Shown: one piece after another, positions 1 through 64,000 of the stretch | Position numbering within the stretch: position 1 is the stretch's first letter | Layout of the letters: each line of letters begins with the position of its first letter | The notes under the pieces: model-generated | Databases searched by the model: none | What the model saw: only the letters and a program-made list of their open reading frames with translations | What the model was told of the DNA's origin: nothing | Translations under genes and position numbers: made by a program | Source: Natronococcus occultus SP4 | GTDB taxonomy: Archaea > Halobacteriota > Halobacteria > Halobacteriales > Natrialbaceae | Direction: 5' to 3' | Length of the DNA: 64,000 nt | Assembly (NCBI RefSeq): GCF_000328685.1 | Contig: NC_019974.1 | Location: 1,479,001 to 1,543,000, forward strand

Positions 1-2
1 GC

Positions 3-1034
3 GCGGAGGTCAGCAACGAACTCGTCGTCCGGGACGTCTTCGTCCACGGTGTCCACGACAGCGGTACCTGGGGTCCGGCGCTGTTCAACATCACCGACTC
101 CGACGGAACCGGTATCGTCGACTGTTTCCACGCGTTCGACGGCGGACAGCACGTCGACGATACGCCCCACGGCGGCCGCTGGCGCGGCGCCACCGGGATT
201 ATTCTCAACGGCAACCACCAGGGCCACATCACGTTCAAGGACTGCGTCCTCGGAGCGTTCCCCGACAACGGACTGTACGCCTCCGGCGACAACGGTCGCA
301 TCGACGTCGAGGGTGGCTGGTACGAGAACAGCGCAACCGCTTCGGTCCGTCTCAGCGGCAACAGCGGCTCGATCTCCGACGCGATCCTCGTCGTCGACGA
401 GAACCCGACCGGTGCGGAGGGACAGCACGCGGTCCGTCTCGACCACGGCAACGAGTACACGATCTCGAACGTCACTATCGACACGCCGAACCAGAACGGC
501 GAGTCGATCCGTATCATGAACGGCGTCGACTCGACGACCGTCGAGAACACGCTGATCAAGGCCGGTGGACAGGGAACTGCGGTTCGTATCGACGACGGTG
601 CCGGCGCGGTCGACTTCCGGAACTCCGAGGTCGAGATCAACGGCAGCGCCTACGCCTTCCGCATCCTCGGTAACAACGCTGGAGCGGTCTCGCTCGAGGA
701 CGTCAACGTCGTCGGTAGCGCCGGGGGCTCCCCGATTCAGCCGGCGATCTTCTGCGAGCGGAACGACTGCCAGTTCGAGGGGCTCTCGGTCGAGCAACTC
801 GGTAGCGGCAACCGGCGCGGCCTCGAGCTTCGCGGCAGCAACTACGAGGTCACAAACAGCGAGTTCGAGACGAGTCACATCCCGATCATCGTCCACAACG
901 CCAACGACGTCGACATCGAGAACACGTACGCACGGGCCGACGACGGCAGTACGTCGGTTCACATCCGTAGCGGCTCGAGCGGCGTCGACCTCCAGGGCAA
1001 CGACCTGCCCCAGGGCGTCGACGACCGTCGGTAA
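3..1034 (+). CDS. Right-handed beta-helix repeat protein (C-terminal part)
   Basis: The reading frame is open from the left edge (first full codon at base 3) to TAA at 1032-1034, so the N-terminus lies outside the window. About 343 residues are visible. They consist of short, irregular Asn/Asp/Gly/Val-rich strand repeats such as LNGNHQGHITFKDC, VRLSGNSGSISDA and LELRGSNYEVTNSEF, the pattern of pectate-lyase-like right-handed parallel beta-helix proteins. Such haloarchaeal proteins are usually exported polysaccharide-active or surface proteins, but the signal region cannot be seen here. A few Cys residues (IVDCFHAF, FCERNDC) are present. No catalytic triad can be assigned, so the substrate is unknown. 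The fold assignment is fairly safe; the function is not. Confidence 0.7.
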   Translation, partial: AEVSNELVVRDVFVHGVHDSGTWGPALFNITDSDGTGIVDCFHAFDGGQHVDDTPHGGRWRGATGIILNGNHQGHITFKDCVLGAFPDNGLYASGDNGRIDVEGGWYENSATASVRLSGNSGSISDAILVVDENPTGAEGQHAVRLDHGNEYTISNVTIDTPNQNGESIRIMNGVDSTTVENTLIKAGGQGTAVRIDDGAGAVDFRNSEVEINGSAYAFRILGNNAGAVSLEDVNVVGSAGGSPIQPAIFCERNDCQFEGLSVEQLGSGNRRGLELRGSNYEVTNSEFETSHIPIIVHNANDVDIENTYARADDGSTSVHIRSGSSGVDLQGNDLPQGVDDRR

Positions 1035-1261
1035 TCCGGATTCGGGAAAGGGTCTGTACCGCCGTCGATCGAGCGTGGTTTGTCGCTCGTGAAGCCGCCG
1101 ATCGGGTGGACGGTATCGAGCGTATTTTCTCTGAACACTCGTTCCAGAACAAGAGTGTCGCAGCTTCGAGCCAGATCCGGGAACCAAATATAGTCAATAC
1201 TGTATAGATGTGTTGTACAGTGTACGATAAACTTCTCAGAAGCCGTCGTGAGGACAGTGGA

Positions 1262-1269
1262 TTTATATA
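1262..1269 (+). promoter_or_regulatory. TATA box of the HalOD1 gene
   Basis: The octamer TTTATATA lies about 28 bases before the ATG at 1293. This is the haloarchaeal spacing for a leaderless transcript and is the reason for preferring that start over in-frame ATGs at 1248 and 1269, one of which lies upstream of and the other inside the TATA box. Confidence 0.6.
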
Positions 1270-1292
1270 TGCCGGCAGAAAGAGTCCGGCCA

Positions 1293-1586
1293 ATGCTACT
1301 CTCAGTCGATCGTTCGGACACAGCTACCGGCATGTCCCTGAGTTACGAGGTCATCGCCGAGATCGCCGCCCGAGAGGGCGTCGAGCCGACCGATATCGAG
1401 CCACCGGAGTACGACGCACTCTACGACGTGATCAATCCGGAAGCGCTCGATTCATTGTTCGCTCCCCGCGAGAACGGACTGTCTCGGGCAAGCGGACGGA
1501 TCGAGTTCGAGTACTGTGGCTACGACGTCACCGTTACCAGCGACGGCGACGTCGAGGTCTCGAAGCACGAGCAAACGTACGAATAG
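1293..1586 (+). CDS. HalOD1 output-domain protein
   Basis: This small acidic protein of 97 residues from the chosen ATG has the HalOD1 layout: a helical LSYEVIAEIAAREGV segment, an acidic Pro-rich turn (EPPEYDALYDVINPEALDSLF) and a C-terminal beta hairpin (FEYCGYDVTVTSDGDVEV). HalOD1 domains occur alone or fused to haloarchaeal response regulators and are proposed signalling output modules; their ligand is unknown. No receiver or kinase domain is fused to it, and no two-component gene is adjacent. It has its own TATA box. It converges on the nuclease gene that ends at 1650. Confidence 0.75.
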   Translation: MLLSVDRSDTATGMSLSYEVIAEIAAREGVEPTDIEPPEYDALYDVINPEALDSLFAPRENGLSRASGRIEFEYCGYDVTVTSDGDVEVSKHEQTYE

Positions 1587-1649
1587 AATAGCTGCGCCTG
1601 TCTCTCGTGTCGATCGAACGGTGAGCCGCGGTACTCCGTGAACGGGAGA

Positions 1650-2402
1650 CTACCCGTCCGAACACGCCGCCTCGAAGACCGACTCGTGGAGTCGGTCCGT
1701 GACGGTCTCCATCAGCGGTTTCATGTTCTCCGTGTCCGCACGGTTGTACGCCACGAGTCGTTCGAGAGCCGCCTCGTCGCCGCGTTCGTACTCCCGCCAG
1801 AGCCGAACGGCGTCGCGTCCGCTGAGATCGGGCATGTCGCGGCCGATACCGAGCTCTCGCTCGATCGCCTTCAGCCCCCCATCGAGTCCGACCTTCCGAC
1901 AGGGATACATGAGATCGACGTGGGGTGTCGTCACGTCGACGTCGTAACAGGTCTCGAGGAAGGGGACGTCGAAGCGCTTTCCGTTGAAGGTGACCAGCAG
2001 GGACGAACGCTCGAGTTCCTTGCGGAGTCGCGAGGCGGTCAGGTCGCGACCGCGCACGAACGTCTTCGTCTCGCCGCCGCGATGGATCGACACCGTCGTC
2101 ACGTCGCTGGTGGTAGCGTTTAGTCCGGTCGTCTCGATGTCCAGAAAGGCGGCGTCCTCGCGGACGTTCTCGTAGAGCCGCCACTGGCTCGCGGCCGGGA
2201 GCGCCTCGGCGAACGTCGAGACGTCGCCGCGCTCGAGGTGTGTCCACCCCTCGTCGATGAACCGTTCGATCCGCTCGGCGACCGTCTCGCCGACGACGCT
2301 GCCGTCGAACTCCTCCCAGTGGGTGACACCGTTCTCCCAGAGCCGGCGCTCGGTAGCCTCGCCGACTCCCCGAACGGGAATGAAGCTGTTCTCGATTCGC
2401 AC
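1650..2402 (-). CDS. RNase H-like (DEDD) 3'-5' exonuclease domain protein
   Basis: The product has 250 residues. An N-terminal helix-hairpin-helix-like segment (about 8-27, IPVRGVGEATERRLWENGV) precedes an RNase H-like exonuclease core of the YprB type. Visible acidic motifs are DIETTG (Asp88, Glu90), FNGKRFD (Asp145) and YNRADT (Asp223), which together supply a DEDD set. It is probably a DNA or RNA 3'-5' exonuclease; the substrate is not known. I start it at GTG 2402, giving (V/M)RIENSFIPVRG, because this matches the usual haloarchaeal N-terminus and the frame upstream looks non-coding. It is divergent from the gene at 2503. Confidence 0.8.
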   Translation of the reverse strand: MRIENSFIPVRGVGEATERRLWENGVTHWEEFDGSVVGETVAERIERFIDEGWTHLERGDVSTFAEALPAASQWRLYENVREDAAFLDIETTGLNATTSDVTTVSIHRGGETKTFVRGRDLTASRLRKELERSSLLVTFNGKRFDVPFLETCYDVDVTTPHVDLMYPCRKVGLDGGLKAIERELGIGRDMPDLSGRDAVRLWREYERGDEAALERLVAYNRADTENMKPLMETVTDRLHESVFEAACSDG

Positions 2403-2502
2403 ACCAGTGTAGGGGTTCCAGTCGGGCAAAAACGCTTGGTTCCGTGCGGGAGAGCGGTGGTTCGAACACCTGGCTTTTGGTTCCGGCCCGCATAGGTGGA
2501 GT

Positions 2503-3204
2503 ATGGTCGACTCCAACGAGGAACTCGCCGAGGCGATTCGCGAGCTCACGCGAACGATCGAGGAGTTACAGACGGAACTCGAGGACTCGCCGCGCGGGCG
2601 CCGTTCGTTGCCAGCGCCTCGTCCGCCGACCCCTCGTGAACTACTCCGGGTCGCCGACGAGGTCGCGATCCCGGCGCTGCTGGCGACGCTCGAGTCGAGC
2701 GTCCGCACCCTCAAGGCCCTCCAGCGCGGGCTCGAGATCGTCCGTACGGAGCAGGAGGTGCGCGATCGGGTCGACGAGACGAGCGACCGAACCCGGTCGC
2801 GCGCAAACGAGGTCCGTCGAACGACACTTTCACAGCTGGATACCGTGCTGGCGGAGCTCCAGCGGGCAGCCTCGGAGGGAACGCTTCCCGCCGACGAGGA
2901 CGCCCGGGAGCTGCTGACGGAGGCCCGCGAGCTCCGCGACGAGGTCGACGGCCGACTGCGGGACGCGGTCGATGGACAACGCGAGGACGAGGGGGACGGT
3001 CCGATACGGATCGATATCGATGAACCCGACGAGACGGAGCAACAGGACGACGCTGACGACGAGCCGGATTCGAGCGTCGACGTGGACGCGGAGCTCGAGA
3101 CGCTCAAGGATCGATACACGGAGAGCGACGGTGAGGACGACACAGCCGGCGACGAAGAACCCGACGACGCCGACGACGGCTCTCAGACCGGTTCGAATCG
3201 GTAG
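2503..3204 (+). CDS. Haloarchaeal coiled-coil protein, function unknown
   Basis: The product has 233 residues. A heptad-rich N-terminus (ELAEAIRELTRTIEELQTELED, about 6-27) is followed by a Pro/Arg linker, a helical core (about 40-165) ending in LTEARELRDEVDGRL, and a highly acidic disordered tail rich in Asp, Glu and Gln. No signal peptide, membrane segment or catalytic motif is visible. Proteins like this are widespread in haloarchaea under DUF names without assigned function. Its 3' end overlaps the convergent OB-fold gene by 22 bases (3183-3204), so the two transcripts would be antisense to each other there. Confidence 0.7.
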   Translation: MVDSNEELAEAIRELTRTIEELQTELEDSPRGRRSLPAPRPPTPRELLRVADEVAIPALLATLESSVRTLKALQRGLEIVRTEQEVRDRVDETSDRTRSRANEVRRTTLSQLDTVLAELQRAASEGTLPADEDARELLTEARELRDEVDGRLRDAVDGQREDEGDGPIRIDIDEPDETEQQDDADDEPDSSVDVDAELETLKDRYTESDGEDDTAGDEEPDDADDGSQTGSNR

Positions 3205-3566
3205 CCGTCCCAGTCCTGGCTCTCGGGCTCTCTGATTCCCGCGCCGGGCTCGCGCAGCTCCTCGGTGTAGACGGGTTCGACCTCGTCGCCCGTCTCGACG
3301 TCGCCGTCGGTTAACTGAACGAGCGCCCGGACCGACGTCTCGGCGTCCTCGTCCTCGACGTCCTCGCTGACGTCGAACTCGACGATCGCGAGGTGGTTCG
3401 GCTCGCGGACGCCAGGCGGGGTCGCGGTGCTGGTCGTCCAGGTGACGACCTCGGCGGTGTGTTCGCTAAGGTCGATCGTTCCGACCGGTTCTGCGCCGTC
3501 CCGGCTACGCGGGTGGCCGGGGTAGCTGATCGTCCCGTCGTCGTATCTCGTCGCTTCCATCGTCAT
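3183..3566 (-). CDS. DUF35-type OB-fold partner of thiolase
   Basis: The product is a 127-residue acidic beta-rich protein encoded directly after, and coupled by an ATGA overlap (3563-3566) to, a thiolase-like gene. That arrangement is typical of the DUF35/acyl-CoA-binding OB-fold subunit of archaeal thiolase and HMG-CoA synthase complexes, where the OB fold holds the CoA substrate. The strand pattern VGTIDLSEHTAEVVTWT and HLAIVEFDV fits an OB fold. Canonical DUF35 proteins also have an N-terminal four-Cys zinc ribbon; this protein contains no cysteine at all, so the ribbon is absent. The role is inferred mainly from the operon. Confidence 0.7.
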   Translation of the reverse strand: MTMEATRYDDGTISYPGHPRSRDGAEPVGTIDLSEHTAEVVTWTTSTATPPGVREPNHLAIVEFDVSEDVEDEDAETSVRALVQLTDGDVETGDEVEPVYTEELREPGAGIREPESQDWDGYRFEPV

Positions 3567-4717
3567 TGTGCTGCCTCCATAATGGTCGTAATCACGCAGT
3601 TTCCGAAGCCGCCGACGTTACAACAGAGCCCGACCTCGGCGTCGACCTGGCGGTCGTCCGCCTCGCCGGTCAGCTGTTCGTAGATCTCGACGCCCTGGGC
3701 GACGCCGCTTGCCCCGAGCGGGTGGCCCTTCGATTTGAGCCCACCGGAGGTGTTGATCGGCAACTCGCCGTCGCGTTCGGTGGAGCCGTCCTCGACGAGC
3801 TTCCAGGCCTCGCCCTGCTCGGCAAAGCCCAGTCCCTCCATCTGGAGGAACTCCAGGATCGTGAACATGTCGTGGAGCTCGGCGACGTCGATATCCTCGG
3901 GCCCGCGACCGCTCATCTCGTAGGCCCCCTCCCCGCTCTCGACGACCCCGCCCATCACCGTCGGGTCCTCGCGCTCGTGGACGACGTGAGTGTCGGTCGC
4001 CCCGTCGATCCCCGAGATGACGACGTACTCGTCCGTGTACTCCTCGGCGACCGACTCGGGACACAGCATTAGCGCCGCCGAGCCGTCGGTGATCGGGCAG
4101 AAGTCGTACAGCCGCAGCGGGTCGGCCACGATCGGCGACTCGAGGACGGTGTCGACGTCGACCTCCTTCTGGAACTGCGCGTGAGGGTTGTCGACGCCGT
4201 TTTTGTGGTTTTTCGAGGCGACTTTCGCCAGGCTCTCTCGCGGGGCGTCGAACCGTTCGAGGTAGTGTCGCGCGGTCATCCCCGCAAAGGAAGGGAGCGT
4301 AACGCCGGTCTTGTACTCGACGGGATGGGTGAGCGAGGCGATAACGTCGGTGGCCTCGCCGGTCGTGCGGTGGGTCATCTTCTCGCCGCCGACCAGCAGC
4401 GTCATCTCGCTGGCTCCGCTGGCGACGGACTGCCAGGCCGCGTAGATCCCTGCTCCGCCGCTGGAACTCGTCTGATCGATCCGCTGGGTGTAGGCCGGCA
4501 GGGCGCCGATATCGTGGGCCAGGCCGTTCATTACGCCAGTCTGACCCTCGAACTCGCCGCTTGCCATGTTCGAGACGTACAGATGTTCGATCGCCTCGGC
4601 GTCGACGCCCGCGTCCTCGAGACAGTCGAGTCCGGCCTCCGCGAGGAGCTCCTGGATCCACTCCTCGCGTTGCCCGAACTTCGTCATCGAGGCACCGATG
4701 ATTGCAACGCGTTCCAT
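3563..4717 (-). CDS. Thiolase-like acyl-CoA acyltransferase
   Basis: The product is a 384-residue archaeal/SCP2-type thiolase. The C-terminal catalytic motifs are present: HDMFT (282-286), GHPLGASG (331-338, His332) and the Cys-containing CCNVGGFGN loop (365-373). The N-terminal nucleophile loop reads QTSSSGGAG (82-90), where active thiolases have a Cys; Ser84 aligns with it. The gene may therefore encode a specialised or non-condensing thiolase-fold enzyme and not a classical acetyl-CoA acetyltransferase. It is coupled by ATGA to a DUF35-like gene, suggesting a two-subunit complex acting on acyl-CoA. The start at 4717 gives the typical MERVAIIGASMTKFG. Confidence 0.85.
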   Translation of the reverse strand: MERVAIIGASMTKFGQREEWIQELLAEAGLDCLEDAGVDAEAIEHLYVSNMASGEFEGQTGVMNGLAHDIGALPAYTQRIDQTSSSGGAGIYAAWQSVASGASEMTLLVGGEKMTHRTTGEATDVIASLTHPVEYKTGVTLPSFAGMTARHYLERFDAPRESLAKVASKNHKNGVDNPHAQFQKEVDVDTVLESPIVADPLRLYDFCPITDGSAALMLCPESVAEEYTDEYVVISGIDGATDTHVVHEREDPTVMGGVVESGEGAYEMSGRGPEDIDVAELHDMFTILEFLQMEGLGFAEQGEAWKLVEDGSTERDGELPINTSGGLKSKGHPLGASGVAQGVEIYEQLTGEADDRQVDAEVGLCCNVGGFGNCVITTIMEAAQ

Positions 4718-4835
4718 ACCCCATTCGACTCAACTCAATAATTTATATTGAGGGGTTCGCGGCAGCGCTCCGGCGTGACCAGCGAGCCGAAAACGGACGT
4801 GGCGTTACAGAGAACCAGCGCGAACGTCCACGATT

Positions 4836-6137
4836 TCAGGCCGACTCCGCCGCGGCCGTCTGCAGCTCGCTCGCGCGCGAGCGAGCCTGTGAGATGACCG
4901 CAGGCCGGGCCTCGAAGGAAACCAGCACGTCGTCGTCGCCGTAGTTGACGTCCTCGACGTGGGCGTTGTCGTGGAGCCAGGAGACGACGCTCATCGTGTC
5001 GTCGGTCATCGGCAGGACGAGCCGCTCCTCCTCCCAGTCGGGCAGCTCCCGGTCGATCCGTTCGAGCAGCTCGTCGACGTTCGTCCCCTCGCGGGCGCTG
5101 ACGACGACGGGGTTCGGCGCCAGCGCCGAGAGCGCCTCTTTCTTGCGCTCGAGCTCCTCCTCGTCGACCTGGTCGACCTTGTTCAGGACGGTGACGATCG
5201 GCGCCTCGTTGCGCTCGTAGAGCGTGTCGTGGCTGGTGACGAGCTTCTCGTGGATCTCGTCGACGTCCTCGCTGACGTCGACGACGAGCAAGACCAGATC
5301 CGCCCGGTAGACCGAATCGAGCGTCGACTTGAACGATTCGACCAGCCAGTGGGGAAGGTCGCTGATGAATCCGACCGTGTCGGTCACCAGAACGTCCCGT
5401 GGCTCGATATCCGCTCGACGGGTCGTCGTCCCGAGCGTCGTGAACAGCCTGTCCTGGGACTCGGCGGTCGTGTCGAGATCGGGGTGGAGCTGTTCGTTCT
5501 CCTCGATCTCGAGGTCGGTCGCGAGCTGTCGGAGCAGCGTCGACTTCCCGGCGTTGGTGTACCCCGCGAGCGCGACCAGGTCGAACCCCGAGTCGCGCCG
5601 CCGTTCGCGGCGGTGCTCCTCGGTCTGCTCGATCTGTTCGAGCTCGTCTTTGATCCGGCTGATCTGGGCCTTGATGTCCTGCTCGCGGCTCTCGTCGTAC
5701 TCGCCAAGCCCCATGAATCCGGGATGTTCGTCCCGTTTGGCGAGGCTCGTCTTGGCTTCCGCTCGCGGGAGCTCGTAGCGCAGTTCGGCGAGCTCGACCT
5801 GGAGCTGGGCCTTCCGTGTCTGGGCGCGCTGACCGAAGATCTCGAGGATCAGCGTGAACCGGTCGATGACCTCGACGCCCTCTGGCAGCAGCTGGCCGAG
5901 GTTGTACGTCTGATACGGCCCGAGCCGGTTGTCGAAGATGACCGTCTCGACGTCGGTTCGTTCGGCGACCGCGGCGAGCTCCTCGGCTTTCCCCTCGCCG
6001 AGCTGGAGCGCCGCGTCGGCGGTTCGCGACTGTGTGACCTCGCCGAGGACGGTGTAGCCCGCGGCTTCGGCGAGCTCGCGGATCTCGGTCGTGTCTGCGG
6101 TGCCGGAGTCGACTCGCTTGGCGATGATCGCGTTCAT
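4836..6137 (-). CDS. hflX: Ribosome-associated GTPase HflX
   Basis: The product has 433 residues with full HflX architecture: an N-terminal HflX domain (about 1-100), a charged helical linker (about 105-180) and a G domain. G1 is GYTNAGKST (192-200), the switch I segment is FTTLGTTTR (232-240), G3 is DTVGFI (253-258), and NKVD is present further on. HflX family GTPases bind the large ribosomal subunit and rescue or split stalled ribosomes. It appears monocistronic; 98 bases follow it before the start of the thiolase gene, and 234 bases precede it. The ATG giving MNAIIAKRVD is the usual start. Confidence 0.93.
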   Translation of the reverse strand: MNAIIAKRVDSGTADTTEIRELAEAAGYTVLGEVTQSRTADAALQLGEGKAEELAAVAERTDVETVIFDNRLGPYQTYNLGQLLPEGVEVIDRFTLILEIFGQRAQTRKAQLQVELAELRYELPRAEAKTSLAKRDEHPGFMGLGEYDESREQDIKAQISRIKDELEQIEQTEEHRRERRRDSGFDLVALAGYTNAGKSTLLRQLATDLEIEENEQLHPDLDTTAESQDRLFTTLGTTTRRADIEPRDVLVTDTVGFISDLPHWLVESFKSTLDSVYRADLVLLVVDVSEDVDEIHEKLVTSHDTLYERNEAPIVTVLNKVDQVDEEELERKKEALSALAPNPVVVSAREGTNVDELLERIDRELPDWEEERLVLPMTDDTMSVVSWLHDNAHVEDVNYGDDDVLVSFEARPAVISQARSRASELQTAAAESA

Positions 6138-6371
6138 ACGGGTTGTCGTGTTCGGTAGTGGTCGCTCGCGACGGATCGCTCGTCGTCGATACCTTCGGCC
6201 CGGGACCGTCGCTCGAGCGACGCCTGCGTTCGAACGCTACGGATAGCGATCGAACACCTCCGTTAGACGGTCTCGGGGCATAGCTTTGTGTACGCCGCCG
6301 ATCGTCTTGAATCCAGTGCACGATCCGGCCGCTAGCGGTTCGTGGACCGAGAGAAACAACAGAGCCGTCGG
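6138..6371. other. Intergenic region without a gene
   Basis: This 234-base spacer lies between the 3' end of the SBDS gene and the start of hflX (both minus strand). No ORF with haloarchaeal coding character or RNA gene was recognised. It presumably holds the hflX promoter, but no convincing TATA box stands out. Confidence 0.5.
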
Positions 6372-7097
6372 CTACCGGGTGCTGAGCTCGTCTTTGTCCT
6401 TGATGAGCTCGGTTTCGGCCTCGCCGCTCGAGTGCTCGTTGACGGTATCGTAGAACTCGTTTTGGAGTCCGGCCGGGAACGTCAACACGCCGATCCAGGA
6501 GCCGTCGGCCTGCCACTCCTCGCGTTCCAGCTCGCCGAACTCGCGGATCTTTGCCTGGGCGCTGCCGGCGTGTTCCGCGGGGATCTGTACCGCCATCGTC
6601 ACCTCCTCGAACCGGATCGGAATCACCGGCCGCAGGGCGTCCAGGGCTTCGTCGACCTGCTGTTGGACCGGCTCCATCGGATCGACGGTAAAGCCCGCCT
6701 CCTCGAGGGCGTTGTCGATCCGCTCGGGCGGGTGCGGAGCGTTGTCCATCTGCGGGTTGACCGCGTTGCGCGTGATCGTGTCGATCAGCTGCTTGCGCTT
6801 TCGCTCCTGCATCTCGCGGCGCTGGTCGGCCGTGATCTGGATCTCCCCTTCTTTGATGACCTCGGGAATGATCTCGAGGGGATCGGTCGTCTCGAAGACC
6901 GTCTCGAGGTCGTCCTCGGCGGGACGATCACCGCGCGAGGCGTTCTCGAAGACGTCCTCGGCGGCGATGACGTCCTCGAGGTCGCCCTCGAAGTCACCGC
7001 GCTTGATCGCCAGTGCAGCGTCCGGATCGACAAGCACCTCGAAACGCGCCCCGTGTGATTCGAGCCGCGCCGTCACCGCCTCGTCGAGCGATATCAT
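6372..7097 (-). CDS. Ribosome assembly factor SBDS (Sdo1)
   Basis: The product has 241 residues matching the archaeal SBDS/Sdo1 family. An N-terminal FYSH domain (about 1-90; ARFEVLVDPDAALAIKRGD, AAEDVFENASRGD) is followed by a three-helix central domain (ITADQRREMQERKRKQLIDTITRNAVNPQ) and a C-terminal ferredoxin-like domain (IPIRFEEVTMAVQIPAEHAGSAQAKIREFG). SBDS promotes release of the anti-association factor aIF6 from 50S subunits. It lies 62 bases downstream of psmA on the same strand, the usual archaeal link between proteasome, RNase P and ribosome-biogenesis genes, and may be co-transcribed with it. Confidence 0.93.
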   Translation of the reverse strand: MISLDEAVTARLESHGARFEVLVDPDAALAIKRGDFEGDLEDVIAAEDVFENASRGDRPAEDDLETVFETTDPLEIIPEVIKEGEIQITADQRREMQERKRKQLIDTITRNAVNPQMDNAPHPPERIDNALEEAGFTVDPMEPVQQQVDEALDALRPVIPIRFEEVTMAVQIPAEHAGSAQAKIREFGELEREEWQADGSWIGVLTFPAGLQNEFYDTVNEHSSGEAETELIKDKDELSTR

Positions 7098-7159
7098 ACC
7101 CGAGCATACCTCCGGCCGGGTAAAAGAGCTTTTCCTGCCGGAGTTTCCTCGCGAACGCG

Positions 7160-7915
7160 TTACTCGTCGGCTTCCTCCTCGCCGTCGTCGAGCAGGTCGT
7201 TCTCCTCGAGGTGGTCCTCGATGCGGTCATAGTCGAACTGCTCGAAGGACTCGCTGTCGACGTCGATCGTCGCGAGCCCGACCTCGCTGGGCAGCAAGGA
7301 GCCGTCGTTGACCGACGCGAGCGCGTCGAGCGCGAGCGCGATACCGCCGTCGAGGTCGGCCTCATCGTCGTAGTTCTCCTCTAAGTACTCCTGGAGCTCA
7401 CCGCGGTCGGAGCCGACCGCGAGTGCCTTCCACTCGTAGGGCGTTCCGGAGGGATCGGTCTCGAACAGCCGCGGCTCGCCGTTGTCGATGCCGCCGACGA
7501 TCAACGCGACGCCGAACGGACGAGCACCGCCGACCTGAGTGTACTGCTGGATGTGATCGGTGACCTCCTTCGTGAGCGTCTCGACCCCGATCGGCTCGCC
7601 GTACCGTAGCTGGTTGACCTGGGCCTGACGGCGCGCGAAGTCGATCAGCTGGCGCGCGTCGGCGACGTGGCCGGCGCTCGCGATGCCGACGTGGTCGTCG
7701 GCCTTGTGGATTTTCTCGACGCTCGAGTCCTCCAGTAGCGGGGAAGGAACTCGCTTGTCGACGGCCAGCACGACGCCGTCGTTGGTCCGCACGCCGATGC
7801 TTGCTGTACCTCGCTTGACCGCCTCGCGAGCGTACTCGACCTGGTAGAGTCGGCCGTCTGGCGAGAAGATCGTGATGCCGCGGTCGTACGCCTGCTGTTG
7901 TTGTTGTCCCTGCAT
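7160..7915 (-). CDS. psmA: Proteasome alpha subunit
   Basis: The product has 251 residues. The N-terminal alpha-subunit signature YDRGITIFSPDGRLYQVEYAREAV is intact; it forms the gate and ring-assembly helix of the 20S core. Conserved segments GVVLAVDKR, GHVADARQLIDFAR and GGARPFGVALIVGGID follow, and the tail is acidic. I start at ATG 7915 (MQGQQQQQAYDRG), the family norm; an in-frame ATG at 7966 would add an unrelated N-terminus running into the upstream gene. rnp2 ends 4 bases upstream, so translation is probably coupled within the rnp3-methyltransferase-rnp2-psmA order. Confidence 0.95.
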   Translation of the reverse strand: MQGQQQQQAYDRGITIFSPDGRLYQVEYAREAVKRGTASIGVRTNDGVVLAVDKRVPSPLLEDSSVEKIHKADDHVGIASAGHVADARQLIDFARRQAQVNQLRYGEPIGVETLTKEVTDHIQQYTQVGGARPFGVALIVGGIDNGEPRLFETDPSGTPYEWKALAVGSDRGELQEYLEENYDDEADLDGGIALALDALASVNDGSLLPSEVGLATIDVDSESFEQFDYDRIEDHLEENDLLDDGEEEADE

Positions 7916-7919
7916 AGTA

Positions 7920-8405
7920 TCACGCGAAATCGCAATCGAGGTCTGTCGTGCCCACGAACGCGTCATCGAGTCGCACGTCTGCAGACCCGTCGCGCACGAC
8001 GGCGACTCGCTCTTCGTTCCCGAACACGACGTTTCTCTCCTTCGAATCTTGCCGGCGGCGTCCTAAATAGTTTTCTTCACCGGCACGGATCGTGCCACTG
8101 ATACCGCAGACCCGAATCCCGACCGTAGCACCGTCGATCTCGTCGATACAGGCGATCGCCGCTCTGGCGGATTCGGTCTCGCCTCGGCGAACTCGCACGA
8201 TTGCGGATCCGGTTCCATCGTCGAACTCGAACCTGACGACCGTCAGATCGGCCGCGGCGCTTCCCGGATCGCCCAGCAGGTTCTGGCCCGCGTACCAACA
8301 CTCCCGCTGGAACGCTCGCCGGTCGATCTCGGCGTCGGGCCAGCCCTCGAGCTCGAGGACGAGGTAGCGCCACCGGGGCTGGAGGTGTTTCGGGAGGTGT
8401 TTCAT
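7920..8405 (-). CDS. rnp2: Ribonuclease P protein component 2 (Pop5)
   Basis: The product is a 161-residue archaeal Pop5 homolog, recognised by the N-terminal MKHLPKHLQPRWRYLVLELEGWPDAEIDR and the RNP-like fold with TVVRFEFDDGTGSAIVRVRRGE. It pairs with Rpp30 (component 3) to activate the catalytic RNase P RNA in tRNA 5' processing. The start overlaps the methyltransferase stop by ATGA (8402-8405), and psmA begins 4 bases after its end, so it sits in a tight operon. Its partner rnp3 is at 10641-11348, now separated by the halocin island. Confidence 0.93.
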   Translation of the reverse strand: MKHLPKHLQPRWRYLVLELEGWPDAEIDRRAFQRECWYAGQNLLGDPGSAAADLTVVRFEFDDGTGSAIVRVRRGETESARAAIACIDEIDGATVGIRVCGISGTIRAGEENYLGRRRQDSKERNVVFGNEERVAVVRDGSADVRLDDAFVGTTDLDCDFA

Positions 8406-9088
8406 CCGTCCGTCTCGAGCTCGCCGTCGGTCGCGGGGCCGCGTTCGGCGACCAGGACGCCGACCTGGTCGTGGACCCGTTCGACGGCTGTCAGCGAGAA
8501 GCCTGCGCTCGTGAAGGCGTCGGCGAGCGTGCCGACGGTCGCGGGGTCGTCGACCTCCGGCGAGTAAAACGGCTCCTCGGGGTCGGGCTCGCCGAAGAAC
8601 ATCACGTCCCCGAGGACGAACCGATCGGGCTCGAGGGCCGCGATCACGTCGATCGCCTCGCGCTTTTCCTCGTCCGAGAGGTGGTGCATCGCGAAGTTCG
8701 AAGTTACCACGTCCACACGAGGGGACCGAGTGTGGGCTCGAGACGTCTCCGACGTCTCGGCGTCGACGGGCCCGTCGTACTCGGGCTCGCGGAAGGTTCC
8801 CCGGTCGAACTCGACGTTCTCGAGGCCGTCCTCCTGGGCTTTCGTTCTCGCCTCGTCCATCATTCCCTCGCTGATGTCCCGGCCGACCACGCGGTCGGCA
8901 TCCGGTGCCAGCGCGAGTGCGATGGCGCCCGTCCCGGTCCCCAGATCGAGGACGACGTCCTCGGCGTCGGGCGCGGCGTGTTCGATCACCAGGTTCGCAC
9001 AGGCGCGGTACTCGTCGGATTTCGACTCGTCGTACTCGGTCGCTTTCTCGTCGAAGCGGGCGGCGTGTTCCTCAGGACTCTTCTTCAT
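8402..9088 (-). CDS. Class I SAM-dependent methyltransferase
   Basis: The product has 228 residues with a Rossmann-like methyltransferase fold: motif I VLDLGTGTGAIALAL (46-60), an acidic residue after strand beta2 (VVGRDISEGMMDEAR), and NFAMHHLSDEEK after strand 4. The substrate is unknown; its constant place between rnp3 and rnp2 in haloarchaea suggests an RNA- or translation-linked role. I choose ATG 9088 (MKKSPEEHAARF). The next in-frame ATG upstream, 9115, lies in the remnant of the old rnp3 3' end, where the other frame is the coding one. It overlaps rnp2 by four bases. The island removed its former translational coupling to rnp3. Confidence 0.88.
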   Translation of the reverse strand: MKKSPEEHAARFDEKATEYDESKSDEYRACANLVIEHAAPDAEDVVLDLGTGTGAIALALAPDADRVVGRDISEGMMDEARTKAQEDGLENVEFDRGTFREPEYDGPVDAETSETSRAHTRSPRVDVVTSNFAMHHLSDEEKREAIDVIAALEPDRFVLGDVMFFGEPDPEEPFYSPEVDDPATVGTLADAFTSAGFSLTAVERVHDQVGVLVAERGPATDGELETDG

Positions 9089-9122
9089 ACCTGCTCCGTT
9101 CGATCCCCGGCTCAATGAACGA
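9072..9122 (-). pseudogene. Stranded former 3' end of rnp3
   Basis: Reading minus from 9122 gives SFIEPGIERSRYEEES and stop. The intact rnp3 ends SFIEPEVEWGQYEADDS and stop: the same motif with the same YE spacing. The fragment has no start and is cut from the rest of rnp3 by about 1.57 kb. It overlaps the methyltransferase ATG at 9088, as expected if rnp3 and the methyltransferase were once overlapping neighbours. I read it as the original rnp3 tail left behind when the island arrived. Confidence 0.75.
9107..9122. repeat. Left 16-bp direct repeat flanking the halocin island
   Basis: CCGGCTCAATGAACGA here matches CCGGTTCAATGAACGA at 10679-10694 with one mismatch, in the same orientation. The right copy is inside the coding end of rnp3; this copy is inside the stranded old rnp3 end. 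The two copies bound the low-GC island and mark the probable recombination or integration site. Confidence 0.75.
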
Positions 9123-9222
9123 TGCGAATGGGGTGCCGGATGGGGTTCCCCTTGTTCCCATCAATTACGTATCTTATACACTTCTATCGAATTTAAGTGC
9201 GAGTGTATGGGTGATGACTATT

Positions 9223-9230
9223 AGATATAA
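9223..9230 (+). promoter_or_regulatory. TATA box of the halocin-like gene
   Basis: AGATATAA is centred about 28 bases before the GTG at 9255, implying a leaderless mRNA. An in-frame stop at 9243-9245 blocks any earlier start, so promoter and frame agree on the GTG start. Confidence 0.55.
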
Positions 9231-9254
9231 GCAAAGACGCAATAGTTACAGGTT

Positions 9255-10049
9255 GTGGTAGACGAAACACCATCACGGCGAACAATCCTGAAAGGTGTCA
9301 CAGCAGGCAGCGTTCCAATTGCGATGGGGTCCGCCTCAGGCAATCCTGGCGCGAAGAACAATGGAAACGGCCCGAAGACGGATTTGGAGATACTAGACTC
9401 AGCAGCCAAATCCCACTCGGAGGCACATAAGGATGCACACGCTGTGTTAGATGATGAGACGGTAACTGAATTGAGCATCGCTATTGAGTTGGTAACGTCC
9501 GATCCGTCGGTGAATAATCGTAATCCCGCTATCCTTCACTTGCCGCTTGCTTCGGACGATGAAGAATACACTGTTGATAATGGTGGCGTCCTCATGGCCT
9601 TGGTCGTTGACCACGGAGACGATCGTGTCCCGATTCAGGCGATGGGGATCACGAGAGAAGAAGCCGAAGACGAAATTAGCACTCAATCATCCGACGGGAC
9701 AGAAGCGTCGGTCGAAATGAAGGTATTCGGCGAAAACGAAACGTCTGGATTAGGGCTCCTTGAAACCACGGCAGACACACCAGCGCGTGAGGATTCCGTT
9801 TCGACACAATCGATTCACGGTTCCGTCGGTTGTGAGATGTGTACTACGATCATTGCGACCGCCTGTGTAGGCTCTTCTCGTATCACCCAAACATCCTGTG
9901 CGAAGGCCGCAGTATCGGCTGGCGCATTCAATCCGTGGGCGGGCGGTGCTGCGGCGGCGTTTTGCCTCTACGTCGTTCAAAACGCTACGACGCTCACCTG
10001 CACTGCCGCTCCCGGGACGATCTGCGTCGGAGCAGGTATTTGTGATTAA
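9255..10049 (+). CDS. Halocin-C8-like antimicrobial peptide precursor
   Basis: The product is a 264-residue preproprotein. It has a Tat signal (SRRTILK, residues 7-13, then a short hydrophobic stretch), a hydrophilic propeptide (about 35-185) and a compact C-terminal domain of about 76 residues with eight cysteines at 193, 196, 204, 215, 237, 249, 257 and 263. The spacing C-x2-C-x7-C at the start and C-x5-C at the end matches halocin C8 as I recall it, and the overall order (Tat signal, immunity-like propeptide, Cys-rich C-terminus) is that of the HalC8 precursor. The mature peptide is probably released after export and kills other haloarchaea; by analogy the propeptide may confer immunity. 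The start is GTG. Base composition and position mark it as acquired. Confidence 0.72.
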   Translation: MVDETPSRRTILKGVTAGSVPIAMGSASGNPGAKNNGNGPKTDLEILDSAAKSHSEAHKDAHAVLDDETVTELSIAIELVTSDPSVNNRNPAILHLPLASDDEEYTVDNGGVLMALVVDHGDDRVPIQAMGITREEAEDEISTQSSDGTEASVEMKVFGENETSGLGLLETTADTPAREDSVSTQSIHGSVGCEMCTTIIATACVGSSRITQTSCAKAAVSAGAFNPWAGGAAAAFCLYVVQNATTLTCTAAPGTICVGAGICD

Positions 10050-10085
10050 CGATTTGATATAACAAAAATGCCATCTACGATAAGG

Positions 10086-10093
10086 ATTTATAT
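10086..10093 (+). promoter_or_regulatory. Possible TATA box before the membrane-protein gene
   Basis: ATTTATAT lies in the AT-rich 97-base gap after the halocin-like gene. It would place a transcription start near 10115, with a leader of about 30 bases before ATG 10147. Co-transcription with the halocin-like gene is the alternative. Confidence 0.3.
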
Positions 10094-10146
10094 GAAACTT
10101 CTACAGTCGAATAGTGCTATCAGAAAGAACGGGTTGGAAAACGTAT

Positions 10147-10629
10147 ATGAGCACGGACAATAACTCACTCGAGCGGTACCGACAGTGGATTATCGCCGGA
10201 ACAGCCGCCCTCAAAATTGGACTCGTTGTGTACGGCGTTTGGGTGACGCTTGCGGTTTACCAGGCTGGACTCGAATGATTGGCCCTCAGTTTCGGCATCG
10301 GTGGCGGGCTCTATCTCCTCGTCGAGGCGGTAGCCGACTGGCGGAAGGGACGACGGCCATGGATGCCGACTCGGCGAGTCATCGCAACGGAATTTGACAA
10401 ATCACCATCGATTCGGCGTGGTAGTATCATCGGTGTGGTTGCCGCGAAACTGACAGTCATCGGACTCTGGGCATTCGTGACCTATACGGTCTATCAGGCA
10501 GGATTAGAGGGGATTGCCGCGAGTTTCGTTTTCCTCGGAGCCACCTACGTAGTCGCCAGACTCGCACTCGATTTGCGAGCGGGCCGTCCGCCGTGGCTCC
10601 CGATGGATCGCGTGCCGCTATTCGAGTAA
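10147..10629 (+). pseudogene. Duplicated four-helix membrane protein interrupted by TGA; possible halocin immunity
   Basis: From ATG 10147 the frame encodes two homologous halves. Half 1 has LKIGLVVYGVWVTLAVYQAGLE, stop at 10276-10278, then LALSFGIGGG and GRRPWMPTRRV. Half 2 has AKLTVIGLWAFVTYTVYQAGLEG, IAASFVFLGA and GRPPWLPMDRV. The halves align without gaps around the stop, which falls where half 2 has Gly, so a single GGA-to-TGA change explains it. A restart at TTG 10279 directly after the stop could still make the downstream part. Each half would supply two membrane helices. Its place just downstream of the halocin-like gene inside the island suggests immunity or export, but no family is recognised. 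It is either a nonsense-mutated gene or two separately translated pieces. Confidence 0.6.
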
Positions 10630-10640
10630 TCTCAGAACTG

Positions 10641-11348
10641 TCAGCTATCGTCGGCCTCGTACTGTCCCCATTCAACCTCCGGTTCAATGAACGACTCGGA
10701 GTCGATGCGACGATTGCGCTCGGCGAGTCGGCCCCACTCGGCGAGTCCGTCCTCGATAAAGTCACTCGAGAGGCCGATCTCCTCGCCTACCGCCTGCAGT
10801 TCGCGGGGTGAGCGAAGCTCGAGGTGCGAGTACGGGTCGGCGCTGACGACGTAGGGCGCGTCGTAGTAGTCGACGATCTCGGAGAGCTTCCGCAGCGACT
10901 GGAGGGTTCGAACCCGCCGCCCGCCGCTCTCCCGGAGCGCGCCCGAGAGGTCGAACTCGATTCGGACGCCGTTCTCGACGGCGGCTTTCGCCAGTACGTG
11001 GTTGACGTCGCCGTCGCCGGCCATCGGCCCCGCCAGTACGTCGACCTTCGCTTGTTCGACCGCAAACCGGTTCAGGGCGTTCGTCCCGCCTTCGAGGGCG
11101 ATGAGGGTCCGTGAGGTGCGGTAGTTACCGACCGAGCCGCTGGCCTGTTGGGGGTCTGCGGCCCGGATCTCGACGCCGTCGACGACGTCGATCCCGTACT
11201 CGTTGGCGATCGTGTCGGCGTCGTAGTCGGCTCGAGTTCCGGAGTGGTTGCGCACGACCATCCCCTCGTACCCGTAGTCGGCCGCCCGTTTCGCGAGCCT
11301 GGCGACCGTGCTCTGTCCCTCGGGGTGGACGCGGACGGCCTCGTACAT
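10641..11348 (-). CDS. rnp3: Ribonuclease P protein component 3 (Rpp30)
   Basis: The product is a 235-residue Rpp30 homolog with a PHP-like TIM-barrel fold. Recognisable segments are MYEAVRVHPEG, YEGMVVRNHSG, GVEIRAADPQQASGSVGNYR, LAGPMAGDGDVNHVLAKAAVENGVRIEFDLS and PYVVSADPYSHLELRSPREL. With Pop5 it forms the activating heterodimer of archaeal RNase P. The last 12 residues (EVEWGQYEADDS) lie past the 16-bp repeat and so derive from the island; the original tail survives at 9072-9122. The substituted tail is acidic and similar in length, so function is probably kept. It was formerly overlapped by the methyltransferase gene and now ends 12 bases after the convergent membrane-protein gene. Confidence 0.93.
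   Translation of the reverse strand: MYEAVRVHPEGQSTVARLAKRAADYGYEGMVVRNHSGTRADYDADTIANEYGIDVVDGVEIRAADPQQASGSVGNYRTSRTLIALEGGTNALNRFAVEQAKVDVLAGPMAGDGDVNHVLAKAAVENGVRIEFDLSGALRESGGRRVRTLQSLRKLSEIVDYYDAPYVVSADPYSHLELRSPRELQAVGEEIGLSSDFIEDGLAEWGRLAERNRRIDSESFIEPEVEWGQYEADDS
10679..10694. repeat. Right 16-bp direct repeat flanking the halocin island
   Basis: This is the partner of 9107-9122 (15 of 16 bases identical). It lies in the coding sequence of rnp3 and specifies its SFIEP motif; everything of rnp3 downstream of it comes from the island. Confidence 0.75.
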
Positions 11349-11432
11349 ACTCGAGGACTCTCGGAGCTTCGACTTGGAGTTTGCGTCACGCGCTCGCCCG
11401 ACTCTCGCTCGAGCAACGGATTACAGCCGGGA

Positions 11433-11909
11433 GCGCGCTCGCCGACCTTCGGCGAGCGCGCGACTCAACGAAAGAGCAAGCTCTTTCGAGCAGCGAGGGA
11501 TCGTCGATCCCTCGAGTAGTCGGCGCGAAGTCGTTCGAAACGGATTTGCCGTTTCATGATGCCAAAAATCTTCGATTTTTGAGCACCCCGACGACCTCGC
11601 GAACGCGCAGCGTTCGCTCAACGGGGAAGGGCAGGCAGACTCACGGTACTCACCGCGAGCGAACCCGACGGGTGAGCGAGCGGGCCGACGACCGATGTGA
11701 GTGAGGACTATCGGAACGAACGAACGGAGGGAGGAGTGCTTTTGATCGAAATTTTATCGAGGGACATCGCGGTCGCGAACCGCCGCGACCGCGATAGACC
11801 GTGGTTCGAAAGACGCCAAAGGCGTCTTTCGTCATCATGCGAGACCACAGGTCTCGCGGACCTCGCGGAGCTTCGCTCCGCTCAGTCACGAGAGAGCGAA
11901 GCTCTCTCG
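11433..11909. repeat. Array of eleven short perfect hairpins, no gene
   Basis: The 581-base gap between rnp3 and tbsP has no convincing ORF but is packed with unrelated perfect inverted repeats. Arms are: 11433-11444/11450-11461; 11469-11477/11480-11488; 11494-11502/11506-11514; 11537-11543/11549-11555; 11564-11570/11574-11580; 11599-11606/11610-11617; 11766-11777/11784-11795; 11807-11817/11821-11831; 11839-11846/11850-11857; 11865-11871/11875-11881; 11889-11897/11901-11909. Stems are 7-12 bp, and loops are 2-6 bases, mostly 3. The arms differ in sequence from hairpin to hairpin, so this is not one repeat family. A structured RNA, a terminator region, or the product of a palindrome-generating replication process are all possible. 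Confidence 0.75.
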
Positions 11910-11929
11910 AACGACAGAATAAAATTTCG

Positions 11930-12748
11930 TTAGTTGAGAATCGACTGGGCGACCGTCGCGAGCTGGCCGTTGTCGGCCTCGGTGAGCCGCTCGTCGCCGA
12001 TCTTCAGGCGCAGGCGCGGGCGGCCGACGTCGATGGGAACCTTCTCGGTGTCGATCAGGCCCATGTCCTCGAGTTTGGTCTTCGTGCGGCTGAACGTCGC
12101 CTTGCTGGCGATGCCGACGTCCTCGCCCCATTTGCTGATGTCGTACAGCAGCGCCTCGTTTTTGGCGGCGACGAGCAGCGAGATCGTCACCTCGTCGAGA
12201 CCGTCGCCGTCGCCGCGGGCGGTCTCCAGCGAGTCGAGGATCGCGCTGAAGTCCTCCTGGGCGCCGGGGCTAATCTCCTCGGAGAGCGTGTCTTGAACGT
12301 CCGAGATCGGTGGCGTCCGGAGGTTGAACTCGGAAGCGTCCTCCCAGCGGGTCGCGTACGCGTCGTGGGTGTCCTCGACGAAGCTCTTGTCGTCGGTGAC
12401 CAGTCCGCCGACGCGGTCGTTCGCGTGGACGATGGCGACGACGCTGTCTTCCGTTACGAGCAGCGAGTTCTCGGGGGCCTCCTCGAGTGAGCGCAGCGAG
12501 AGCGAGCCCTGGCTAACGAGGTCGGCGGCGTTCGACGCGACGATGAAATCGTCCATGACGTCTTTGAGCGTCCGTTCGTCGGCGAGCATGTGAACCGAGG
12601 GGAGTTCGCCGTCGAAATTCGTCGCGACGGAGACGAACTCCTCGATGGCGTCTCGTGACGGGTTTACCATGTAGACGTCACCGCTCGCGTCTCCGAGGAT
12701 CGATTCGAGGATATCGTCAATCTGGTGATTGAGTAAATTCGAGGTCAT
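11930..12748 (-). CDS. tbsP: TbsP/DUF5821-like transcriptional regulator
   Basis: The product has 272 residues. The N-terminal half (VYMVNPSRDAIEEFVSVATNFDGELPSVHMLADE) looks like a sensor or effector domain. The C-terminal part carries a winged-helix DNA-binding domain (LLYDISKWGEDVGIASKATFSRTKTKLEDMGLIDTEKVPIDVGRPRLRLKIG). This matches the haloarchaeal TbsP family, reported to help regulate gluconeogenic and sugar-related promoters in Haloferax; I recall the family and could not verify the ortholog. A TATA-like element (12777-12785) lies about 30 bases before the ATG, suggesting a leaderless mRNA. It is preceded by AT-rich DNA and followed by the hairpin array. Confidence 0.7.
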   Translation of the reverse strand: MTSNLLNHQIDDILESILGDASGDVYMVNPSRDAIEEFVSVATNFDGELPSVHMLADERTLKDVMDDFIVASNAADLVSQGSLSLRSLEEAPENSLLVTEDSVVAIVHANDRVGGLVTDDKSFVEDTHDAYATRWEDASEFNLRTPPISDVQDTLSEEISPGAQEDFSAILDSLETARGDGDGLDEVTISLLVAAKNEALLYDISKWGEDVGIASKATFSRTKTKLEDMGLIDTEKVPIDVGRPRLRLKIGDERLTEADNGQLATVAQSILN

Positions 12749-12995
12749 GCCAATACAGAAGTAAACGAGGTACAGTTACTTAATTTTGGTGGCCGTTTCC
12801 CCGCCAGAACCGCCGTGTTCTATCCGTACGCCGCGATACGAACCCGGGTCACCGTCGCGAGCGCAGGTCGTGCCAGGAAGCCGTATTTGTTTCTATGATC
12901 TGTCTTATCAGATTATTAGTATATACCGTTTTGTCTCTACTTATGTTTGAAATTACGACAAAACTTATGTTCGGGTTCTGGCATTGTAGGGTTGC
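12749..12995. other. AT-rich intergenic region with tbsP promoter
   Basis: About 250 bases separate tbsP from the small ORF and the CHAT gene. The tbsP TATA box is at about 12777-12785. Bases 12890-12970 are strikingly AT-rich for this genome, with several runs of T and A; they may be the promoter of the small ORF at 12996 or a remnant of lost DNA. No other gene is visible. Confidence 0.45.
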
Positions 12996-13115
12996 ATGGG
13001 TGCAATTGGTGACCTGATCGACTCGGTGCAGGTGTGTGTGAAACAGCAACTTCGAAACGACAGACGCGATCGCTCGCTCCAAGCGAGCGGGGTTAGTACG
13101 TACAGCGGACCCTAA
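12996..13115 (+). CDS. Possible 39-residue small protein
   Basis: The frame ATG 12996 to TAA 13113-13115 encodes MGAIGDLIDSVQVCVKQQLR followed by a short Arg/Ser-rich tail. A TATA-like AACTTATG sits about 30 bases upstream (12962-12969), the leaderless spacing seen elsewhere in the window. The first 20 residues look like an amphipathic helix start of a real protein, while the tail (including a palindromic segment near 13068-13087) does not, so it may be a truncated gene. It converges on the CHAT gene, ending 4 bases from its stop. No family is recognised. Confidence 0.3.
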   Translation: MGAIGDLIDSVQVCVKQQLRNDRRDRSLQASGVSTYSGP

Positions 13116-13119
13116 CCGC

Positions 13120-15207
13120 TCAAACGAACTGCGACCACAGTTCTCCGGACCAGTAGATATCGCCGTCGTAGATCACCGGCGACTCCGTATCCTGTAGCAT
13201 CGACACTAGCTCGGACCGGTCTAGCGTGAAACTGGACTCGTTTCCACAGAGGTACGCGTACTCGCTGTCGGTTGTGTGGGGAACGTAGTACGATCCCGTT
13301 GCGTGTGTCGAGTAGCAGTCGAAGGTCGCCAGATATCGGTCGTCCTCGAGTTCCTCGAGGGAGATCGTCGTTGGGAGACGACTCTCGCTTTGGGTAAGCG
13401 AGTGGGTGCCGTCGCCGACGACGGCGTAATCTTTCCCCATCATGATCCGACGGCGAGCGAGTCGGAGCGCTCGCTCGATGCTGAACCCGTGGACGAGCAG
13501 CTTGGCGAACGTCGAACCGACCTTGATAGCGTGGTCGTTTAGCACCTTCCGGAACGTCACCGCGCCCGCGACGCTGCCTTTCTCGATTAGTTCCATCCCC
13601 TCGTAGTAGGAGCCACAGGCGTTGAGGAAGAACGTCTGTGCGGAACACTGATCGAGACTCGAGGCCGAGAGCGTTCCGTCCGTACAGCGAAGGCCGTCGG
13701 TCTCGCAGTGACCGATGTAGTGAACGAAGTCGTAATCGCTCTCGAAGACGGTAGCGAGCTCGGCTCGTGTCAGCCCTTCCTCGACGGAAACGTCCATCCT
13801 GACCTCTTTCGAGCGTCGCCGGTAGATCTCGGCGACGTCGTCGTGTTCGCCGGCCATCTCGGGGTCGTTCAGAACGACACAGATCGAGGTCGATTCGCTC
13901 GAACGCTCGAGGTACTCCAGCCGGTTGTGGTAGGCCGCAGCCGTCGATTTGAACACGTCGATCGGGACGCCATCGGCGAGCCAGCCGTGAACTCGTGCGT
14001 CCCGCAGGTCTGGTTTCACGATGTCGACCGACGCAACCTGCCCGGAGTGAGCTCCACCCGGCGAGCCGTTTCCGCCGCGGTAGAAGTCGGTCAGCGAGCG
14101 CTCGATCAGTTCCTCTCCCTCGAGCTCGGAGGTGCGAGGAGTATAGAGGAGGCTCATCCGATCGAGCAAAAACGGGAGCGTCTCGACGGTCTCGTACTCG
14201 GGAGAGATGTACGTCGCGAGATGCCACTCCGGCAATCGGTGTTCGACCGCCTCGTAGGGTATCTCGAGGTACGTGGCGAGCCGCTCGGCCGGCGTCGCCT
14301 CATAGAGCCGTTCGGCGTCGAGCTCCAGTACGTCGAGCAGACTCGATTCGGCGAGCTGCGTTCCGTACGGCCCGACGTTGCGGACGAGACAGTCCAGAAA
14401 GAACGTCTTTCGGAGGAGCCGCTCCACGTCACGCTCGAGACCGGGCATCGGTGAGAGCTCCGTCTCGATGCTCCGGTCGGGCACGCGGAGCCGAGGACGC
14501 GTTCCGGCGCCGTCGGCACAGTCCGTCGTTCGCACCGTCGCCTGAAGGTAGTACGCAAGCGAGGCGGTGGCGTACAGCGCCTTGTAGTCGGGAGGGACGA
14601 CGATCTCGATTCCGCTTTTCGGGCGTTCGGAACGGATCGTGTCGGGTATCTCGAGTTCGTCGCCGAACTCGATCAGCGGCGGGTGGCCACGGAGCGTCGG
14701 GTAGGTGCGGTCGGGGCTGGTGGTCTTGTACGACGAGGTTAGATGGGAGATCGCCGTCGCCACATCGGTCGGCGAGTCGGGGACGGTAATCGTCCCCGCG
14801 GGACGTTCGTGACGGCTCCGCAGTCCGAGGACGACCCGAACCGGCTTCGGGAACGAGACGACGATCGACTCGAAGTCGTCGGTCTTGCGAACCGTCGCGC
14901 GGCCGGAGAACCGGAGATAGCTTTTGATCTCGGTGTCGACGTCGATCACGTACTCGTCGGCGGGCAAGGAGAGCGGTTGCCCCCCGGGATCGAGCTCGTA
15001 CCGGGCGTTCGACCCGAGCGCGAACGCGTAGACGACCGCGTTGGGGAACCGTAGCTCGTCGGTTGTGACAGTGATCGTCTCGTCGACCGGACGCGGGAGC
15101 TCGCGTCCGGTGTCGACGACCGAGAGATCGTCGCCCACGACGGTGAGTTCGGCGTTATCCGTGTCCATGACGTGGAGCGTTTCCCCGGCCGTCGCCCACT
15201 CTATCAT
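13120..15207 (-). CDS. CHAT-domain (caspase-like) protein
   Basis: The product has 695 residues with no signal peptide or membrane helix. The C-terminal part is a CHAT/caspase-like peptidase domain: the catalytic His is in HYIGHCE (His500) and the nucleophile in FFLNACGSYYEG (Cys531), preceded by strand-like SICVVLNDPEM. The N-terminal 400 residues have a beta-rich start (about 1-130, VVYAFALGSNARYELDPGG) and an alpha/beta middle with no repeats I recognise. CHAT proteases act in bacterial gasdermin and type III-E CRISPR defence and in separase-like cleavage. Here there is no gasdermin, CRISPR or TPR neighbour. A TATA-like element at 15231-15240 fits the ATG at 15207. The substrate is unknown. 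Confidence 0.82.
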   Translation of the reverse strand: MIEWATAGETLHVMDTDNAELTVVGDDLSVVDTGRELPRPVDETITVTTDELRFPNAVVYAFALGSNARYELDPGGQPLSLPADEYVIDVDTEIKSYLRFSGRATVRKTDDFESIVVSFPKPVRVVLGLRSRHERPAGTITVPDSPTDVATAISHLTSSYKTTSPDRTYPTLRGHPPLIEFGDELEIPDTIRSERPKSGIEIVVPPDYKALYATASLAYYLQATVRTTDCADGAGTRPRLRVPDRSIETELSPMPGLERDVERLLRKTFFLDCLVRNVGPYGTQLAESSLLDVLELDAERLYEATPAERLATYLEIPYEAVEHRLPEWHLATYISPEYETVETLPFLLDRMSLLYTPRTSELEGEELIERSLTDFYRGGNGSPGGAHSGQVASVDIVKPDLRDARVHGWLADGVPIDVFKSTAAAYHNRLEYLERSSESTSICVVLNDPEMAGEHDDVAEIYRRRSKEVRMDVSVEEGLTRAELATVFESDYDFVHYIGHCETDGLRCTDGTLSASSLDQCSAQTFFLNACGSYYEGMELIEKGSVAGAVTFRKVLNDHAIKVGSTFAKLLVHGFSIERALRLARRRIMMGKDYAVVGDGTHSLTQSESRLPTTISLEELEDDRYLATFDCYSTHATGSYYVPHTTDSEYAYLCGNESSFTLDRSELVSMLQDTESPVIYDGDIYWSGELWSQFV

Positions 15208-15349
15208 TCGGTATGCCGATGCTCGTCCGATTAGTTAGGTGTATCGGACGTTGCTACTTGGTGGAAATGAATTTATCAGTGAAATGAATAACTATCGAGA
15301 CGGTCGTCCTCGAAACGAGTACTGGCTCGACTTGCCGTAGACGGGTACA

Positions 15350-15356
15350 CTTATAC
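15350..15356 (+). promoter_or_regulatory. glyA TATA box
   Basis: CTTATAC is centred 27 bases before the glyA ATG at 15380, giving a leaderless or near-leaderless transcript. Confidence 0.55.
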
Positions 15357-15379
15357 GCACACCGAACCGCACACCAGAC

Positions 15380-16627
15380 ATGGATCACGAGCACGTTCGG
15401 GACGTCGACCCCGCCGTCGCCGACGCACTCGAGGGAGAGATCGAGCGCCAGCGCGACTCGCTCCAGATGATCGCCAGCGAGAACCACGTCAGTCGCGCCG
15501 TCGTCGACGCCCAGGGTAGCGTCCTGACGAACAAGTACGCCGAGGGCTACCCGGGTGCCCGGTACTACGGCGGCTGTGAGTACGCCGACGAGGTCGAAGA
15601 GCTCGCGATTGAACGCGCCACGGAGCTGTTCGGTGCCGAACACGTCAACGTTCAGCCCCATTCGGGAACCCAGGCCAACCAGTCCGTCTACTTCGCGATG
15701 CTCGAGCCCGGCGACAAGATCCTCTCGCTGGATCTCAACCACGGCGGCCACCTGAGCCACGGCCATCCAGCGAACTTCGTCGGCCAGCTTTACGAGGTCG
15801 AACAGTACGAGGTCGACGCCGGGACGGGCTATCTCGACTACGAGGGGCTCGCCGAGCACGCCGCCGAGTTCGAGCCGGATATTATCGTCTCGGGTTACTC
15901 GGCGTACCCCCGCGAGGTCGAGTGGGAACGAATCCAGGAAGCCGCCGACGACGTCGGCGCCTACCACCTGGCGGACATCGCCCACATCACGGGACTGGTC
16001 GCCGCGGACGTCCACGCCTCGCCCGTCGGCGTCGCCGACTTCGTCACGGGCTCGACTCACAAGACGATCCGCTCCGGACGGGGCGGCATCGTGATGTGCG
16101 ACGAGGAGTACGCCGACGACATCGACTCGGCAGTCTTCCCCGGCGGACAGGGCGGCCCGCTGATGCACAACGTCGCCGGCAAGGCGGTCGGCTTCAAGGA
16201 GGCCCTCCAGCCGGCGTTCGAGGAGTACGCCGAACAGACGGTCGCGAACGCGCAGGCGCTCGGCGATCAGCTTTCCGAACACGGCTTCTCGCTGGTCTCG
16301 GGCGGAACGGATAACCACCTCGTACTCGTCGATCTTCGAGAGAGCCACCCCGACACCAGCGGGGGCGACGCCGAGGACGCCCTCGAGGAGGCGGGAATCG
16401 TCCTCAACGGGAACACGGTCCCCGGCGAGACCCGCTCGCCGTTCGACCCCTCCGGGATCCGCGCCGGGACGCCCGGGCTGACGACGCGGGGCTTCGACGA
16501 GGACGACTGTCGGACCGTCGCCGACCTGATCGCACGCGTTATCGACGCGCCCGACGACGAGGACGTCATCGCCGAGGTTCGCGACGAGGTCGCCACGCTG
16601 TGTGAAGCGAACCCGCTCTACGAGTAA
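15380..16627 (+). CDS. glyA: Serine hydroxymethyltransferase
   Basis: The product is a 415-residue PLP enzyme that interconverts serine and glycine while charging (methylene)tetrahydrofolate. Conserved segments: MIASENHVS (30-38), NKYAEGYPGARYYGG (51-65), VQPHSGTQAN (91-100), DIAHITGL (199-206) and the PLP-lysine motif GSTHKTIR (Lys228). The C-terminus is normal and the length is standard. folD lies 635 bases downstream on the same strand, so the two genes supply the folate C1 pathway, in line with thyA and folA at 29.5-31 kb. Confidence 0.96.
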   Translation: MDHEHVRDVDPAVADALEGEIERQRDSLQMIASENHVSRAVVDAQGSVLTNKYAEGYPGARYYGGCEYADEVEELAIERATELFGAEHVNVQPHSGTQANQSVYFAMLEPGDKILSLDLNHGGHLSHGHPANFVGQLYEVEQYEVDAGTGYLDYEGLAEHAAEFEPDIIVSGYSAYPREVEWERIQEAADDVGAYHLADIAHITGLVAADVHASPVGVADFVTGSTHKTIRSGRGGIVMCDEEYADDIDSAVFPGGQGGPLMHNVAGKAVGFKEALQPAFEEYAEQTVANAQALGDQLSEHGFSLVSGGTDNHLVLVDLRESHPDTSGGDAEDALEEAGIVLNGNTVPGETRSPFDPSGIRAGTPGLTTRGFDEDDCRTVADLIARVIDAPDDEDVIAEVRDEVATLCEANPLYE

Positions 16628-16644
16628 CGCTCGATAGCGATCCG

Positions 16645-16649
16645 TTTTT
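16645..16649 (+). terminator. Possible T-run terminator after glyA
   Basis: A run of five T about 18 bases after the glyA stop is of the kind that terminates archaeal RNA polymerase. Confidence 0.3.
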
Positions 16650-16989
16650 CCGCGCCCGTCGACCCGTCAGTCGCCGACGTCGCCACGTTTCGCTGCGGAG
16701 ACGGTTGCTCCCGTCGAAACCGCCGCGTGCGAACCGAACGTCTCGAACGAGCGTCGAGCGATGGTCACACGACCGTCGGACGGTGAGGGTGCGGGATCGT
16801 CAGGTTGGCCGGAGCGACGGCACGAGGCGTCGCCTCTCGGCTCGAGCCGACACCGGCTTTCGGTGCGCCTGACCTGGTTTCGTGTCCGGCACAGCGTGTT
16901 CCCACGTCCTCACGGATCGAAGAGGGGTCGAGTTCGACGACCGAGGCAGGCGGCTACAGACCAGTGGACGTCGAGGACCGAGACGACGA

Positions 16990-17237
16990 TCCGTCACGTC
17001 CACCGGGCTGTGATTCCGACGATCGACGCCGACGAGAAGTCGGCGCTGTGAGACACTCTTGAGACGAACGTCGCGTTCACGGACGTGACCCGGGCCATCC
17101 GTGACGTCTCCGAACACGCGTTCGAACGGCGGCGGGAAAGCGGTTCGAAGCGGGAGTCGTCGATCCTCGAACTGTTCACGATCGTGGCTATCGAGTTCCG
17201 TCTGCGAGTGGAAATGGGCACGGATCCGAGCGTTGAT
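16990..17237 (+). pseudogene. Possible decayed gene remnant between glyA and folD
   Basis: In the 635-base glyA-folD gap one frame has protein-like composition: VIPTIDADEKSAL, stop (TGA near 17049), then DTLETNVAFTDVTRAIRD and FERRRESGSKRESS up to ILELFTIVAIEFRLRVEMG before TAG near 17237. Helical, charged and codon-biased, it resembles coding sequence broken by one stop and lacking a start. I recognise no family. The rest of the gap (16650-16990) shows nothing coding. It may be chance, as GC-rich DNA yields long open frames. Confidence 0.3.
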
Positions 17238-17262
17238 TAGCCTCGCGGCCGGTCTCTCGAGT

Positions 17263-18156
17263 ATGACCGAGATCATCGACGGAGAGGCCGTCGCAAGCGG
17301 GATCCGCGAGGACTTGACCGACGCGATCGAGCGCCTCGCCGACGCCGGCGCGCGGCCCGGGCTGGCGACCGTGCTGATGGGCGACGATCCGGCGAGTCAG
17401 ACGTACGTCGAGATGAAACAGCGTGACTGCGAGGAGGTCGGCATCGAGAGCCACCACGTCGACGTCGACGGCGACGCTCCCGCCGCGGAGCTGTACGACG
17501 CAATCGCCGATCTCAACGCGGACGACGACGTCCACGGCTACATCGTCCAGGCTCCGGTTCCGGATCACGTCGACTACCGCGAGGTAATCCGTCGAGTCCA
17601 TCCCGCGAAAGACGTCGACGGCTTCCATCCGGAGAACGTCGGGCGGCTGGTCGCCGGCGACGCTCGGTTCCGTCCGTGTACCCCCCACGGCGTCCAGAAG
17701 CTGCTCGAGGACGCCGGCGTCGAGACGGAGGGTGCGGACGTGACGATCGTCGGCCGTTCGGATATCGTCGGTAAGCCGCTGGCGAACCTGCTGATCCAGA
17801 AGGCCGACGACGGGAACGCGACGGTCACCGTCTGTCACTCTCGGACCGAAGATCTCGCGGAGAAGACCCGCAGCGCCGATATCGTCGTCGCGGCCGCGGG
17901 CGCGCCCGAACTGGTCGACGGCTCGATGATCGGTGAGGGTGCGGTCGTGATCGACGTCGGCGTGAACCGCGTTGACGCGGACACCGAAAAGGGGTACGAG
18001 CTCGTCGGCGACGTCGAGTTCGAGAGCGCGAAAGAACAGGCGAGCGCGATCACGCCCGTCCCCGGCGGGGTCGGCCCGATGACCCGCGCGATGTTGCTGT
18101 ACAACACGGTCAAAGCCGCGAGCCAGCAGGAAGACGTCGCCGTCGACCTCCCCTGA
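17263..18156 (+). CDS. folD: Methylenetetrahydrofolate dehydrogenase/cyclohydrolase FolD
   Basis: The product has 297 residues. It shows YVEMKQRDCEEVGI (catalytic Lys in the YxxxK motif), GYIVQAPVPDHV, the PAKDVDGFHPENVGRL loop, GRSDIVGKPLANLL (nucleotide-binding) and the C-terminal TPVPGGVGPMTRAMLL signature. It converts methylene-THF to formyl-THF in two steps. I start at ATG 17263 (MTEIIDGEAVA), the family start; an earlier in-frame ATG at 17101 adds Arg/Ser-rich non-coding-like residues. It is convergent with the zinc-ribbon gene, with a 1-base gap. Confidence 0.95.
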   Translation: MTEIIDGEAVASGIREDLTDAIERLADAGARPGLATVLMGDDPASQTYVEMKQRDCEEVGIESHHVDVDGDAPAAELYDAIADLNADDDVHGYIVQAPVPDHVDYREVIRRVHPAKDVDGFHPENVGRLVAGDARFRPCTPHGVQKLLEDAGVETEGADVTIVGRSDIVGKPLANLLIQKADDGNATVTVCHSRTEDLAEKTRSADIVVAAAGAPELVDGSMIGEGAVVIDVGVNRVDADTEKGYELVGDVEFESAKEQASAITPVPGGVGPMTRAMLLYNTVKAASQQEDVAVDLP

Positions 18157-18157
18157 C

Positions 18158-18883
18158 TTACACCACGCCGCCCGGCTCGAGATCCTCGAGGCGATCCTGT
18201 GCCCGGGCGAACGCCAGCTCGTCGCCCCGGAGCCCGTTCGCGAAGTCGCGGGTCGCTTCCACCAGCCGCTCGGCCGTGCGCGGTTCGACTTCGCCGTCGA
18301 GCATCCTGATCCGTTTGACGTGGTCTCCGAGCGTCTCGAGGACACCACGCTCGGCGTCGGTCAGCTGCCGGTCCTCGGTCCAGCTTCGGACGTCGCGTCG
18401 GTACTCCCTGACCGCGTTCGCGTACGCGAGCCCACGTGGACCCTGCAGGGACGGTGGCACCTCCTCGACGGGTGGTCGCTCGCCCCGATCGGCGCCCCGA
18501 AGCAAGGCCAGGAAGTACAGCTCTTCCCGATCCTCGAGGTCGATCGTTCGGCCGACGACGTCGGCGACGTGAAGCAGCTCCGTCGCCGCAAGATAGCGGT
18601 CGTCGAGCTCGCGGAGGTCGCCGGCGTTGATGAACCCCCGCCGCCGGGTGTACTCCTTCGCGCGGTCGCGCGCGCGTTCCGCGAGCTCCGCCGGCGGGAC
18701 GTCCTCGATTGCGTTTCTGACGGGCGTGAGATCGAACTCGACCGAGAGGTCGGTGTGTTCGGTGCGCTCGTCGAGCCCGACGCTGCGGAGGCTCCCACAG
18801 GCCGGACAGCCGACGCTGCCCGTCTCGTAGTACGACCACCGCGTTCCACACTCCTTGCACTCGCGTTCGCCCCGGACCTTCAT
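18158..18883 (-). CDS. Haloarchaeal zinc-ribbon protein, function unknown
   Basis: The product has 241 residues. Its N-terminal zinc ribbon has Cys9-x2-Cys12 and Cys26-x2-Cys29 (CKEC and CPAC), and a helical region follows with no recognisable catalytic motif (ERARDRAKEYTRRRGFINAGDLRELDDRYLAATELL). It is probably a nucleic-acid- or protein-binding factor. ATG 18883 is preferred (MKVRGERECKECG) over 18919, since the ribbon then starts close to the N-terminus as in related proteins. It lies 45 bases downstream of the flippase-like gene on the same strand and may be co-transcribed. Confidence 0.75.
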   Translation of the reverse strand: MKVRGERECKECGTRWSYYETGSVGCPACGSLRSVGLDERTEHTDLSVEFDLTPVRNAIEDVPPAELAERARDRAKEYTRRRGFINAGDLRELDDRYLAATELLHVADVVGRTIDLEDREELYFLALLRGADRGERPPVEEVPPSLQGPRGLAYANAVREYRRDVRSWTEDRQLTDAERGVLETLGDHVKRIRMLDGEVEPRTAERLVEATRDFANGLRGDELAFARAQDRLEDLEPGGVV

Positions 18884-18928
18884 GGCCGTGGCTACGACCG
18901 GACCGACAAAAAGTCCCATCGGACCTGA

Positions 18929-19939
18929 CTACGGCTCCCCGGCCAGCAGGACGCTCGCGGCAATCCCGCCGACCGTCACCGTGAGCCAGTACGTACAGAG
19001 CCGGTAGATCAGCGCGACCGTCAGCGCGGCCGCCGGCTCGAGGCCGCCAATCGCCGTGAGCGTCGCGGTGACCATCGCCTCGACGCCACCGGTCCCCCCA
19101 GGCGCGGGGACGACCGATCCGAGCTTGCCGAAGGCGACGGCCACCGCGACGACGGCGAGCGGGAGCCGGTAGCCAAGCGCGACCGCGCCGACGTAGACCG
19201 GAAGCATGAGAAAGGCCATCCCGAGATGCGAACAGACGACGGCGATCAGGAGCGTCCGTTTGTCGGCGGAGATCGTATCGACGGTCCTGTAGAACCCGTC
19301 CAGCCGACTCCGGACCCGATCGGGGGTGAGCGACTCCTCGAACCGGGAGCTGAACCTGCCGACGAGGCGGCGAACGAGAGCCGCCAGCCCGAGGACGGCG
19401 GTGTAGACCGCCGACGGTCGGTAGATGACGAGGACGACGGCCCCGACGAGCACCAGAAAGAGGCCGCCGAAGGCGACCAGCTGGTCGACCAACCCGTCGC
19501 CGAGCGCGTCGCCGACGACCAACACGCCGAGTGCGACGAACCCGAACGTGTAGTAGGGGACGTAGTTCGACAGGTCCGCCGAGAGGACGCTGGCGAGCCC
19601 GTCCTCGTAGGCCATCGTCTCGTCTTTCGAGACGAGGTAGGCGACCAGCGGCTCGGTCGCGATCTGGCCGTACGGCGTGACGTACTTGAGAAACATCGCG
19701 GTCAGGAAGAGTCCCGCGATCCGGAGCCGAGAGAGCTCCTCGTCGATCAACAAGAGGAGCTGCACCCACACCGCTCCGCGAAACGTCAACGCGAGCAACC
19801 CCGAGAGGACGCCGAGCGCGAGGACGGACGGGTCGGCCGACGACAGCTCGGCGAGCAGCTCCCCACCCCCGACGACGTGTACCAGAACCGCCAGCAGAAC
19901 GGCGGCGAGCGCGAACCCGACGCCGATCCGCCGTTTCAT
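18929..19939 (-). CDS. Lysylphosphatidylglycerol synthetase TM-domain (UPF0104/flippase-like) membrane protein
   Basis: The product is a 336-residue integral membrane protein with about eight hydrophobic segments. Family features are ALTFRGAVWVQLLLL, FLTAMFLKYVTPYGQIATEPLVAYL, the charged cytosolic loop with SRFEESLTPDRVRSRLDGFYRT and AFGKLGSVVPAPGGTGGVEAM. Proteins of this fold without the synthetase domain are proposed lipid or lipid-linked-sugar flippases or regulators of polyprenol glycosylation. The promoter is visible as an AT-rich element (ATTATATTAT at 19964-19973) about 28 bases before the ATG. Confidence 0.85.
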   Translation of the reverse strand: MKRRIGVGFALAAVLLAVLVHVVGGGELLAELSSADPSVLALGVLSGLLALTFRGAVWVQLLLLIDEELSRLRIAGLFLTAMFLKYVTPYGQIATEPLVAYLVSKDETMAYEDGLASVLSADLSNYVPYYTFGFVALGVLVVGDALGDGLVDQLVAFGGLFLVLVGAVVLVIYRPSAVYTAVLGLAALVRRLVGRFSSRFEESLTPDRVRSRLDGFYRTVDTISADKRTLLIAVVCSHLGMAFLMLPVYVGAVALGYRLPLAVVAVAVAFGKLGSVVPAPGGTGGVEAMVTATLTAIGGLEPAAALTVALIYRLCTYWLTVTVGGIAASVLLAGEP

Positions 19940-20186
19940 AAGTACCCATCGCGGCAGGTGTTCAATTATATTATCGGTCGACGGACGACGGGCCGGGTGT
20001 CGGACTGCTCGGCTACCGAGCCGTATTCGTTCGTCCTCAGGATGAAGTTTCTAAATATTATATTTTTACCTTGAAATACTCTCGAACCGATGACTGTCAC
20101 GAGAAGATGTTCGATTCCCAATAGGACATTAACATACGGCACCTGCAGGCCACATCGCCACCAATCGGTACGTACTACCCCGGGAC
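19940..20186. other. Divergent intergenic promoter region
   Basis: This 247-base gap lies between the divergent flippase-like and Asp-rich lipoprotein genes. It holds the TATA element of the minus-strand gene (about 19964-19973) and an AT-rich patch at about 20040-20075 without ORF. No RNA gene is recognised. Confidence 0.45.
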
Positions 20187-20924
20187 ATGTCCCAAGACCG
20201 ACTCAACCGACGGAAGTTCGTCGCTGCGGCAGGTACTGCGAGTGCGCTCGTCCTGGCTGGCTGTGCCGACGACGGAGCCGAGGAGGACGACGACGCGGTG
20301 GACGACGAAGACGACGACGCGATGGACGACGATGACGACGAGATGATGGACGACGACGACGACGAGGAAACGGACGACGAGGACGAGACGTACACGCTGA
20401 CGGTGACCGTCGAGGACGACGGCGATCCCGTCGAAGGAGCAACCGTCACCCTCGAGGAAGACGATGAGATGGACGACGACGATGACGACGCGATGGACGA
20501 TGACGAGGACGACGACCTCGAAGACGACGACGCGATGGACGACGACGATGACGAACTGGACGACGATGACGAGGATGACGACCTCGAGGACGACGACGAC
20601 GCGATGGACGATGACGAGGACGACGACCTCGAAGACGACGACTGGGAGGACGAGACCGACGAGGACGGCGAGGTCGAGTTCGAGGACCTCGAGGACGGCG
20701 ACTACACGGTCACTGCCGAGTACGAGGGCCAGGAGGCTGAAGACGACGTCGAGATCGACGGCGACGACGAGGAAGTCACGCTAGATTTCGCCGATGACGA
20801 CCCGATGGACGACGATGACGAAGAGGACGACGACCTGATGGACGACGACGATGACGAAGAGGACGACGACCTGATGGACGACGACGATGACGACGAGGAC
20901 GACGACGGGCTGGGCGACGACTGA
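20187..20924 (+). CDS. Asp-rich Tat lipoprotein with split beta-sandwich domain
   Basis: The product has 245 residues. It has a Tat signal (NRRKF, Arg8-Arg9) and lipobox LAGC (23-26), so it is exported folded and lipid-anchored. A carboxypeptidase-regulatory-like beta-sandwich is visible in two pieces, TYTLTVTVEDDGDPVEGATV (about 70-90) and GEVEFEDLEDGDYTVTAEYEG (about 160-180). They are separated by about 65 residues of Asp/Glu/Met repeats; further acidic repeats precede and follow. A 40-base direct repeat (20491-20530 and 20602-20641) underlies the insert. The acidic arrays may bind cations or keep the surface protein hydrated. The function is unknown. Confidence 0.8.
   Translation: MSQDRLNRRKFVAAAGTASALVLAGCADDGAEEDDDAVDDEDDDAMDDDDDEMMDDDDDEETDDEDETYTLTVTVEDDGDPVEGATVTLEEDDEMDDDDDDAMDDDEDDDLEDDDAMDDDDDELDDDDEDDDLEDDDDAMDDDEDDDLEDDDWEDETDEDGEVEFEDLEDGDYTVTAEYEGQEAEDDVEIDGDDEEVTLDFADDDPMDDDDEEDDDLMDDDDDEEDDDLMDDDDDDEDDDGLGDD
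20491..20530 (+). repeat. 40-bp direct repeat copy 1 in the Asp-rich gene
   Basis: Identical to 20602-20641, 111 bases (37 codons) apart and in frame. It lies within the acidic stretch that splits the beta-sandwich, so recombination between the copies would delete 37 residues without a frameshift. Confidence 0.7.
20602..20641 (+). repeat. 40-bp direct repeat copy 2 in the Asp-rich gene
   Basis: Second copy of the repeat at 20491-20530, same frame and strand. Confidence 0.7.
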
Positions 20925-21101
20925 TCGCGACACAGCCACACGTTCGGTCGGCAACCGCACAAGTGCCGGTTTCGGCCGGAAAGCTACCACTTCCGCCCGA
21001 AACGGAACCGCTCTCAGGCGAACTGCGATCCCGGCGACGCCGAGAGCGAGGTAGCGTTCGCCACGGCGACCTTTTTTGCGCTCGCTCCGGTAGGAGCCGG
21101 T

Positions 21102-21248
21102 ATGCGAGACGAGGAGGAGATCCGCGAGCAGTACGAGTTCCTCGAGGAACACCTCGAGAGCGAGGAGATGCGCCACGACGGCGTTCGTGAGATGTTTACT
21201 TACTACAAGCGCGCGCTGGGGTGGGTCCTCGAGGAGGAACACATCTGA
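21102..21248 (+). CDS. 48-residue acidic helical protein
   Basis: ATG 21102 to TGA 21246-21248 encodes a highly charged helical protein that starts MRDEEEIREQYEFLEEHLE and ends with YYKRALGWVLEEEHI. The codon choice, the amphipathic pattern and the conserved-looking FTYYKRALGWVLEE end argue that it is real. I believe similar small proteins occur across haloarchaea, with no known function. A T-rich CTTTTTTG element about 27 bases upstream may act as the promoter. It stands alone between the Asp-rich lipoprotein and PadR. Confidence 0.7.
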   Translation: MRDEEEIREQYEFLEEHLESEEMRHDGVREMFTYYKRALGWVLEEEHI

Positions 21249-21603
21249 GGGGTCGAACGAAACCTATCACCGCTCGTTCCGTTTGCGACAGAGTTAAGTA
21301 GTGGGAACGGAATCTTTCGAGTGACGCTTCGCTTGGAGGGCCGAAGCGTCAGCGGGGACCAATTCAGGGCGGCAAGCGGTCGCGCGACATTTTTCCGTCG
21401 CGCGACTCGCTTTCCTGTTTCGATCGAGTTCTGAGCCGCAGCTCCGCCCAGTCCGTTCGTCGTTCGAACTGGCCGATCAGCGACATGAAAGCGGAGTTAC
21501 GATCCGGCTCTGTCGAATCTCTCGCTCCTGTTACCATTTGAAACTGGCCGAAACAGCTATCTTCGATGGTAATATCCCTGTTTCACTCGAAACGACCCGA
21601 TAG
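21249..21603. other. Intergenic region with two hairpins
   Basis: No gene is visible in this 355-base stretch. It contains a 10-bp stem with a 10-base loop (21322-21331/21342-21351) and a second 10-bp stem with a T-rich 8-base loop (21379-21388/21397-21406). The second arm sequence, GTCGCGCGAC, is itself a palindrome. These may be terminators for the 48-residue gene or part of an unrecognised small RNA. Confidence 0.45.
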
Positions 21604-21614
21604 CCTTATTAAAA
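21604..21614 (+). promoter_or_regulatory. padR TATA box
   Basis: The AT-rich CCTTATTAAAA places the transcription start near 21635, inside the adjacent operator and about 10 bases before the ATG. Confidence 0.5.
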
Positions 21615-21623
21615 TTCGACAGT

Positions 21624-21640
21624 AAGTACAGGTGGTACTT
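21624..21640. promoter_or_regulatory. Probable PadR operator
   Basis: AAGTAC-N5-GTACTT is a perfect 6-bp dyad. It lies between the TATA box and the padR start codon and covers the predicted transcription start, the ideal position for autorepression by the dimeric PadR protein encoded directly downstream. Confidence 0.6.
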
Positions 21641-21645
21641 TCCCA

Positions 21646-21921
21646 ATGTACGACCTGACAGGATTCCAGCGGGATCTGCTCTACGTCATCGCTGGTGAGG
21701 AAGAGCCACACGGGCTGGCGATCAAGGAGGAACTCGAGGAGTACTACGAGAAAGAGATCCACCACGGGCGGCTGTACCCCAACCTCGATACGCTCGTCGA
21801 CAAGGGGCTCGTCGAGAAGGGGAGCCGCGACCGACGAACGAACTTCTATACGCTTACTCGCCGCGGTCGCCGAGAGCTCGAAGCGCGCCGGGAGTGGGAA
21901 GCCCAGTACGTCGATCTGTAG
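21646..21921 (+). CDS. PadR-family transcriptional regulator
   Basis: The product has 91 residues, almost entirely a winged helix: LTGFQRDLLYVIAG, EPHGLAIKEELEEYY, HHGRLYPNLDTLVDKGLVEKG and NFYTLTRRGRRELEARREWE. It is a short PadR-s1-like repressor with only a minimal dimerisation helix. A perfect dyad operator overlaps its transcription start. Such regulators respond to small molecules or stress in other prokaryotes; the ligand here is unknown. The gene directly downstream is a broken MgtC-like gene. Confidence 0.9.
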   Translation: MYDLTGFQRDLLYVIAGEEEPHGLAIKEELEEYYEKEIHHGRLYPNLDTLVDKGLVEKGSRDRRTNFYTLTRRGRRELEARREWEAQYVDL

Positions 21922-22029
21922 GACGGTACCGCTGGGTTTCCGGACGGATACGGGACGCCGTCGTCCGTTCCTGTCGGTCGCGCTCTTCTCACCGCGATAC
22001 CGCCGACGAGGCGGTCGAGGCTGTCGTCG

Positions 22030-22401
22030 CGTCCGGTTTCATCATCGAGGGGTTACCGTTGCCGTCCTCTCATTGCTCCTGTTGGTCCTGAAGCGGGAGA
22101 TCCATCAGTTCGCCGGCGGACTCAGCCGCGAGGAGATGCGCTCGACGACGGATTCGCCATCCTCGCGTTCGTCGTCTACCCGCTGTTGCCCGCCGAGTAC
22201 GCCCTCGAAATCGGCAACCTGACGATCCCGCTCGAACCCCAGGTCATCTGGCTGATGGTCGTTGCCGTCGCCGGAATCTTGCTCGCGAACGCGGCGATGG
22301 CTGCCCGGAACCTGGCGATCGCGGTCGGCTTTACCGTCGGCAGCGGCAGCGCCGTCCTGCTGATCGGGGGCGGGCTCGCGGCCACGCTGGTCGTCCTGTA
22401 G
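22030..22401 (+). pseudogene. MgtC/SapB family (DUF4010) membrane protein, degraded
   Basis: Two pieces of an MgtC/SapB-DUF4010 protein are readable in different frames: VAVLSLLLLVLKREIHQF followed by AGGLSREEMRST (to about 22145), then DDGFAILAFVVYPLLP, IPLEPQVIWLMVVAVAGI and ARNLAIAVGFTVGSGSAVLL to TAG 22399-22401. The joint at about 22145-22155 is a frameshift, and the conserved N-terminal membrane core and middle of DUF4010 are missing. The region between PadR and about 22030 has no clear frame. I regard it as a deleted and frameshifted gene, not a functional transporter. Confidence 0.65.
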
Positions 22402-22446
22402 CGGGCGGTAGTGTTTCTTTAACTCGGTGGGGTTCCAACGGTCCAC

Positions 22447-23796
22447 ATGGACCGCGACACGGTCGAGCCGACGGTAGACACGATGCCCGGCGAGCGGGCG
22501 AAACGCTGGGCCGACTACCATCACCGGTACGCCGCACCGAGCACGTACGTCTACGAGTTCGTCTGGGACACGCAGGCCGACGCCGTCGGACCGTTCTGTA
22601 CGGACGTCGACGGTAACGTCTTGCTGGATTTCACGAGTCACGTCGCCGCCGCACCCCTCGGGTACAACAACCCGACGTTGCGCGAGAAGCTCGCCGAGTT
22701 CGACCTCGTCGATCCGCTGAAGATCGCCGGTCAGGACTTCTACGTCAGTGGCGGCTGGCCGCCCGAGGACCCCGAGTTCCCCGGCCCAACCCAGCTCATG
22801 GATCGACTGGTGGCGATGACCGATCACTACGGGATGGATCGGGTCTTTCTCTCGAACTCCGGCGCTGAGGCCGTCGAGAACGCGATCAAGATCTGCTACG
22901 CTTCGGGGGGCCACCGCGCGTTCACCTTCGAGGGCGCGTTTCACGGTCGTACCCTCGGTGCGCTCTCGCTGAACCGGTCCAAGGCAGTCCACCGAACGGG
23001 TTACCCCGAGATTCCCGGCGTAATCAGCGTCCCCTACCCTTCGAGTGTGGAGACCTACGAGAACCGCTGGCTGACCGACGGTCCCGGCGGGAACGTCGTC
23101 GCCGACAGGCTCCACCCCGATCGGGGCGTGATCGATCCCGACGAGGTCGCCTACCTCATTCTCGAACCGATCCAGGGTGAGGGTGGCTACCGCGTCTCAC
23201 ATCCAGAGTTCGCCCGCGACCTCGAGGACTTGCGCGAGCGCTACGACCTGAGGATCGTCGCCGACGAGATCCAGTCCGGACTCGGCCGAACCGGGGAGCT
23301 GTGGGCCGTCGACGACCTCGAGCTGACGCCCGACGTCATCGCGGCCGGGAAAGGGCTGCGGGTCGGCGCGACGATCTCGCGCTCGGAGATCTTCCCCGAG
23401 GAGACGAGCCGAATCTCCTCGACGTGGGGCGCCGGCGACGCGATCGCCGCGATGCAGGGTGCTCTGACGATCGACGTCATCCACGAGGACGATCTGCTCG
23501 CGAACGTCCGCGAGCGCGGCGATCAGCTCCGACGGCGGCTCGAGACGGCCGACCTGCCGGGCGCGGTCGACGTTCGCGGGAAAGGACTGATGCTGGCCGT
23601 CGAGTTCGACACCACGGAGCGCCGCGAGGACGTCGTCGAGGTCGCCCTCGAGCGAGGGCTGCTCACGATCGGCTGTGGGTACAAGTCGCTGCGGCTCCTG
23701 CCGCCGCTGGACGTAACCGAACGCGAGATCGACCTCGGGGTCGAGCTGTTGATCGAGGCCGTCGAGAGCGTCGCCGCCCGGTCGCGGTCGGTATAG
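22447..23796 (+). CDS. Class III PLP-dependent aminotransferase
   Basis: The product is a 449-residue fold-type I omega-aminotransferase. Visible motifs: DGNVLLDFTSHVAAAPLGYNNP, FLSNSGAEAVENAIKICY, the FEGAFHGRTLGAL segment, LILEPIQGEGGY, the PLP Asp in IVADEIQSGLGRTG, and the Schiff-base lysine in AAGKGLRVGAT (Lys302). This group includes 4-aminobutyrate and acetylornithine aminotransferases; the amino donor cannot be read from sequence. A 76-residue membrane protein gene follows 53 bases later. Confidence 0.9.
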   Translation: MDRDTVEPTVDTMPGERAKRWADYHHRYAAPSTYVYEFVWDTQADAVGPFCTDVDGNVLLDFTSHVAAAPLGYNNPTLREKLAEFDLVDPLKIAGQDFYVSGGWPPEDPEFPGPTQLMDRLVAMTDHYGMDRVFLSNSGAEAVENAIKICYASGGHRAFTFEGAFHGRTLGALSLNRSKAVHRTGYPEIPGVISVPYPSSVETYENRWLTDGPGGNVVADRLHPDRGVIDPDEVAYLILEPIQGEGGYRVSHPEFARDLEDLRERYDLRIVADEIQSGLGRTGELWAVDDLELTPDVIAAGKGLRVGATISRSEIFPEETSRISSTWGAGDAIAAMQGALTIDVIHEDDLLANVRERGDQLRRRLETADLPGAVDVRGKGLMLAVEFDTTERREDVVEVALERGLLTIGCGYKSLRLLPPLDVTEREIDLGVELLIEAVESVAARSRSV

Positions 23797-23849
23797 GTTT
23801 CCCACGAAAGCCGCAGCTACTTGCCGCTACCCGTCCCAGTCGTGGTACG

Positions 23850-24080
23850 ATGATCGGTGCGTTTACCGTCGGCAAGAAGGCGCTACTGTTCGGGTACAAA
23901 CGCTACGGAATACCGGGAGCGATCGCCTCCGGGGCGGTCTTTCTGGCCGGCTACGTGGCCGTTCGCCGGCTGCTAAGCGGCTCCGCGAACGCCGAGTCCC
24001 TCGAGGACGTCGTCGAGGACGAACTCGGGACGTCGGAGGCCTCCGGCGGTGCCGACGGCGGCGGTTCGGGGCCGAACTAG
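23850..24080 (+). CDS. Small single-span membrane protein
   Basis: ATG 23850 starts a 76-residue protein: a basic N-terminus (TVGKKALLFGYKRYG), one hydrophobic helix (IPGAIASGAVFLAGYVAV, about 20-38) and an acidic Gly-rich cytosolic or exposed tail. The ATG is preferred because upstream residues in this frame antisense the aminotransferase. The protein has no recognisable family. Downstream, the GH3 gene begins within 66 bases on the same strand. Confidence 0.65.
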   Translation: MIGAFTVGKKALLFGYKRYGIPGAIASGAVFLAGYVAVRRLLSGSANAESLEDVVEDELGTSEASGGADGGGSGPN

Positions 24081-24145
24081 CGGCCCGAACCGTGGGCGCG
24101 ATCCGACCACAACACTATCCTGTAGTCGCTTCGAACCGTCGGGAG

Positions 24146-26401
24146 ATGTCACGGGAACCGCGGATCCGACGGCTCGCCGAGGCGCTCACGCTCGAGGAGA
24201 AGGTTCGGCTCACCCACGGCGCGAACGATCCCACAGGACGTGCAACCGGCTACGTGGCGGGCGTCGAACGGCTCGGAATCCCGCCGCTGCGGATGGCCGA
24301 CGGCCCGCTCGGCGTGCGGATCCCCGACGAGTCTACGACGGCGTTTCCCGCGCCGATCGCGCTCGCCGCGACCTTCGAGACGGAGCTCGCACGCGATCAC
24401 GGCGCGGCGCTCGGGCGCGAAACCAGGGGAAAAGGCCAGGACGTCCTGCTCGCTCCCGGCACCAACCTCCTCCGGGTGCCACAGAACGGACGGAACTTCG
24501 AGTACTTCGCCGAGGACCCCGTCCTCTCCGCGTCGTTCGCGGGAGCCGTCGTTGCGGGGATCCAGTCACAGGACGTCGCCGCGACGCCGAAACACTACGT
24601 CGCGAACAACCAGGAAACCGCCCGTGCCGCCGTCAACGTCGACGCCGACGAGCGGGCGCTTCGCGAGCTCTACCTCCCGTCGTTTCGATCGGCCGTCGAG
24701 GCCGGCGCGGGCTCGGTGATGACCGCCTACAACGACGTGAACGGGACTCGAATGAGCGACCACGAGCGACTCCTCCGGGACGTGCTGAAAGGCGAGTGGG
24801 GGTTCGAGGGGTACGTCGTCTCGGACTGGTTCGGCACCGAGGACGCGGCCGACGCGGCGAACGGCGGACTCGACGTCGAGATGCCGGGCATCTCGATGGC
24901 GGAGATGCAGGCCGCGATGGCGGGCGACGACACCGACGGGCCCGACGCCGCGGACGGGGACGGCGACAGTGATGACGCGAACGAGCTCCCGGACGCCATC
25001 GCCGACGGGATGCCCGACCACGAGAGCTGCGAGCGGTTCGCCGACGCGCTGACCGAGGCCGTCGAGTCGGGCGCCGTCCCGGAGGAACGGCTCGACGACA
25101 TGGTCGCACGCGTCCTCCGGACGATGGACCGGGTCGGTCTGCTCGCTGACGGCAAGACGCGACGCGCCTCGAACGGTCGGACAGGGTCCGAAGACGGCGC
25201 GGTCGACACGCCCGCCCACCGCGAGCTTGCGACCCGCGTCGCGACGCGGGGGACCGTCCTGCTCGAGAACGACGGCGTCTTGCCGCTTTCCGACGAGGCG
25301 GACGTCGCCGTTATCGGCCCGAACGTCGACGAGTCCGTCCTCGGCGGCGGCGGGTCCTCGGAGACGACACCCGTCGTCGAGGCGAGTCCGCGTACGGGGA
25401 TCGCCGAGCGCGCCGACGGCAACGTGACGGTCGCGTACGGGATTCCGCGCGTCGAGGGCGTCTCGATGCTCGAGGCGTTCGTCGGCGACGACGGCGCGGA
25501 GCGCGAGGACGCTACTCGCGAACCGGACCTCGAGGACGCCGCGGCGACCGCGCGGGAGGCCGACGCCGCGGTCGTCTGCGTTCGCGACACCGCGACCGAG
25601 GCGCTCGACCGCGAGGACCTGCGCCTCCCCGGCCGCCAGGCGGAACTGATCGAGACCGTCGCCGCGGAAAACGACCGCACGGTCGTCGTCGTCAACTCGA
25701 GCGGCCCGATCGAATGTCCCTGGCGCGAGGATGTCGCGGCCGTCCTCGAGAACTGGTACCCCGGTCAGGCCCACGGCGAGGCCGTCGCCGCGGTGTTGTA
25801 CGGCGACGCCGACCCGGGCGGGCGACTGCCCGTGACCTTCGCGCCCGAGGACGCCTACCCGACGGCCGACGAGCGCCGCTACCCGGGCGTCGACGGAACG
25901 GCTCGCTACGAGGAGGGCGTCTTCGTCGGCTACCGTCACTTCGACGCCGCCGACCGCGAGCCGACCTACCCCTTCGGCCACGGCCGTAGCTACGCCGACT
26001 ACGAGTACGTCGACGCCGACCCGGACCTCGAGGACGGAACCGTTCGGGTCACCGTCGAGAACACGACCGACCGGGACGGACGGGAGGTCGTCCAGGTCTA
26101 CGTCCGCCCACCGTCCGTCGAGGGCGTCGACCGCCCCGTTCGCGAACTCGCGGGCTTCGAGAGCGTCGCGGTCCCAGCCGGCCAGCGCGTCTCCGTCGCG
26201 GTCGAGCTCGAGGACCTCGCGTTCGCTCGCTACAGCGAGGACGGAGACGGCTGGACGGTCGATCCGGGCGAGTACGTCCTCGAGATCGGGCGGTCCTCGC
26301 GGGACGTTCGAGCGACCCTCCGGACGGAACTCGACCCGGCGTTCCGGCACCGAGTTCGGGAGTCGCTCGCGACCCGCGAGTCGTCGAGCGATCGGCGCTA
26401 A
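24146..26401 (+). CDS. Glycoside hydrolase family 3 beta-glucosidase-type enzyme
   Basis: The product has 751 residues with normal GH3 layout: an N-terminal TIM-barrel (TLEEKVRLTHG, GIPPLRMADGPLGVR, GQDVLLAPGTNLLR, ATPKHYVANNQE), the nucleophile loop YVVSDWFGTEDA (Asp227), a middle alpha/beta sandwich (GTVLLENDGVLPL, VAVIGPNVDES, GGGGSSETTPV) and a C-terminal fibronectin-like domain (YPFGHGRSYADYEY). No signal peptide is visible, so it is likely cytoplasmic and acts on imported oligosaccharides. An acidic low-complexity insert at about 275-290 is a haloadaptation. I start at ATG 24146. The 3' end overlaps the convergent purD by 4 bases. Confidence 0.9.
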   Translation: MSREPRIRRLAEALTLEEKVRLTHGANDPTGRATGYVAGVERLGIPPLRMADGPLGVRIPDESTTAFPAPIALAATFETELARDHGAALGRETRGKGQDVLLAPGTNLLRVPQNGRNFEYFAEDPVLSASFAGAVVAGIQSQDVAATPKHYVANNQETARAAVNVDADERALRELYLPSFRSAVEAGAGSVMTAYNDVNGTRMSDHERLLRDVLKGEWGFEGYVVSDWFGTEDAADAANGGLDVEMPGISMAEMQAAMAGDDTDGPDAADGDGDSDDANELPDAIADGMPDHESCERFADALTEAVESGAVPEERLDDMVARVLRTMDRVGLLADGKTRRASNGRTGSEDGAVDTPAHRELATRVATRGTVLLENDGVLPLSDEADVAVIGPNVDESVLGGGGSSETTPVVEASPRTGIAERADGNVTVAYGIPRVEGVSMLEAFVGDDGAEREDATREPDLEDAAATAREADAAVVCVRDTATEALDREDLRLPGRQAELIETVAAENDRTVVVVNSSGPIECPWREDVAAVLENWYPGQAHGEAVAAVLYGDADPGGRLPVTFAPEDAYPTADERRYPGVDGTARYEEGVFVGYRHFDAADREPTYPFGHGRSYADYEYVDADPDLEDGTVRVTVENTTDRDGREVVQVYVRPPSVEGVDRPVRELAGFESVAVPAGQRVSVAVELEDLAFARYSEDGDGWTVDPGEYVLEIGRSSRDVRATLRTELDPAFRHRVRESLATRESSSDRR

Positions 26402-27702
26402 CGGTCTTGCAGCTCCTCGACGTGGTCGATCCGCTGCTGGACGAGCTCGGGTTTCCCGATGTCGTGACGGACGTGGAGTCCCTCCTCGCCGGCGACCGCG
26501 AGGGCGTCCTCGGCGATCTCCTCGGCTGCGGTGATCGTGTCGGCGACGCCGACGAGGGCGAACGCTCTCGACGTGGTCGTGTAGATGCCGTCGTCGCGCT
26601 CGTCCACACTGGCGTAGTACAGCAGGGCGTCGCCCGCGCTCTCCTCGTCAACTTTGACCTTCGTGCCCGCCTCCGGATCGGTCGGATACCCCTCTGGAAC
26701 CGCGTACTTACAGACCGTCGCCTGCGAGGCGAACTCGAGCTCCGGCAGCTCGTCGCCGTCGCGGGCGGCCGTGAGGACGTCGAGGAACGGCGTCTCGAGG
26801 ACGGGCAGGGTGTTCATCGCCTCGGGGTCGCCGAAGCGGGCGTTGAACTCGATGACCTTCGGCCCCTCGCTGGTGAGCATGAACTGGCCGTAGAGGATCC
26901 CCCGGTAGCCCTCGAGGGCGTCGACGGTCGCCTCGATAATCGAGACGGCCTCGTCGTAGTCGTCCTCGGTCATGAACGGGAGCTCGAACGTGGCGTCGGA
27001 GTAACTTCCCATCCCCCCGGTGTTCGGCCCCTCGTCGCCCTCGTAGGCTCGCTTGTGGTCCTGAACGGCGGGTGCGGTCCGGACCTCGCCGTCGGCGACG
27101 AACGCCTGGACGGTAAACTCCTCGCCGACCAGCCGCTCCTCGAGGACGATCCGGTCGTAGTCGGAGTCGCGGATGTACTCTTTCCCTTCCTCGGCGGTGA
27201 CCTGGTCGCCGATGACCTTCACGCCTTTCCCCCCGGTGAGCCCGGCGGGCTTGATCGCGAGGTCGCCGTCGTACTCGTCGATGTAGTCACAGGCAGCGTC
27301 CATGTCGTCGAAGGTCTCGAAGTCGGGACAGCCCGGCACGTCGTGTTCGGCCATGAACCGCCGCTGAAAGGCCTTGTCCGTCTCGATGCGGGCGTCCTCG
27401 GCCGTCGGCCCGAACGCGTAGATCCCCGCGTCCTCGAGCTCGTCGACGACGCCGGCCTCGAGGGGCGCCTCGGGGCCGACGACCGCCAGCGTCGCCCCGA
27501 CGTCCTCGGCGTACTCGCGGACCGCCTTCGGGTTGGTCGTCTCGAGCGTCTCGAACTCGGTCGCGAGCCGGGCGATGCCGGGGTTTCGGTTCCCCGCGCA
27601 GGCGTAGAGGTCGACCTCGCCGCCGTCGGAACCGCCCTCGAGCGCCCGCGCGATCGCGTGTTCGCGCCCGCCGCCGCCGATCAGGAGCACGTGCTCTGCC
27701 AT
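26398..27702 (-). CDS. purD: Phosphoribosylamine-glycine ligase
   Basis: The product is a 434-residue ATP-grasp enzyme making glycinamide ribonucleotide in purine synthesis. Visible features: HVLLIGGGGREHAIARAL at the N-terminus, YAFGPTAEDARIETDKAFQ, the ATP-grasp loop AIKPAGLTGGKGVKV, DHKRAYEGDEGPNTGGMGSY, and FNARFGDPE for metal binding. The length and start (MAEHVLLIGG) are standard. It appears to be a single gene with its own promoter, convergent with the GH3 gene. Confidence 0.95.
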   Translation of the reverse strand: MAEHVLLIGGGGREHAIARALEGGSDGGEVDLYACAGNRNPGIARLATEFETLETTNPKAVREYAEDVGATLAVVGPEAPLEAGVVDELEDAGIYAFGPTAEDARIETDKAFQRRFMAEHDVPGCPDFETFDDMDAACDYIDEYDGDLAIKPAGLTGGKGVKVIGDQVTAEEGKEYIRDSDYDRIVLEERLVGEEFTVQAFVADGEVRTAPAVQDHKRAYEGDEGPNTGGMGSYSDATFELPFMTEDDYDEAVSIIEATVDALEGYRGILYGQFMLTSEGPKVIEFNARFGDPEAMNTLPVLETPFLDVLTAARDGDELPELEFASQATVCKYAVPEGYPTDPEAGTKVKVDEESAGDALLYYASVDERDDGIYTTTSRAFALVGVADTITAAEEIAEDALAVAGEEGLHVRHDIGKPELVQQRIDHVEELQDR

Positions 27703-27809
27703 GCTCGATAGCGAAACGCACGAACCTGTAAGCGTTGCCCTTTGTGCGAGCGAAAAGTATGCACGAGTACGGGTATCCTACTCGAGTCCGCCACCGCGAG
27801 CGGTCGCGC

Positions 27810-29225
27810 TCAGTCGTCCGCGCTCGGCGAGGGCTCGAGGGGTGCGCCGGCGTCCTCGTCGTCGGCGTCGACGTCCGTCTCGGCGTCACCCGGACGCGGG
27901 AAGTGCTCGATGGTCGCTTCGCGGAAGGCGTCCTCGTCGAACTCGTAGTCGCCGTCGAGGAACTCGAGCAGGGTGTGGGTGTCCCGCATCGCGTTTTTCA
28001 GACAGGTCGAGGCGCCCGGCGAGGGGGTGATGTTGAAGATGACGTCGTCGCCGACGATCTTGGCCTCGCCCATGTCGAGGGATTTCGTCTCGGTGTCGAC
28101 GATCTGGGGACGGACCCCGCCGTACCCCTTCGCGCGCTCGATGTCGTCGAGTTCGACGCTGGGAACGACCTTCTGGACGTGGGGCAGGAACTGCTTCGGA
28201 CCGACGTTCGGTACGTCGTAGACCAGGTTCCGCAGCACGTACGGCAGGAGGATCCGATCCGAGAGGATGTTCGCGTAGCTGAGAAACGCCGCGGCGTTGA
28301 GCCCGAAGACGTCGAGAAAGTCCGTGACCGTAGAGATACGTCCTCGCTCGAGGGTCGGGACGAGCTTCGCGGTCGGCCCGAACCGCGTGATCGAGGAATC
28401 GTGGACGTCGGCGTCGCCGTGGACCGCAGCGAAGGGGAGCTTCTTCATCTGGAGGGTGTAGACCTTCCCGTTGAGCAGATCGTCCGCGAGGAAGAAACTC
28501 CCCGCGACCGGGAGCAGAACCTTGTTCTCGCCGTAACCGAGCTCCTTTGCGATCTGGAGGCTGTGGGAGCCGGCGGCGACGACGGACGCGTCACAGTCGA
28601 ACCGGCCCTCGGTCGTCTCGATCGTGTAGCCGTCGAGCGTCGGCGTGATGTCTTTGACCTTCGTCCCGGTGTAAACGTCGACGCCAGCCTCTTCGCGTGC
28701 GAGTTCGACGAACGACTGGGTCGTCGCGCCGTAGTCGACGACGTAGCCGTCGGGCGTCTGGAGCGCGCGCAGCTCCGTGTCGTCGTCTCGGCCCTCGACG
28801 ACTTTCGGCTCGAGTTCGGCAATCTCCTCGCGGCCGATCGAGCGCAGCTTCGGGAACAGGTCGCCGAAGCCGTCGCCCTCGTAGCGACGCTCGAGCTCCG
28901 CGACTTCCTCTTGGCCCACGCCGAGTACCATCTTGCTGCGCTTGTCGTGCATCTCCCGGTCGGGGTCGTGGTTCTCGAGGTAGCCGGCGAGGAGCTCGGC
29001 GCCCTCCTTGACATCTCGAGCCTTCTCGAGGGTGTAGTTGGTCTCGATGTCCCCGAAGTGCAGCGTCTGGGAGTTGTTCGTGTGATCGGAGTTGATCGCC
29101 GCGATCTCGTCCTCTTTCTCGATCAGTGCGATAGAGTCGATATCGGTGAACGTCGCCGTCGTGTACAGCAGCGACGCGCCGCTGATGCCGCCGCCGACGA
29201 TAACGAGGTCGTATTTGCCAGACAT
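27810..29225 (-). CDS. FAD-dependent oxidoreductase, malate:quinone oxidoreductase-like
   Basis: The product has 471 residues. An N-terminal FAD-binding Rossmann motif (LVIVGGGISGASLLY) is followed by NSQTLHFGDIETNYT, which resembles the substrate-side segment of malate:quinone oxidoreductases, then SVVAAGSHSLQIAKELG and a C-terminal GGVRPQIVDTETKSL with DVIFNITPSPGASTC. It probably oxidises malate (or a related 2-hydroxyacid) and passes electrons to menaquinone at the membrane. The tail is acidic and disordered. ATG 29225 (MSGKYDLVIVGGG) is chosen; an upstream ATG at 29363 lies beyond an AT-rich promoter. It is divergent from thyA. Confidence 0.82.
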   Translation of the reverse strand: MSGKYDLVIVGGGISGASLLYTTATFTDIDSIALIEKEDEIAAINSDHTNNSQTLHFGDIETNYTLEKARDVKEGAELLAGYLENHDPDREMHDKRSKMVLGVGQEEVAELERRYEGDGFGDLFPKLRSIGREEIAELEPKVVEGRDDDTELRALQTPDGYVVDYGATTQSFVELAREEAGVDVYTGTKVKDITPTLDGYTIETTEGRFDCDASVVAAGSHSLQIAKELGYGENKVLLPVAGSFFLADDLLNGKVYTLQMKKLPFAAVHGDADVHDSSITRFGPTAKLVPTLERGRISTVTDFLDVFGLNAAAFLSYANILSDRILLPYVLRNLVYDVPNVGPKQFLPHVQKVVPSVELDDIERAKGYGGVRPQIVDTETKSLDMGEAKIVGDDVIFNITPSPGASTCLKNAMRDTHTLLEFLDGDYEFDEDAFREATIEHFPRPGDAETDVDADDEDAGAPLEPSPSADD

Positions 29226-29458
29226 TGTTATGGTGGCCGCTACTTGCCCAACTCGAGTCCAGACGTATAACTCATATTTTTTGTCGGAGAATTCGTCAAT
29301 CGACGAAAACCGTCTCGACGAGGGTTGTGCCGTCCTCGAACGACGGGCTCTCAACCGAGCCAACGGGCGTTGCAGTGCTTCCGATAGCTATCATATCACT
29401 CACCTAATGTGATCGGTCCACTGTCAGTCGAACCGGTTGCGGGCACGCGAAACACAAG

Positions 29459-29467
29459 CAAATTATC
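29459..29467 (+). promoter_or_regulatory. thyA TATA box
   Basis: CAAATTATC centred 28 bases before ATG 29491 supports a leaderless thyA-folA mRNA and that start codon over an upstream in-frame codon at 29437. Confidence 0.5.
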
Positions 29468-29490
29468 CGGCCACTGCGAAAGGCGCGCCA

Positions 29491-30507
29491 ATGCGACAGT
29501 ACCTCGATCTCGTCGACGCGGTGCTCTCGGGAGGCACCCACAAACCCAACCGGACCGGGGTCGACACGATCTCGTCGTTCAGCGAACACTACGAGGTCGA
29601 CCTCCGGGAGGGGTTCCCGCTGTTGACGACAAAAAAGATGGACGGCTACCGCTGGAACTCGATGCTCCACGAGGTCGCCTGGTATCTCTCGGGGCAGGAA
29701 CACATCCGAGAGCTGCGCGAGGAGACCAAGATCTGGGACGCCTGGGCCGACGAGGACGGCCACCTCGACACCGCCTACGGACGGTTCTGGCGTCGGTATC
29801 CGGTTCCCGACGAGGACGCACAGCTCGGGAGCGAGAGCTGGCCCGACGAGCACCACCGCTGGGTCACCGAGGAAGACGACGGCCGCCGGACCTTCGACCA
29901 GCTCCAGTACGTCGTCGACACGCTCTCGGATGCGCCGAACTCCCGACGGCTTGTGGTCAACGCCTGGCACCCCGCGAACGCGGCCGTCTCGACGCTGCCG
30001 CCCTGCCATTATTCGTTCGTCTTCAACGTTCAGGGCGACCGACTGAACTGCCACCTGACCCAGCGCTCGGGCGACGTCGCGCTCGGGGTGCCGTTCAACA
30101 TCGCGGCCTACGCGCTCCTGACGAAGATCGTCGCCGAACAGACCGGGTTCGAGCCCGGAACCTTCGCCCACACCGTCGTCGACGCCCACGTCTACTGCGG
30201 GCGCGGCGAGCGGGGCAAGTGGTACGCCGACAACCTCGCGGACCTGCAGTCCCGGCTCGCCGACGTCGAAAAGCGCGAGGAGTACCTCGCGGTCAAGGAG
30301 TGGCTCGAGAGCGAAGCGCCGGCCGAGGCCGACGGCGATGAGCGCCTCGATCACGTCCCCGGTTTGCTCGAGCAGTGTTCCCGGGAGCCCCTCGAACGGC
30401 CGACCCTCGAGATCGGCGACGCCTCGATCGACGACTTCTCGGTGGCGGACCTCGAGCTTCGGGAGTACGACTCCCACGAGGGACTCCGGTTCGCGGTGGC
30501 CGAATGA
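29491..30507 (+). CDS. thyA: Thymidylate synthase (ThyA type)
   Basis: The product has 338 residues, longer than the 264 of E. coli ThyA because of acidic insertions. Conserved sites: NRTGVDTISSF near the N-terminus, WDAWADEDGHLDTAYGRFWR, the catalytic Cys172 in LPPCHYSF, and CHLTQRSGDVALGVPFNIAAY. It converts dUMP to dTMP while oxidising methylene-THF to DHF. folA follows with a 4-base ATGA overlap, so the enzyme that regenerates THF is translationally coupled. ThyA and FolA in haloarchaea are thought to be bacterial in origin. Confidence 0.95.
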   Translation: MRQYLDLVDAVLSGGTHKPNRTGVDTISSFSEHYEVDLREGFPLLTTKKMDGYRWNSMLHEVAWYLSGQEHIRELREETKIWDAWADEDGHLDTAYGRFWRRYPVPDEDAQLGSESWPDEHHRWVTEEDDGRRTFDQLQYVVDTLSDAPNSRRLVVNAWHPANAAVSTLPPCHYSFVFNVQGDRLNCHLTQRSGDVALGVPFNIAAYALLTKIVAEQTGFEPGTFAHTVVDAHVYCGRGERGKWYADNLADLQSRLADVEKREEYLAVKEWLESEAPAEADGDERLDHVPGLLEQCSREPLERPTLEIGDASIDDFSVADLELREYDSHEGLRFAVAE

Positions 30508-31040
30508 CGGGGACCGACCCTGCGCTCGAGACCGAGCTCGAACTCGCCGGGATCGTCGCCGTCGCCGACAACGGCGTCATCGGGCGGGACGGCGAGATGC
30601 CCTGGCACATCCCGGCGGATCTGCAACACTTCAAGGAGGCGACGATGGACCACCCCGTGATCATGGGACGGGTGACCTACGAGGGGATCCTCGAGGCACT
30701 GGGCGAGCCGCTGCCGGGGCGGACGACGGTCGTCCTCACGAGCCGGGCGCTCGAGACGCCCGAGGACGTCGTCCTCGCCCGCGACCTCGAAGATGCCCTC
30801 GAGACGGCCGAGCGCGCGGCCGAGGAGCGCCACGACGGCGGCGACACCGCCTTCGTCGCGGGTGGGGCGACCGTTTACGAACAGTTCCTGCCCGTTCTCG
30901 ATCGGCTGATCGTCACCGAGATCCACGACGCTCCCGACGGCGACACCGAGTTCCCCGACTGGGACCGCGACGATTGGACCGAGGTCGAGCGCGACGAGCG
31001 TGACGGGTTCGCGTTCGTCGAGTACGTCCGCGAGGAGTGA
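30504..31040 (+). CDS. folA: Dihydrofolate reductase
   Basis: The product has 178 residues. Family motifs: IVAVADNGVIGRDGEMPWHIPADLQHFKE, the nucleotide-binding VIMGRVTYEG and TTVVLTSR, AFVAGGATVYEQFLP, and a C-terminal strand WTEVERDERDGFAFVEY. It reduces DHF to THF with NADPH and completes the thymidylate cycle with the upstream thyA. ATG 30504 overlaps the thyA stop (ATGA). It starts with an acidic extension of about 13 residues before the core. Confidence 0.95.
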   Translation: MTGTDPALETELELAGIVAVADNGVIGRDGEMPWHIPADLQHFKEATMDHPVIMGRVTYEGILEALGEPLPGRTTVVLTSRALETPEDVVLARDLEDALETAERAAEERHDGGDTAFVAGGATVYEQFLPVLDRLIVTEIHDAPDGDTEFPDWDRDDWTEVERDERDGFAFVEYVREE

Positions 31041-31136
31041 CGGTCGAGTCGATCGCCGACACGGTCGCCCGCGCGCCCGAGACCGACTCGTCGGGACGAC
31101 CGCGCTCGAGCGCGGTCGAATCCGCTTCCGGCGTAG

Positions 31137-32870
31137 CTACTCATCGGCACGGGTGTCCTCACTCATGACTTTCGACATCGGTACGAATCCCCGTCCGCGC
31201 TCACGGAGCACAGTCGTCGCTTCGCGCAAGTGCGCTATTTCACGCTGTCGAAGCTGGGTAGTGTCACCATCAGCCGCAGAGAGTTCGCGGATCACCTCGA
31301 GAAGCCGTTCCGAGGCGAGCAAGTCGGGGACCGCGACGTAGGTTGCACCCGCTTCGAACAGTTCGAGCGCTTCGTCCGTGTTTTTCGCGCGGACGATGAC
31401 GTCGGGATCACGAACGCGTGACAGAAGCGTATCCGAGAGGATTCGATCCGCGGTTGTCGAATAGACGAGGCGGCTCTCGGAGACGTTCGCTAACTGTAAC
31501 GTATCCTCGACCATCGCGTCGCCGAACACGTAGTACTCTCGCTCCGCTCGTACCCGAGACAGCTGTGCGGGATCGTGGTCGATTACGACGACGTCGATTC
31601 CGAGATCGTCGCAAACGGCGGCGATTCGTGAACCGAGTATTCCGTATCCGATGATAACGACGTGGTCGGTGAGATCGGAATCGACGCGGCTTCGCGTTCG
31701 GAGCTGCTCGTGGCTCGAGCTAAAGACGTCCGCCCGAGCAACGATCCTCGAAAGCGTCTCGTCGTACTGTTTGGTGGCCGCAGACGTAATCATCGTAATC
31801 GCGGACGCCAGGATGATCGCCTGAAACACCGGCTCCGAGATCCGCTCGAGCAACAGTGCCTGAATAGCGATGATGAGCGCGAACTCGCTGACCTGATCGA
31901 GCGTGAAACTCGTCAGGCAGGCGGTGCGTGTCTCGTACCCTCGGCGAAGCAGCAACACGACCATCACGAGCGGTTTGACGAAAACCACGAACAGCGTGAG
32001 AAGCCCGGCGATCAGCACGACTTCGAGGAGTGCCGTCGTCGTCGCCGGGATCGTAACGAGGCTTCCGAGCGTCACGAAGAAGATCGCGCTGAAGAAGGTG
32101 TTGAGCGAGTCCAGACCGGAAAGCAGTGCGAGGTTGTTCGGAAAGTCTCGAGTCACTGCGAGCCCCGCAGCGAAGGCGCCAACGGCGATCGAGACCTCGA
32201 ACGCTACGGAGCTTCCGATAAACGCGATCAGAAGTCCGATTCCGGAGAGGATAATGAGCTCGTCGTTGTCGCCGGAAAGTTTCACGAGCCAGTCGAAGGC
32301 ATAAACCCGAAAGAGAACCGCGGTGGCGAGCAGAATTACGCCGTATCCGAGTTTGAGTGCGACTCCGTCGAGTGTGAAGACCGCTGCACTGAGGACGAGC
32401 AGGACCGCGATCGCGAACAGGTCCTGAATGAAATGAATGGACTGGACGAGCCGTCCGTGAACGAGATTGAGGTAGATCTCTCGCCTGAAGAGGCTCTGAC
32501 CGACGAGCGAGGAACTGAGTGCTGCGGCGATAGCGAAGTACGCCGCATCGAGCGTCTCGAGACCGACCCCGAGTGCTACTGCGAGCGCTGCACCCCCGAC
32601 GATCACGAGCTGTGCAGCAGCGACGTGCTCGCTGTCTTTCGCAATCGTTCGGAATCTACCCGGTTCGACGTTTACCCCGAAGATGAACACCAGAAATGCG
32701 ATCCCCCACTGGGCGAGTTCCAGCGTCAGGTCGTCGCCAACGAGCGGAGGCAACACCAACCCAGCGACGATGTAGACCGGTACGGCGGGGATCGGAAACC
32801 GGTTCGTTGCGACTAGCAGGACTGCAGCGAGAATGAAAATCGTCGCCAGCGTGACGAGGAGATCACTCAT
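31137..32870 (-). CDS. CPA2 cation:proton antiporter with TrkA-N domain (Kef type) 1
   Basis: The product has 577 residues. About 12 membrane helices (1 to about 375) form the Na+/H+ exchanger-like fold (GLVLPPLVGDDLTL, the half-helix FEVSIAVGAFAAGLAVTRD, FTLDQVSEFALII). A TrkA-N Rossmann domain follows with an intact GYGILG nucleotide motif (DHVVIIGYGILGSRIAAVCDD) and VVVIDHDPAQL. These proteins exchange K+ or Na+ for protons under control of NAD(H)-type ligands. The gene overlaps the second antiporter by 8 bases (32863-32870), indicating a two-gene operon read from the upstream paralog. Confidence 0.88.
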   Translation of the reverse strand: MSDLLVTLATIFILAAVLLVATNRFPIPAVPVYIVAGLVLPPLVGDDLTLELAQWGIAFLVFIFGVNVEPGRFRTIAKDSEHVAAAQLVIVGGAALAVALGVGLETLDAAYFAIAAALSSSLVGQSLFRREIYLNLVHGRLVQSIHFIQDLFAIAVLLVLSAAVFTLDGVALKLGYGVILLATAVLFRVYAFDWLVKLSGDNDELIILSGIGLLIAFIGSSVAFEVSIAVGAFAAGLAVTRDFPNNLALLSGLDSLNTFFSAIFFVTLGSLVTIPATTTALLEVVLIAGLLTLFVVFVKPLVMVVLLLRRGYETRTACLTSFTLDQVSEFALIIAIQALLLERISEPVFQAIILASAITMITSAATKQYDETLSRIVARADVFSSSHEQLRTRSRVDSDLTDHVVIIGYGILGSRIAAVCDDLGIDVVVIDHDPAQLSRVRAEREYYVFGDAMVEDTLQLANVSESRLVYSTTADRILSDTLLSRVRDPDVIVRAKNTDEALELFEAGATYVAVPDLLASERLLEVIRELSAADGDTTQLRQREIAHLREATTVLRERGRGFVPMSKVMSEDTRADE

Positions 32871-34548
32871 TCGGCTCCCCCCAGTGCATCCGACCGTAGT
32901 CGCGCTCGCGAACCGCTTCGAACGAATCTGGGTCCGTGAAGTACGTCCGAAGCTGCTCTTCGATCATATCTTGCGTCAGGACCGTGCTGTGGATGACGAA
33001 ATCGGCACCCCGATCGTACAGCTCGAACGCGTCGTCGATCTGGTCCGCTTCGGCGAAGACGATCGCGTCGTCGCGTGTCGCCTCGAGCAGCGTTTTGTTG
33101 ACGTCTACCTCCACGGACGTACTGAGTGCAAACGCCGCCCGTTCGAGCTTCGCTTCGGCGCGAAGCTCGCTGAACTTGAAGTCCCCACGTATCAGGTCGT
33201 ATCCCTCGTCGTACAGGTACTCAGCATCTCCAGGATTTCGGTCGATGATGACGACCTCGCCGTACTCTTCACGGAGCAGTGGGAGCACGTCTCTGGTGAT
33301 CTCGTCGTGCCCGATGATGACTGCGTGATCCCGACGTGCGACGAGTTCGTCGTCGGACTCTCCCTCCCGCTTGAACCGTTCTAAGTACGGTTCGGCGATG
33401 GCGTACAACCGATAGTTGTAGTTGAGAAGATACGTCGAGGCGCTCATCGTGATGATCGCGACGAGGCTGAGATAGCCGAGGATTCCCTCGTCGACGAACC
33501 CCTGGGTCAGCGCCAACGCACCCAAGACCAACGAAAACTCGCTGACCTGCACCATGTTGAGCGAGCCGATGAACGACGTCTCGAGTGTGAACTGTTCGCG
33601 GTAGATGAGCGCGGCCATCACGACGAAGTTTGCGACCATGAGCACCACGGACGCGATCACCGCCTCTCGCCAGTACGCAAGCAGGTGCTCAGCCGTAAGC
33701 TGGAGGCCGATGCTCGTAAAGAAGACGAGCATGAAGAAGTCGGTAATCGGCCGGATCTCCTCCGAAAGTTGCGTACTCTGTGGCACCTGTGCGAGGCTGA
33801 TGCCCGCGATAAACGCGCCCATCTCGATCGAGAGGCCGAGCTGATCCGACGCCGCGATGAAGAGAAACGCCCACGCGACACCGACGATGAACAGCACTTC
33901 CCGATCACCGGCGATTTCGGTAAACAGTCGCGGAAGAACGTATCGGGCTGCGACGTACGAGAAGACGGCAATGAGCACCATAAACACGAGCACGAATCCG
34001 ACGCTCGTGAGGATCTCAACGGGGCTCTCGAGTGAGTCCGAACTCAAGATAGCGAGGAGGACGACCAGGTAAATGTTCTGAAGAATGAGGACGCCGATAT
34101 CGATTCGGCCGGGGAGCGTATCGAGCTGGTCGTTATCCTGAAGCACTTTGACGATAACAGGTGTCGCTCCGAAAACGGACGCAAGGCCGAGAACGAGTAC
34201 CTCCGTCGGCTGAAACCCGAGTAGCCAGGCCACGCTGAGTGCCAGTGCGGTTTGTGCGACCGTTCCGAGAACGGTGAGGTTGACTATCGGTCGAAAGATC
34301 TCTCGAATGTCCTCGAAGCGAAGCTGGAGTCCGACGAGGAAGAGCAAGAATCCGAGTCCGAGCTCGGACATCGTGTCGATCAACTCGGTTTCCGTGACCA
34401 GTCCGAAGACCGCCGGGCCGATTATCAAGCCGGTGAAGATGTACCCGACGAGCACCGGCTGTCCGGTGAGCCGTGCGGCGTAGCCGAGCCCGATAGCGAC
34501 CAGAATAATAAACGCAAATTCGGCGGCCAGCGCAACCGTTCCAGTCAT
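32863..34548 (-). CDS. CPA2 cation:proton antiporter with TrkA-N-like domain (Kef type) 2
   Basis: The product has 561 residues, a paralog of the downstream gene, with about 12 membrane helices (GYIFTGLIIGPAVFG, LSIEMGAFIAGISLAQV, LNMVQVSEFSLVLGALAL) and a C-terminal Rossmann domain. Here the nucleotide loop reads IIGHDEITRDVLPLL and not GxGxxG, so ligand binding may be altered or lost while DRNPGDAEYLYDEG is retained. The two subunits may form a heteromeric transporter with only one regulated half. ATG 34548 (MTGTVALAAEFAF) is chosen because the preceding residues are hydrophilic and lack family similarity. Confidence 0.88.
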   Translation of the reverse strand: MTGTVALAAEFAFIILVAIGLGYAARLTGQPVLVGYIFTGLIIGPAVFGLVTETELIDTMSELGLGFLLFLVGLQLRFEDIREIFRPIVNLTVLGTVAQTALALSVAWLLGFQPTEVLVLGLASVFGATPVIVKVLQDNDQLDTLPGRIDIGVLILQNIYLVVLLAILSSDSLESPVEILTSVGFVLVFMVLIAVFSYVAARYVLPRLFTEIAGDREVLFIVGVAWAFLFIAASDQLGLSIEMGAFIAGISLAQVPQSTQLSEEIRPITDFFMLVFFTSIGLQLTAEHLLAYWREAVIASVVLMVANFVVMAALIYREQFTLETSFIGSLNMVQVSEFSLVLGALALTQGFVDEGILGYLSLVAIITMSASTYLLNYNYRLYAIAEPYLERFKREGESDDELVARRDHAVIIGHDEITRDVLPLLREEYGEVVIIDRNPGDAEYLYDEGYDLIRGDFKFSELRAEAKLERAAFALSTSVEVDVNKTLLEATRDDAIVFAEADQIDDAFELYDRGADFVIHSTVLTQDMIEEQLRTYFTDPDSFEAVRERDYGRMHWGEPNE

Positions 34549-34828
34549 CGAACGTGTGTCCGGATCACGACTCTCTGTGTATGAGTCTATCCTTTCCAAA
34601 TCCCGGAAATTCCAGGCCGATCGATGTAGTGGCGGCTGTTATCCCACAGTGTCCGATCAAATGCGGCCACTAGATACTTTTGGCTGTGGGCGCTACCGCG
34701 GCTGATACCGCTCCCGTCGAACTCCTCGAGCTACTGAAACGCACACCCTGACCGCCAAATATAGGGAGTATATGTTCTCTAGGGAATATTCTCGAGGGAT
34801 TCAAATACCACGGGTTCGCAGCTCGAGT
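34549..34828. other. Divergent intergenic region kef-acnA
   Basis: This 280-base region contains the divergent promoters of the antiporter operon and acnA. The acnA TATA-like element is at 34801-34808, 25 bases before the ATG; paired repeats lie at 34775-34799. No gene or RNA is visible. Confidence 0.5.
34775..34799. repeat. Paired TTCTCKAGGGA repeats upstream of acnA
   Basis: TTCTCTAGGGA (34775-34785) and TTCTCGAGGGA (34789-34799) are direct repeats 14 bases apart, just upstream of the acnA TATA-like element TCAAATAC (34801-34808). The position suits a regulator bound beside the B-recognition element. Confidence 0.4.
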
Positions 34829-37591
34829 ATGGTAGTTGATGAGTTCTCGGAGGCGATCCGGGAGTTCGAACACGGCGGCGAGACGTACAAGATGGCGGAC
34901 CTCACGGTCCTCGAGGAGCGGGAGCTCTGCGATCTCGAGAAACTGCCGGTGAGCATTCGGATCCTGCTCGAGTCGGTGCTGCGAAACGCCGACGGCGACC
35001 GGATCGACGCCGAGTCGATCCGCGCCGCGGCGTCCTGGGAGCCGGACGTCCCGGACGCCGAGGTTCCCTTCACGGTGTCGCGGGTCGTCCTGCAGGACCT
35101 GACCGGAGTTCCCGCAGTGGTGGACCTCGCGGCGCTGCGTTCGGCCGCCGAGCGCGAGGACGTCGACCCGACGGTCGTCGAGCCCGAGGTTCCCTGCGAC
35201 CTCGTGATCGACCACAGCGTGCAGGTCGACCACTTCGGCAGCGAGGACGCCTACGAGAAAAACGTCGAGATCGAGTACGAGCGCAACGAGGAGCGCTATC
35301 GCGCGATCAAGTGGGCCCAGCAAGCGTTCGACGAGTTCAACGTCGTCCCGCCAGGGACGGGGATCGTCCACCAGGTCAACCTGGAGCACCTCGGCCGCGT
35401 CGTCCACGAGCGCGAGGAAGACGGCGAGCAGTGGCTCTACCCGGACACGCTCGTCGGCACCGACAGCCACACCCCGATGATCGGTGGCATCGGCGTCGTC
35501 GGCTGGGGTGTCGGCGGGATCGAGGCCGAGGCAGCCTTGCTCGGCCAGCCGATCAACATGAGCCTGCCGGAGGTCGTCGGCGTCCGCCTCGAGGGCGAAC
35601 TCCCCGAGGGCGCGACCGCCACCGACCTCGTGCTCCACATCACCGAGAAACTGCGTGAGGTCGGCGTCGTCGACAAGTTTGTCGAGTTCTTCGGCCCCGG
35701 CGTCGCCGAGCTCTCGGTCGCCGACCGGGCGACCATCTCGAACATGGCCCCCGAGCAGGGGTCGACGATCAGCATGTTCCCCGTCGACGAGAAGACCCTC
35801 GAGTACCTCGAACTCACGGGACGGGATCCCGACCACGTCGAACTCGTCCGCGAGTACCTCGAGGCCCAGGGGCTGTTCGGCGAGCAGGAGCCCGAGTACA
35901 CCGAAACGGTCGAGTTCGACCTCGGCGACGTCGAGCCGAGCCTCGCGGGCCACAAGAAACCCCACCAGCGCATCCCGATGGGCGACTTAGACGCGCACTT
36001 CCCGGCCCTCCTGCAGGAGGAAGGCGTCCTCGGCGCTGGCGGTGAGCCCGCAATTGGGGATGGGAGCGGTGCGGCCGCCGCGGAAGGGACCGACGCCGGA
36101 CCCGGCCTCGCGTTAGACGAGAAAGTTCCCGTCGAACTCGAGGACGGGACCGAGATCGAGATCGGTCACGGCGACGTCCTCGTCAGCGCGATCACGAGCT
36201 GTACGAACACCTCGAACCCGTCGGTGATGGTCGCTGCGGGGCTGCTTGCCCGCAACGCCGCCGAACTCGGACTCGCGGTGCCCGACTACGTCAAGACGAG
36301 CCTCGCGCCCGGCAGCCGCGTCGTCACGGAGTACCTGAAACGTGCGGACCTGCTCGAGGACTTAGAGGAGCTGGGCTATCATGTCGTCGGCTACGGCTGT
36401 ACGACCTGTATCGGCAACTCGGGGCCGCTTCCGGAACCGATCGAGAACGCGATCGACGACCACGATCTCTGGACGACGAGCGTCCTCTCCGGAAATCGGA
36501 ACTTCGAGGCCCGAATCCACCCGAAGATCAAGGCGAACTACCTCGCCAGCCCGCCACTGGTCGTCGCCTACGGGCTCGCCGGAACGATGGACGTCGACCT
36601 CGAGACCGAGCCGCTCGGCACGAACGACGACGGCGAAGCGGTGTACCTCGAAGACGTCTGGCCGGACGCCGAGGAGATCCGCGAGACGATCCACGACACC
36701 GTCTCTCCCGAAATGTTCGAAGAGAAGTACGCCAGCGTCTACGAGGGCGACGAGCGCTGGGAGGCCCTGGACGCCCCCGAGGGCGACGTCTACGACTGGG
36801 ACGAGGAGTCGACCTACATTCGCGAGCCGCCGTTCTTCCGAGACTTCCCGCTCGAGAAGCCCGGCGTCGACAACGTCGAGGACGCCCGTGCGCTGTTGAC
36901 CCTCGGTGACACGGTCACGACCGACCACATCAGTCCTGCCGGACTCTTCAGCGAGGACCTGCCCGCCGGCCAGTGGCTCGAAGAGCGCGGCGTACCGGTC
37001 CACGAGTTCAACACTTACGGCTCCCGTCGCGGGAACCACGAAGTCATGATGCGGGGGACGTTCGCCAACGTCCGTATCGAGAACGAGATGGTAGACGGGA
37101 AGGAGGGCGGCTACACGATCCACCACCCCTCCGGTGAGGAAACCACGGTCTTCGAGGCCAGCGAGCGCTACCGCGAGGAAGACACGCCACTGATCGTGAT
37201 GGCCGGCGAGGAGCTCGGCACCGGCTCGAGCCGCGACTGGGCCGCCAAGGGGACCGACCTGCTGGGCATCCGCGCGACGATCGGCAAGAGCTACGAGCGC
37301 ATCTACCGCGACAACCTCATCGGGATGGGCGTCCTCCCGCTGCAGTTTGCTGAGGGCGAGGGCTGGGCGGAACTGGGCCTCGCAGGCGACGAACAGTACA
37401 CGATCGACGGGCTCGAGGACGGCCTCGAACCCAACGCCGAACTGACCGTCACCGCCGAAGACGACGACGGCGAGACGACGGAGTTCACGGTGACCGCACA
37501 GGTCGACACGCCGATGGCGGTCGAGTACGTCGAGAACGGCGGCGTCTTGCACCTCGTGTTGCGGCGGCTGCTGCAGGAAGAGACGAACTGA
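34829..37591 (+). CDS. acnA: Aconitate hydratase (AcnA type)
   Basis: The product has 920 residues with the complete AcnA/IRP-like domain order. The [4Fe-4S] ligands are Cys458 (ITSCTNTSNP) and Cys524/Cys527 (YGCTTCIGNSGPL). Other motifs: VGTDSHTPMIGG, MAPEQGSTISMFPVD, TTDHISPAG, and the swivelling-domain GEELGTGSSRDWAAKG. An acidic linker around residues 405-430 is a halophilic insertion. It isomerises citrate to isocitrate in the TCA cycle. ATG 34829 (MVVDEFSEAIREF) agrees with the leaderless TATA spacing, not the in-frame ATG 34772 that lies inside the promoter. Confidence 0.95.
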   Translation: MVVDEFSEAIREFEHGGETYKMADLTVLEERELCDLEKLPVSIRILLESVLRNADGDRIDAESIRAAASWEPDVPDAEVPFTVSRVVLQDLTGVPAVVDLAALRSAAEREDVDPTVVEPEVPCDLVIDHSVQVDHFGSEDAYEKNVEIEYERNEERYRAIKWAQQAFDEFNVVPPGTGIVHQVNLEHLGRVVHEREEDGEQWLYPDTLVGTDSHTPMIGGIGVVGWGVGGIEAEAALLGQPINMSLPEVVGVRLEGELPEGATATDLVLHITEKLREVGVVDKFVEFFGPGVAELSVADRATISNMAPEQGSTISMFPVDEKTLEYLELTGRDPDHVELVREYLEAQGLFGEQEPEYTETVEFDLGDVEPSLAGHKKPHQRIPMGDLDAHFPALLQEEGVLGAGGEPAIGDGSGAAAAEGTDAGPGLALDEKVPVELEDGTEIEIGHGDVLVSAITSCTNTSNPSVMVAAGLLARNAAELGLAVPDYVKTSLAPGSRVVTEYLKRADLLEDLEELGYHVVGYGCTTCIGNSGPLPEPIENAIDDHDLWTTSVLSGNRNFEARIHPKIKANYLASPPLVVAYGLAGTMDVDLETEPLGTNDDGEAVYLEDVWPDAEEIRETIHDTVSPEMFEEKYASVYEGDERWEALDAPEGDVYDWDEESTYIREPPFFRDFPLEKPGVDNVEDARALLTLGDTVTTDHISPAGLFSEDLPAGQWLEERGVPVHEFNTYGSRRGNHEVMMRGTFANVRIENEMVDGKEGGYTIHHPSGEETTVFEASERYREEDTPLIVMAGEELGTGSSRDWAAKGTDLLGIRATIGKSYERIYRDNLIGMGVLPLQFAEGEGWAELGLAGDEQYTIDGLEDGLEPNAELTVTAEDDDGETTEFTVTAQVDTPMAVEYVENGGVLHLVLRRLLQEETN

Positions 37592-37709
37592 CCTCGACCG
37601 GAGCCGACTCGCTCGACGGGGCCGTTCGAACCCGACGAGCGCGAAGACGGGGTCGTCCGCCGGAGAGTGAGCGTCAGCGTCTTTGGGGTTCCGTACACAA
37701 CGTCGATCG

Positions 37710-38438
37710 ATGACCGACCTGCGATACCTCCCCGACGCGGACGACGTGACCACGTTCACCGCCACGATCACGGAGACCACCCAGGACAGCGTCTTCCTCG
37801 ACGGAACCTACTTCTACCCCGAGGGCGGTGGCCAGCCCGCCGACCGCGGCGCCCTCGAGTGGGACGGCGGCCGCGCGGACGTAGTCGATGTCCGGAAGGA
37901 TCACGGCGACGTGCGCCACGACGTCGAACTCCGAACGGGGGAACTCCCGGCCGAGGGGACGACGGTCGAGGGTCGGATCGACGAGGACCGTCGCCGCAAA
38001 CTGAGCCGGATGCACACCGCCCAACACGTCGTCTCCCGCGTCGTCCTCGACGAATACGGGGCGAGTACCGCCGGCAATCAGGTGTATCCCGATCGGTCGC
38101 GGATCGACTTCGAGCCCGCGTCGTTCGACGACGAGGACCTCGAACGCATCGAACGCCGGTCGAACGAGGCTATCGATCGAGACCTGTCGCTGGTCAAGGA
38201 GAACCGTCCGCGGTCAATCGTCGAGGAGCGGGTCGACGAGGGTCGCGTACCGTTGGATCTGATCCCCGACTCCGTCGACCCGCTCCGCGTGGTCGAGATC
38301 GAGGGGTTCGATCGCTGTCCCTGCGGCGGCACCCACGTGTCTCGGCTCGGCGAGATCGGTCGGCTAACCGTCACCGACCACGTGTCGAAGGGCGAGGACA
38401 CCGAACGGATCGAGTTCGAACTCGAGGACGCGACCTGA
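37710..38438 (+). CDS. Alanyl-tRNA editing protein (AlaX type)
   Basis: The product is a 242-residue free-standing AlaX, with the N-terminal barrel (DGTYFYPEGGGQPADRG) and editing domain. Zinc ligands are HTAQH (His102, His106) and CGGTH (Cys205, His209). It hydrolyses Ser-tRNA(Ala) or Gly-tRNA(Ala) in trans. ATG 37710 (MTDLRYLPDADDVTTF) is chosen; nine extra residues from an earlier ATG look non-coding. The gene stands alone between acnA and the YyaL-type gene. Confidence 0.92.
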   Translation: MTDLRYLPDADDVTTFTATITETTQDSVFLDGTYFYPEGGGQPADRGALEWDGGRADVVDVRKDHGDVRHDVELRTGELPAEGTTVEGRIDEDRRRKLSRMHTAQHVVSRVVLDEYGASTAGNQVYPDRSRIDFEPASFDDEDLERIERRSNEAIDRDLSLVKENRPRSIVEERVDEGRVPLDLIPDSVDPLRVVEIEGFDRCPCGGTHVSRLGEIGRLTVTDHVSKGEDTERIEFELEDAT

Positions 38439-38549
38439 GCGACGGCTCCGCGTTCCGGTTACGAGAGCGGGGGCTCGACGCGTCGTCACGGCCGTCCTCG
38501 CGTTTGCGGGTACGTCGAGCTTTTCCGGCGTCCGATCGTAGGGCGTCCC

Positions 38550-40748
38550 ATGAGTACTCCGACCGAGCGCAATCGGCTCGACGAGGAGGAGAGTCCCTAC
38601 CTGCGCCAGCACGCGGACAACCCCGTCAACTGGCAACCGTGGGACGAGCGGGCCCTCGAGACCGCGCGCGAACAGGACAAGCCGATCTTCCTCTCGATCG
38701 GCTACTCGGCGTGTCACTGGTGTCACGTCATGGAGGAGGAGAGCTTCGCCGACGAGGAGGTCGCCGAGGTGTTAAACGAGGAGTTCGTCCCGATCAAGGT
38801 CGACCGTGAGGAACGGCCAGACGTCGACAGCATCTACATGACGGTCTGCCAGCTCGTCAGCGGGCGGGGCGGCTGGCCGCTGTCGGCCTGGCTCACCCCC
38901 GAGGGGAAGCCGTTCTACGTCGGCACGTACTTCCCGAAGCACTCGAAACGCGGCCAGCCGGGCTTTCTGGACCTCATCGAGGGACTGGCCGACTCCTGGA
39001 AGACCGACCGCGAGGAGATCGAGAACCGGGCCGAGGAGTGGACCGCGGCCGCGACGGACCGCCTCGAGGAGACGCCCGACTCGATCGGCGCCGCGGAGCC
39101 GCCATCCAGCGACGTCTTAGAGCGGGCGGCCGACGCCGCCCTCCGCAGCGCCGACCGCCAGAACGGCGGGTTCGGCTCCGGCGGGCCGAAGTTCCCCCAG
39201 CCCGCCCGGCTGCGAGTCCTCGCCCGGGCGTACGACCGCACCGGACGCGACGAGTACCGCGAGGTCCTCGAGGGGTCGCTCACCGCCATGATCGAGGGCG
39301 GCCTCTACGACCACGTCGGCGGCGGCTTTCATCGGTACTGCGTCGACGAGGACTGGACGGTCCCCCACTTCGAGAAGATGCTGTACGACAACGCCGAGAT
39401 CCCCCGCGCCCTGCTGGCGGGCTACCAGCTTACCGGCGACGAACGGTACGCCGACTCCGTCCGGGACACCCTCGAGTTCGTCTCCCGGGAGCTAACCCAC
39501 GCCGAGGGCGGCTTCTTCTCGACGCTGGACGCCCAGAGCGAGGACCCCGCGACCGGCGAGCGCGAGGAGGGGGCCTTCTTCGTCTGGACGCCCGCGGAGG
39601 TCCGGGAGGTCCTCGGAGACGAGACCGACGCCGAGCTCTTCTGTGCTCGGTACGACATCACCGAGTCGGGCAACTTCGGGGGGCAGAACCAGCCGAACGT
39701 CGTCGCCTCGATCTCGGAGCTCGCAGAGCGGTTCGACCTCGCGGCCGAGACGGTCGAGCAGCGCCTCGAGGACGCCCGGGCGGAGCTGTTCGAGGCCCGC
39801 GAGGAACGTCCTCGACCGAACCGCGACGAGAAGGTGCTGGCGAGCTGGAACGGCCTGATGATCGCGACGTGTGCGGAGGCCGGGCTCGCGCTGGGCGAGG
39901 ACCGCTATGCGGGAATGGCAGTCGACGCCCTCGAGTTCGTTCGCGATCGGCTCTGGGACGCCGAGGAGGGACGGCTCTCGCGGCGATTCAAAGACGGTGA
40001 CGTCGCCGTGCAGGGCTACCTCGAGGACTACGCCTTCCTCGCGCGCGGCGCACTGGGCTGTTACGAGGCCACCGGGGAGGTCGAGCACCTCGCGTTCGCG
40101 CTCGAGCTGGCCCGCGTCATCGAGGCCGAGTTCTACGACGCCGAGCGCGAGACGATCTACTTCACCCCCGAGAGCGGCGAGTCGCTGGTCACGCGACCCC
40201 AGGAGCTCAACGATCAGTCGACGCCCTCGGCGACGGGCGTCGCGGTCGAGACCCTGCTCGCGCTGGACGGGTTCGCGGGCGAGGGATCGACGAGTCCTCG
40301 TGAAGACGGCGACGCGGAGTTCGAGGAGATCGCGGCGTCGGTCCTGCGGACCCACGCGGGCCGTCTCGAGTCGAACGCGCTCCAGCACGCCACGTTGTGT
40401 CTCGCCGCGGATCGCCTCGAGTCGGGCGCGCTCGAGGTGACCGTCGCGGCCGACGAGGTGCCCGCCGAGTGGCGCGCGGCGTTCGCCTCGCGGTACCTGC
40501 CTGATCGACTGTTCGCGCCGCGACCGCCGACCGAGGACGGGCTCTCCGAGTGGCTCGACGAGCTGGAGCTCGAGTCGGCGCCAACGATCTGGGCCGGCCG
40601 CGAGGCTCGCGACGGTGAGCCGACGCTGTACGTCTGCAGAAATCGGACCTGTTCGCCGCCGACCCACGACGTCGACGAGGCCCTCGACTGGCTCGAGGGC
40701 TCGGGCGGGATCGACGAGGACGTCGACGCCGACGACGTGCCGTTCTAG
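38550..40748 (+). CDS. Thioredoxin-domain/YyaL (DUF255) protein
   Basis: The product has 732 residues. The N-terminal DUF255 thioredoxin-like domain contains GYSACHWCHVM (Cys55, Cys58), and the rest is an alpha/alpha-toroid like N-acylglucosamine 2-epimerases (DHVGGGFHRYCVDEDWTVPHFEKMLYDNA, GAFFVWTPAEV, LARGALGCYEA). This is the YyaL/SPATA20 family, of unsettled redox or carbohydrate function. Length and motifs are complete. Its end overlaps a convergent thioredoxin gene by 4 bases; a shared redox theme is suggestive only. Confidence 0.9.
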   Translation: MSTPTERNRLDEEESPYLRQHADNPVNWQPWDERALETAREQDKPIFLSIGYSACHWCHVMEEESFADEEVAEVLNEEFVPIKVDREERPDVDSIYMTVCQLVSGRGGWPLSAWLTPEGKPFYVGTYFPKHSKRGQPGFLDLIEGLADSWKTDREEIENRAEEWTAAATDRLEETPDSIGAAEPPSSDVLERAADAALRSADRQNGGFGSGGPKFPQPARLRVLARAYDRTGRDEYREVLEGSLTAMIEGGLYDHVGGGFHRYCVDEDWTVPHFEKMLYDNAEIPRALLAGYQLTGDERYADSVRDTLEFVSRELTHAEGGFFSTLDAQSEDPATGEREEGAFFVWTPAEVREVLGDETDAELFCARYDITESGNFGGQNQPNVVASISELAERFDLAAETVEQRLEDARAELFEAREERPRPNRDEKVLASWNGLMIATCAEAGLALGEDRYAGMAVDALEFVRDRLWDAEEGRLSRRFKDGDVAVQGYLEDYAFLARGALGCYEATGEVEHLAFALELARVIEAEFYDAERETIYFTPESGESLVTRPQELNDQSTPSATGVAVETLLALDGFAGEGSTSPREDGDAEFEEIAASVLRTHAGRLESNALQHATLCLAADRLESGALEVTVAADEVPAEWRAAFASRYLPDRLFAPRPPTEDGLSEWLDELELESAPTIWAGREARDGEPTLYVCRNRTCSPPTHDVDEALDWLEGSGGIDEDVDADDVPF

Positions 40749-41131
40749 TCGGCGGTTTCGGGTTCGCCCTCGACCTCGAGTTCCCGGGCGAGCCAGACCG
40801 CCGGCGGGACGTCCTCGTCCTCGACGAAGCGGACGACTTCCTCGCCCGATCCGTCCTCGACGACGATCGTGGGGATGTACTCGATATCGTACTCATCGAC
40901 GCCGGGGCCCTGCTTGTCCTGATCGAGGGCGATCTCGTCGATTCGCTCGTCGGGGACCCCCGCGGCTTCGAGGGCTGCGCCGAAGTCGGGCAGCAGGGCA
41001 CGGCAGTCCTTGCACCAGTCCCCGCCCCACACCTTGTAGGTGAGGTCCTCGCGGGCCGCGAGCGCGTCGACAGTGTCCTCGTAGGAGGCGGCGTCCCACG
41101 TCGGATTGGGTCGCATGGTTTCGAGACTCAT
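40745..41131 (-). CDS. Thioredoxin-family protein
   Basis: The product has 128 residues, with a thioredoxin fold and the active site GGDWCKDCRAL (Cys40, Cys43), the cis-Pro strand EYIPTIVVED, and an acidic C-terminus. The WCKDC site differs from classical WCGPC, hinting at different redox potential or partners. It lacks a signal peptide and is therefore cytoplasmic. It is convergent with the DUF255 gene and divergent from the amino-acid dehydrogenase. Confidence 0.88.
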   Translation of the reverse strand: MSLETMRPNPTWDAASYEDTVDALAAREDLTYKVWGGDWCKDCRALLPDFGAALEAAGVPDERIDEIALDQDKQGPGVDEYDIEYIPTIVVEDGSGEEVVRFVEDEDVPPAVWLARELEVEGEPETAD

Positions 41132-41190
41132 ACCCGCGAGTTTCGGCCCCGAGGGCTTAACGGCCGCGCTTCGGTGGGCGGATCGGTGGT

Positions 41191-41198
41191 ATTTTTAC
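41191..41198 (+). promoter_or_regulatory. TATA box of the amino-acid dehydrogenase gene
   Basis: ATTTTTAC centred 28 bases before ATG 41222 supports that start and a leaderless transcript. Confidence 0.45.
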
Positions 41199-41221
41199 GG
41201 GAAGGGAAAAGATTATTACGT

Positions 41222-42280
41222 ATGGTATTTGACTCGATCGGCGACGCCGGCCACGAACAGGTATCGTACTTCACCGATCCCGAAACGGGGCTGCGAGCGA
41301 TCGTCGCGATCCACGACACGACCTTAGGACCCTCCCTGGGCGGCACGCGGATCCTCGACTACGACTCCGAGGACGCAGCCCTCGAGGACGTCCTGCGGCT
41401 CTCGGAGGCGATGACCTACAAGGCCGCCGCCGCGGATCTCCCGCTGGGGGGCGGGAAGGCCGTCGTCCTCGGCGATCCCGAGGAGGTGACGGCCGAGCCG
41501 GTGCTCGAGGCCTACGGTCGCGCCGTCGATCGCCTGGGCGGGCGCTACATCACGTCGGTCGACATCAACTCGAGCGCCGCGGAGATGGACGTCGTCGCCC
41601 GGGAGACCGACCACGTCGTCGGCACGACCGACGGGCTCCAGAACCCGTCGGCGGTGACGGCACACGGGGTGTTCTGCGGGATCCGGGCCTGCGTCGATCA
41701 CGTCTACGGCGAGGACGATCTGGAGGGGCTCGAGGTCGTCGTTCAGGGTCTGGGGAAGGTCGGGCGGTCGCTGGCCGAGGAACTGCTCGAGGCCGGCGCC
41801 GCGGTGACGGTCTCGGACGTCGATCGGGAGGCCCTCGAGGCGTTCGCGACCGAACACGGCGCGGGGACGGTCGAGCCCGACGCCGTCTACGAACGCTCCT
41901 GCGATGTCTTCGCCCCCTGTGCGGTCGGCGGAATTCTCAACGACGACACCATCCCCCAACTGGAGTGTGATATCGTTTCCGGCGCCGCGAACAACGTGCT
42001 AGCCGAGCGCCGCCACGCCGAGGCGCTTCGCGAGCGCGGAATCCTGTACGCGCCCGATTACGTGATCAACGCCGGCGGGCTGGTCACCGTCGCCAAGGAC
42101 CACTTCGGCGGCACATACGAGGAGGCCTACGCGGAGGCCGAGGCGATCGAAGCACGGCTGCGCGGGATGATCGAGCGCGCCGACGAGGAGGGGACGACCG
42201 TCCTCGACGCGGCCGAGACCTACGCCGAGGAGCGGATCGCGGGCGCGGACGGCGAGTCGCGGTCGATGCCGCAGCCCTAG
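41222..42280 (+). CDS. Leucine/valine dehydrogenase-like (ELFV) enzyme
   Basis: The product has 353 residues, matching the short branch of the Glu/Leu/Phe/Val dehydrogenase family. Active-site lysines are MTYKAAAADLPLGGGKA (Lys67 and Lys79), and the NAD-binding loop is VVVQGLGKVGRSLAEEL. The C-terminal CAVGGILNDDTIPQL and YAPDYVINAGGLV are typical of leucine and phenylalanine dehydrogenases. It catalyses reversible NAD-dependent deamination; leucine or valine is the likeliest substrate. An acidic tail follows residue 330. cysK starts 70 bases downstream on the same strand but with its own TATA-like TTTACGT. Confidence 0.88.
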   Translation: MVFDSIGDAGHEQVSYFTDPETGLRAIVAIHDTTLGPSLGGTRILDYDSEDAALEDVLRLSEAMTYKAAAADLPLGGGKAVVLGDPEEVTAEPVLEAYGRAVDRLGGRYITSVDINSSAAEMDVVARETDHVVGTTDGLQNPSAVTAHGVFCGIRACVDHVYGEDDLEGLEVVVQGLGKVGRSLAEELLEAGAAVTVSDVDREALEAFATEHGAGTVEPDAVYERSCDVFAPCAVGGILNDDTIPQLECDIVSGAANNVLAERRHAEALRERGILYAPDYVINAGGLVTVAKDHFGGTYEEAYAEAEAIEARLRGMIERADEEGTTVLDAAETYAEERIAGADGESRSMPQP

Positions 42281-42349
42281 GGTCGCGAACACCGGCACGA
42301 CATGCGAGGGCCAGTACGGGTTTACGTCTCCGCTGCCTACGCGCTCGCA

Positions 42350-43327
<978 letters not shown>

Positions 43328-43389
43328 TCGGTACAATACCCCTTTCACCTTGCCGAACGTTCTTTGTACTAGATATCATCTAAACGAGT

Positions 43390-43995
43390 ATGGAACGCCG
43401 ATCCAGGCGGGCGCTGTTGAGCGCAGTGACGGGAGCGGCCACGCTGCTTGCGGGTTGTATCGCGGACGAGCTCGGCGACGAATCGAACGAGAGCGACGAC
43501 GGAACGGGTTCGAACGGCGACGACGAAGCGGACGACGGAAACGAGAGCGACGAGGCGGCCAACGGAAACGGGAGCGACGACGCGGTAGACGAGACGGCGT
43601 TTACCACCCCGGAACCACGGGAGGAGCCGGCCGTCGCGTTGCTTACCGACCGCGATGGCGCCGACGACTGGTTCGCGGTCCGGGACGTCGACGACGACGT
43701 CGGCACGTTCCTCGAGGACACTGCGTTCGACGACGCGTCGGTGATCGTCCTCGAAGCCCGCGCGCCGAACCTGTGTTACGAACTCGGCCTCGAGTCGGTG
43801 ACGATCGAAGACGGGGTCACGATCAAGGCGGTCGTCGACGACGATGACGCCGCCGGCTGTGCACAACAGGAAGCGACGACGGGACAGCTCGTTGGGCTCT
43901 CGGAGGGCGGTGAGCCGGTCACGGACGGAACCGTAACGATCGTCGATCACGACGCCGCGACCCACGAGTTCGACCTCGACGAGGACGCCGAGTAG
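43390..43995 (+). CDS. Acidic Tat lipoprotein, function unknown
   Basis: The product has 201 residues. A twin-Arg N-terminus (MERRSRRALLSAV) and lipobox LLAGC (about 18-22) indicate Tat export and lipid anchoring. A long acidic Asn/Ser/Asp/Gly linker (about 25-75) leads to a folded domain (VALLTDRDGADDWFAVRDVDD, SVIVLEARAPNLCYELGLESV, AGCAQQEATTGQLVGL) with two Cys that may pair. I do not recognise the domain. It converges on the gene ending at 44008. Confidence 0.78.
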   Translation: MERRSRRALLSAVTGAATLLAGCIADELGDESNESDDGTGSNGDDEADDGNESDEAANGNGSDDAVDETAFTTPEPREEPAVALLTDRDGADDWFAVRDVDDDVGTFLEDTAFDDASVIVLEARAPNLCYELGLESVTIEDGVTIKAVVDDDDAAGCAQQEATTGQLVGLSEGGEPVTDGTVTIVDHDAATHEFDLDEDAE

Positions 43996-44007
43996 CCCGC
44001 GGGCGGG

Positions 44008-44586
44008 CTACGGGGAGTACTCGGCCTCGGTGAGCCGGACGACGAGTGTCTCCGCGACGTCTCGGAGGTCGTACTCGGGGAGGTCGCCGTCGGTCCGACG
44101 GACGTACAGCGGCTCGACGAGCCGCGGTCGTGTCCGCGACGCGTCGGTCGGGTCGCCGTCGGTTCCGTCCTCGTCGTCGTTCGGGTCCGTATCTGGGCGT
44201 TCGAGCCCATAGATCTTGCAGAACTCGCCGGTGTCGTCGGCCTCGAGGACGCCGTTTCGCAGCTCGTCGGCAAGCGACCGCGAGAGCCACTCCGTCCCGC
44301 TGACCGAGGGCTCTCGGACGAGCGCCTCGTCGACGAACCGGGTGAGATACCAGTCCAGATCGTTCAGCAGCGAGATCGCCGCGCCGACGCTGACGGTTCG
44401 AACGGCGAGGGAGTTCTCGAAGGGGCGCTCGAGGTCGTAGGTTGCAAGCGCCTCGCGGGAGGTCTCCCGGGAGAGGAGCTCGTACTGAAGGTTCACCTCG
44501 GGATCGCCGACGAGACAGACGCGGGTCACTGCCGGGTGTTGGCGGATCGCGATAATGGGCGTTTCGTCTCCCGACGGAGCCGTCAC
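44008..44586 (-). CDS. DUF5804-like haloarchaeal protein
   Basis: The product has 192 residues. The core TRVCLVGDPEVNLQYELLSRETSREALATYDL with NSLAVRTVSVGAAISLLNDLDWYLTRFVDEALV is that of a haloarchaeal family I recall as DUF5804; its function is unknown. The ATG at 44586 overlaps the stop of the upstream universal-stress gene (ATGA), implying coupling. A GTG at 44529 would give VTRVCLVG, the N-terminus usual for the family, and is a credible alternative. An acidic insert separates the last strand region (DLRDVAETLVVRLTEAE). Confidence 0.72.
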   Translation of the reverse strand: MTAPSGDETPIIAIRQHPAVTRVCLVGDPEVNLQYELLSRETSREALATYDLERPFENSLAVRTVSVGAAISLLNDLDWYLTRFVDEALVREPSVSGTEWLSRSLADELRNGVLEADDTGEFCKIYGLERPDTDPNDDEDGTDGDPTDASRTRPRLVEPLYVRRTDGDLPEYDLRDVAETLVVRLTEAEYSP

Positions 44587-45020
44587 TCGATCTCGGAGTC
44601 GCGTCTGACGATCAGCACGTCCGCGGGCGCTTCGTTGACGACGTACTTCGAGACGGTGCCAAGGAGCTTCTCCGACACGCCGTCCGCGCCGGTCGAGCCG
44701 ATGACGATCGCGCCGATATCGTGGTCGTCGGCGTAGGTTTCGATCGCCGTTCGCGGGATCCCGGTCGTTACGGTCGACTCGACCGCGATTCCGGCGTCGG
44801 CCGCGTTGCGTTCGAGTCGCTCGATGACGCTCCGGGCCGCTTTTCGCTCCTCGGCAATCTTCTCCGCCAGTCCCTTCTGCTCCGGATCCTCGCGAGACTT
44901 CTCGACGACGTAGAGCACGTGCAGCTCGGCGTTGTACTGCTTTGCCATCCGGATCGCCCGCTTCGCGGCCAGCTCGGCGTTGTCGCTGCCGTCGGTCGGA
45001 CAGAGAACCCGCTCGTACAT
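44583..45020 (-). CDS. Universal stress protein (UspA fold)
   Basis: The product is a 145-residue single Usp domain with the nucleotide-binding elements VLCPTDGSDNAE at the N-terminus and GAIVIGSTGADGVSEKLLGTVSKYVVNEA (G-2x-G-9x-G(S/T) pattern), ending VLIVRRD. It probably binds ATP. It forms a pair with the downstream DUF5804-like gene through a 4-base overlap. Confidence 0.92.
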   Translation of the reverse strand: MYERVLCPTDGSDNAELAAKRAIRMAKQYNAELHVLYVVEKSREDPEQKGLAEKIAEERKAARSVIERLERNAADAGIAVESTVTTGIPRTAIETYADDHDIGAIVIGSTGADGVSEKLLGTVSKYVVNEAPADVLIVRRDSEIE

Positions 45021-45093
45021 ATGCTGATTTGCGTTCCTCGAGGGGAAAACGATCCCTCCTGAATAATCGTGGGTGTCACACCGACGGGTGCGT

Positions 45094-46272
45094 TTATGGC
45101 TCGACGAGCTTCGCGTTTCGGGCGGCCTCCTCGGCTCGCTCGAAGAGGTCGTCGGGTTCGGCCGCGAGCAGGGGCTCGAGCCGGGCGTTGGTCTCGGCCC
45201 GGTCGGGCGCGACGCGGTTACAGCCCGCGTCGATCGTCGACTCGGTGAACGTGCCGATCTCGCGGGCTTGCTCGACGATATCAGCCTTGTCGCGGGTCAA
45301 AAGCGGGCGATGGATCGGCAGGCGGGTCGCGCGGCTCGTCACCCCGAGATTCTGGACCGTCTGGCTCGACTTCTGGCCGACCGCCTCCCCGGTGACGATC
45401 CCGTGGGCGTCGACGCGCTCGGCCAGCACCTCCGCGGCCCGATAGAAAAAGCGCCGCATCGAGAGCATTCGGCCCTCCTCCATCTCCTCGACGAGGACGG
45501 AGATCGTCTCCCCGCCGGGAACCCTGTAGACCTCCATGTCGAAGTTCGGCGCGTACCCCGAGAGGACCCGGACGGTCTCCATCGCGCGGGCCTCGTGGTC
45601 GATCCCGCCGAACGGGCCCAGATCGACGTACACCGGGACGATCGGGCTCCCGCGTTTCATCGCCTCGTAGGCCGCGACGGGCGAGTCGATCCCGCCGCTG
45701 ACCATCGCGATCACCGGCTCCTGGGCGCCAAGCGGCAGCCCGCCCGGCCCGGCCCGCTTCTCGAGGTAGACGAAGGCGACGTCCTCGCGGACCTCGACGC
45801 CGAAGGTGAGGTCGGGGTCGTCGAGGTCGACCTCGGGCTCGAACTCGTCGGCGACGGCCTCCCAGATCGCGGCTCCGCCCTCTCGCGCGAGGTCGTCGCT
45901 GTCGTAGGGTAAGCTCTTGTCCGCCCGGCGGGCGTCGACGGCGAACGATCCCCCGTCGTAGCGAGCCCGGGCGGTCTCGGCGAGGACCTCCAGGATCCGG
46001 TCTTTCTCGGTGCTCGTGGTCAGACACGGGCTCGCGGAGACGACTCCGAAGGTGTCTGCTGCGGCCGCGGTGGCGTCCTCGACCGCGTCCTCAGTGGTGT
46101 GGACAAGCGGTCGGCTCCAGCGGCGCTCGACCTCCCCGGGAACGGACCGGTCCGCGAGGATCGCCTCGAGGTTCTCCGCGAGGAGCCCCTCCATGTACCG
46201 CTTGACGGTGTTGCTCTTGGTGTTCAGGTCCCCGTGGCGGACGAGGACGGTGTCGGCTCCCGGCGGATGCAT
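45094..46272 (-). CDS. thiI: tRNA 4-thiouridine synthetase ThiI
   Basis: The product has 392 residues. An N-terminal ferredoxin-like and THUMP region (about 1-165; VSASPCLTT, SFAVDARRADK) binds tRNA; the PP-loop adenylation domain follows with VIAMVSGGIDSPVAAYEAMKRG and ITGEAVGQKSSQTVQNL. The C-terminal rhodanese domain of bacterial ThiI is absent, as in archaea, which use another sulfur donor. It makes s4U8 in tRNA and may serve thiamine synthesis. The start is the single ATG at 46272. Confidence 0.93.
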   Translation of the reverse strand: MHPPGADTVLVRHGDLNTKSNTVKRYMEGLLAENLEAILADRSVPGEVERRWSRPLVHTTEDAVEDATAAAADTFGVVSASPCLTTSTEKDRILEVLAETARARYDGGSFAVDARRADKSLPYDSDDLAREGGAAIWEAVADEFEPEVDLDDPDLTFGVEVREDVAFVYLEKRAGPGGLPLGAQEPVIAMVSGGIDSPVAAYEAMKRGSPIVPVYVDLGPFGGIDHEARAMETVRVLSGYAPNFDMEVYRVPGGETISVLVEEMEEGRMLSMRRFFYRAAEVLAERVDAHGIVTGEAVGQKSSQTVQNLGVTSRATRLPIHRPLLTRDKADIVEQAREIGTFTESTIDAGCNRVAPDRAETNARLEPLLAAEPDDLFERAEEAARNAKLVEP

Positions 46273-46321
46273 ACCGGGTCGTAGCCGGGCCCGGGTATAA
46301 GGGGATTACGAGCCGCGGAGG

Positions 46322-47212
46322 TTAGCGTTCGGTGACCGCGAGCGCGTTCTCGAGGGTCGACTCGATCTCCGCGGCCGCCTCGTCGTCGGTCGCGACCAGG
46401 GGCGGTCGGACCTCGTCGGAGGGGAGTACGTCGCGCTGGACCAGCCCCGTCTTCGCCGCCTGGGCGAACCCGTAGGCGCCACAGGTTTCGAACAGCGGCG
46501 CGATCGCCGCCGACTGGAGCTGCTGGCCCCGGTCGGTGTCGGCCGTCTCGACCGTCTCGGCGAACGTCCGCGGGACGACGTTCGACAGGGCGTTGATCCC
46601 GCCGTCGCCGCCCAGTCGGATCGACGGAACCAGCAGGGAGTCATAGCCCATCAGACAGAGGAACTCGTCGGGGGTCTCCCGGACGAGCGACTGGAAGTAG
46701 GTCAGATCCCCGCTCGAATCCTTGATCCCGACGAACGCCTCGCGCTCGGCGAGGGCCGCGACGGTCTCGGGTTCGATCCGCTCGCCGGTGTACTGGGGGA
46801 TGTTGTAGAGGACGATCGGCAGGGTCGTCTCCGCGGCCACCCGCTCGAAGAACCGTTCGTTCCCTTCCGGGGCGTTCGCCGGGGTGAAGTACGGCGGGAC
46901 CAGCGCGGCCGCGTCGGCGCCGGCGTCCGCGGCGTTATCGACGTGGGTGACGGCCTCGTCGACGCTGGTCGCGCCCGAGCAGGCGACCACCGGGCCGTCG
47001 GCGTGGTCGACGGTCAGCTCGATCACGCGGCGACGCTCCTCGGGGCCGAGACTCGGAAACTCCCCGGAGGTGCCACAGGCGAAGACGCTATCGATCCCGC
47101 CCTCCCGGAGGTGTGCGAGCAGGTCGACGAGCGCGTCCTCGTCGATCGCGCCGTCGTCGAACGGCGTCACGGTCGGACAGCTGACACCACGGAGCGCGTT
47201 TCGCAGATCCAT
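46322..47212 (-). CDS. DapA/N-acetylneuraminate-lyase family aldolase
   Basis: The product is a 296-residue TIM barrel. The Schiff-base Lys164 is in AFVGIKDSSGDL, the catalytic Tyr136 in VLYNIPQYTG, and ACGTSGEF (45-52) binds the keto-acid carboxylate. Haloarchaea carry both true dihydrodipicolinate synthase and sugar-acid aldolases of this fold. No lysine-pathway genes are adjacent, so the substrate (aspartate semialdehyde plus pyruvate, or a 2-keto-3-deoxy sugar acid) cannot be decided. Confidence 0.85.
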   Translation of the reverse strand: MDLRNALRGVSCPTVTPFDDGAIDEDALVDLLAHLREGGIDSVFACGTSGEFPSLGPEERRRVIELTVDHADGPVVACSGATSVDEAVTHVDNAADAGADAAALVPPYFTPANAPEGNERFFERVAAETTLPIVLYNIPQYTGERIEPETVAALAEREAFVGIKDSSGDLTYFQSLVRETPDEFLCLMGYDSLLVPSIRLGGDGGINALSNVVPRTFAETVETADTDRGQQLQSAAIAPLFETCGAYGFAQAAKTGLVQRDVLPSDEVRPPLVATDDEAAAEIESTLENALAVTER

Positions 47213-47259
47213 GGCTGGAGGCAGTAGCGCTCGAGTGAAAGTCGTTGCTGTCGCGGCGA

Positions 47260-48465
47260 TCAGAACGTAGTGAGTTCGCCGTCGATCACCTGGCGGGTGA
47301 TCTCGGTGACGTCGGCGAGTTCGCGGTCGACGATGACCTCGACGTCGTCCTCGACGTCCTCGAGCGCGACGTCCTCGTCGGTGACGACGTGAACGTCGGC
47401 GACGTGGGGCTGGTCGATCGGCCGCCCGATCTGGGAGAGCAGCCGCACCCGTAGATCGCGGATACCGTCGACGTCGTCGACGACCGATTCGGCGATCGAG
47501 GTCGAGAGCAGGTTGTAGATCTTCCCGATGTGGTTGACCGGGTTCTTTCCGCTGGTGGCCTCCATCGACATCGACCGGTTGGGCGTGATGAGCCCGTTCG
47601 CGCGGTTGCCGCGGCCGACCGAGCCGTCGTCGCCCTGCTCGGCGGAGGTGCCGGTGACGGTCAGATAGATCGACCCCTCCTCGTAGTCGTCGGCGGTGTT
47701 GACGTGGACGTCGACCTCGCGGTCGGTGTGGTCGCGGGCGACCTCGGTGACGAAGTCCCGAACCGACTCGACCGCCTCGGCGTACTCGTCGATGTCGGCG
47801 ATGTACTCGTCGACCATCGCCGCGGCGACGGTGACGTCGATCTTCTCGCCCTCGCGTTTGCCCATGATCTTCACGTCGGGGCCGAGTTCGGGATGAGTAC
47901 TCGCGTACTCGCCGTTCAGCTGCCGTTCGGCCTCGAGGACGATCCGTTCGGTCTCTGTCAGGGGCGCGTGGCCGACGCCGAAGCTCGTGTCGTTGGCCAT
48001 CGGAACGCTGACCTCGTCTTCCCCGAAGACCTCCTGGAGATCGCCGCTGCCCTCGCCGAGCTTGACGTCGACGACGATATCCTCGCCGTAGGTAAGCTGT
48101 GGGATCGTCTCTTCGAGATACTCGCGGGCGGCACGCAGCGCAATCGTCTCGGCGGGGATCATCTGTCCCTCGTAGCGTTTGGTCGCACGGCCGACGATCA
48201 GCAGGTAGATGGGATCGACGACCTCGCCGCCGCCGAAGGCGGGCGCGGCCTCGCCGGCGACCAGCTGGGTCTCGTCGGTGTTGAAGTGCAACACCTCGCC
48301 GACGCGGTCGATGTATTCGCGGGCGAGCGCCCCGGCGACGCTCTCGGCGACGCCGTCGCAGATCGAGTCGGGGTGGCCGATCCCCTTTCGCTCGACGATC
48401 TCGACTTCCTGGTCCTCTACCGCCTGGCGGTCGATCGGCTCGACCCGGATGTTCCGTCCACTCAT
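47260..48465 (-). CDS. mat: S-adenosylmethionine synthetase, archaeal type
   Basis: The product has 401 residues in the divergent archaeal MAT family: [72 protein letters not shown] and [16 protein letters not shown]. It makes SAM from methionine and ATP. ATG 48465 ([12 protein letters not shown]) is preferred; the preceding in-frame residues are Ser/Arg-rich and non-coding in character. It lies between a DapA-like gene and a CYTH gene on the same strand. Confidence 0.95.
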
Positions 48466-48544
48466 TGACGGGGATAGTCGGCTCGAGGTTCTATAACTTC
48501 CGGAAACAAATCTCGACAGAAAATACCCCGCGGTAATGCCTCGC

Positions 48545-49093
48545 TTAGGCGTCGTTCTCCAACAATAGCCCGAGATACGACGTGCGGATCTGTGCGCCGG
48601 GGTCGAGCCCGAGCCGTTCGAGGACGTCGAACGCACCCTCGCGGGCGTCCTCGAGGGCGTCCTCGTCGTCGACCTCGCGCTCGACCTCGACGTAGTCGCC
48701 GACGTCCTCGACCGAATCGAGGGTGATCGTGTACCCCTCGAGGGCGAACCGTTCGCGGTCCTTGCGGACCGTCGCGGCGGGCTCGAAGTCCAGTTTCGTC
48801 AGGACGGTGTCGACCTTCTCGCCGCTGCCGACGGCGGTCTCGACCTCCTCGCGGCTCTTCGACGTCTCATCGAGGAGCGGCCCCTTGTAGGTGAGCCGGG
48901 TCTCGTCGGGGGCGTCCTCGGGACGCTCCGTGCGGATCCGCAGCGCCTCGTCGGTTTCCGGAAAGGATCGGTGGGGGGCGTCGTAGTAGGTGTCGACCTG
49001 GACGACGGCGCCGGTCGGCGTCGCACCGAGCTCCGCCAGCCGATCCCTGACGGTCTCGAGATCGGCGGGAACCTTGACCTCGACCTCGTACAT
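48545..49093 (-). CDS. CYTH-domain (class IV adenylate cyclase/CyaB-like) protein
   Basis: The product has 182 residues. The N-terminal ExExK motif (YEVEVKV), alternating charged beta strands (LRIRTERPEDAPDETRLTYKGPLL) and DSVEDVGDYVEVEREV are hallmarks of the CYTH triphosphate-tunnel fold. Archaeal members are annotated as CyaB-type class IV cyclases, but many hydrolyse thiamine triphosphate or inorganic triphosphate; the actual activity is unknown. It is divergent from the FKBP gene, 88 bases away. Confidence 0.88.
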   Translation of the reverse strand: MYEVEVKVPADLETVRDRLAELGATPTGAVVQVDTYYDAPHRSFPETDEALRIRTERPEDAPDETRLTYKGPLLDETSKSREEVETAVGSGEKVDTVLTKLDFEPAATVRKDRERFALEGYTITLDSVEDVGDYVEVEREVDDEDALEDAREGAFDVLERLGLDPGAQIRTSYLGLLLENDA

Positions 49094-49151
49094 ACCTGCG
49101 GGGACGGGGAGCGTCCGTAAGTATCGGTCGCTCTCGGGAGAAAACGTCGTA

Positions 49152-49158
49152 CTTAAAT
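49152..49158 (+). promoter_or_regulatory. FKBP gene TATA box
   Basis: CTTAAAT is centred 27 bases before ATG 49182, giving a leaderless mRNA and excluding the longer in-frame start at 48990. Confidence 0.55.
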
Positions 49159-49181
49159 GTGGACGGGCGGACGTACAACGT

Positions 49182-50150
49182 ATGACCGAGGAAGAGGAGG
49201 CCGAACTCGAAGCGCAGGCCGATGACGTCGACGAGAACGCAGACGCCGACGAAGCCGAGGGGCTTCAGGCCGGCGACTTCGTAAAGCTCGCGTACACTGC
49301 CTACACCACCGAGGACGACCAGCTGGTCGACACGACCGACCCCGAGGTCGCTGAGGAAGAAGGGGTCGACGACCAGGCCGAGGAGTTCGAGCCGCGAACG
49401 CTCGTCCTCGGCGAGGGCCACATCTTCGACGAGGTCGAGGACGCGATCATCGGTGGCGAGGTCGGTGACTCCGGCACCGTCACGATCGAGGCCGCGGAGG
49501 CCTTCGGCGAGTACGATCCGGACGACGTCCAGACCGTCAGCGCCGAGAAGATCGACGAGGACGACCGCTACCCCGGCGCGAACGTCCAGATCGACGGCAA
49601 GCAGGGCTACATCAGCACGATCGTCGGGGGCCGCGCCCGCGTCGACTTCAACCACCCGCTCGCGGGTGAGGACGTCGAGTACGAGTACGAGGTCGTCGAG
49701 GAAGTCGACGACATCGAACAGCAGGCCGCGGGCCTGTTCGAGATGTACCTCGGGATGGAGCCCGACCTCTGGATCGAGACCGACGAGGTCGAGGAGGAGG
49801 TTCCCGTCGAGTCCGACGAAGACGACGAGGACGAGGACAGCGAGCCTGAGTTCGAGACCGAGGTCGTCGAGAAGGAGACGCTCTACCTCGAGGCTACGCC
49901 CCAGATGACGATGAACCAGCAGTGGATGATGGGCAAACAGCAGATCGGTCAGGACGTCATCGACAAGCTGGGCGTCGACCGGGTCATCGTCCAGGAGGTC
50001 ATCGACGGGATGGGCGGCATGGGCATGCCCGGCATGATGGGCGGCATGGGCGGCGGTGCAGGCGGCGAGGCCGACATCGAGGAGGCCCTCGAGGAGGCCG
50101 ACGTCGACGCCGACGAGATCGTCGAGGAGCTCGAAGGCGCCGAAGAGTAA
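49182..50150 (+). CDS. FKBP-type peptidyl-prolyl isomerase (long archaeal)
   Basis: The product has 322 residues. An acidic N-terminus leads to a SlyD-like FKBP domain (GDFVKLAYTAYTTED, VLGEGHIFDEVEDAIIGGEVGDSGTV, AFGEYDPDDVQ) with an insert-in-flap domain (about 125-165, VDFNHPLAGEDVEYEYEV). A C-terminal extension has a Met/Gly-rich hinge (MGGMGMPGMMGGMGGG) and an acidic helix. It catalyses proline isomerisation and acts as a chaperone for nascent or metal-binding proteins. Its length is normal for the long archaeal class. Confidence 0.92.
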   Translation: MTEEEEAELEAQADDVDENADADEAEGLQAGDFVKLAYTAYTTEDDQLVDTTDPEVAEEEGVDDQAEEFEPRTLVLGEGHIFDEVEDAIIGGEVGDSGTVTIEAAEAFGEYDPDDVQTVSAEKIDEDDRYPGANVQIDGKQGYISTIVGGRARVDFNHPLAGEDVEYEYEVVEEVDDIEQQAAGLFEMYLGMEPDLWIETDEVEEEVPVESDEDDEDEDSEPEFETEVVEKETLYLEATPQMTMNQQWMMGKQQIGQDVIDKLGVDRVIVQEVIDGMGGMGMPGMMGGMGGGAGGEADIEEALEEADVDADEIVEELEGAEE

Positions 50151-50164
50151 CGGTTCGACCGCTC

Positions 50165-50170
50165 GTTTTT
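50165..50170 (+). terminator. T-run terminator after the FKBP gene
   Basis: Six T residues 15 bases after the FKBP stop codon form a typical archaeal termination signal. Confidence 0.4.
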
Positions 50171-50255
50171 TCGGACATCAGCGTCGATAGCGCGCCGTAC
50201 GGCGCTCTTACGGCGCGTTTCCCGACCCCGATCGGAAACCGGAACCGTAGCGACG

Positions 50256-51689
50256 TCAGTCGTCGCTCGGCGCGCCGCTCTCGAACGAGGACGGCGAGCC
50301 TGCGTCCTCGGTGAGATCACCCCGTCGCCACGTGCCGCGACGGAACCAGAGGGCCGCGCCGACGGCGCCAACCAGGTGGGCCACGGCGAAGGAGAGCCAG
50401 ACGCCCGTCGGTCCGAGCGCGTTCGCGGCTGCCCACGCGACGGGGATCTGGACGGCCATGAACGCGAGCAGGACCAGCCCCGCAGCCGTCCCCGTCATCC
50501 CGGCGCCACGGAACCCGCCGATGTAGACGTACATCGCGCCGAAGAGCCCGAAGGTGGGCGCCACGTAGTAGAGGAACGTCGCGCCGGCGTCGACGACGGC
50601 CGGATCGTTCGTAAAGAGCGCGACGATCGGTTCGGCGACCAGCGTCGAGAGCACGCCGGCGGCGGTCAGGACCACGAACAGCGCCGCCGCGGTGAGGTGG
50701 TTCGCCCGCGCTGCGCGCTCCGGCTTTCCGGCGCCGACGTTCTGGCCCGTCATTGTCTCGACGCCTTGCGAGAGCGCCATCGCCGGCAGTACGATCACCG
50801 AGAGGATCCGCGTCCCGATCCCGTAGGCTGCGACGACCGGGGTCGCAAACAGCGCGACGACGAACAGCAGCAGCGACATCGACAGGGCTCGGCTGGCGCC
50901 CTCGAACGACGCCGGCAGCCCGATGCGGACGAGTTTCACTCCGTAGCTCGGGTCGGGAACTAGCTCCCGAAGCCTGATCCGAACGCCCCGGTACCCCCGG
51001 AACATGAGCCAGAGGCCGACCGCGAGCGTGAGTCCGCGGGCGATGATCGTCGCGTAGGCCGCCCCGGCGATGCCGAGTTCGGGGATCGGGCCGACCCCGA
51101 AGATGAGCAGCGGGTCGAGGACGACGTTGATCACGACCGAGACGAACATAATCAGCATCGGCGTCACGGTGTCGCCGTACCCCCGCATGAGCGACATGAA
51201 CATCAGGAAGCCGAAGACGAAGACCAGCCCCAGCGCGTAGATGCGCATGTAGCTCGCTGCGGCCGCGATCACCTCGGGTTCGGCGGCAAACAGCGCCAGC
51301 ACGTCCTCGACGACGAAGTAGCCGAACACGCCGAGGACGAGCGCACCGATGATCGAAAACGAGACGGTCTGGGCGGCCGCGTACTCGGCGTCGCGTTCCC
51401 GGTCCGCACCGACGTACTGGGCGACGAGGACGCTGCCCGCGACGGAGAACCCGATCGCGAAGGAAATCAACAGAAAGATGATCGGAAAGGCGAAGCTGAT
51501 CGCCGCGACCTCCGTCGTCCCGTACCGCCCGAGCCAGAACGTGTCGGCGACGTTGTATGCCGTCTGGAGCACGTTCGTGATGATCAGCGGCAGGGAGAGG
51601 TAGAGCAGCGGTTTGACGATTCCGCCGTCGGTCAGATCGACTTCCTCGTGGACCGAAAACGTTCGTTCGAGGTGTTCCCGAACCGTCAC
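50256..51689 (-). CDS. MATE-family multidrug/cation efflux transporter
   Basis: The product is a 477-residue membrane protein with twelve predicted helices in two homologous halves. MATE features include PLLYLSLPLIITNVLQTAYNVADTFWLGRYG, AQYVGADRERDAEYAA in the first half, and SQGVETMTGQNVGAGKPERAARA in the second. It exports drugs or cationic metabolites using Na+ or H+. The C-terminus is acidic. Upstream DNA (51690-51839) contains an AT-rich TGACCGTTCAGTCA dyad near 51744-51757 that could be a regulator site. Confidence 0.9.
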   Translation of the reverse strand: MTVREHLERTFSVHEEVDLTDGGIVKPLLYLSLPLIITNVLQTAYNVADTFWLGRYGTTEVAAISFAFPIIFLLISFAIGFSVAGSVLVAQYVGADRERDAEYAAAQTVSFSIIGALVLGVFGYFVVEDVLALFAAEPEVIAAAASYMRIYALGLVFVFGFLMFMSLMRGYGDTVTPMLIMFVSVVINVVLDPLLIFGVGPIPELGIAGAAYATIIARGLTLAVGLWLMFRGYRGVRIRLRELVPDPSYGVKLVRIGLPASFEGASRALSMSLLLFVVALFATPVVAAYGIGTRILSVIVLPAMALSQGVETMTGQNVGAGKPERAARANHLTAAALFVVLTAAGVLSTLVAEPIVALFTNDPAVVDAGATFLYYVAPTFGLFGAMYVYIGGFRGAGMTGTAAGLVLLAFMAVQIPVAWAAANALGPTGVWLSFAVAHLVGAVGAALWFRRGTWRRGDLTEDAGSPSSFESGAPSDD

Positions 51690-51743
51690 TCGACGATCCC
51701 TCCTCGGGACCTGAACGGATCGCGCTCGTCGGTCATGTATTAA

Positions 51744-51757
51744 CTGACCGTTCAGTC
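51744..51757. promoter_or_regulatory. Dyad upstream of the MATE gene
   Basis: TGACCGTTCAGTCA is an imperfect palindrome in the gap upstream of the MATE gene, similar to sites of TetR-type repressors. No TetR gene is in the window. Confidence 0.3.
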
Positions 51758-51839
51758 AATAAGTATCTTCTGACTCCAGCACTGGCTCGGGAGGACGGAA
51801 AGCGAGAGGAACTGAAACCAACCGTCGGCTTCGGGACGA

Positions 51840-52514
51840 TCAGTCGGAGAGGCTCGGGGACGGGGAGGGCTCGGTCTCTTCAGGCGTCACGTCGAGTTCG
51901 GAGGTGACCAGCGACCGGTAGGCACGGCGCAGTCGCTCGGAGAGCGCCTGGTGGGAGATGTCGAGCTCGTCGGCGAGCTCCTGCATCGACACCTCGCGGG
52001 GGATGTCGAAGTAGCCGTGGTCGACGGCCGCGACCAGCGTGTCGTACTGGCGCTGGGTGAGCCCGGCCTGGGAGTGGCTCTCGGCGCTCGTGTCGTACAG
52101 ACGGATGATCGTCGGACTGAGCTCACGATCCTCGAACGCGTCGTAGATCGCGCTCGCGTCGCTTCGCTCCTGGACTCGAATGTTCAGCACCCAGGAGCCG
52201 TCGGGCGCGGAAGCGTCGAGGATCGTTCCGCCCTCCTCGAGCACCAGCTCGAAGACGTCGGTCGTCTCCGGGCTGAACTCGACGTTGTACAGCCACTCCT
52301 CGTCGGCGCCGTTGACGCAGGTGTAGTGGTCGATCGCCGAGGCTTTCTCCAGCCCGTCCTCGATCTCCGCTCGCGGCGCGTCGGAGAGCCACAGATCGTG
52401 TCCCTTCGAGACGACAGTGGTCTCTGCCTCGCAGCTAAGCGACGGAACGGCGTTGAACAGTTCCGCCAGTCCAGTCCCCTCGCCGGAAATCTCGAGATTG
52501 ACGATCGAGGTCAT
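51840..52514 (-). CDS. HTH-10 (Bat-like) transcriptional regulator 1
   Basis: The product has 224 residues. The N-terminal half is a small sensor-like domain (LFNAVPSLSCEAETTVVSKGHDLWLS, EWLYNVEFSPETTDVFELVLEEGG). The C-terminal HTH_10 domain is GLTQRQYDTLVAAVDHGYF followed by DIPREVSMQELADELDIS and HQALSERLRRAYRSLV. It is a clear paralog of the protein at 61969-62637, nearly identical across the HTH. ATG 52514 (MTSIVNLEISGEG) matches the paralog; an upstream ATG at 52532 does not. It lies 3' of, and on the same strand as, an iron-type ABC operon, suggesting control of that transporter. Confidence 0.85.
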   Translation of the reverse strand: MTSIVNLEISGEGTGLAELFNAVPSLSCEAETTVVSKGHDLWLSDAPRAEIEDGLEKASAIDHYTCVNGADEEWLYNVEFSPETTDVFELVLEEGGTILDASAPDGSWVLNIRVQERSDASAIYDAFEDRELSPTIIRLYDTSAESHSQAGLTQRQYDTLVAAVDHGYFDIPREVSMQELADELDISHQALSERLRRAYRSLVTSELDVTPEETEPSPSPSLSD

Positions 52515-52687
52515 GTGTTCACTTCTATACACAGGCTGAAACGGTATAGGGGCGTTTCCAAACCCTTTTGACGCTATCTCGATGAATTTATATTTATCCT
52601 ATAATTCTTTGTTTTTTGACTTTCGAGATCAGGCGTACGTTCCGGTGAGCGCCGCCGCTGACGGTACAAGCGATGACGTTCGCCGAG
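52515..52687. other. AT-rich intergenic region
   Basis: This 173-base gap holds the promoter of the HTH-10 gene (CCTATACCGT on the minus strand, 52541-52550) and a strongly AT-rich stretch (52580-52620). No gene is visible. Confidence 0.45.
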
Positions 52688-53803
52688 CTACTCCCGCGGG
52701 AACGCCGGCAGCGCGTGGGTCGCGGTCACCGAAACGTCGACCGCCGTTCCCGTCTCGTACCAGTCGTCGTGAGACTGGCGACTCGAGACGCACTCGCCGC
52801 CGTCGAGTTCGATCCGATAGCGGACCGTCTCCCCGTCGAACCGCCTGTCGACGATCCGGCCGTCGCCGGCCGAGGTCGGCGTTATCGCCACGTCGTCGGG
52901 CCGAACGAGGACGTCGACGCGCCGTTCGTTCTCTGGAAGCAGGACGCGGTCGGCGTCGAACCGTCCGATCGGTGTCTCGACGACCCCGTCCGCGAGGCGC
53001 CCGGGGAGGTAGTCGCCCCGGCCGAGGAAGTCGGCGACCATCCGCGAGGCGGGTTTCATATACAACGCGCGCGGAGACGCGAGCTGTTCGATCCGTCCGG
53101 CGTTCATCACGGCCGTGCGGTCGCCGACCGAGAGCGCCTCCGCCTGGTTGTGCGTGACCCAGACGGCGGTGACGTCGACCTCGTCCAAGATCCGCTGGAC
53201 GCTCTTTCGCATCCGAGCCCGGAGCCCGGCGTCGAGATTCGAGAGCGGCTCGTCGAGCAACAGCACCTCGGGGCGGGGTGCCAGCGACCGGGCCAGCGCG
53301 ACCCGCTGTTTCTGCCCGCCCGAGAGCTCGTCGGGGTAGCTGTCCCGGTACGCCGAGAGGCCGACGAGATCGAGCAGCTCCGTGACCGTCTCCGCCCGTT
53401 CCTCGTCGCTTTCTCCGTCGAGCCCGAAGCCGACGTTCTCGGCGACCGTCTTGTGGGGAAAGAGCGCGAACTCCTGGAAGACGATGCCGACGTCGCGTTC
53501 CTCGGCGGGGCGGTAGGTCGTCCCATCCGCGAGCGTCTCCCCGCCGATTCGGATCGTCCCGCCGTCGGGGCGCTCGAGCCCGTCGATCAGCCGCAGGGTC
53601 GTCGTCTTGCCACACCCCGAGGGGCCCAACAGCGTGAGGGTCTCACCGCGGCGCACCGACAGCGAGATCCCGTCGACCGCGGGACGGCCGTCGTAGCGCT
53701 TTCGGACGTCCTCGAGCTCGAGGACGACCTCCCGCTCCCCGGAGTCCGCATCGCTTGCGGCCGACCGCGAGCTCGCGCCGTCGACGGTCGTGCCGCCGTC
53801 CAT
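52688..53803 (-). CDS. ABC transporter ATP-binding protein (iron/thiamine type)
   Basis: The product has 371 residues from ATG 53803. Walker A GPSGCGKTTT (60-69), the Q-loop VFQEFALFP, the signature LSGGQKQR, Walker B VLLLDEPLSNLD and the switch His in VWVTHNQAEA are all present; a C-terminal TOBE-like region follows (VDVLVRPDDVAITPTSAG). It powers the transporter formed with the permease and binding protein upstream. There is no stop between the last part of the permease frame and this ORF, so the two may be fused; the ATG may not be the true start. Confidence 0.88.
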   Translation of the reverse strand: MDGGTTVDGASSRSAASDADSGEREVVLELEDVRKRYDGRPAVDGISLSVRRGETLTLLGPSGCGKTTTLRLIDGLERPDGGTIRIGGETLADGTTYRPAEERDVGIVFQEFALFPHKTVAENVGFGLDGESDEERAETVTELLDLVGLSAYRDSYPDELSGGQKQRVALARSLAPRPEVLLLDEPLSNLDAGLRARMRKSVQRILDEVDVTAVWVTHNQAEALSVGDRTAVMNAGRIEQLASPRALYMKPASRMVADFLGRGDYLPGRLADGVVETPIGRFDADRVLLPENERRVDVLVRPDDVAITPTSAGDGRIVDRRFDGETVRYRIELDGGECVSSRQSHDDWYETGTAVDVSVTATHALPAFPRE

Positions 53804-55548
53804 CACGGCTCGATCGCTCGTCCGGTCTGGAAGCGGTCCGTCCTCGTCGCTCGGGGCGTCGTCCCGGTTCCGGCGCCACTTCCGTAGGACCGACAGCACG
53901 GCGGGGTAGTCCCGGGAGACCACGCCGAGGATCGAGAGCCCGGAGATGAACACGAGCACGAGCGCCGGCACGGCGGCGTAGCCGTAGTAGGCGTTTCGCT
54001 CCGCGGCCCAGATGAACGTCGCGAGCGTGTCGAACCCGGTCGGCCGGAGCAACAGCGTCGCCGGCAGCTCCTTCATCCCGTGGAGAAAGACCAGCGCCGC
54101 GCCGGCGACCAGCCCGGGGAAGACGAGCGGAAGCGTAATTCGACGAACGCCTGGAGCGGCGTGTTCCCCAGCGATCGGGCGGCCTCGACGAACTGCGGGT
54201 TGACGTAGAGGATCGCGGTGCGGGTCGAGCCGACGGCCAGCGGGAGGTAGAGCACGACGTAGGCGAAGACCACGAGCGGCACCGTCTGGTAAGCCGAGGG
54301 GAGATAGCGTGTGGCGAAGTAGACGAGACTGAGCCCGATGACGACGCCGGGGACCGCGAAGCCGACGTAGGTCGCCCGCTCGAGGACGCCCGACAGCGGC
54401 GAGGGGTGGCGCGCGGCGAGATACGCCACCGGGAGCGCGAGGCAGGCGGCGACGGCCGCGGCCAGCGCGGAGACGGTGACCGAGTTGAGCGCGTAGCTCG
54501 GCTCGAACCCGAAGCTCCCGGCGTAGGCGTCCGGCCCGGTGAGCAGCCAGGAGAAGAGAAACCCGATCGGGACGAGGATCGCGAGCGCGACGATCGCCGC
54601 GGGAACGATCAGCGCGGGCCAGCGCCAGCGGCCGAGCCGGATCGTGTACGGGCCCGAGCTCCCGCGAGCGCTGCCGTGGAGCCGTTCGTGGCTGCGGACC
54701 TGGGACTCGACGAGGAGGATCACGAGCGTGATCGCGACGAGATGCAGCGAGAGCATGGCCGCGTAGTCGTGGGCGAGGGCGTTGTACTCGAGGTAGATCT
54801 GGCGGGTGAACACGCTGAGCCTGAGGATCGCGGGGACGCCGAAGTCGCCAGCGGTCTCGAGGGCGGTGAGCAACGCGCCCGCGGCGACGGCCGGTTTCAC
54901 CATCGGGAGGACGATCCGGACGAAGACCTCCCGAACGCCGGTCTCGAGGCTCCGAGCGGCGTCGACGTAGGTCTTGTCCAGCGCCCGGAGCCCCGCGATC
55001 GTCGTGAGGTAGACGAACGGGTAGTTGTACAGCGTGAGGACGAACACCGTCCCCGGCATCCCGTAGATCTCGGGGAGCGAGTCGACGCCGAGGGGGGCGA
55101 GCACCGACTGTAATCGGCCCTGCGGGCCCCACACCGAGACGAACGAGAACGCGGAGACGAAGCTCGGAACGACGAGCGGCAGGGAGAGCGCCACCATCCA
55201 GAACCGTTTGAACGGGAGGTCGGTGAGAACGGTGAGGAAGGCAAGCGGCACCGCGATCAGGACCGACAGGGTCGTCACCGCGACGATCAGGACGACCGTG
55301 TTGAGCAACACGTCGAGCATCCCCCGCCGGAGGACGATGGAGACGGCCCGGTCGAGGTCGACGCTCAGGGCGACGACGCCGATCCAGACGACCGGGATCA
55401 CGACCGTCGCGGCGACCGCGCCGGCCAGCAACGCGAGCCCGACCGGCGTCCGCTCGCCGTCGTCGTCGTCGCCGTCGTCGTCCTCGCGTCGCTGGTGCTT
55501 CTCGTCCGGGTAGTCGTCGACGGCCTCGAAGGGGGAGAGCGAGGACAT
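53804..55548 (-). pseudogene. Iron-type ABC transporter permease, frameshifted
   Basis: The product resembles an FbpB-type duplicated permease with two sets of membrane helices. From ATG 55548 it is intact through the second EAA-like loop (EAARSLGNTPLQAFV). At about 54140 one base is missing: the original frame gives unrelated residues and a stop at 54073, while the next frame continues correctly as ITLPLVFPGLVAGAALVF. That frame then runs, without stop, into the ATPase. Restoring the base would give a single permease-ATPase protein of about 953 residues. It is a real mutation or a sequencing error. Confidence 0.8.
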
Positions 55549-55563
55549 GTGGGTGAACGCCGC

Positions 55564-56664
55564 TCAGAACGGCACGCCCACGTCCCGCAGGATCTCCTGG
55601 GCCGGTTCGGGCTCGGCCAGCTCGTTGAGATCGAACTCGGGGGGTTCGAACTCGTCGGTCGACGGCACCTCCTCGATCGGCTCGACGCCGTCGACCGTCG
55701 GATACTCCCAGGTCGTCGTTGCGAAATATTCCTGGGCCTCCGCCGAGACGAGATGTTCGACGAACGCCTCCGCCGTCGACTGGTCGTCGCTGTCGGCCAT
55801 GACGGCTCCCCCGGTGACGTTGTACATCGCGCCGGCGTCGTCGCTCGTAAACGCGATGTCGTAGGCCTCGCCCGGACTATCCGCGAGCGTGTAGTGGTTA
55901 GTGAGCCCGACGCTGACCTCGCCGTCGGTGACCGCCTGCGCCAGCCCGCTGTCTCCGCCGGGGGAGATCTCGGCGTCCTGGTCGTTCGTCAGGGTCTCGA
56001 CCCACTCTCGGGCCTCGTCCTCGCCGTGGATGACGATCATCGCCGTCAGAAACGCCTGCGTCGACCCCTGATCGGGAGGCCACATGATGTCGCCGGCGAA
56101 GCGGTCGTCCTCGGCGTACGCGAAGATGTCCTCGGGCAGGTCGTCGGCGTCGTAGGCCTCGGTGTTGTATGCGACCGCCCGATACCGCCTGGTGAACCCG
56201 ATCCAGTGACCGTCGGGATCCCGGGACCCCTCGTCGACGTGATCGAGGACGTCCCCCGAGAGCTCGACCGTGTACCCGTCGTCTTTCAGGTCGGTCATCG
56301 ACTGGGTCTCGCTCCCGTAGAAGACGTCCGCCGGCGTCTCGTCCTCGGCCTCGATCGCGCCGACGAGATCGGCGGTGTCGTCGTAGCGCACCTCCAGCGA
56401 GAAGTCGTCGTATTTCGATTCGACGTGTTCCATCAGCTCGCCGATTCGCGGTTCGCTCCGGCCCGAGTACACCGTCAGCTCTCCGCTCAGATCGGGTAGT
56501 TCCTCCATCGATACCCCGCCGGGATCCGGCCGCCCTTCCACGTACTCCGGATCGCCGAGGACGTCCTGGTCGTCGGTCCCGCCGAGACAGCCGGCCGTCA
56601 GTCCGATCGCGGTGCCCCCGATCGTCGCGAGCGCGGTGCGTCGCGTCGCCACCCGTTGTTCCAT
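55564..56664 (-). CDS. Iron-type ABC transporter substrate-binding lipoprotein
   Basis: The product has 366 residues. A Tat signal (ATRRTALATIGG) and lipobox (LTAGC, about 22-26) lead to a periplasmic-binding-like type 2 fold beginning GELTVYSGRSEPRIGELM, typical of Fe(III)-binding FbpA/FutA proteins. Later segments include PADVFYGSETQSM, RRYRAVAYNTEAY and GLTNHYTLAD. Tyr residues in YNTEAY and NHYTL are candidate ferric ligands. It is the first gene of the operon with the frameshifted permease and ATPase downstream. A related thiamine or polyamine substrate cannot be excluded. Confidence 0.88.
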   Translation of the reverse strand: MEQRVATRRTALATIGGTAIGLTAGCLGGTDDQDVLGDPEYVEGRPDPGGVSMEELPDLSGELTVYSGRSEPRIGELMEHVESKYDDFSLEVRYDDTADLVGAIEAEDETPADVFYGSETQSMTDLKDDGYTVELSGDVLDHVDEGSRDPDGHWIGFTRRYRAVAYNTEAYDADDLPEDIFAYAEDDRFAGDIMWPPDQGSTQAFLTAMIVIHGEDEAREWVETLTNDQDAEISPGGDSGLAQAVTDGEVSVGLTNHYTLADSPGEAYDIAFTSDDAGAMYNVTGGAVMADSDDQSTAEAFVEHLVSAEAQEYFATTTWEYPTVDGVEPIEEVPSTDEFEPPEFDLNELAEPEPAQEILRDVGVPF

Positions 56665-56787
56665 GGTACCGTGGCTATACGAGGGGAGTGATAAACCCCC
56701 GCTTCCGGGTACGGTCCTTCGTTGAACAGCTGTACACGCACGGCCGCCTCGTGGACCGACCGCGACGTCGGTGCCGTCGACGAGCGA

Positions 56788-57402
56788 TCAGGCGATGTCG
56801 CGGCTCGTGTCGATTTCGACCGCCCCCGTGAGTTCGAGCGTGATCGCCCCGGTTGGCTGGCCCCCGTCGCGGAACTTCGGGACCGTCAGGGTCGTCTCGA
56901 GGCGACCGCCGGCGCGTTCGGTGTAGAGCTCGAAGACGGCGTCCGCGGCGTGAAGCGTTCGCGTCCGGTTGGCGGGCGCGTCACCGCGCAGGCAGTGAAC
57001 GACGGCCGCACCGTCGGTCTCGAGCAGCCGTCGCTTGAGGGTGGCCAGAAAGTCGACGTAGGCGTCGACGTCGTTTCGCTCGAGGCGATCGATCGGGTCG
57101 ACGATCAGGAACGCGCGGTCGGACAGCCCGTCGACGGCCCGCGTGGCGTCCTCGAGGTCGTCGAGGACGTCGATCCGCGGATCGCCGACGGCGGCGGGCG
57201 AGCGCTCGAGGGCATCGCGAACGGCCCGCGCCGGGCGCTCGGTCGACAGGTAGCGAGTCTCGCGAGCGGCGGTCAGCTCGTAGAGTGGCAGCTCCGACTG
57301 GCTCGCGGGGGTCGCAGTGTAGGCGACCAGCGAACCCGTCGGCAGCCCGCCCCCGAGCTTGCGATCCAGCACGTCGATCCCGGTCCGGAGCCGATCGGCC
57401 AT
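56788..57402 (-). CDS. KaiC/RecA-like ATPase-fold protein with degenerate P-loop
   Basis: The product has 204 residues resembling haloarchaeal KaiC-like ATPases: TGIDVLDRKLGGGLPTGSLVAY, ASQSELPLYELTAARETRYLSTERP and a Walker-B-like AFLIVDPIDRLE. The Walker A loop reads YTATPASQSE and lacks the GK(S/T) that binds nucleotide, so ATP hydrolysis is doubtful. Such proteins may sense or scaffold signalling complexes. ATG 57402 (MADRLRTGIDVLDRK) is chosen; further upstream in this frame the sequence runs antisense through pyrB. It is divergent from pyrB. Confidence 0.75.
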   Translation of the reverse strand: MADRLRTGIDVLDRKLGGGLPTGSLVAYTATPASQSELPLYELTAARETRYLSTERPARAVRDALERSPAAVGDPRIDVLDDLEDATRAVDGLSDRAFLIVDPIDRLERNDVDAYVDFLATLKRRLLETDGAAVVHCLRGDAPANRTRTLHAADAVFELYTERAGGRLETTLTVPKFRDGGQPTGAITLELTGAVEIDTSRDIA

Positions 57403-57492
57403 GCGGTCGACGAGGTTGTGACAGCGACGGTATAGCTTTTCTCCCCACGAACAGGGAGATTCAAGGGGTTCGCAGGCCCCGTTTCCAACGAG

Positions 57493-58431
57493 ATGCGCCA
57501 CGACCACGTGATCACCAGCAAACACCTCTCGCGGGCCGACATCGAGACCGTCCTCGACCGGGCCGCCGAGATCGCCGCCGATCCGTCGGCCGTCGCGGAT
57601 CGCCACGCCGGGGCGTTGCTCGGACTGCTCTTTTTCGAGCCCAGCACGCGAACGAAGATGAGCTTCGAGACCGCGATGAAACGCCTGGGTGGCGACGTCG
57701 TCGACATGGGCTCGGTCGAGTCCTCGAGCGTCAAAAAGGGCGAGACCCTCGCCGACACTGTCCGGGTCATCGAGGGGTACGCCGACGCGCTCGTTTTGCG
57801 CCACCCCAAGGAGGGTGCGGCGACGATGGCAAGCGAGTTCGTCGACGTCCCGCTTTTGAACGCCGGCGACGGGGCCGGACAGCACCCGACCCAGACCCTG
57901 CTCGATCTGTACACGATCCGCGAGAACGCCGGGCTCGACGACCTGACGATCGGAATTATGGGGGACCTGAAGTACGGCCGGACCGTCCACTCGCTGGCCT
58001 ACGCGCTCTCGAACTTCGACACCCGTCAACACTTCATCAGCCCGGAGAGCCTGCAGCTCCCTCGGGAGGTCGTCTACGACCTCCACCAGCAACAGGGCGG
58101 TCGGGCACAGCTCCGCGAACACGAGACCCTCGAGGACGTCCTGCCCGAGCTGGACGTCCTCTACGTGACCCGGATCCAGCGCGAGCGGTTCCCCGACGAG
58201 TCGGAGTACCGGAAGGTCGCAGGCGAGTACCAGATCGATACGGAGACGCTCGAGGACGCGGGCGACGACCTGACGGTAATGCACCCGCTCCCGCGAGTCG
58301 ACGAGATCGCACCCGAGATCGACGACACCGACTACGCCGCGTACTTCGAGCAGGCCCACAACGGCGTTCCGGTCCGGATGGCGCTGCTCGATTTGCTCCT
58401 GAGCACGGACGGAGGTGGTGGCGATGAGTAA
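57493..58431 (+). CDS. pyrB: Aspartate carbamoyltransferase catalytic subunit
   Basis: The product has 312 residues with carbamoyl-phosphate motif [24 protein letters not shown], the [20 protein letters not shown] loop and [16 protein letters not shown]. It makes carbamoyl-aspartate in pyrimidine synthesis. pyrI starts inside its last codons (ATG 58424, stop 58429-58431), so catalytic and regulatory chains are translationally coupled, as in other archaea with the allosteric dodecamer. Confidence 0.96.
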
Positions 58432-58897
58432 CGACGACCGCGGCGATCACGAGCTACGAGTCAGCAAGATCCGCAACGGGACCGTCATCGACCACATCCC
58501 GGGCGGCCAGGCGCTGAACGTGCTGGCGATCCTGGGAATCGACGGCAGCGAGGGCGAGGAGATCTCGGTCGGGATGAACGTCCCCTCCGATCGGCTCGCG
58601 CGCAAGGACATCCTCAAGGTCGAGGACCGGGAGCTGAGCCAGGACGAGGTCGACGTCCTCTCGCTGATCGCGCCCGACGCGACGATCAACATCGTTCGGG
58701 AGTTCGACGTCGTCGAGAAACACCGCGTCGACCGTCCCGCGGTCGTCGAGGGCGTCCTCTCCTGTCCCAACACGGGCTGTATCACCACCGGTGACGAGCC
58801 CGTCGACTCGCGGTTCGACGTCCTCGACGACGGCGTTCGCTGCGAGTACTGCGAGACGATCGTTCGCGAGGGGATCGCGTCGCTGATCGAGACCTGA
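58424..58897 (+). CDS. pyrI: Aspartate carbamoyltransferase regulatory subunit
   Basis: The product has 157 residues: an N-terminal nucleotide effector domain ([29 protein letters not shown]) and a C-terminal zinc domain with four Cys ([15 protein letters not shown] and RCEYCETIV). It binds CTP/ATP and links PyrB trimers. ATG 58424 overlaps the pyrB stop; an alternative ATG 58415 would add three residues within pyrB. Confidence 0.96.
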
Positions 58898-58969
58898 GCG
58901 GCCGACCCATCACTGTCAGGGAAAGAACCCATAATTGATAAGTAGCTACCACCCCATCCTCCGGTAGGT

Positions 58970-59083
58970 ATGTCCCGCGTAGCCAAGATCCTGATCGCCA
59001 CGTTCGCTATCGCCGTCGTTTGGAAGGTCGTCCTCGGTGGCACCTCCGACGTCGAGTACGAGTATCAGCCGGTCGAGGAGTAG
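58970..59083 (+). CDS. 37-residue membrane miniprotein
   Basis: ATG 58970 to TAG 59081-59083 encodes MSRVAKILIATFAIAVVW and KVVLGGTSDVEYEYQPVEE: one hydrophobic helix (about 6-22) after a basic start and an acidic tail. Coding bias is typical. An AT-rich element (CCATAATTGATAAG, about 58929-58942) fits a promoter with a short leader. It sits after pyrI, and similar miniproteins likely exist in related genomes, but I know no function. It could assist a membrane complex. Confidence 0.7.
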   Translation: MSRVAKILIATFAIAVVWKVVLGGTSDVEYEYQPVEE

Positions 59084-59126
59084 CCGATCCGAACGGCTTA
59101 CGGCCCCGTAGCCGCACACGGTTCGT

Positions 59127-59963
59127 ATGCACGGCGTCGTCACCCGCAACGAGGACGAGATACGGTGGCCGGAGTTCGACCGCGGCTTCTACGAGGTCAA
59201 AGACGTCACCGGCAGGTCCGCCGAACCGATCGAAGACGCGGTGAACATGGTTTCCTGTTTCGGCGACAACGCCGCGGCCGACGCGGATCCCTCGCTGGTC
59301 CCGGTCGACGATCTGGGGCGGCCGGCGACGCGGGATCGGAAGTACTTCGACTGGGCCTATATCTGTCCCTCCCGCGAGGAGTACCGCGAGGGACTGTTCG
59401 AGATCATCGACGACTGCGCCGCGGCCAACGGGGACGTGCGGCTGGACGACATCGGCTTCCCCAGGGAGGAGTACTGTCGGTGCGGAGTCTGCGAACAGCA
59501 CTTTCAGGAGAGCGAGTACGACGATCGCTTCGAGTGGCGCGCCAGCGTCATCACGGAGTTCGTCGCGGAAGCGGTCGAGCACGTCCCGGGGCGGGTCTAC
59601 ATGACGCTGTACCCCGATCCGTACCCCGGTCACCTCTACGAGCGGGCCGGGATCGACCTCGAGGCCCTCGAGGAGTACGTCGACGAGTTCGTCGTCCCCC
59701 TGTACGATACGGCCTACGAGACGACCTACTGGCTCGAGACGATCGCGAAGGGGTTCGAGAGCGCACTCGAGACGCCGTTTAGCATCGAGCTCTACGCGGT
59801 CAACGTCGACGTCGACAACCTGATCCACGCGACGGAGGTCGCCGAGAGCTACGGGAAGGACGTCTTCTTCGGCTACCAGGCGTCGAACGCCAGAGCCGCG
59901 TTGCGGCGCCGTCGGGCCGACGAGCGCGACGGGGTTTCCCACGGCGAGCCGGACGGCTCCTGA
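59127..59963 (+). CDS. Conserved haloarchaeal protein, possibly TIM-barrel glycosidase-like
   Basis: The product has 278 residues. Segments such as VRLDDIGFPREEYCRCGVCEQHF, GRVYMTLYPDPYPGHLYERAGIDLEALEEYVDEFVVPLYD, LYAVNVDVDNLIHATEVA and VFFGYQASNARAA suggest an (alpha/beta)8 barrel with acidic residues after strands, reminiscent of glycoside-hydrolase-like barrels. The CRCGVC cluster may bind a metal. The start MHGVVTRNEDEIRWPEF is probably native. I know conserved haloarchaeal relatives but no experimental function. It follows the miniprotein gene. Confidence 0.65.
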   Translation: MHGVVTRNEDEIRWPEFDRGFYEVKDVTGRSAEPIEDAVNMVSCFGDNAAADADPSLVPVDDLGRPATRDRKYFDWAYICPSREEYREGLFEIIDDCAAANGDVRLDDIGFPREEYCRCGVCEQHFQESEYDDRFEWRASVITEFVAEAVEHVPGRVYMTLYPDPYPGHLYERAGIDLEALEEYVDEFVVPLYDTAYETTYWLETIAKGFESALETPFSIELYAVNVDVDNLIHATEVAESYGKDVFFGYQASNARAALRRRRADERDGVSHGEPDGS

Positions 59964-60188
59964 GCGGAGTCGGCAGACGGATTCGCTCTGCAGCGACCGA
60001 AGACCGTCGTCTCCGTCGGCACTCGAACTCCGAATTTAGCGCCGATCGGGCGCAGGCCGAAGTCGGCCTGCGAACGGCCCGAGTCCGAAACGTCCCCACT
60101 GAGTCCTGTCCGTCGACAGCAGTGGCATCTGTACGCCGCCCCACGGCGGCGTTTCGGTGGCCGTCGGAGAAGGGGTCGGTCTGGTTGA
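59964..60188. other. Convergent intergenic region with hairpins
   Basis: This gap between converging genes contains a perfect 10-bp hairpin with a 2-base loop (60051-60060/60063-60072) and a 7-bp GC hairpin (60134-60140/60145-60151). They may serve as bidirectional terminators. No gene is seen. Confidence 0.5.
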
Positions 60189-61022
60189 TTACCGGGTGTC
60201 GCCGACGCGGTCGTCGTCATCGTCACCGATCAGGTCGTCATCGTCGTCGTCGCCAATCAGGTCGTCATCGTCATCGCCAACGAGGTCATCATCGTCGTCG
60301 CCAATCAGGTCGTCATCGTCATCGCCAACGAGGTCGTCATCGTCATCGCCAACGAGGTCATCATCGTCGTCGCCAATTAGGTCGTCATCGTCGTCGCCAA
60401 CGAGGTCGTCGTCATCGTCGTCACCGATCAGGTCATCGTCATCGTCGCCAACGAGATCGTCATCATCGTCGTCACCGATCAGGTCATCATCGTCGTCACC
60501 GATCAGGTCATCATCGTCGTCACCGATCAGGTCATCATCGTCGTCACCGATCAGGTCATCGTCATCGTCGCCAACGAGATCGTCATCATCGTCGTCGCCG
60601 ATCAGGCCGTCATCATCATCGTCACCGATCAAATCGTCATCGTCGTCGTCGATGAACTCGTCGTCATCATCCTGGAACGTATCGCCGCCTCGATCCGCCG
60701 TGTCAGTGCTACCGGTCGCCGCTTCGGCGCCAGCCGTCGTCCCGGCGCCGGCCGCGCCGGTATCCGCTCCGGAGCTAGACTCGAGATCACGCTCGAGGTG
60801 GACCTCGTCGTCGGTCACCTCGGCGACAGCCGGCTCCTGGAGGGGGTACATGTTCTCGTCGGAGTCACCCCAGCCGAGTTTCGCCTTGATCGTATCCGTG
60901 ATTCCCGGATCCGGTTCGACGTGTGCGGTTCCGTGCTCGACGTCCGCGACGAGTCCGACCTCTTCGCCGTCTGCGTTGATAACGGATTTTCCGATGTCGT
61001 CGTCGGTAAACTCTGGGGACAT
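60189..61022 (-). CDS. PRC-barrel protein with acidic repeat tail
   Basis: The product has 277 residues. The N-terminal domain (1 to about 80) is a PRC-barrel-like beta fold (FTDDDIGKSVINADGEEVGLVADVEHGTAHVEPD, ending VAEVTDDEVHLERDL). A Gly/Ala/Thr linker (about 85-115) leads to 18 tandem acidic units of 8 or 9 residues, mostly DDDDDLIG or DDDDDLVG. The DNA units are 24 or 27 bases, so slippage changes repeat number in frame. PRC barrels bind RNA or act in photosynthetic and ribosomal assemblies; here the partner is unknown. ATG 61022 (MSPEFTDDDIGK) is chosen. Confidence 0.8.
   Translation of the reverse strand: MSPEFTDDDIGKSVINADGEEVGLVADVEHGTAHVEPDPGITDTIKAKLGWGDSDENMYPLQEPAVAEVTDDEVHLERDLESSSGADTGAAGAGTTAGAEAATGSTDTADRGGDTFQDDDDEFIDDDDDDLIGDDDDDGLIGDDDDDDLVGDDDDDLIGDDDDDLIGDDDDDLIGDDDDDLIGDDDDDDLVGDDDDDLIGDDDDDDLVGDDDDDLIGDDDDDLVGDDDDDLVGDDDDDLIGDDDDDLVGDDDDDLIGDDDDDDLIGDDDDDRVGDTR
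60195..60655 (-). repeat. 24/27-bp tandem coding repeats
   Basis: About 18 tandem copies encoding D5-6(L)(I/V)G units within the PRC-barrel gene. Copies vary by synonymous changes and by one extra Asp codon, evidence of repeated in-frame expansion. This region gives long spurious open frames on the plus strand. Confidence 0.8.
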
Positions 61023-61117
61023 TGCGTTTCGAACCACAACGAAGCGCCGTACAATGGTGTTGCTTGCGGTGGCTTGCGACTCGAGTGTTCTCGCGGGCGA
61101 AATCGAGAGTCCGTCAA

Positions 61118-61885
61118 CTACTCGTCGAACTCGGGTTTACGCCCCTCGAGAAACGCCGCGACCCCCTCCTCGTGGGACTCCGAACCGCGGGCCTGGACCT
61201 GCAGGGTGTTCTCGTAGTCGACGGCCTCCCGCCAGTGGCGAGCCATGTTTTCGTGGAGGGCTTGCTTGGTCATCCCGATCACGTCGGTCGGTCGCCGTCC
61301 GAGTCGGTCGACGGTCTCTTCTACACGGTCGTCGAGCTCCGCCGCGGGAACGGCTTCGTTGACCAGTTCGAGGTCGGCCGCCCGCTCGGCGTCGAAGAAC
61401 TCCCCGGTGAACGCGAGCTTCTTCGCCGCCCGCAGGCCGACGATGTGGGGCAGCATGAACGTGCCGCCGGTGTCGGGAATGAGCCCGACCCTGACGAACG
61501 CACAGGAGAAGGTGGCGTCCTCGCTCGCGTAGGCGATATCCGAGAGGGCGACGACGGCCAGCCCCGCACCGATCGCGTCGCCGTTTACCTTCGCGACGAT
61601 CGGCACGCGCGACTCGAGCATCGCCTCGACCACCCGTCCGAACGTCTCGGTGACCTCCTCGTAGGACTCCCGCGGAGGGCTGGGCGGCTCGGCCATCGCT
61701 TCGATATCTCCGCCGGCGCTGAACGCGTCACCCTCACCGGTGATGACGACCGCGTGGTGCTCGTCCGGCTCGGCCTGCTCGATCGTCTCGGCCAGCTCCG
61801 TCGCGGCCGTCTGGCTCATCGCGTTGAGAACGCCCGGTCGGTCGAACCTGATCTCGAGGACGCCGTCGTCGCTGTCGACGTGCAT
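61118..61885 (-). CDS. Enoyl-CoA hydratase/isomerase family protein (PaaG-like)
   Basis: The product has 255 residues with a crotonase fold: oxyanion-hole segments DAFSAGGDIEAM (54-64) and NGDAIGAGLAV (101-111). The two Glu residues of classical hydratases are not at their expected positions, while FVRVGLIPDTGG carries Asp138, as in isomerases such as PaaG. It is likely a double-bond isomerase or phenylacetate-pathway enzyme, not a simple hydratase. ATG 61885 (MHVDSDDGVLEIRFD) is chosen. It ends 95 bases from the divergent PRC-barrel start. Confidence 0.85.
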   Translation of the reverse strand: MHVDSDDGVLEIRFDRPGVLNAMSQTAATELAETIEQAEPDEHHAVVITGEGDAFSAGGDIEAMAEPPSPPRESYEEVTETFGRVVEAMLESRVPIVAKVNGDAIGAGLAVVALSDIAYASEDATFSCAFVRVGLIPDTGGTFMLPHIVGLRAAKKLAFTGEFFDAERAADLELVNEAVPAAELDDRVEETVDRLGRRPTDVIGMTKQALHENMARHWREAVDYENTLQVQARGSESHEEGVAAFLEGRKPEFDE

Positions 61886-61968
61886 ACGTCTACACGTCGC
61901 GGACGGATCATAATTGTACGCGGTGTGGCGCCTCGTGCGGTCGCGTTCGGCCCGGAGCGGGGAGAGGG

Positions 61969-62637
61969 TTAGTCGGACGGAACCGGCGGGGCGGTCGTCT
62001 CCTCCTCGGCGACGTTGAGCTCGGACGTGACCAGTGCCCGGTAGGCACGGCGCAGGCGCTCGGAGAGCGCCTGGTGGGAGATATCGAGCTCTTCGGAGAG
62101 CTCCTGCATCGAGACCTCTCGGGGGATCTCGAAGTAGCCGTGGTCGATCGCCGCAACCAGCGTCTCGTACTGGCGCTGGGTGAGGCCACACTGGGAGTGG
62201 TTCTCCTCGGCGACGTCGAACAGCCGGACGATCGTCGGCGTGACGTCGTGGTCGACGAGTCGCTCGTACAGCGAGCTGACGTCCTCGCGCTCGAGGACGC
62301 GGACACTCAGGAGCCAGGAGCCACCGGCGGCCGACGCGCTGAGGACGGTGCCGTTCTCCTCGAGGACGAGCTCGAAGGGGTCGACGGTCTCGGGATCGAA
62401 CTCGACGTCGTACAGCCAGCGGTCGTCGTCGCTGCTGATCAGCGCGTAGTCGTCGACTGCGGTCGCCTCCGAGAGCGCGGCTTCGATCTCGTCCTGCGAG
62501 GCGCCCGACAGCCACAGTCCGTGGCCGCTCGAGGTGATAACTTGCTCCACCTCGCAGGTCAGCGACGGAACGGCGTCGAACAGCTCGCCCAGCCCGGTTT
62601 CCTCGCCCGGAATCTCGAGGTCCGCGATCGATGTCAT
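61969..62637 (-). CDS. HTH-10 (Bat-like) transcriptional regulator 2
   Basis: The product has 222 residues, a paralog of the regulator at 51840-52514: MTSIADLEIPGEETGLGELFDAVPSLTCE at the N-terminus and the same HTH_10 block at the C-terminus (GLTQRQYETLVAAIDHGYF). ATG 62637 is chosen by alignment to the paralog; an in-frame ATG at 62709 adds unrelated residues. It sits 120 bases downstream of a molybdate/tungstate ABC operon on the same strand, which suggests a regulatory link to that transporter. Confidence 0.87.
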   Translation of the reverse strand: MTSIADLEIPGEETGLGELFDAVPSLTCEVEQVITSSGHGLWLSGASQDEIEAALSEATAVDDYALISSDDDRWLYDVEFDPETVDPFELVLEENGTVLSASAAGGSWLLSVRVLEREDVSSLYERLVDHDVTPTIVRLFDVAEENHSQCGLTQRQYETLVAAIDHGYFEIPREVSMQELSEELDISHQALSERLRRAYRALVTSELNVAEEETTAPPVPSD

Positions 62638-62757
62638 ACTTCCCGATACTGGAGGAATCACAATAACCGCACTTCCAAACTTATCAGCACCCGCATTGGT
62701 GAATTTCAACAGTTCTTTTCTTTCAAATCAGATGATTGGATCGGTACGGAACGGGCC

Positions 62758-63636
62758 TCAGAACCGGTTCGGTGAGCCGACGACGAACTGGACAAACCCG
62801 ACGACGACGAGCGTGATCGCAAGCAGTGCCAGCGCGATCGGGATCACCGCCTCGAGGCCGTGAGAGATGTACGAGACCCAGATCCGGGTCGGGATCGTTC
62901 GCGGGTTGTACGCGACCATCATCGTCGCGCCGAACTCGCCGATCGCCCGGACGAACGTGAGGACGATCCCCGCGGCGATGGCGTTCCGGGCCAGCGGGAG
63001 CGAGACCAGCCGCGCGCTCTCGAGAGGGGTTCGGCCCAGCGTGCGCGCGGCCTCCTCGAGACGCGGGTCGACGGCGTCGAAGCCCGAACGGGCGGTCACG
63101 ACGAGAAACGGCGCGGCGACGAACGTCTGAGCGAGGACGATCCCCGCGTAGCTATCTGTCAGCGGGACGCCGACGGCGGCCGCGGCGGCGCCGATCGGGG
63201 TGTACCTGCCGACGAGGGTCAACAACATCGCGCCGCCGACCACCGGCGGGATCACCAGCGGCAGGAGGACGGCAGCCTCGACGAGGCGCTTGCCGGGAAA
63301 CGAGCCTCGCGAGAGCACGTACGCCAGCGGGACTCCAAGGACGGTCGCGATCGCCGTCGAGATCGGCGCGGTCAGCAGCGAGGCGGCGATCGCCTCCTGC
63401 ACCGCGGGGTCGGCCAGCGCGGCCGAGACGTCGACGGACCGAACCTGGGCGAGAAATGCCACGAACGGAACGACGAGATACACGAGCAACACCGCACCGA
63501 CCAGTGCGGGGATGCCAACCCCCCTGGTGAGCCGATCGAGCCCTCGGCCGACCGACGCCCACCCCGGATCGGTCGTTCCGTCGTCGTCGGAGCCGGCCCG
63601 TCCCGTGGGACTCGCGGTGACGTCGTCGGCGCTCAC
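62758..63636 (-). CDS. Molybdate/tungstate ABC transporter permease
   Basis: The product has 292 residues with six membrane helices in a single ModB/WtpB-type permease domain: LADPAVQEAIAASLLTAPISTAIATVLGVPLAYVLSR, LPLVIPPVVGGAMLLTLVG, and the EAA-type loop EEAARTLGRTPLESARLVSLPLARNAI. It overlaps the upstream binding-protein gene by 4 bases (63633-63636, ATGA). No ATPase gene follows before the regulator, so the ATPase is elsewhere or upstream of the operon. Confidence 0.87.
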   Translation of the reverse strand: MSADDVTASPTGRAGSDDDGTTDPGWASVGRGLDRLTRGVGIPALVGAVLLVYLVVPFVAFLAQVRSVDVSAALADPAVQEAIAASLLTAPISTAIATVLGVPLAYVLSRGSFPGKRLVEAAVLLPLVIPPVVGGAMLLTLVGRYTPIGAAAAAVGVPLTDSYAGIVLAQTFVAAPFLVVTARSGFDAVDPRLEEAARTLGRTPLESARLVSLPLARNAIAAGIVLTFVRAIGEFGATMMVAYNPRTIPTRIWVSYISHGLEAVIPIALALLAITLVVVGFVQFVVGSPNRF

Positions 63637-64000
63637 GGCTCGATTCCCTCCGGCAGTTCGCCGTGTGCCCGCGGGAGCGACTCCCCTCGCCGGAGTCCCT
63701 GCTCCTCGAGCAGCGTCCGGTTCTCGAGGAGAAACGAGAGGAACTGCTGGCCGACCTCGGCGCGGTCGGCATCGCGTCGCACCGTCGCGTTGTACACCGT
63801 CGGCGACCCCTTCGTCTCGTACCCCTCGTCGGTGGTGTAGCTCGCCTCGGCGTACCGGTCGGCGTACTCCGGGGTCCCAAAGTTGTAGGCGTCGGGCAGC
63901 TCGAGGAAGGGGACGTCGTGGTCGACGGCCATATTCCGGTACGCGACCGCGCAGGCCCGGTTTCCGGCCTCGATTCCCGACAGCAGCTGTGGCTCGTTGG
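63633..64000 (-). CDS. Tungstate/molybdate ABC transporter binding protein (partial)
   Basis: Only the C-terminal part, about 121 residues, lies in the window; the frame is open to the right edge (NEPQLLSGIEAGNRACAVAYRN precedes MAVDHDVPFLELPDAYNFGTPEYADRYAEASY). It matches WtpA/ModA family binding proteins, where the AxAYRNMAVDHxxPF segment lines the oxyanion site. It is followed, with a 4-base overlap, by the permease. Confidence 0.8.
   Translation of the reverse strand, partial: NEPQLLSGIEAGNRACAVAYRNMAVDHDVPFLELPDAYNFGTPEYADRYAEASYTTDEGYETKGSPTVYNATVRRDADRAEVGQQFLSFLLENRTLLEEQGLRRGESLPRAHGELPEGIEP

Follow-up and report, generated by a model that had tools for sequence, protein, structure and literature searches.

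A halocin C8-type cassette between rnp3 and the methyltransferase gene in Natronococcus occultus SP4, with the apparent anatomy of a 3'-end integration

In the stretch of 64,000 nucleotides of the Natronococcus occultus SP4 genome that was analysed (contig NC_019974.1; referred to here as the window), a cassette predicted to encode a halocin C8-type precursor and a partner protein lies between rnp3 and a methyltransferase gene, and the end of rnp3 appears twice: once as a replacement tail that completes the gene, and once as a stranded tail on the far side of the insert, where it still overlaps the methyltransferase start. The minus-strand order is TbsP regulator, rnp3, insert, methyltransferase, rnp2, psmA (Table 1). 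Judged from its sequence, the locus, with its restored target, displaced end and short repeat, has the anatomy of 3'-end integration. We consider it largely right to regard it as a clean case of a known kind of insertion. It constitutes a near base-level record of an antimicrobial cassette entering an RNase P/proteasome cluster with two overlapping genes left unbroken.

Two copies of a 16-nt direct repeat, agreeing at 15 of 16 positions and spaced 1572 nt apart, flank the insert (minus-strand TCGTTCATTGAGCCGG at 9107-9122 and TCGTTCATTGAACCGG at 10679-10694), and within two mismatches the 16-mer occurs at these two places only in the whole window. From the left copy the minus strand reads SFIEPGIERSRYEEES-stop (9122-9072), the frame continuing past the core as GIERSRYEEES-stop and overlapping the methyltransferase ATG at 9088. 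The end of rnp3, which reads SFIEPEVEWGQYEADDS-stop, contains the right copy. The flanking repeat and the overlapping stranded tail had both been described in an earlier, sequence-only reading of this DNA, and both were located as described. The GC content of the insert is 0.530, as against 0.667 for rnp3 and 0.675 for the methyltransferase gene.

Table 1. Features of the rnp3 locus, numbered from the first nucleotide of the window
Feature	Position	Strand	Remarks
TbsP regulator	12748-11930	-	first gene of the minus-strand order shown in the window
rnp3, RNase P component 3 (Rpp30), 235 aa, with new tail	10641..11348	-	PF01876, 134 bits
Right core copy TCGTTCATTGAACCGG (SFIEP codons)	10679..10694	-	inside rnp3
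Replacement rnp3 tail EVEWGQYEADDS-stop	10641..10679	-	follows the right core copy
Insert	9123..10640	.	~1.57 kb; repeat unit 1572 nt start to start
Predicted halocin C8-type precursor, 264 aa	9255..10049	+	TIGR04449
Partner membrane-protein gene, two similar halves, interrupted	10147..10629	+	open-frame relatives elsewhere
Stranded native rnp3 tail SFIEPGIERSRYEEES-stop	9072..9122	-	core copy at 9107-9122
Possible 29-aa leader frame	9072..9161	-	inferred; may be chance
Methyltransferase gene	8402..9088	-	PF13649; 78-85% identity to congeners
rnp2 (Pop5/Rpp14)	7920..8405	-	PF01900, 72.6 bits
psmA, proteasome alpha subunit	7160..7903	-	PF00227, 193 bits; TIGR03633

Longer homology between the repeat copies was suggested by eye (upstream TCGCATCG, downstream AGTYCTGAG) and rejected on a gapped alignment, whose score of 49.5 lies below the null mean of 77, so that no duplication longer than the tail can be claimed. 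A transposon with a target-site duplication was also set aside, there being no transposase match in the three insert frames scanned and the repeat copies not being identical. An Rfam scan of positions 7000-13000 gave no match, and a promoter and terminator scan of the insert, which was of bacterial type and uninformative for archaea, gave values near those of shuffled sequences.

The ancestral state of the junction can be read from the relatives. The gene rnp3 was found in 123 of 125 family genomes, the window's own among them (the two genomes that had no match are incomplete), and 128 other rnp3 ends were read, 122 from the other family genomes and six from other families. The methyltransferase start overlaps the rnp3 end in 122 of these 128 haloarchaeal genomes, with an identical 17-nt geometry in 113; two genomes have a gap of 44-45 nt, and in four a methyltransferase match is absent and rnp2 comes next at -4 to 105 nt. 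An insert at the junction was seen in none of the 128. Forty further genomes from other families, taken from the rows of the tail search described below, gave 36 overlaps and one 5-nt gap, and no other insert at the rnp3 site in the 37 that had a readable next gene. All eight congeners have an insert-free site, an rnp3 tail of the form PG-V-x-RG-x-YEEE and the methyltransferase overlap, as had been predicted for relatives lacking the island, and the stranded tail is identical at 34 of 36 nt to the tails of several of them. Since rnp3 of the insert-free relatives has a tail of this type, lying within the start of the methyltransferase gene, the stranded tail is, on this comparison, identifiable as the ancestral rnp3 end. 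The insertion is probably later than the split from the congeners, and this is as much as can be kept of the claim that the locus dates the event.

The SFIEP core is itself conserved in DNA across the family, its Ile codon being ATT in 116 of 123 tails (over the body of rnp3 in 29 genomes, ATT makes up 9% of the Ile codons), and it is therefore a poor measuring stick. The strong synonymous conservation in the overlap was also considered in terms of an RNA hairpin, a candidate that was rejected: for 111 distinct sequences the consensus energy was -1.6, against a mean of -0.56 and a minimum of -3.6 for column shuffles. Very conserved DNA of this sort at the end of rnp3 constitutes a possible insertion target.

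When the DNA identity of rnp3 to its congeners is taken in windows of 15 codons, the body of the gene gives values of 0.69-0.98, codons 211-225 give 0.80-0.89, and from codon 226 the values fall to 0.45-0.61. The gene is native as far as SFIEP and then switches abruptly; the drop in identity after codons 211-225 places the switch at the core. The earlier statement that the ends of the island are defined to the base was too strong, since the exchange point is placed only within ~15 nt. The 24 nt that follow the right core copy match the family consensus tail at 16 positions (a score reached by 6 of the 127,952 24-mers of the window, tail copies included) and the tail of the genome G055 at 19 (reached by 2 of 127,952). 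These comparisons bear out the claim that the two tails are homologous and indicate that the replacement tail is a genuine rnp3 tail. It nevertheless departs from the tails of relatives at positions where the 125 that were read show little or no variation, with Glu where 125 of 126 tails have Gly (the sole Glu being the window's own) and Trp where 122 of 126 have Arg, and its differences from the relative-consensus tail amount to 12-14 of 48 sites and an insertion of 3 nt.

We think it reasonably probable that a halocin C8-type cassette bearing the final ~17 codons of rnp3 in diverged form underwent recombination with the resident gene within the conserved ~15-nt SFIEP core. The tail presumably came together with the cassette: a short DNA bearing both would have arrived and exchanged with the resident rnp3 inside the core, the incoming tail would have completed the rnp3 reading frame, which would then end in EVEWGQYEADDS, and the native tail would have been displaced by 1572 nt while still covering the methyltransferase start. 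The insert would thereby have come to sit between rnp3 and methyltransferase-rnp2-psmA with both of the overlapping genes left whole.

The same arrangement might have arisen if entry of the cassette was accompanied by duplication of the resident overlap, through slippage or repair, the duplication being retained because of the need to keep both rnp3 and the methyltransferase gene, which share 17 nt, intact, and the freed rnp3 copy diverging because it no longer also encoded the methyltransferase start. We regard such an origin as possible, if doubtful. The overlap is kept in 122 of 128 genomes, so that only overlap-duplicating insertions would leave both genes whole; an outside source of the EVEW tail was not found among 391 class genomes or with the codon pattern used on genome_contigs; and, counted by eye, the six changes that separate the new tail from that of G055 in 36 nt are all transitions. 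The amount of change in the tail, however, argues against drift of a resident copy. Four-fold sites in rnp3, the methyltransferase gene, rnp2 and psmA show a corrected difference of 0.295-0.342 from the five nearest congeners, from which an unconstrained copy would be expected to have undergone, since its divergence from the congeners, 5.3-6.1 changes in the last 36 nt of the tail, where 11-13 are seen (Poisson P 0.003-0.05), and 7.1-8.2 over all 48 tail sites, where 12-14 are seen (P 0.014-0.12); the test is small, its four-fold sites are perhaps constrained, and the choice of ancestral tail matters. In addition, the relatives L113 and L172, which have no methyltransferase match next door, keep a PGVERGR tail, and loss of the overlap alone therefore does not free the tail. 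The tail comparisons thus weakly favour the import of a diverged tail over a resident duplication followed by drift. The earlier claim that the island brought its own tail is likewise favoured, though duplication and drift remains a competitor, P running from 0.003 to 0.12 according to the assumptions made.

A further route would be a staged import, in which the rnp3-cassette-methyltransferase junction formed in another lineage and was then acquired through flanking recombination. Such cassettes are spread across families, with halocin matches in 14 further genomes of the 391, but both flanks look native, with the identities given above for rnp3 codons 211-225 and the stranded tail and 78-85% for the methyltransferase gene, and the junction was present in none of the 128 other genomes read; we consider this route very unlikely. 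That the junction is an artefact of assembly or sequencing is scarcely credible: the in-frame TGA within the partner gene might be taken as a sign of error, but the insert is a single copy in the genome and lies inside a 4.0-Mb contig of a three-contig, 99.95% complete assembly, and the new tail keeps the frame and is homologous to rnp3 tails.

With regard to the enzymology of the preferred exchange within the core, we infer that the joining was the work either of a site-specific recombinase that acted in trans or was later lost, or of short-homology recombination. No integrase gene was found among the ORFs of the insert; PF00589 exceeds its cutoff at 13 places in the genome, the nearest ~159 kb from the insert. 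In the genome G079, the neighbours of a related cassette are tRNA-Thr and a fragment that resembles a phage integrase C-terminus (19.1 bits, under the cutoff of 27.1), a hint that integrase elements can carry cassettes of this sort. Microhomology-mediated end joining has been reported in Haloferax (PMC7521656). The proposal that the insert is an element restoring the 3' end of its target is largely right as far as anatomy goes.

The cargo of the insert consists of the precursor gene and its partner. The C-terminal 71 residues of the precursor (193-263), which form a Cys-rich domain, match TIGR04449 at 39.4 bits (cutoff 24), so placing it, like halocin C8-like precursors, over the curated cutoff. 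The precursor can on this basis be assigned to the halocin C8 type at the level of the domain, as a putative antimicrobial; a difference from halocin C8-like precursors is that the partner gene is interrupted. There is no Pfam match to the precursor, and SRRTILK at its N-terminus is what we take to be a twin-arginine-like motif. Halocin protein matches occur in 15 of the 391 class genomes, the window's own included; six of the eight congeners are listed as having none, and the partner gene is absent from all eight. The partner frame is broken by an in-frame TGA at 10276-10278, and relatives with open frames were found in G079, G104, G253, G258 and G362. Directly upstream of the partner relative in G079, G104, G253 and G362 there is a C8-like stretch; near that of G258 no convincing halocin was found. 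The halocin and partner genes thus appear to be a recurring pair, and the partner may accordingly encode an immunity or accessory protein.

A donor carrying the EVEW tail beside the cassette, as the sequence-only reading had anticipated, has so far not been found, and the related cassettes that were read lie elsewhere. The tail search of the 391 class genomes (290 with a match) gave a best score other than self of 26.2 bits, against 42.9 for self, and no donor rnp3 with the EVEW tail. The codon pattern for SFIEPE[VIM]E, which demands a TCN serine codon and exact letters and could miss a variant, picked out 45 stretches in genome_contigs, every one from a record with a bacterial title, in a collection from which the window's own genome was possibly left out; a 24-nt tail pattern had no match in viral_contigs. 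The rnp3 tail had no match in plasmids and only two matches, of E = 9, in phages. Halocin patterns gave matches in genome_contigs and viral_contigs and no relative among them, while neither the halocin nor the insert DNA was found in plasmids, nor the halocin in phages. The stretches read around other halocins and partner genes contained neither rnp3 nor the core, and no direct repeat of this kind was seen around four other cassettes. If the tail is foreign, then a core RNase P subunit can have its C-terminus exchanged.

The cassette reads in the direction opposite to rnp3 and to methyltransferase-rnp2-psmA, which it now separates, and the downstream genes therefore probably need another promoter. 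An ATG at 9161 opens a frame that runs on into the stranded tail and would encode a leader of 29 aa, stopping within the old overlap; a frame of such length could be due to chance. A more elaborate idea, which we hold to be improbable, is that a cluster of essential genes can tolerate an insertion between two overlapping members by being re-headed: the tail of the insert would complete rnp3, its ATG at 9161, with the 29-aa leader, and a promoter would give the stranded tail a new start and let translation still pass through the 17-nt overlap into methyltransferase-rnp2-psmA, and the cassette would be an integrase-less mobile unit adapted to this highly conserved overlap.

A literature search did not find a case of insertion at the rnp3 tail, which is no proof of its being unpublished, and several known systems share parts of the anatomy seen here. 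Prophage insertions in icd of E. coli supply their target gene with a different but homologous 3' end, and unlike the present insert they are full prophages with their own integrase. The tRNA and tmRNA genomic islands, to which the Islander principle applies, are similar in that a restored target and a displaced fragment mark both ends (PMC4383910), and differ in that the target here is a protein-coding gene and the integrase is absent. Among archaea, elements that replace the 3' end of their target gene have been described, and of the 68 thaumarchaeal elements whose sites were defined, the account in PMC6563490 places 14 in protein-coding genes; one of these has a site of 13 bp and itself provides the new stop codon. 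The closest parallel in that account is NitEve-E2 of Nitrososphaera evergladensis, which also occupies a protein-coding 3' end marked by a short repeat (13 bp, as compared with the 15/16 repeat of the present locus) and supplies a new gene end and stop, with the empty site verified in relatives (PMC6563490). As that element is portrayed there, the present insert differs from it in having no integrase and consisting of a 1.57-kb cassette only, in giving rnp3 a new tail that is homologous to the old one (the two are unrelated in NitEve-E2), and in leaving the old tail to overlap the next gene as before (PMC6563490).

Across the start overlap between rnp3, the gene for RNase P component 3, and the methyltransferase gene, conservation of the DNA far exceeds what the protein would need, both in the window and in the relatives read here (loci L010-L030 and L098-L204). 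The isoleucine codon within the overlap is ATT in 116 of 123 cases, compared with 9% ATT in the gene body, and the codons GAA and TAT are likewise preferred within the overlap; in other families the same isoleucine codon is ATT or ATA (33 of 38). Among 111 distinct overlap sequences, no consensus hairpin was found that would account for this conservation. In four relatives (L172, L173, L113 and L197), rnp2 lies -4 to 105 nt from rnp3, no methyltransferase match was found between the two genes, and the methyltransferase gene has apparently been lost or displaced.

The gene for the membrane-protein partner of the halocin contains a TGA in frame, which is due to either decay or a sequencing error; the frames of its relatives are open in five other genomes. 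Elsewhere in the window, another stretch of low GC content (about 0.52) lies immediately upstream of the regulator gene tbsP.

Coordinates of features in the window and in two haloarchaeal genomes with related halocin cassettes
Feature	Sequence	Coordinates
rnp3-methyltransferase start overlap	window	9072-9122
In-frame TGA, partner gene	window	10276-10278
Further low-GC stretch	window	12500-13249
C8-like halocin region, one of two	G362, locus L083	5689-7104
C8-like halocin region, other of two	G362, locus L083	14878-15772
tRNA-Thr, integrase-like C-terminal fragment, halocin, partner gene (consecutive)	G079, locus L090	2143-4545

The nearer halocin region of G362 is divided between two frames, and weak transposase-like matches lie between the two regions, which are flanked by proC-like and proB/proA-like genes.

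Follow-up and report, generated by a model that had tools for sequence, protein, structure and literature searches.

The window analysed here, a stretch of 64,000 nucleotides from the haloarchaeon Natronococcus occultus SP4, carries a pair of small genes lodged within a cluster of core genes (Table 1). The first encodes a precursor of 264 amino acids with a Tat-type leader, a long acidic propeptide and a C-terminal cysteine domain; the second, on the same strand, encodes a polytopic membrane protein. The eight cysteines of the precursor (residues 193, 196, 204, 215, 237, 249, 257 and 263) have the spacing 2-7-10-21-11-7-5, with a C-x2-C-x7-C start and a C-x5-C end, both of which had been pointed out in an earlier reading made from sequence only. 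That reading had called the gene halocin C8-like and proposed a profile comparison as a check. The NCBIfam model TIGR04449, "halocin C8-like domain", aligns with the domain along all 69 model positions (39.4 bits, E 9.4e-10; the curated cut-off is 24 bits, set on the whole-protein score). A full-length match above this cut-off means that the cysteine pattern is not due to chance and, together with the open frame from the GTG start, it bears out both the frame with its eight-cysteine end and, at the level of the domain, the halocin call. By profile match, the gene is a member of the halocin C8-like family.

Export by the Tat pathway had also been claimed. The twin-arginine motif S-R-R-T-I-L-K is indeed visible in the leader, but the Pfam TAT_signal model scores 8.6 bits against a cut-off of 22.7, so that the claim stands for the motif and not for the profile. 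The propeptide is very acidic (net charge -24 over 160 residues), while the mature peptide would be hydrophobic with a net charge of 0. A TATA-like element, GATATAAG, was found by eye upstream of the GTG, and its placement would fit a leaderless transcript. The atypical base composition remarked upon earlier is real: the coding sequence has 54% GC and a GC3 of 0.53, the low extreme among the long genes of the window, which averages 65.5% GC.

Table 1. Features of the halocin C8-like locus and its flanks (positions are those of the window).
Feature	Position	Strand	Basis
Methyltransferase gene of the core cluster, flanking	8402..9088	-	gene-neighbourhood annotation
38-nt imperfect direct repeat, methyltransferase side; 36/38 identical to the junction of congeners	9085..9122		sequence comparison
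TATA-like element AGATATAAGC, about 28 nt 5' of the GTG start	9223..9232	+	by eye
Prepro-peptide of the halocin C8-like family, 264 aa, GTG start	9255..10049	+	ORF and its translation, TIGR04449 match
Twin-arginine type leader, SRRTILK and hydrophobic stretch	9255..9335	+	sequence; Pfam TAT_signal below cut-off
Acidic propeptide; class common to 26 other loci, no detectable kinship to HalI of HalC8	9336..9812	+	sequence searches
Predicted mature peptide, eight-Cys halocin C8-like domain (C1 = residue 193), predicted saposin-like fold	9813..10046	+	TIGR04449, Cys slots, model; cleavage point inferred
First repeat of polytopic membrane partner, ended by in-frame TGA (10276-10278)	10147..10278	+	ORF and translation
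Rest of first repeat and whole second repeat of membrane partner, same frame; probable immunity protein	10279..10629	+	ORF, partner comparison
rpp30 (RNase P p30), flanking, with the insertion between it and the methyltransferase gene	10641..11348	-	gene-neighbourhood annotation
38-nt imperfect direct repeat, rpp30 side (rpp30 3' end); 30/38 identical to the junction of congeners	10657..10694		sequence comparison

Insertion into a core gene cluster

The cassette has been inserted into, and splits, a cluster of RNase P and proteasome genes that reads rpp30, methyltransferase gene, Rpp14/Pop5, proteasome alpha on the minus strand. The first two of these genes abut or overlap in eight congeners; in the window they lie 1.53 kb apart and the intervening DNA has 53% GC, against the 65.5% of the window. 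A sequence search did not find the halocin gene in those eight congener genomes, one of which (G306) gave only a weak, stop-containing match (E 0.002). Since the precursor is encoded on the opposite strand and inside the insertion, it is not part of the core-gene operon in which it had been placed. The two copies of the direct repeat differ in their resemblance to the junction of the congeners (Table 1), so that a second version of the 3' end of rpp30 was evidently introduced, or left behind, by the insertion. From this arrangement we infer that the locus was acquired by recombination at the rpp30-methyltransferase junction.

The ORF list of the window holds no integrase-sized frame within the 1.5-kb insert, and PADLOC gave no match. 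A viral or plasmid origin was considered and rejected, there being no relatives in the viral contigs, phages or plasmids searched. In another genome (G208) two copies of a 14-mer, separated by 35.4 kb, had suggested an element of 35 kb at this junction; the idea was dropped, since rpp30 and its methyltransferase neighbour are intact there and the other copy of the 14-mer is a chance match. The same genome has, beyond rpp30, a frame similar to a 695-aa ORF found beyond rpp30 in the window (13120-15207, minus strand). This ORF has no Pfam or PADLOC match, and its C-terminal part (HYIGHC...LNAC) recalls, by eye, CHAT/caspase-like proteins.

Spread and subtypes of the halocin C8-like family

The halocin C8-like family is already known and common. 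Given that it has an NCBI model, that NCBI records of plasmid proteins carry its name and that it is present in 59 of the 392 sampled haloarchaeal genomes of the order (15%; 30 of 95 genera, up to four copies per genome), the terms "undescribed" and "new" used in the sequence-only reading do not hold: the gene itself is a variant within a known family. Its anatomy was studied on the domains of 89 loci, which fall into two spacing types, a canonical one (C3-x3-C4-x7-C5...) and a second one (C3-x10/11-C4-x3-C5...C6-x3-C7) to which the window domain belongs. The two are related by profile comparison (hhalign probability 95.7%, E 8e-9). The mature peptides are on average acidic, with a median net charge of -3.

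The window precursor shares with HalC8/ProC8 and the TIGR04449 family a leader that is of Tat type by its motif, the long acidic propeptide and the C-terminal cysteine domain with its characteristic start and end. It differs from HalC8, as had been suspected, in cysteine spacing and in propeptide: HalC8 has ten cysteines in the canonical spacing 2-7-3-7-13-7-8-8-5, whereas the window domain, of the second subtype, has one pair fewer, and its propeptide belongs to a separate sequence class. Close relatives are few. A profile scan of the genome contigs with the single window protein gave no matches and one with an alignment gave only Natrinema pallidum; in all, five eight-cysteine loci were found, namely that of the window, contig_39 of N. 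pallidum DSM 3751, and those of genomes G410, G319 and, in a decayed state, G312. Members of this subfamily share the lost cysteine pair, a related precursor and a membrane partner downstream.

At the other extreme, two loci (L055 in G105 and L070 in G251) encode domains of twelve cysteines whose CC doublets, close to the C-terminus, may form an additional disulfide. Three further loci (L057, L058 and L059, in G110, G213 and G027) suggest recent horizontal transfer, since their halocin genes, each with a two-TM partner, are nearly identical although the genomes belong to two different families.

Paired loss of cysteines

When the cysteines were assigned automatically to ten slots (C1-C10) across the family, 65 members proved to have kept all ten. 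Exactly C3 and C8 were lost in eight members, exactly C1 and C10 in seven, and exactly C5 and C6 in four (the window, N. pallidum, G319 and G410), while one member had lost C3, C4, C7 and C8 together; another, L141, looks alike by eye. Every one of these loss classes removes the partners of a single nested ladder (1-10, 2-9, 3-8, 4-7, 5-6), of which the pair 2-9 is never lost; three members (L117, L118 and L129) are exceptions to the paired loss. Counting each class as one event, the chance of such a nested pattern is, by our own arithmetic, roughly (5/45)^3 x (10/210), about 7e-5. Loss in nested pairs points to a disulfide ladder, and we read the co-losses as disulfide pairing of 1-10, 3-8, 4-7 and 5-6; the pairing 2-9 is suggested solely by its never being lost.

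A predicted saposin-like fold

Saposins have nested disulfides with a C-x2-C start and a C-x5-C end. When 22 canonical halocin domains were made into a profile and searched against all PDB sequences, six matches came back, five of them saposin-like. Saposin A entries headed the list (E 0.45-0.57), the insert of prophytepsin, itself saposin-like, closed it, and the halocin cysteines were in register with those of the saposins. Shuffling the residues of this profile while keeping the cysteines in place left no PDB matches. In hhalign comparisons with human saposins A-D the family beat 60 of 60 shuffles in each of the four tests; as the alignment covers only 12-13 C-terminal columns, sequence homology to saposins is not established. 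Nor did the Pfam saposin domains (SapB_1/SapB_2) match the window protein, one second-subtype member reaching E 0.49 with SapB_1.

Structure prediction pointed the same way. For window residues 185-264, AlphaFold run on a two-sequence alignment predicted four helices (pLDDT 75.4, pTM 0.65; two of the five models were poor). A Foldseek search with this model against 350,542 chains ranked saposin D (probability 0.80) and NK-lysin (0.75) first, though no E-value was significant, and VIA-align superposed it on saposin D with Z 7.3 (2.5 A over 72 residues), the first unrelated row standing at Z 3.5; values of Z below 8 are common for helical models. A second AlphaFold run, with the N. pallidum sequence in the lead, yielded a model of low confidence whose structure matches were unspecific, and the viral structure library gave no good match. 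We consider a saposin-like fold of the halocin C8-like domain likely. The resemblance to saposins A-D, NK-lysin and caenopore-5 lies in the predicted four-helix fold and in the nested cysteine pairing implied by co-loss, with no significant match in sequence; unlike saposin-like proteins, which have three nested pairs, the halocin family would have up to five.

Saposins are lipid-binding helpers, and the domain might accordingly be a lipid-binding, adhesion or signalling peptide of saposin type, with no antimicrobial activity and with the membrane protein as its receptor or anchor. The absence of net charge in the window peptide and the acidic median of the family would agree with such a role. 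We regard it as improbable, since HalC8, a member of the family, is a known antimicrobial (PMC11509114), and since the patchy spread, the several copies per genome and the membrane partners that outlive the peptide gene fit bacteriocins.

The membrane partner

The gene following the precursor, which the earlier reading had not covered any more than the insertion signature or the predicted fold, encodes two tandem two-TM repeats. Its best match in the 392 genomes is an intact protein of 157 aa directly 3' of the eight-cysteine halocin gene of G319 (E 6e-14), where the precursor is frameshifted. A match of 159 aa, also intact, lies directly 3' of the decayed gene of G312, a pseudogene with two stops, loss of cysteines and an unrecognisable N-terminus. 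In G410 the pair is intact, the precursor being accompanied by a 162-aa protein with the layout of the window partner, and the comparison of the G410 and G312 partners (dN 0.105, dS 0.284) indicates purifying selection. In N. pallidum the partner consists of one repeat unit, with a weak likeness to the window repeat (rank 6 of 2001 against class-preserving shuffles). Weaker partner-like matches occur in G221, G043, G200 and G066, for which nearby halocin genes are not established. Immunity genes can be expected to stay intact where the toxin gene has decayed, and the partner probably encodes an immunity protein that protects the producer.

The association extends to the family. We searched for TM ORFs of 50-180 aa on the same strand within 150 bp, with TM segments called by a simple hydropathy window. 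Opposite-strand ORFs were an uninformative control for the canonical subtype and the other genes of the same loci were therefore taken as background. Such partners were found at 26 of 62 dereplicated halocin loci, compared with 10 of 143 other genes (7%; Fisher p 1e-8); by this strict criterion 36 of the 62 loci have none. The partners vary widely in sequence and length. Membrane proteins with a bPH_2 domain (PF03703) follow the second-subtype halocin genes L088 (G389) and L120 (G237), with a similar one, judged by sight, at L169 (G404); PH-domain membrane proteins of this class have been tied to the immunity and transport of leaderless bacteriocins (PMC11580447).

A TM protein of 120-129 aa lies 3' of canonical-subtype halocin genes in several genera (L051/L052, L056, L069, L082, L117 and L055); its copies show many synonymous differences, making it a second candidate immunity family.

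In the window strain the partner frame is interrupted by the in-frame TGA, which may leave only the second repeat unit as product or mark decay; given this nonsense codon, protection may rest on the second half or be impaired. The TGA sits exactly between the tandem repeats; a nonsense mutation, an error of sequencing or a division into units that are started separately might account for it. Taken with the broken related loci of G319 and G312, the stop could mean that what remains of the acquired cassette is decaying as a whole and yields no functional product in this strain. To this we attach little probability, the 264-aa precursor frame being intact, with its leader and all eight cysteines of the subtype present.

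Propeptide and immunity

In HalC8, peptide and immunity come from a single gene, immunity being conferred by the propeptide HalI, as PMC11509114 states, citing Sun 2005 and Mei 2008. The window gene might follow the same plan, a halocin C8-like bacteriocin with immunity from its propeptide and with the membrane gene as a decaying passenger, as the TGA and the many family members without a TM neighbour would allow. However, the window propeptide has no detectable relation to HalI in sequence comparisons (hhalign probability 0.2). A first iterative search pulled in nearly all members of the family through the shared Tat leader, and was therefore redone with leaders removed; it then yielded disjoint sets of 20 HalI-type and 27 window-type propeptides. 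The partner, moreover, is found next to eight-cysteine halocin genes in three further genomes; it is intact in all of them, and in two it has survived the decay of the precursor. Immunity from the propeptide thus appears rather unlikely for the window locus. Genes of the HalC8 clade have no membrane partner after them, unlike that of the window, and TM partners were found at one of eight HalI-type loci compared with 29 of 55 others (p 0.056), so that the mutual exclusion of HalI-type propeptide and TM partner is a trend and not a rule.

A proposed two-gene bacteriocin-type cassette

We favour, with a probability of roughly 0.6, the reading of the locus as a horizontally acquired two-gene bacteriocin-type cassette, composed of a disulfide-laddered, membrane-active peptide and a membrane immunity partner. 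The precursor, to judge from its leader, would be exported via Tat, and an extracellular protease, as known for other halocins (PMC12893001), would free a C-terminal peptide of about 78 residues. Its cysteines would pair as nested disulfides (C1-C10, C2-C9, C3-C8 and C4-C7, with C5-C6 missing in the window peptide) around a four-helix fold like that of saposins and NK-lysin. The peptide would most likely disturb the membrane of related haloarchaea, and the polytopic membrane protein would most likely protect the producer, the role that HalI holds in HalC8. Counting against this reading are the lack of charge of the window peptide, where NK-lysin is cationic, the absence of a Pfam saposin domain, the fact that just one structure model was confident, the stop codon in the partner and the 36 loci without a TM partner.

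Bacteriocins of the aureocin A53 and enterocin AS-48 type are not known to carry disulfide staples, and they are leaderless or circular, unlike the halocins with their Tat export and long propeptide. Like the fold predicted for the halocin family, theirs are described as saposin-like and helical and as acting on membranes (PMC7559574), and the bPH_2 proteins that follow some halocin genes have their likeness in the PH-domain proteins of leaderless bacteriocins. The broader proposition would make the halocin C8 family an archaeal counterpart of the saposin/NK-lysin fold with up to five nested disulfides, in which lineages lacking a HalI-type propeptide, that of the window included, often use adjacent membrane immunity proteins, orphaned once the peptide decays; we hold this to be an even bet. 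Both the predicted fold, with its defined disulfide ladder, and the membrane mode of action that goes with it are open to test, and the membrane partners name concrete candidates for immunity genes, through which target specificity could be approached. What is new here lies at the family level, in the disulfide ladder, the saposin-like fold and the membrane partners, none of which we found stated for halocin C8 in the literature searched, subscription papers being outside its scope.
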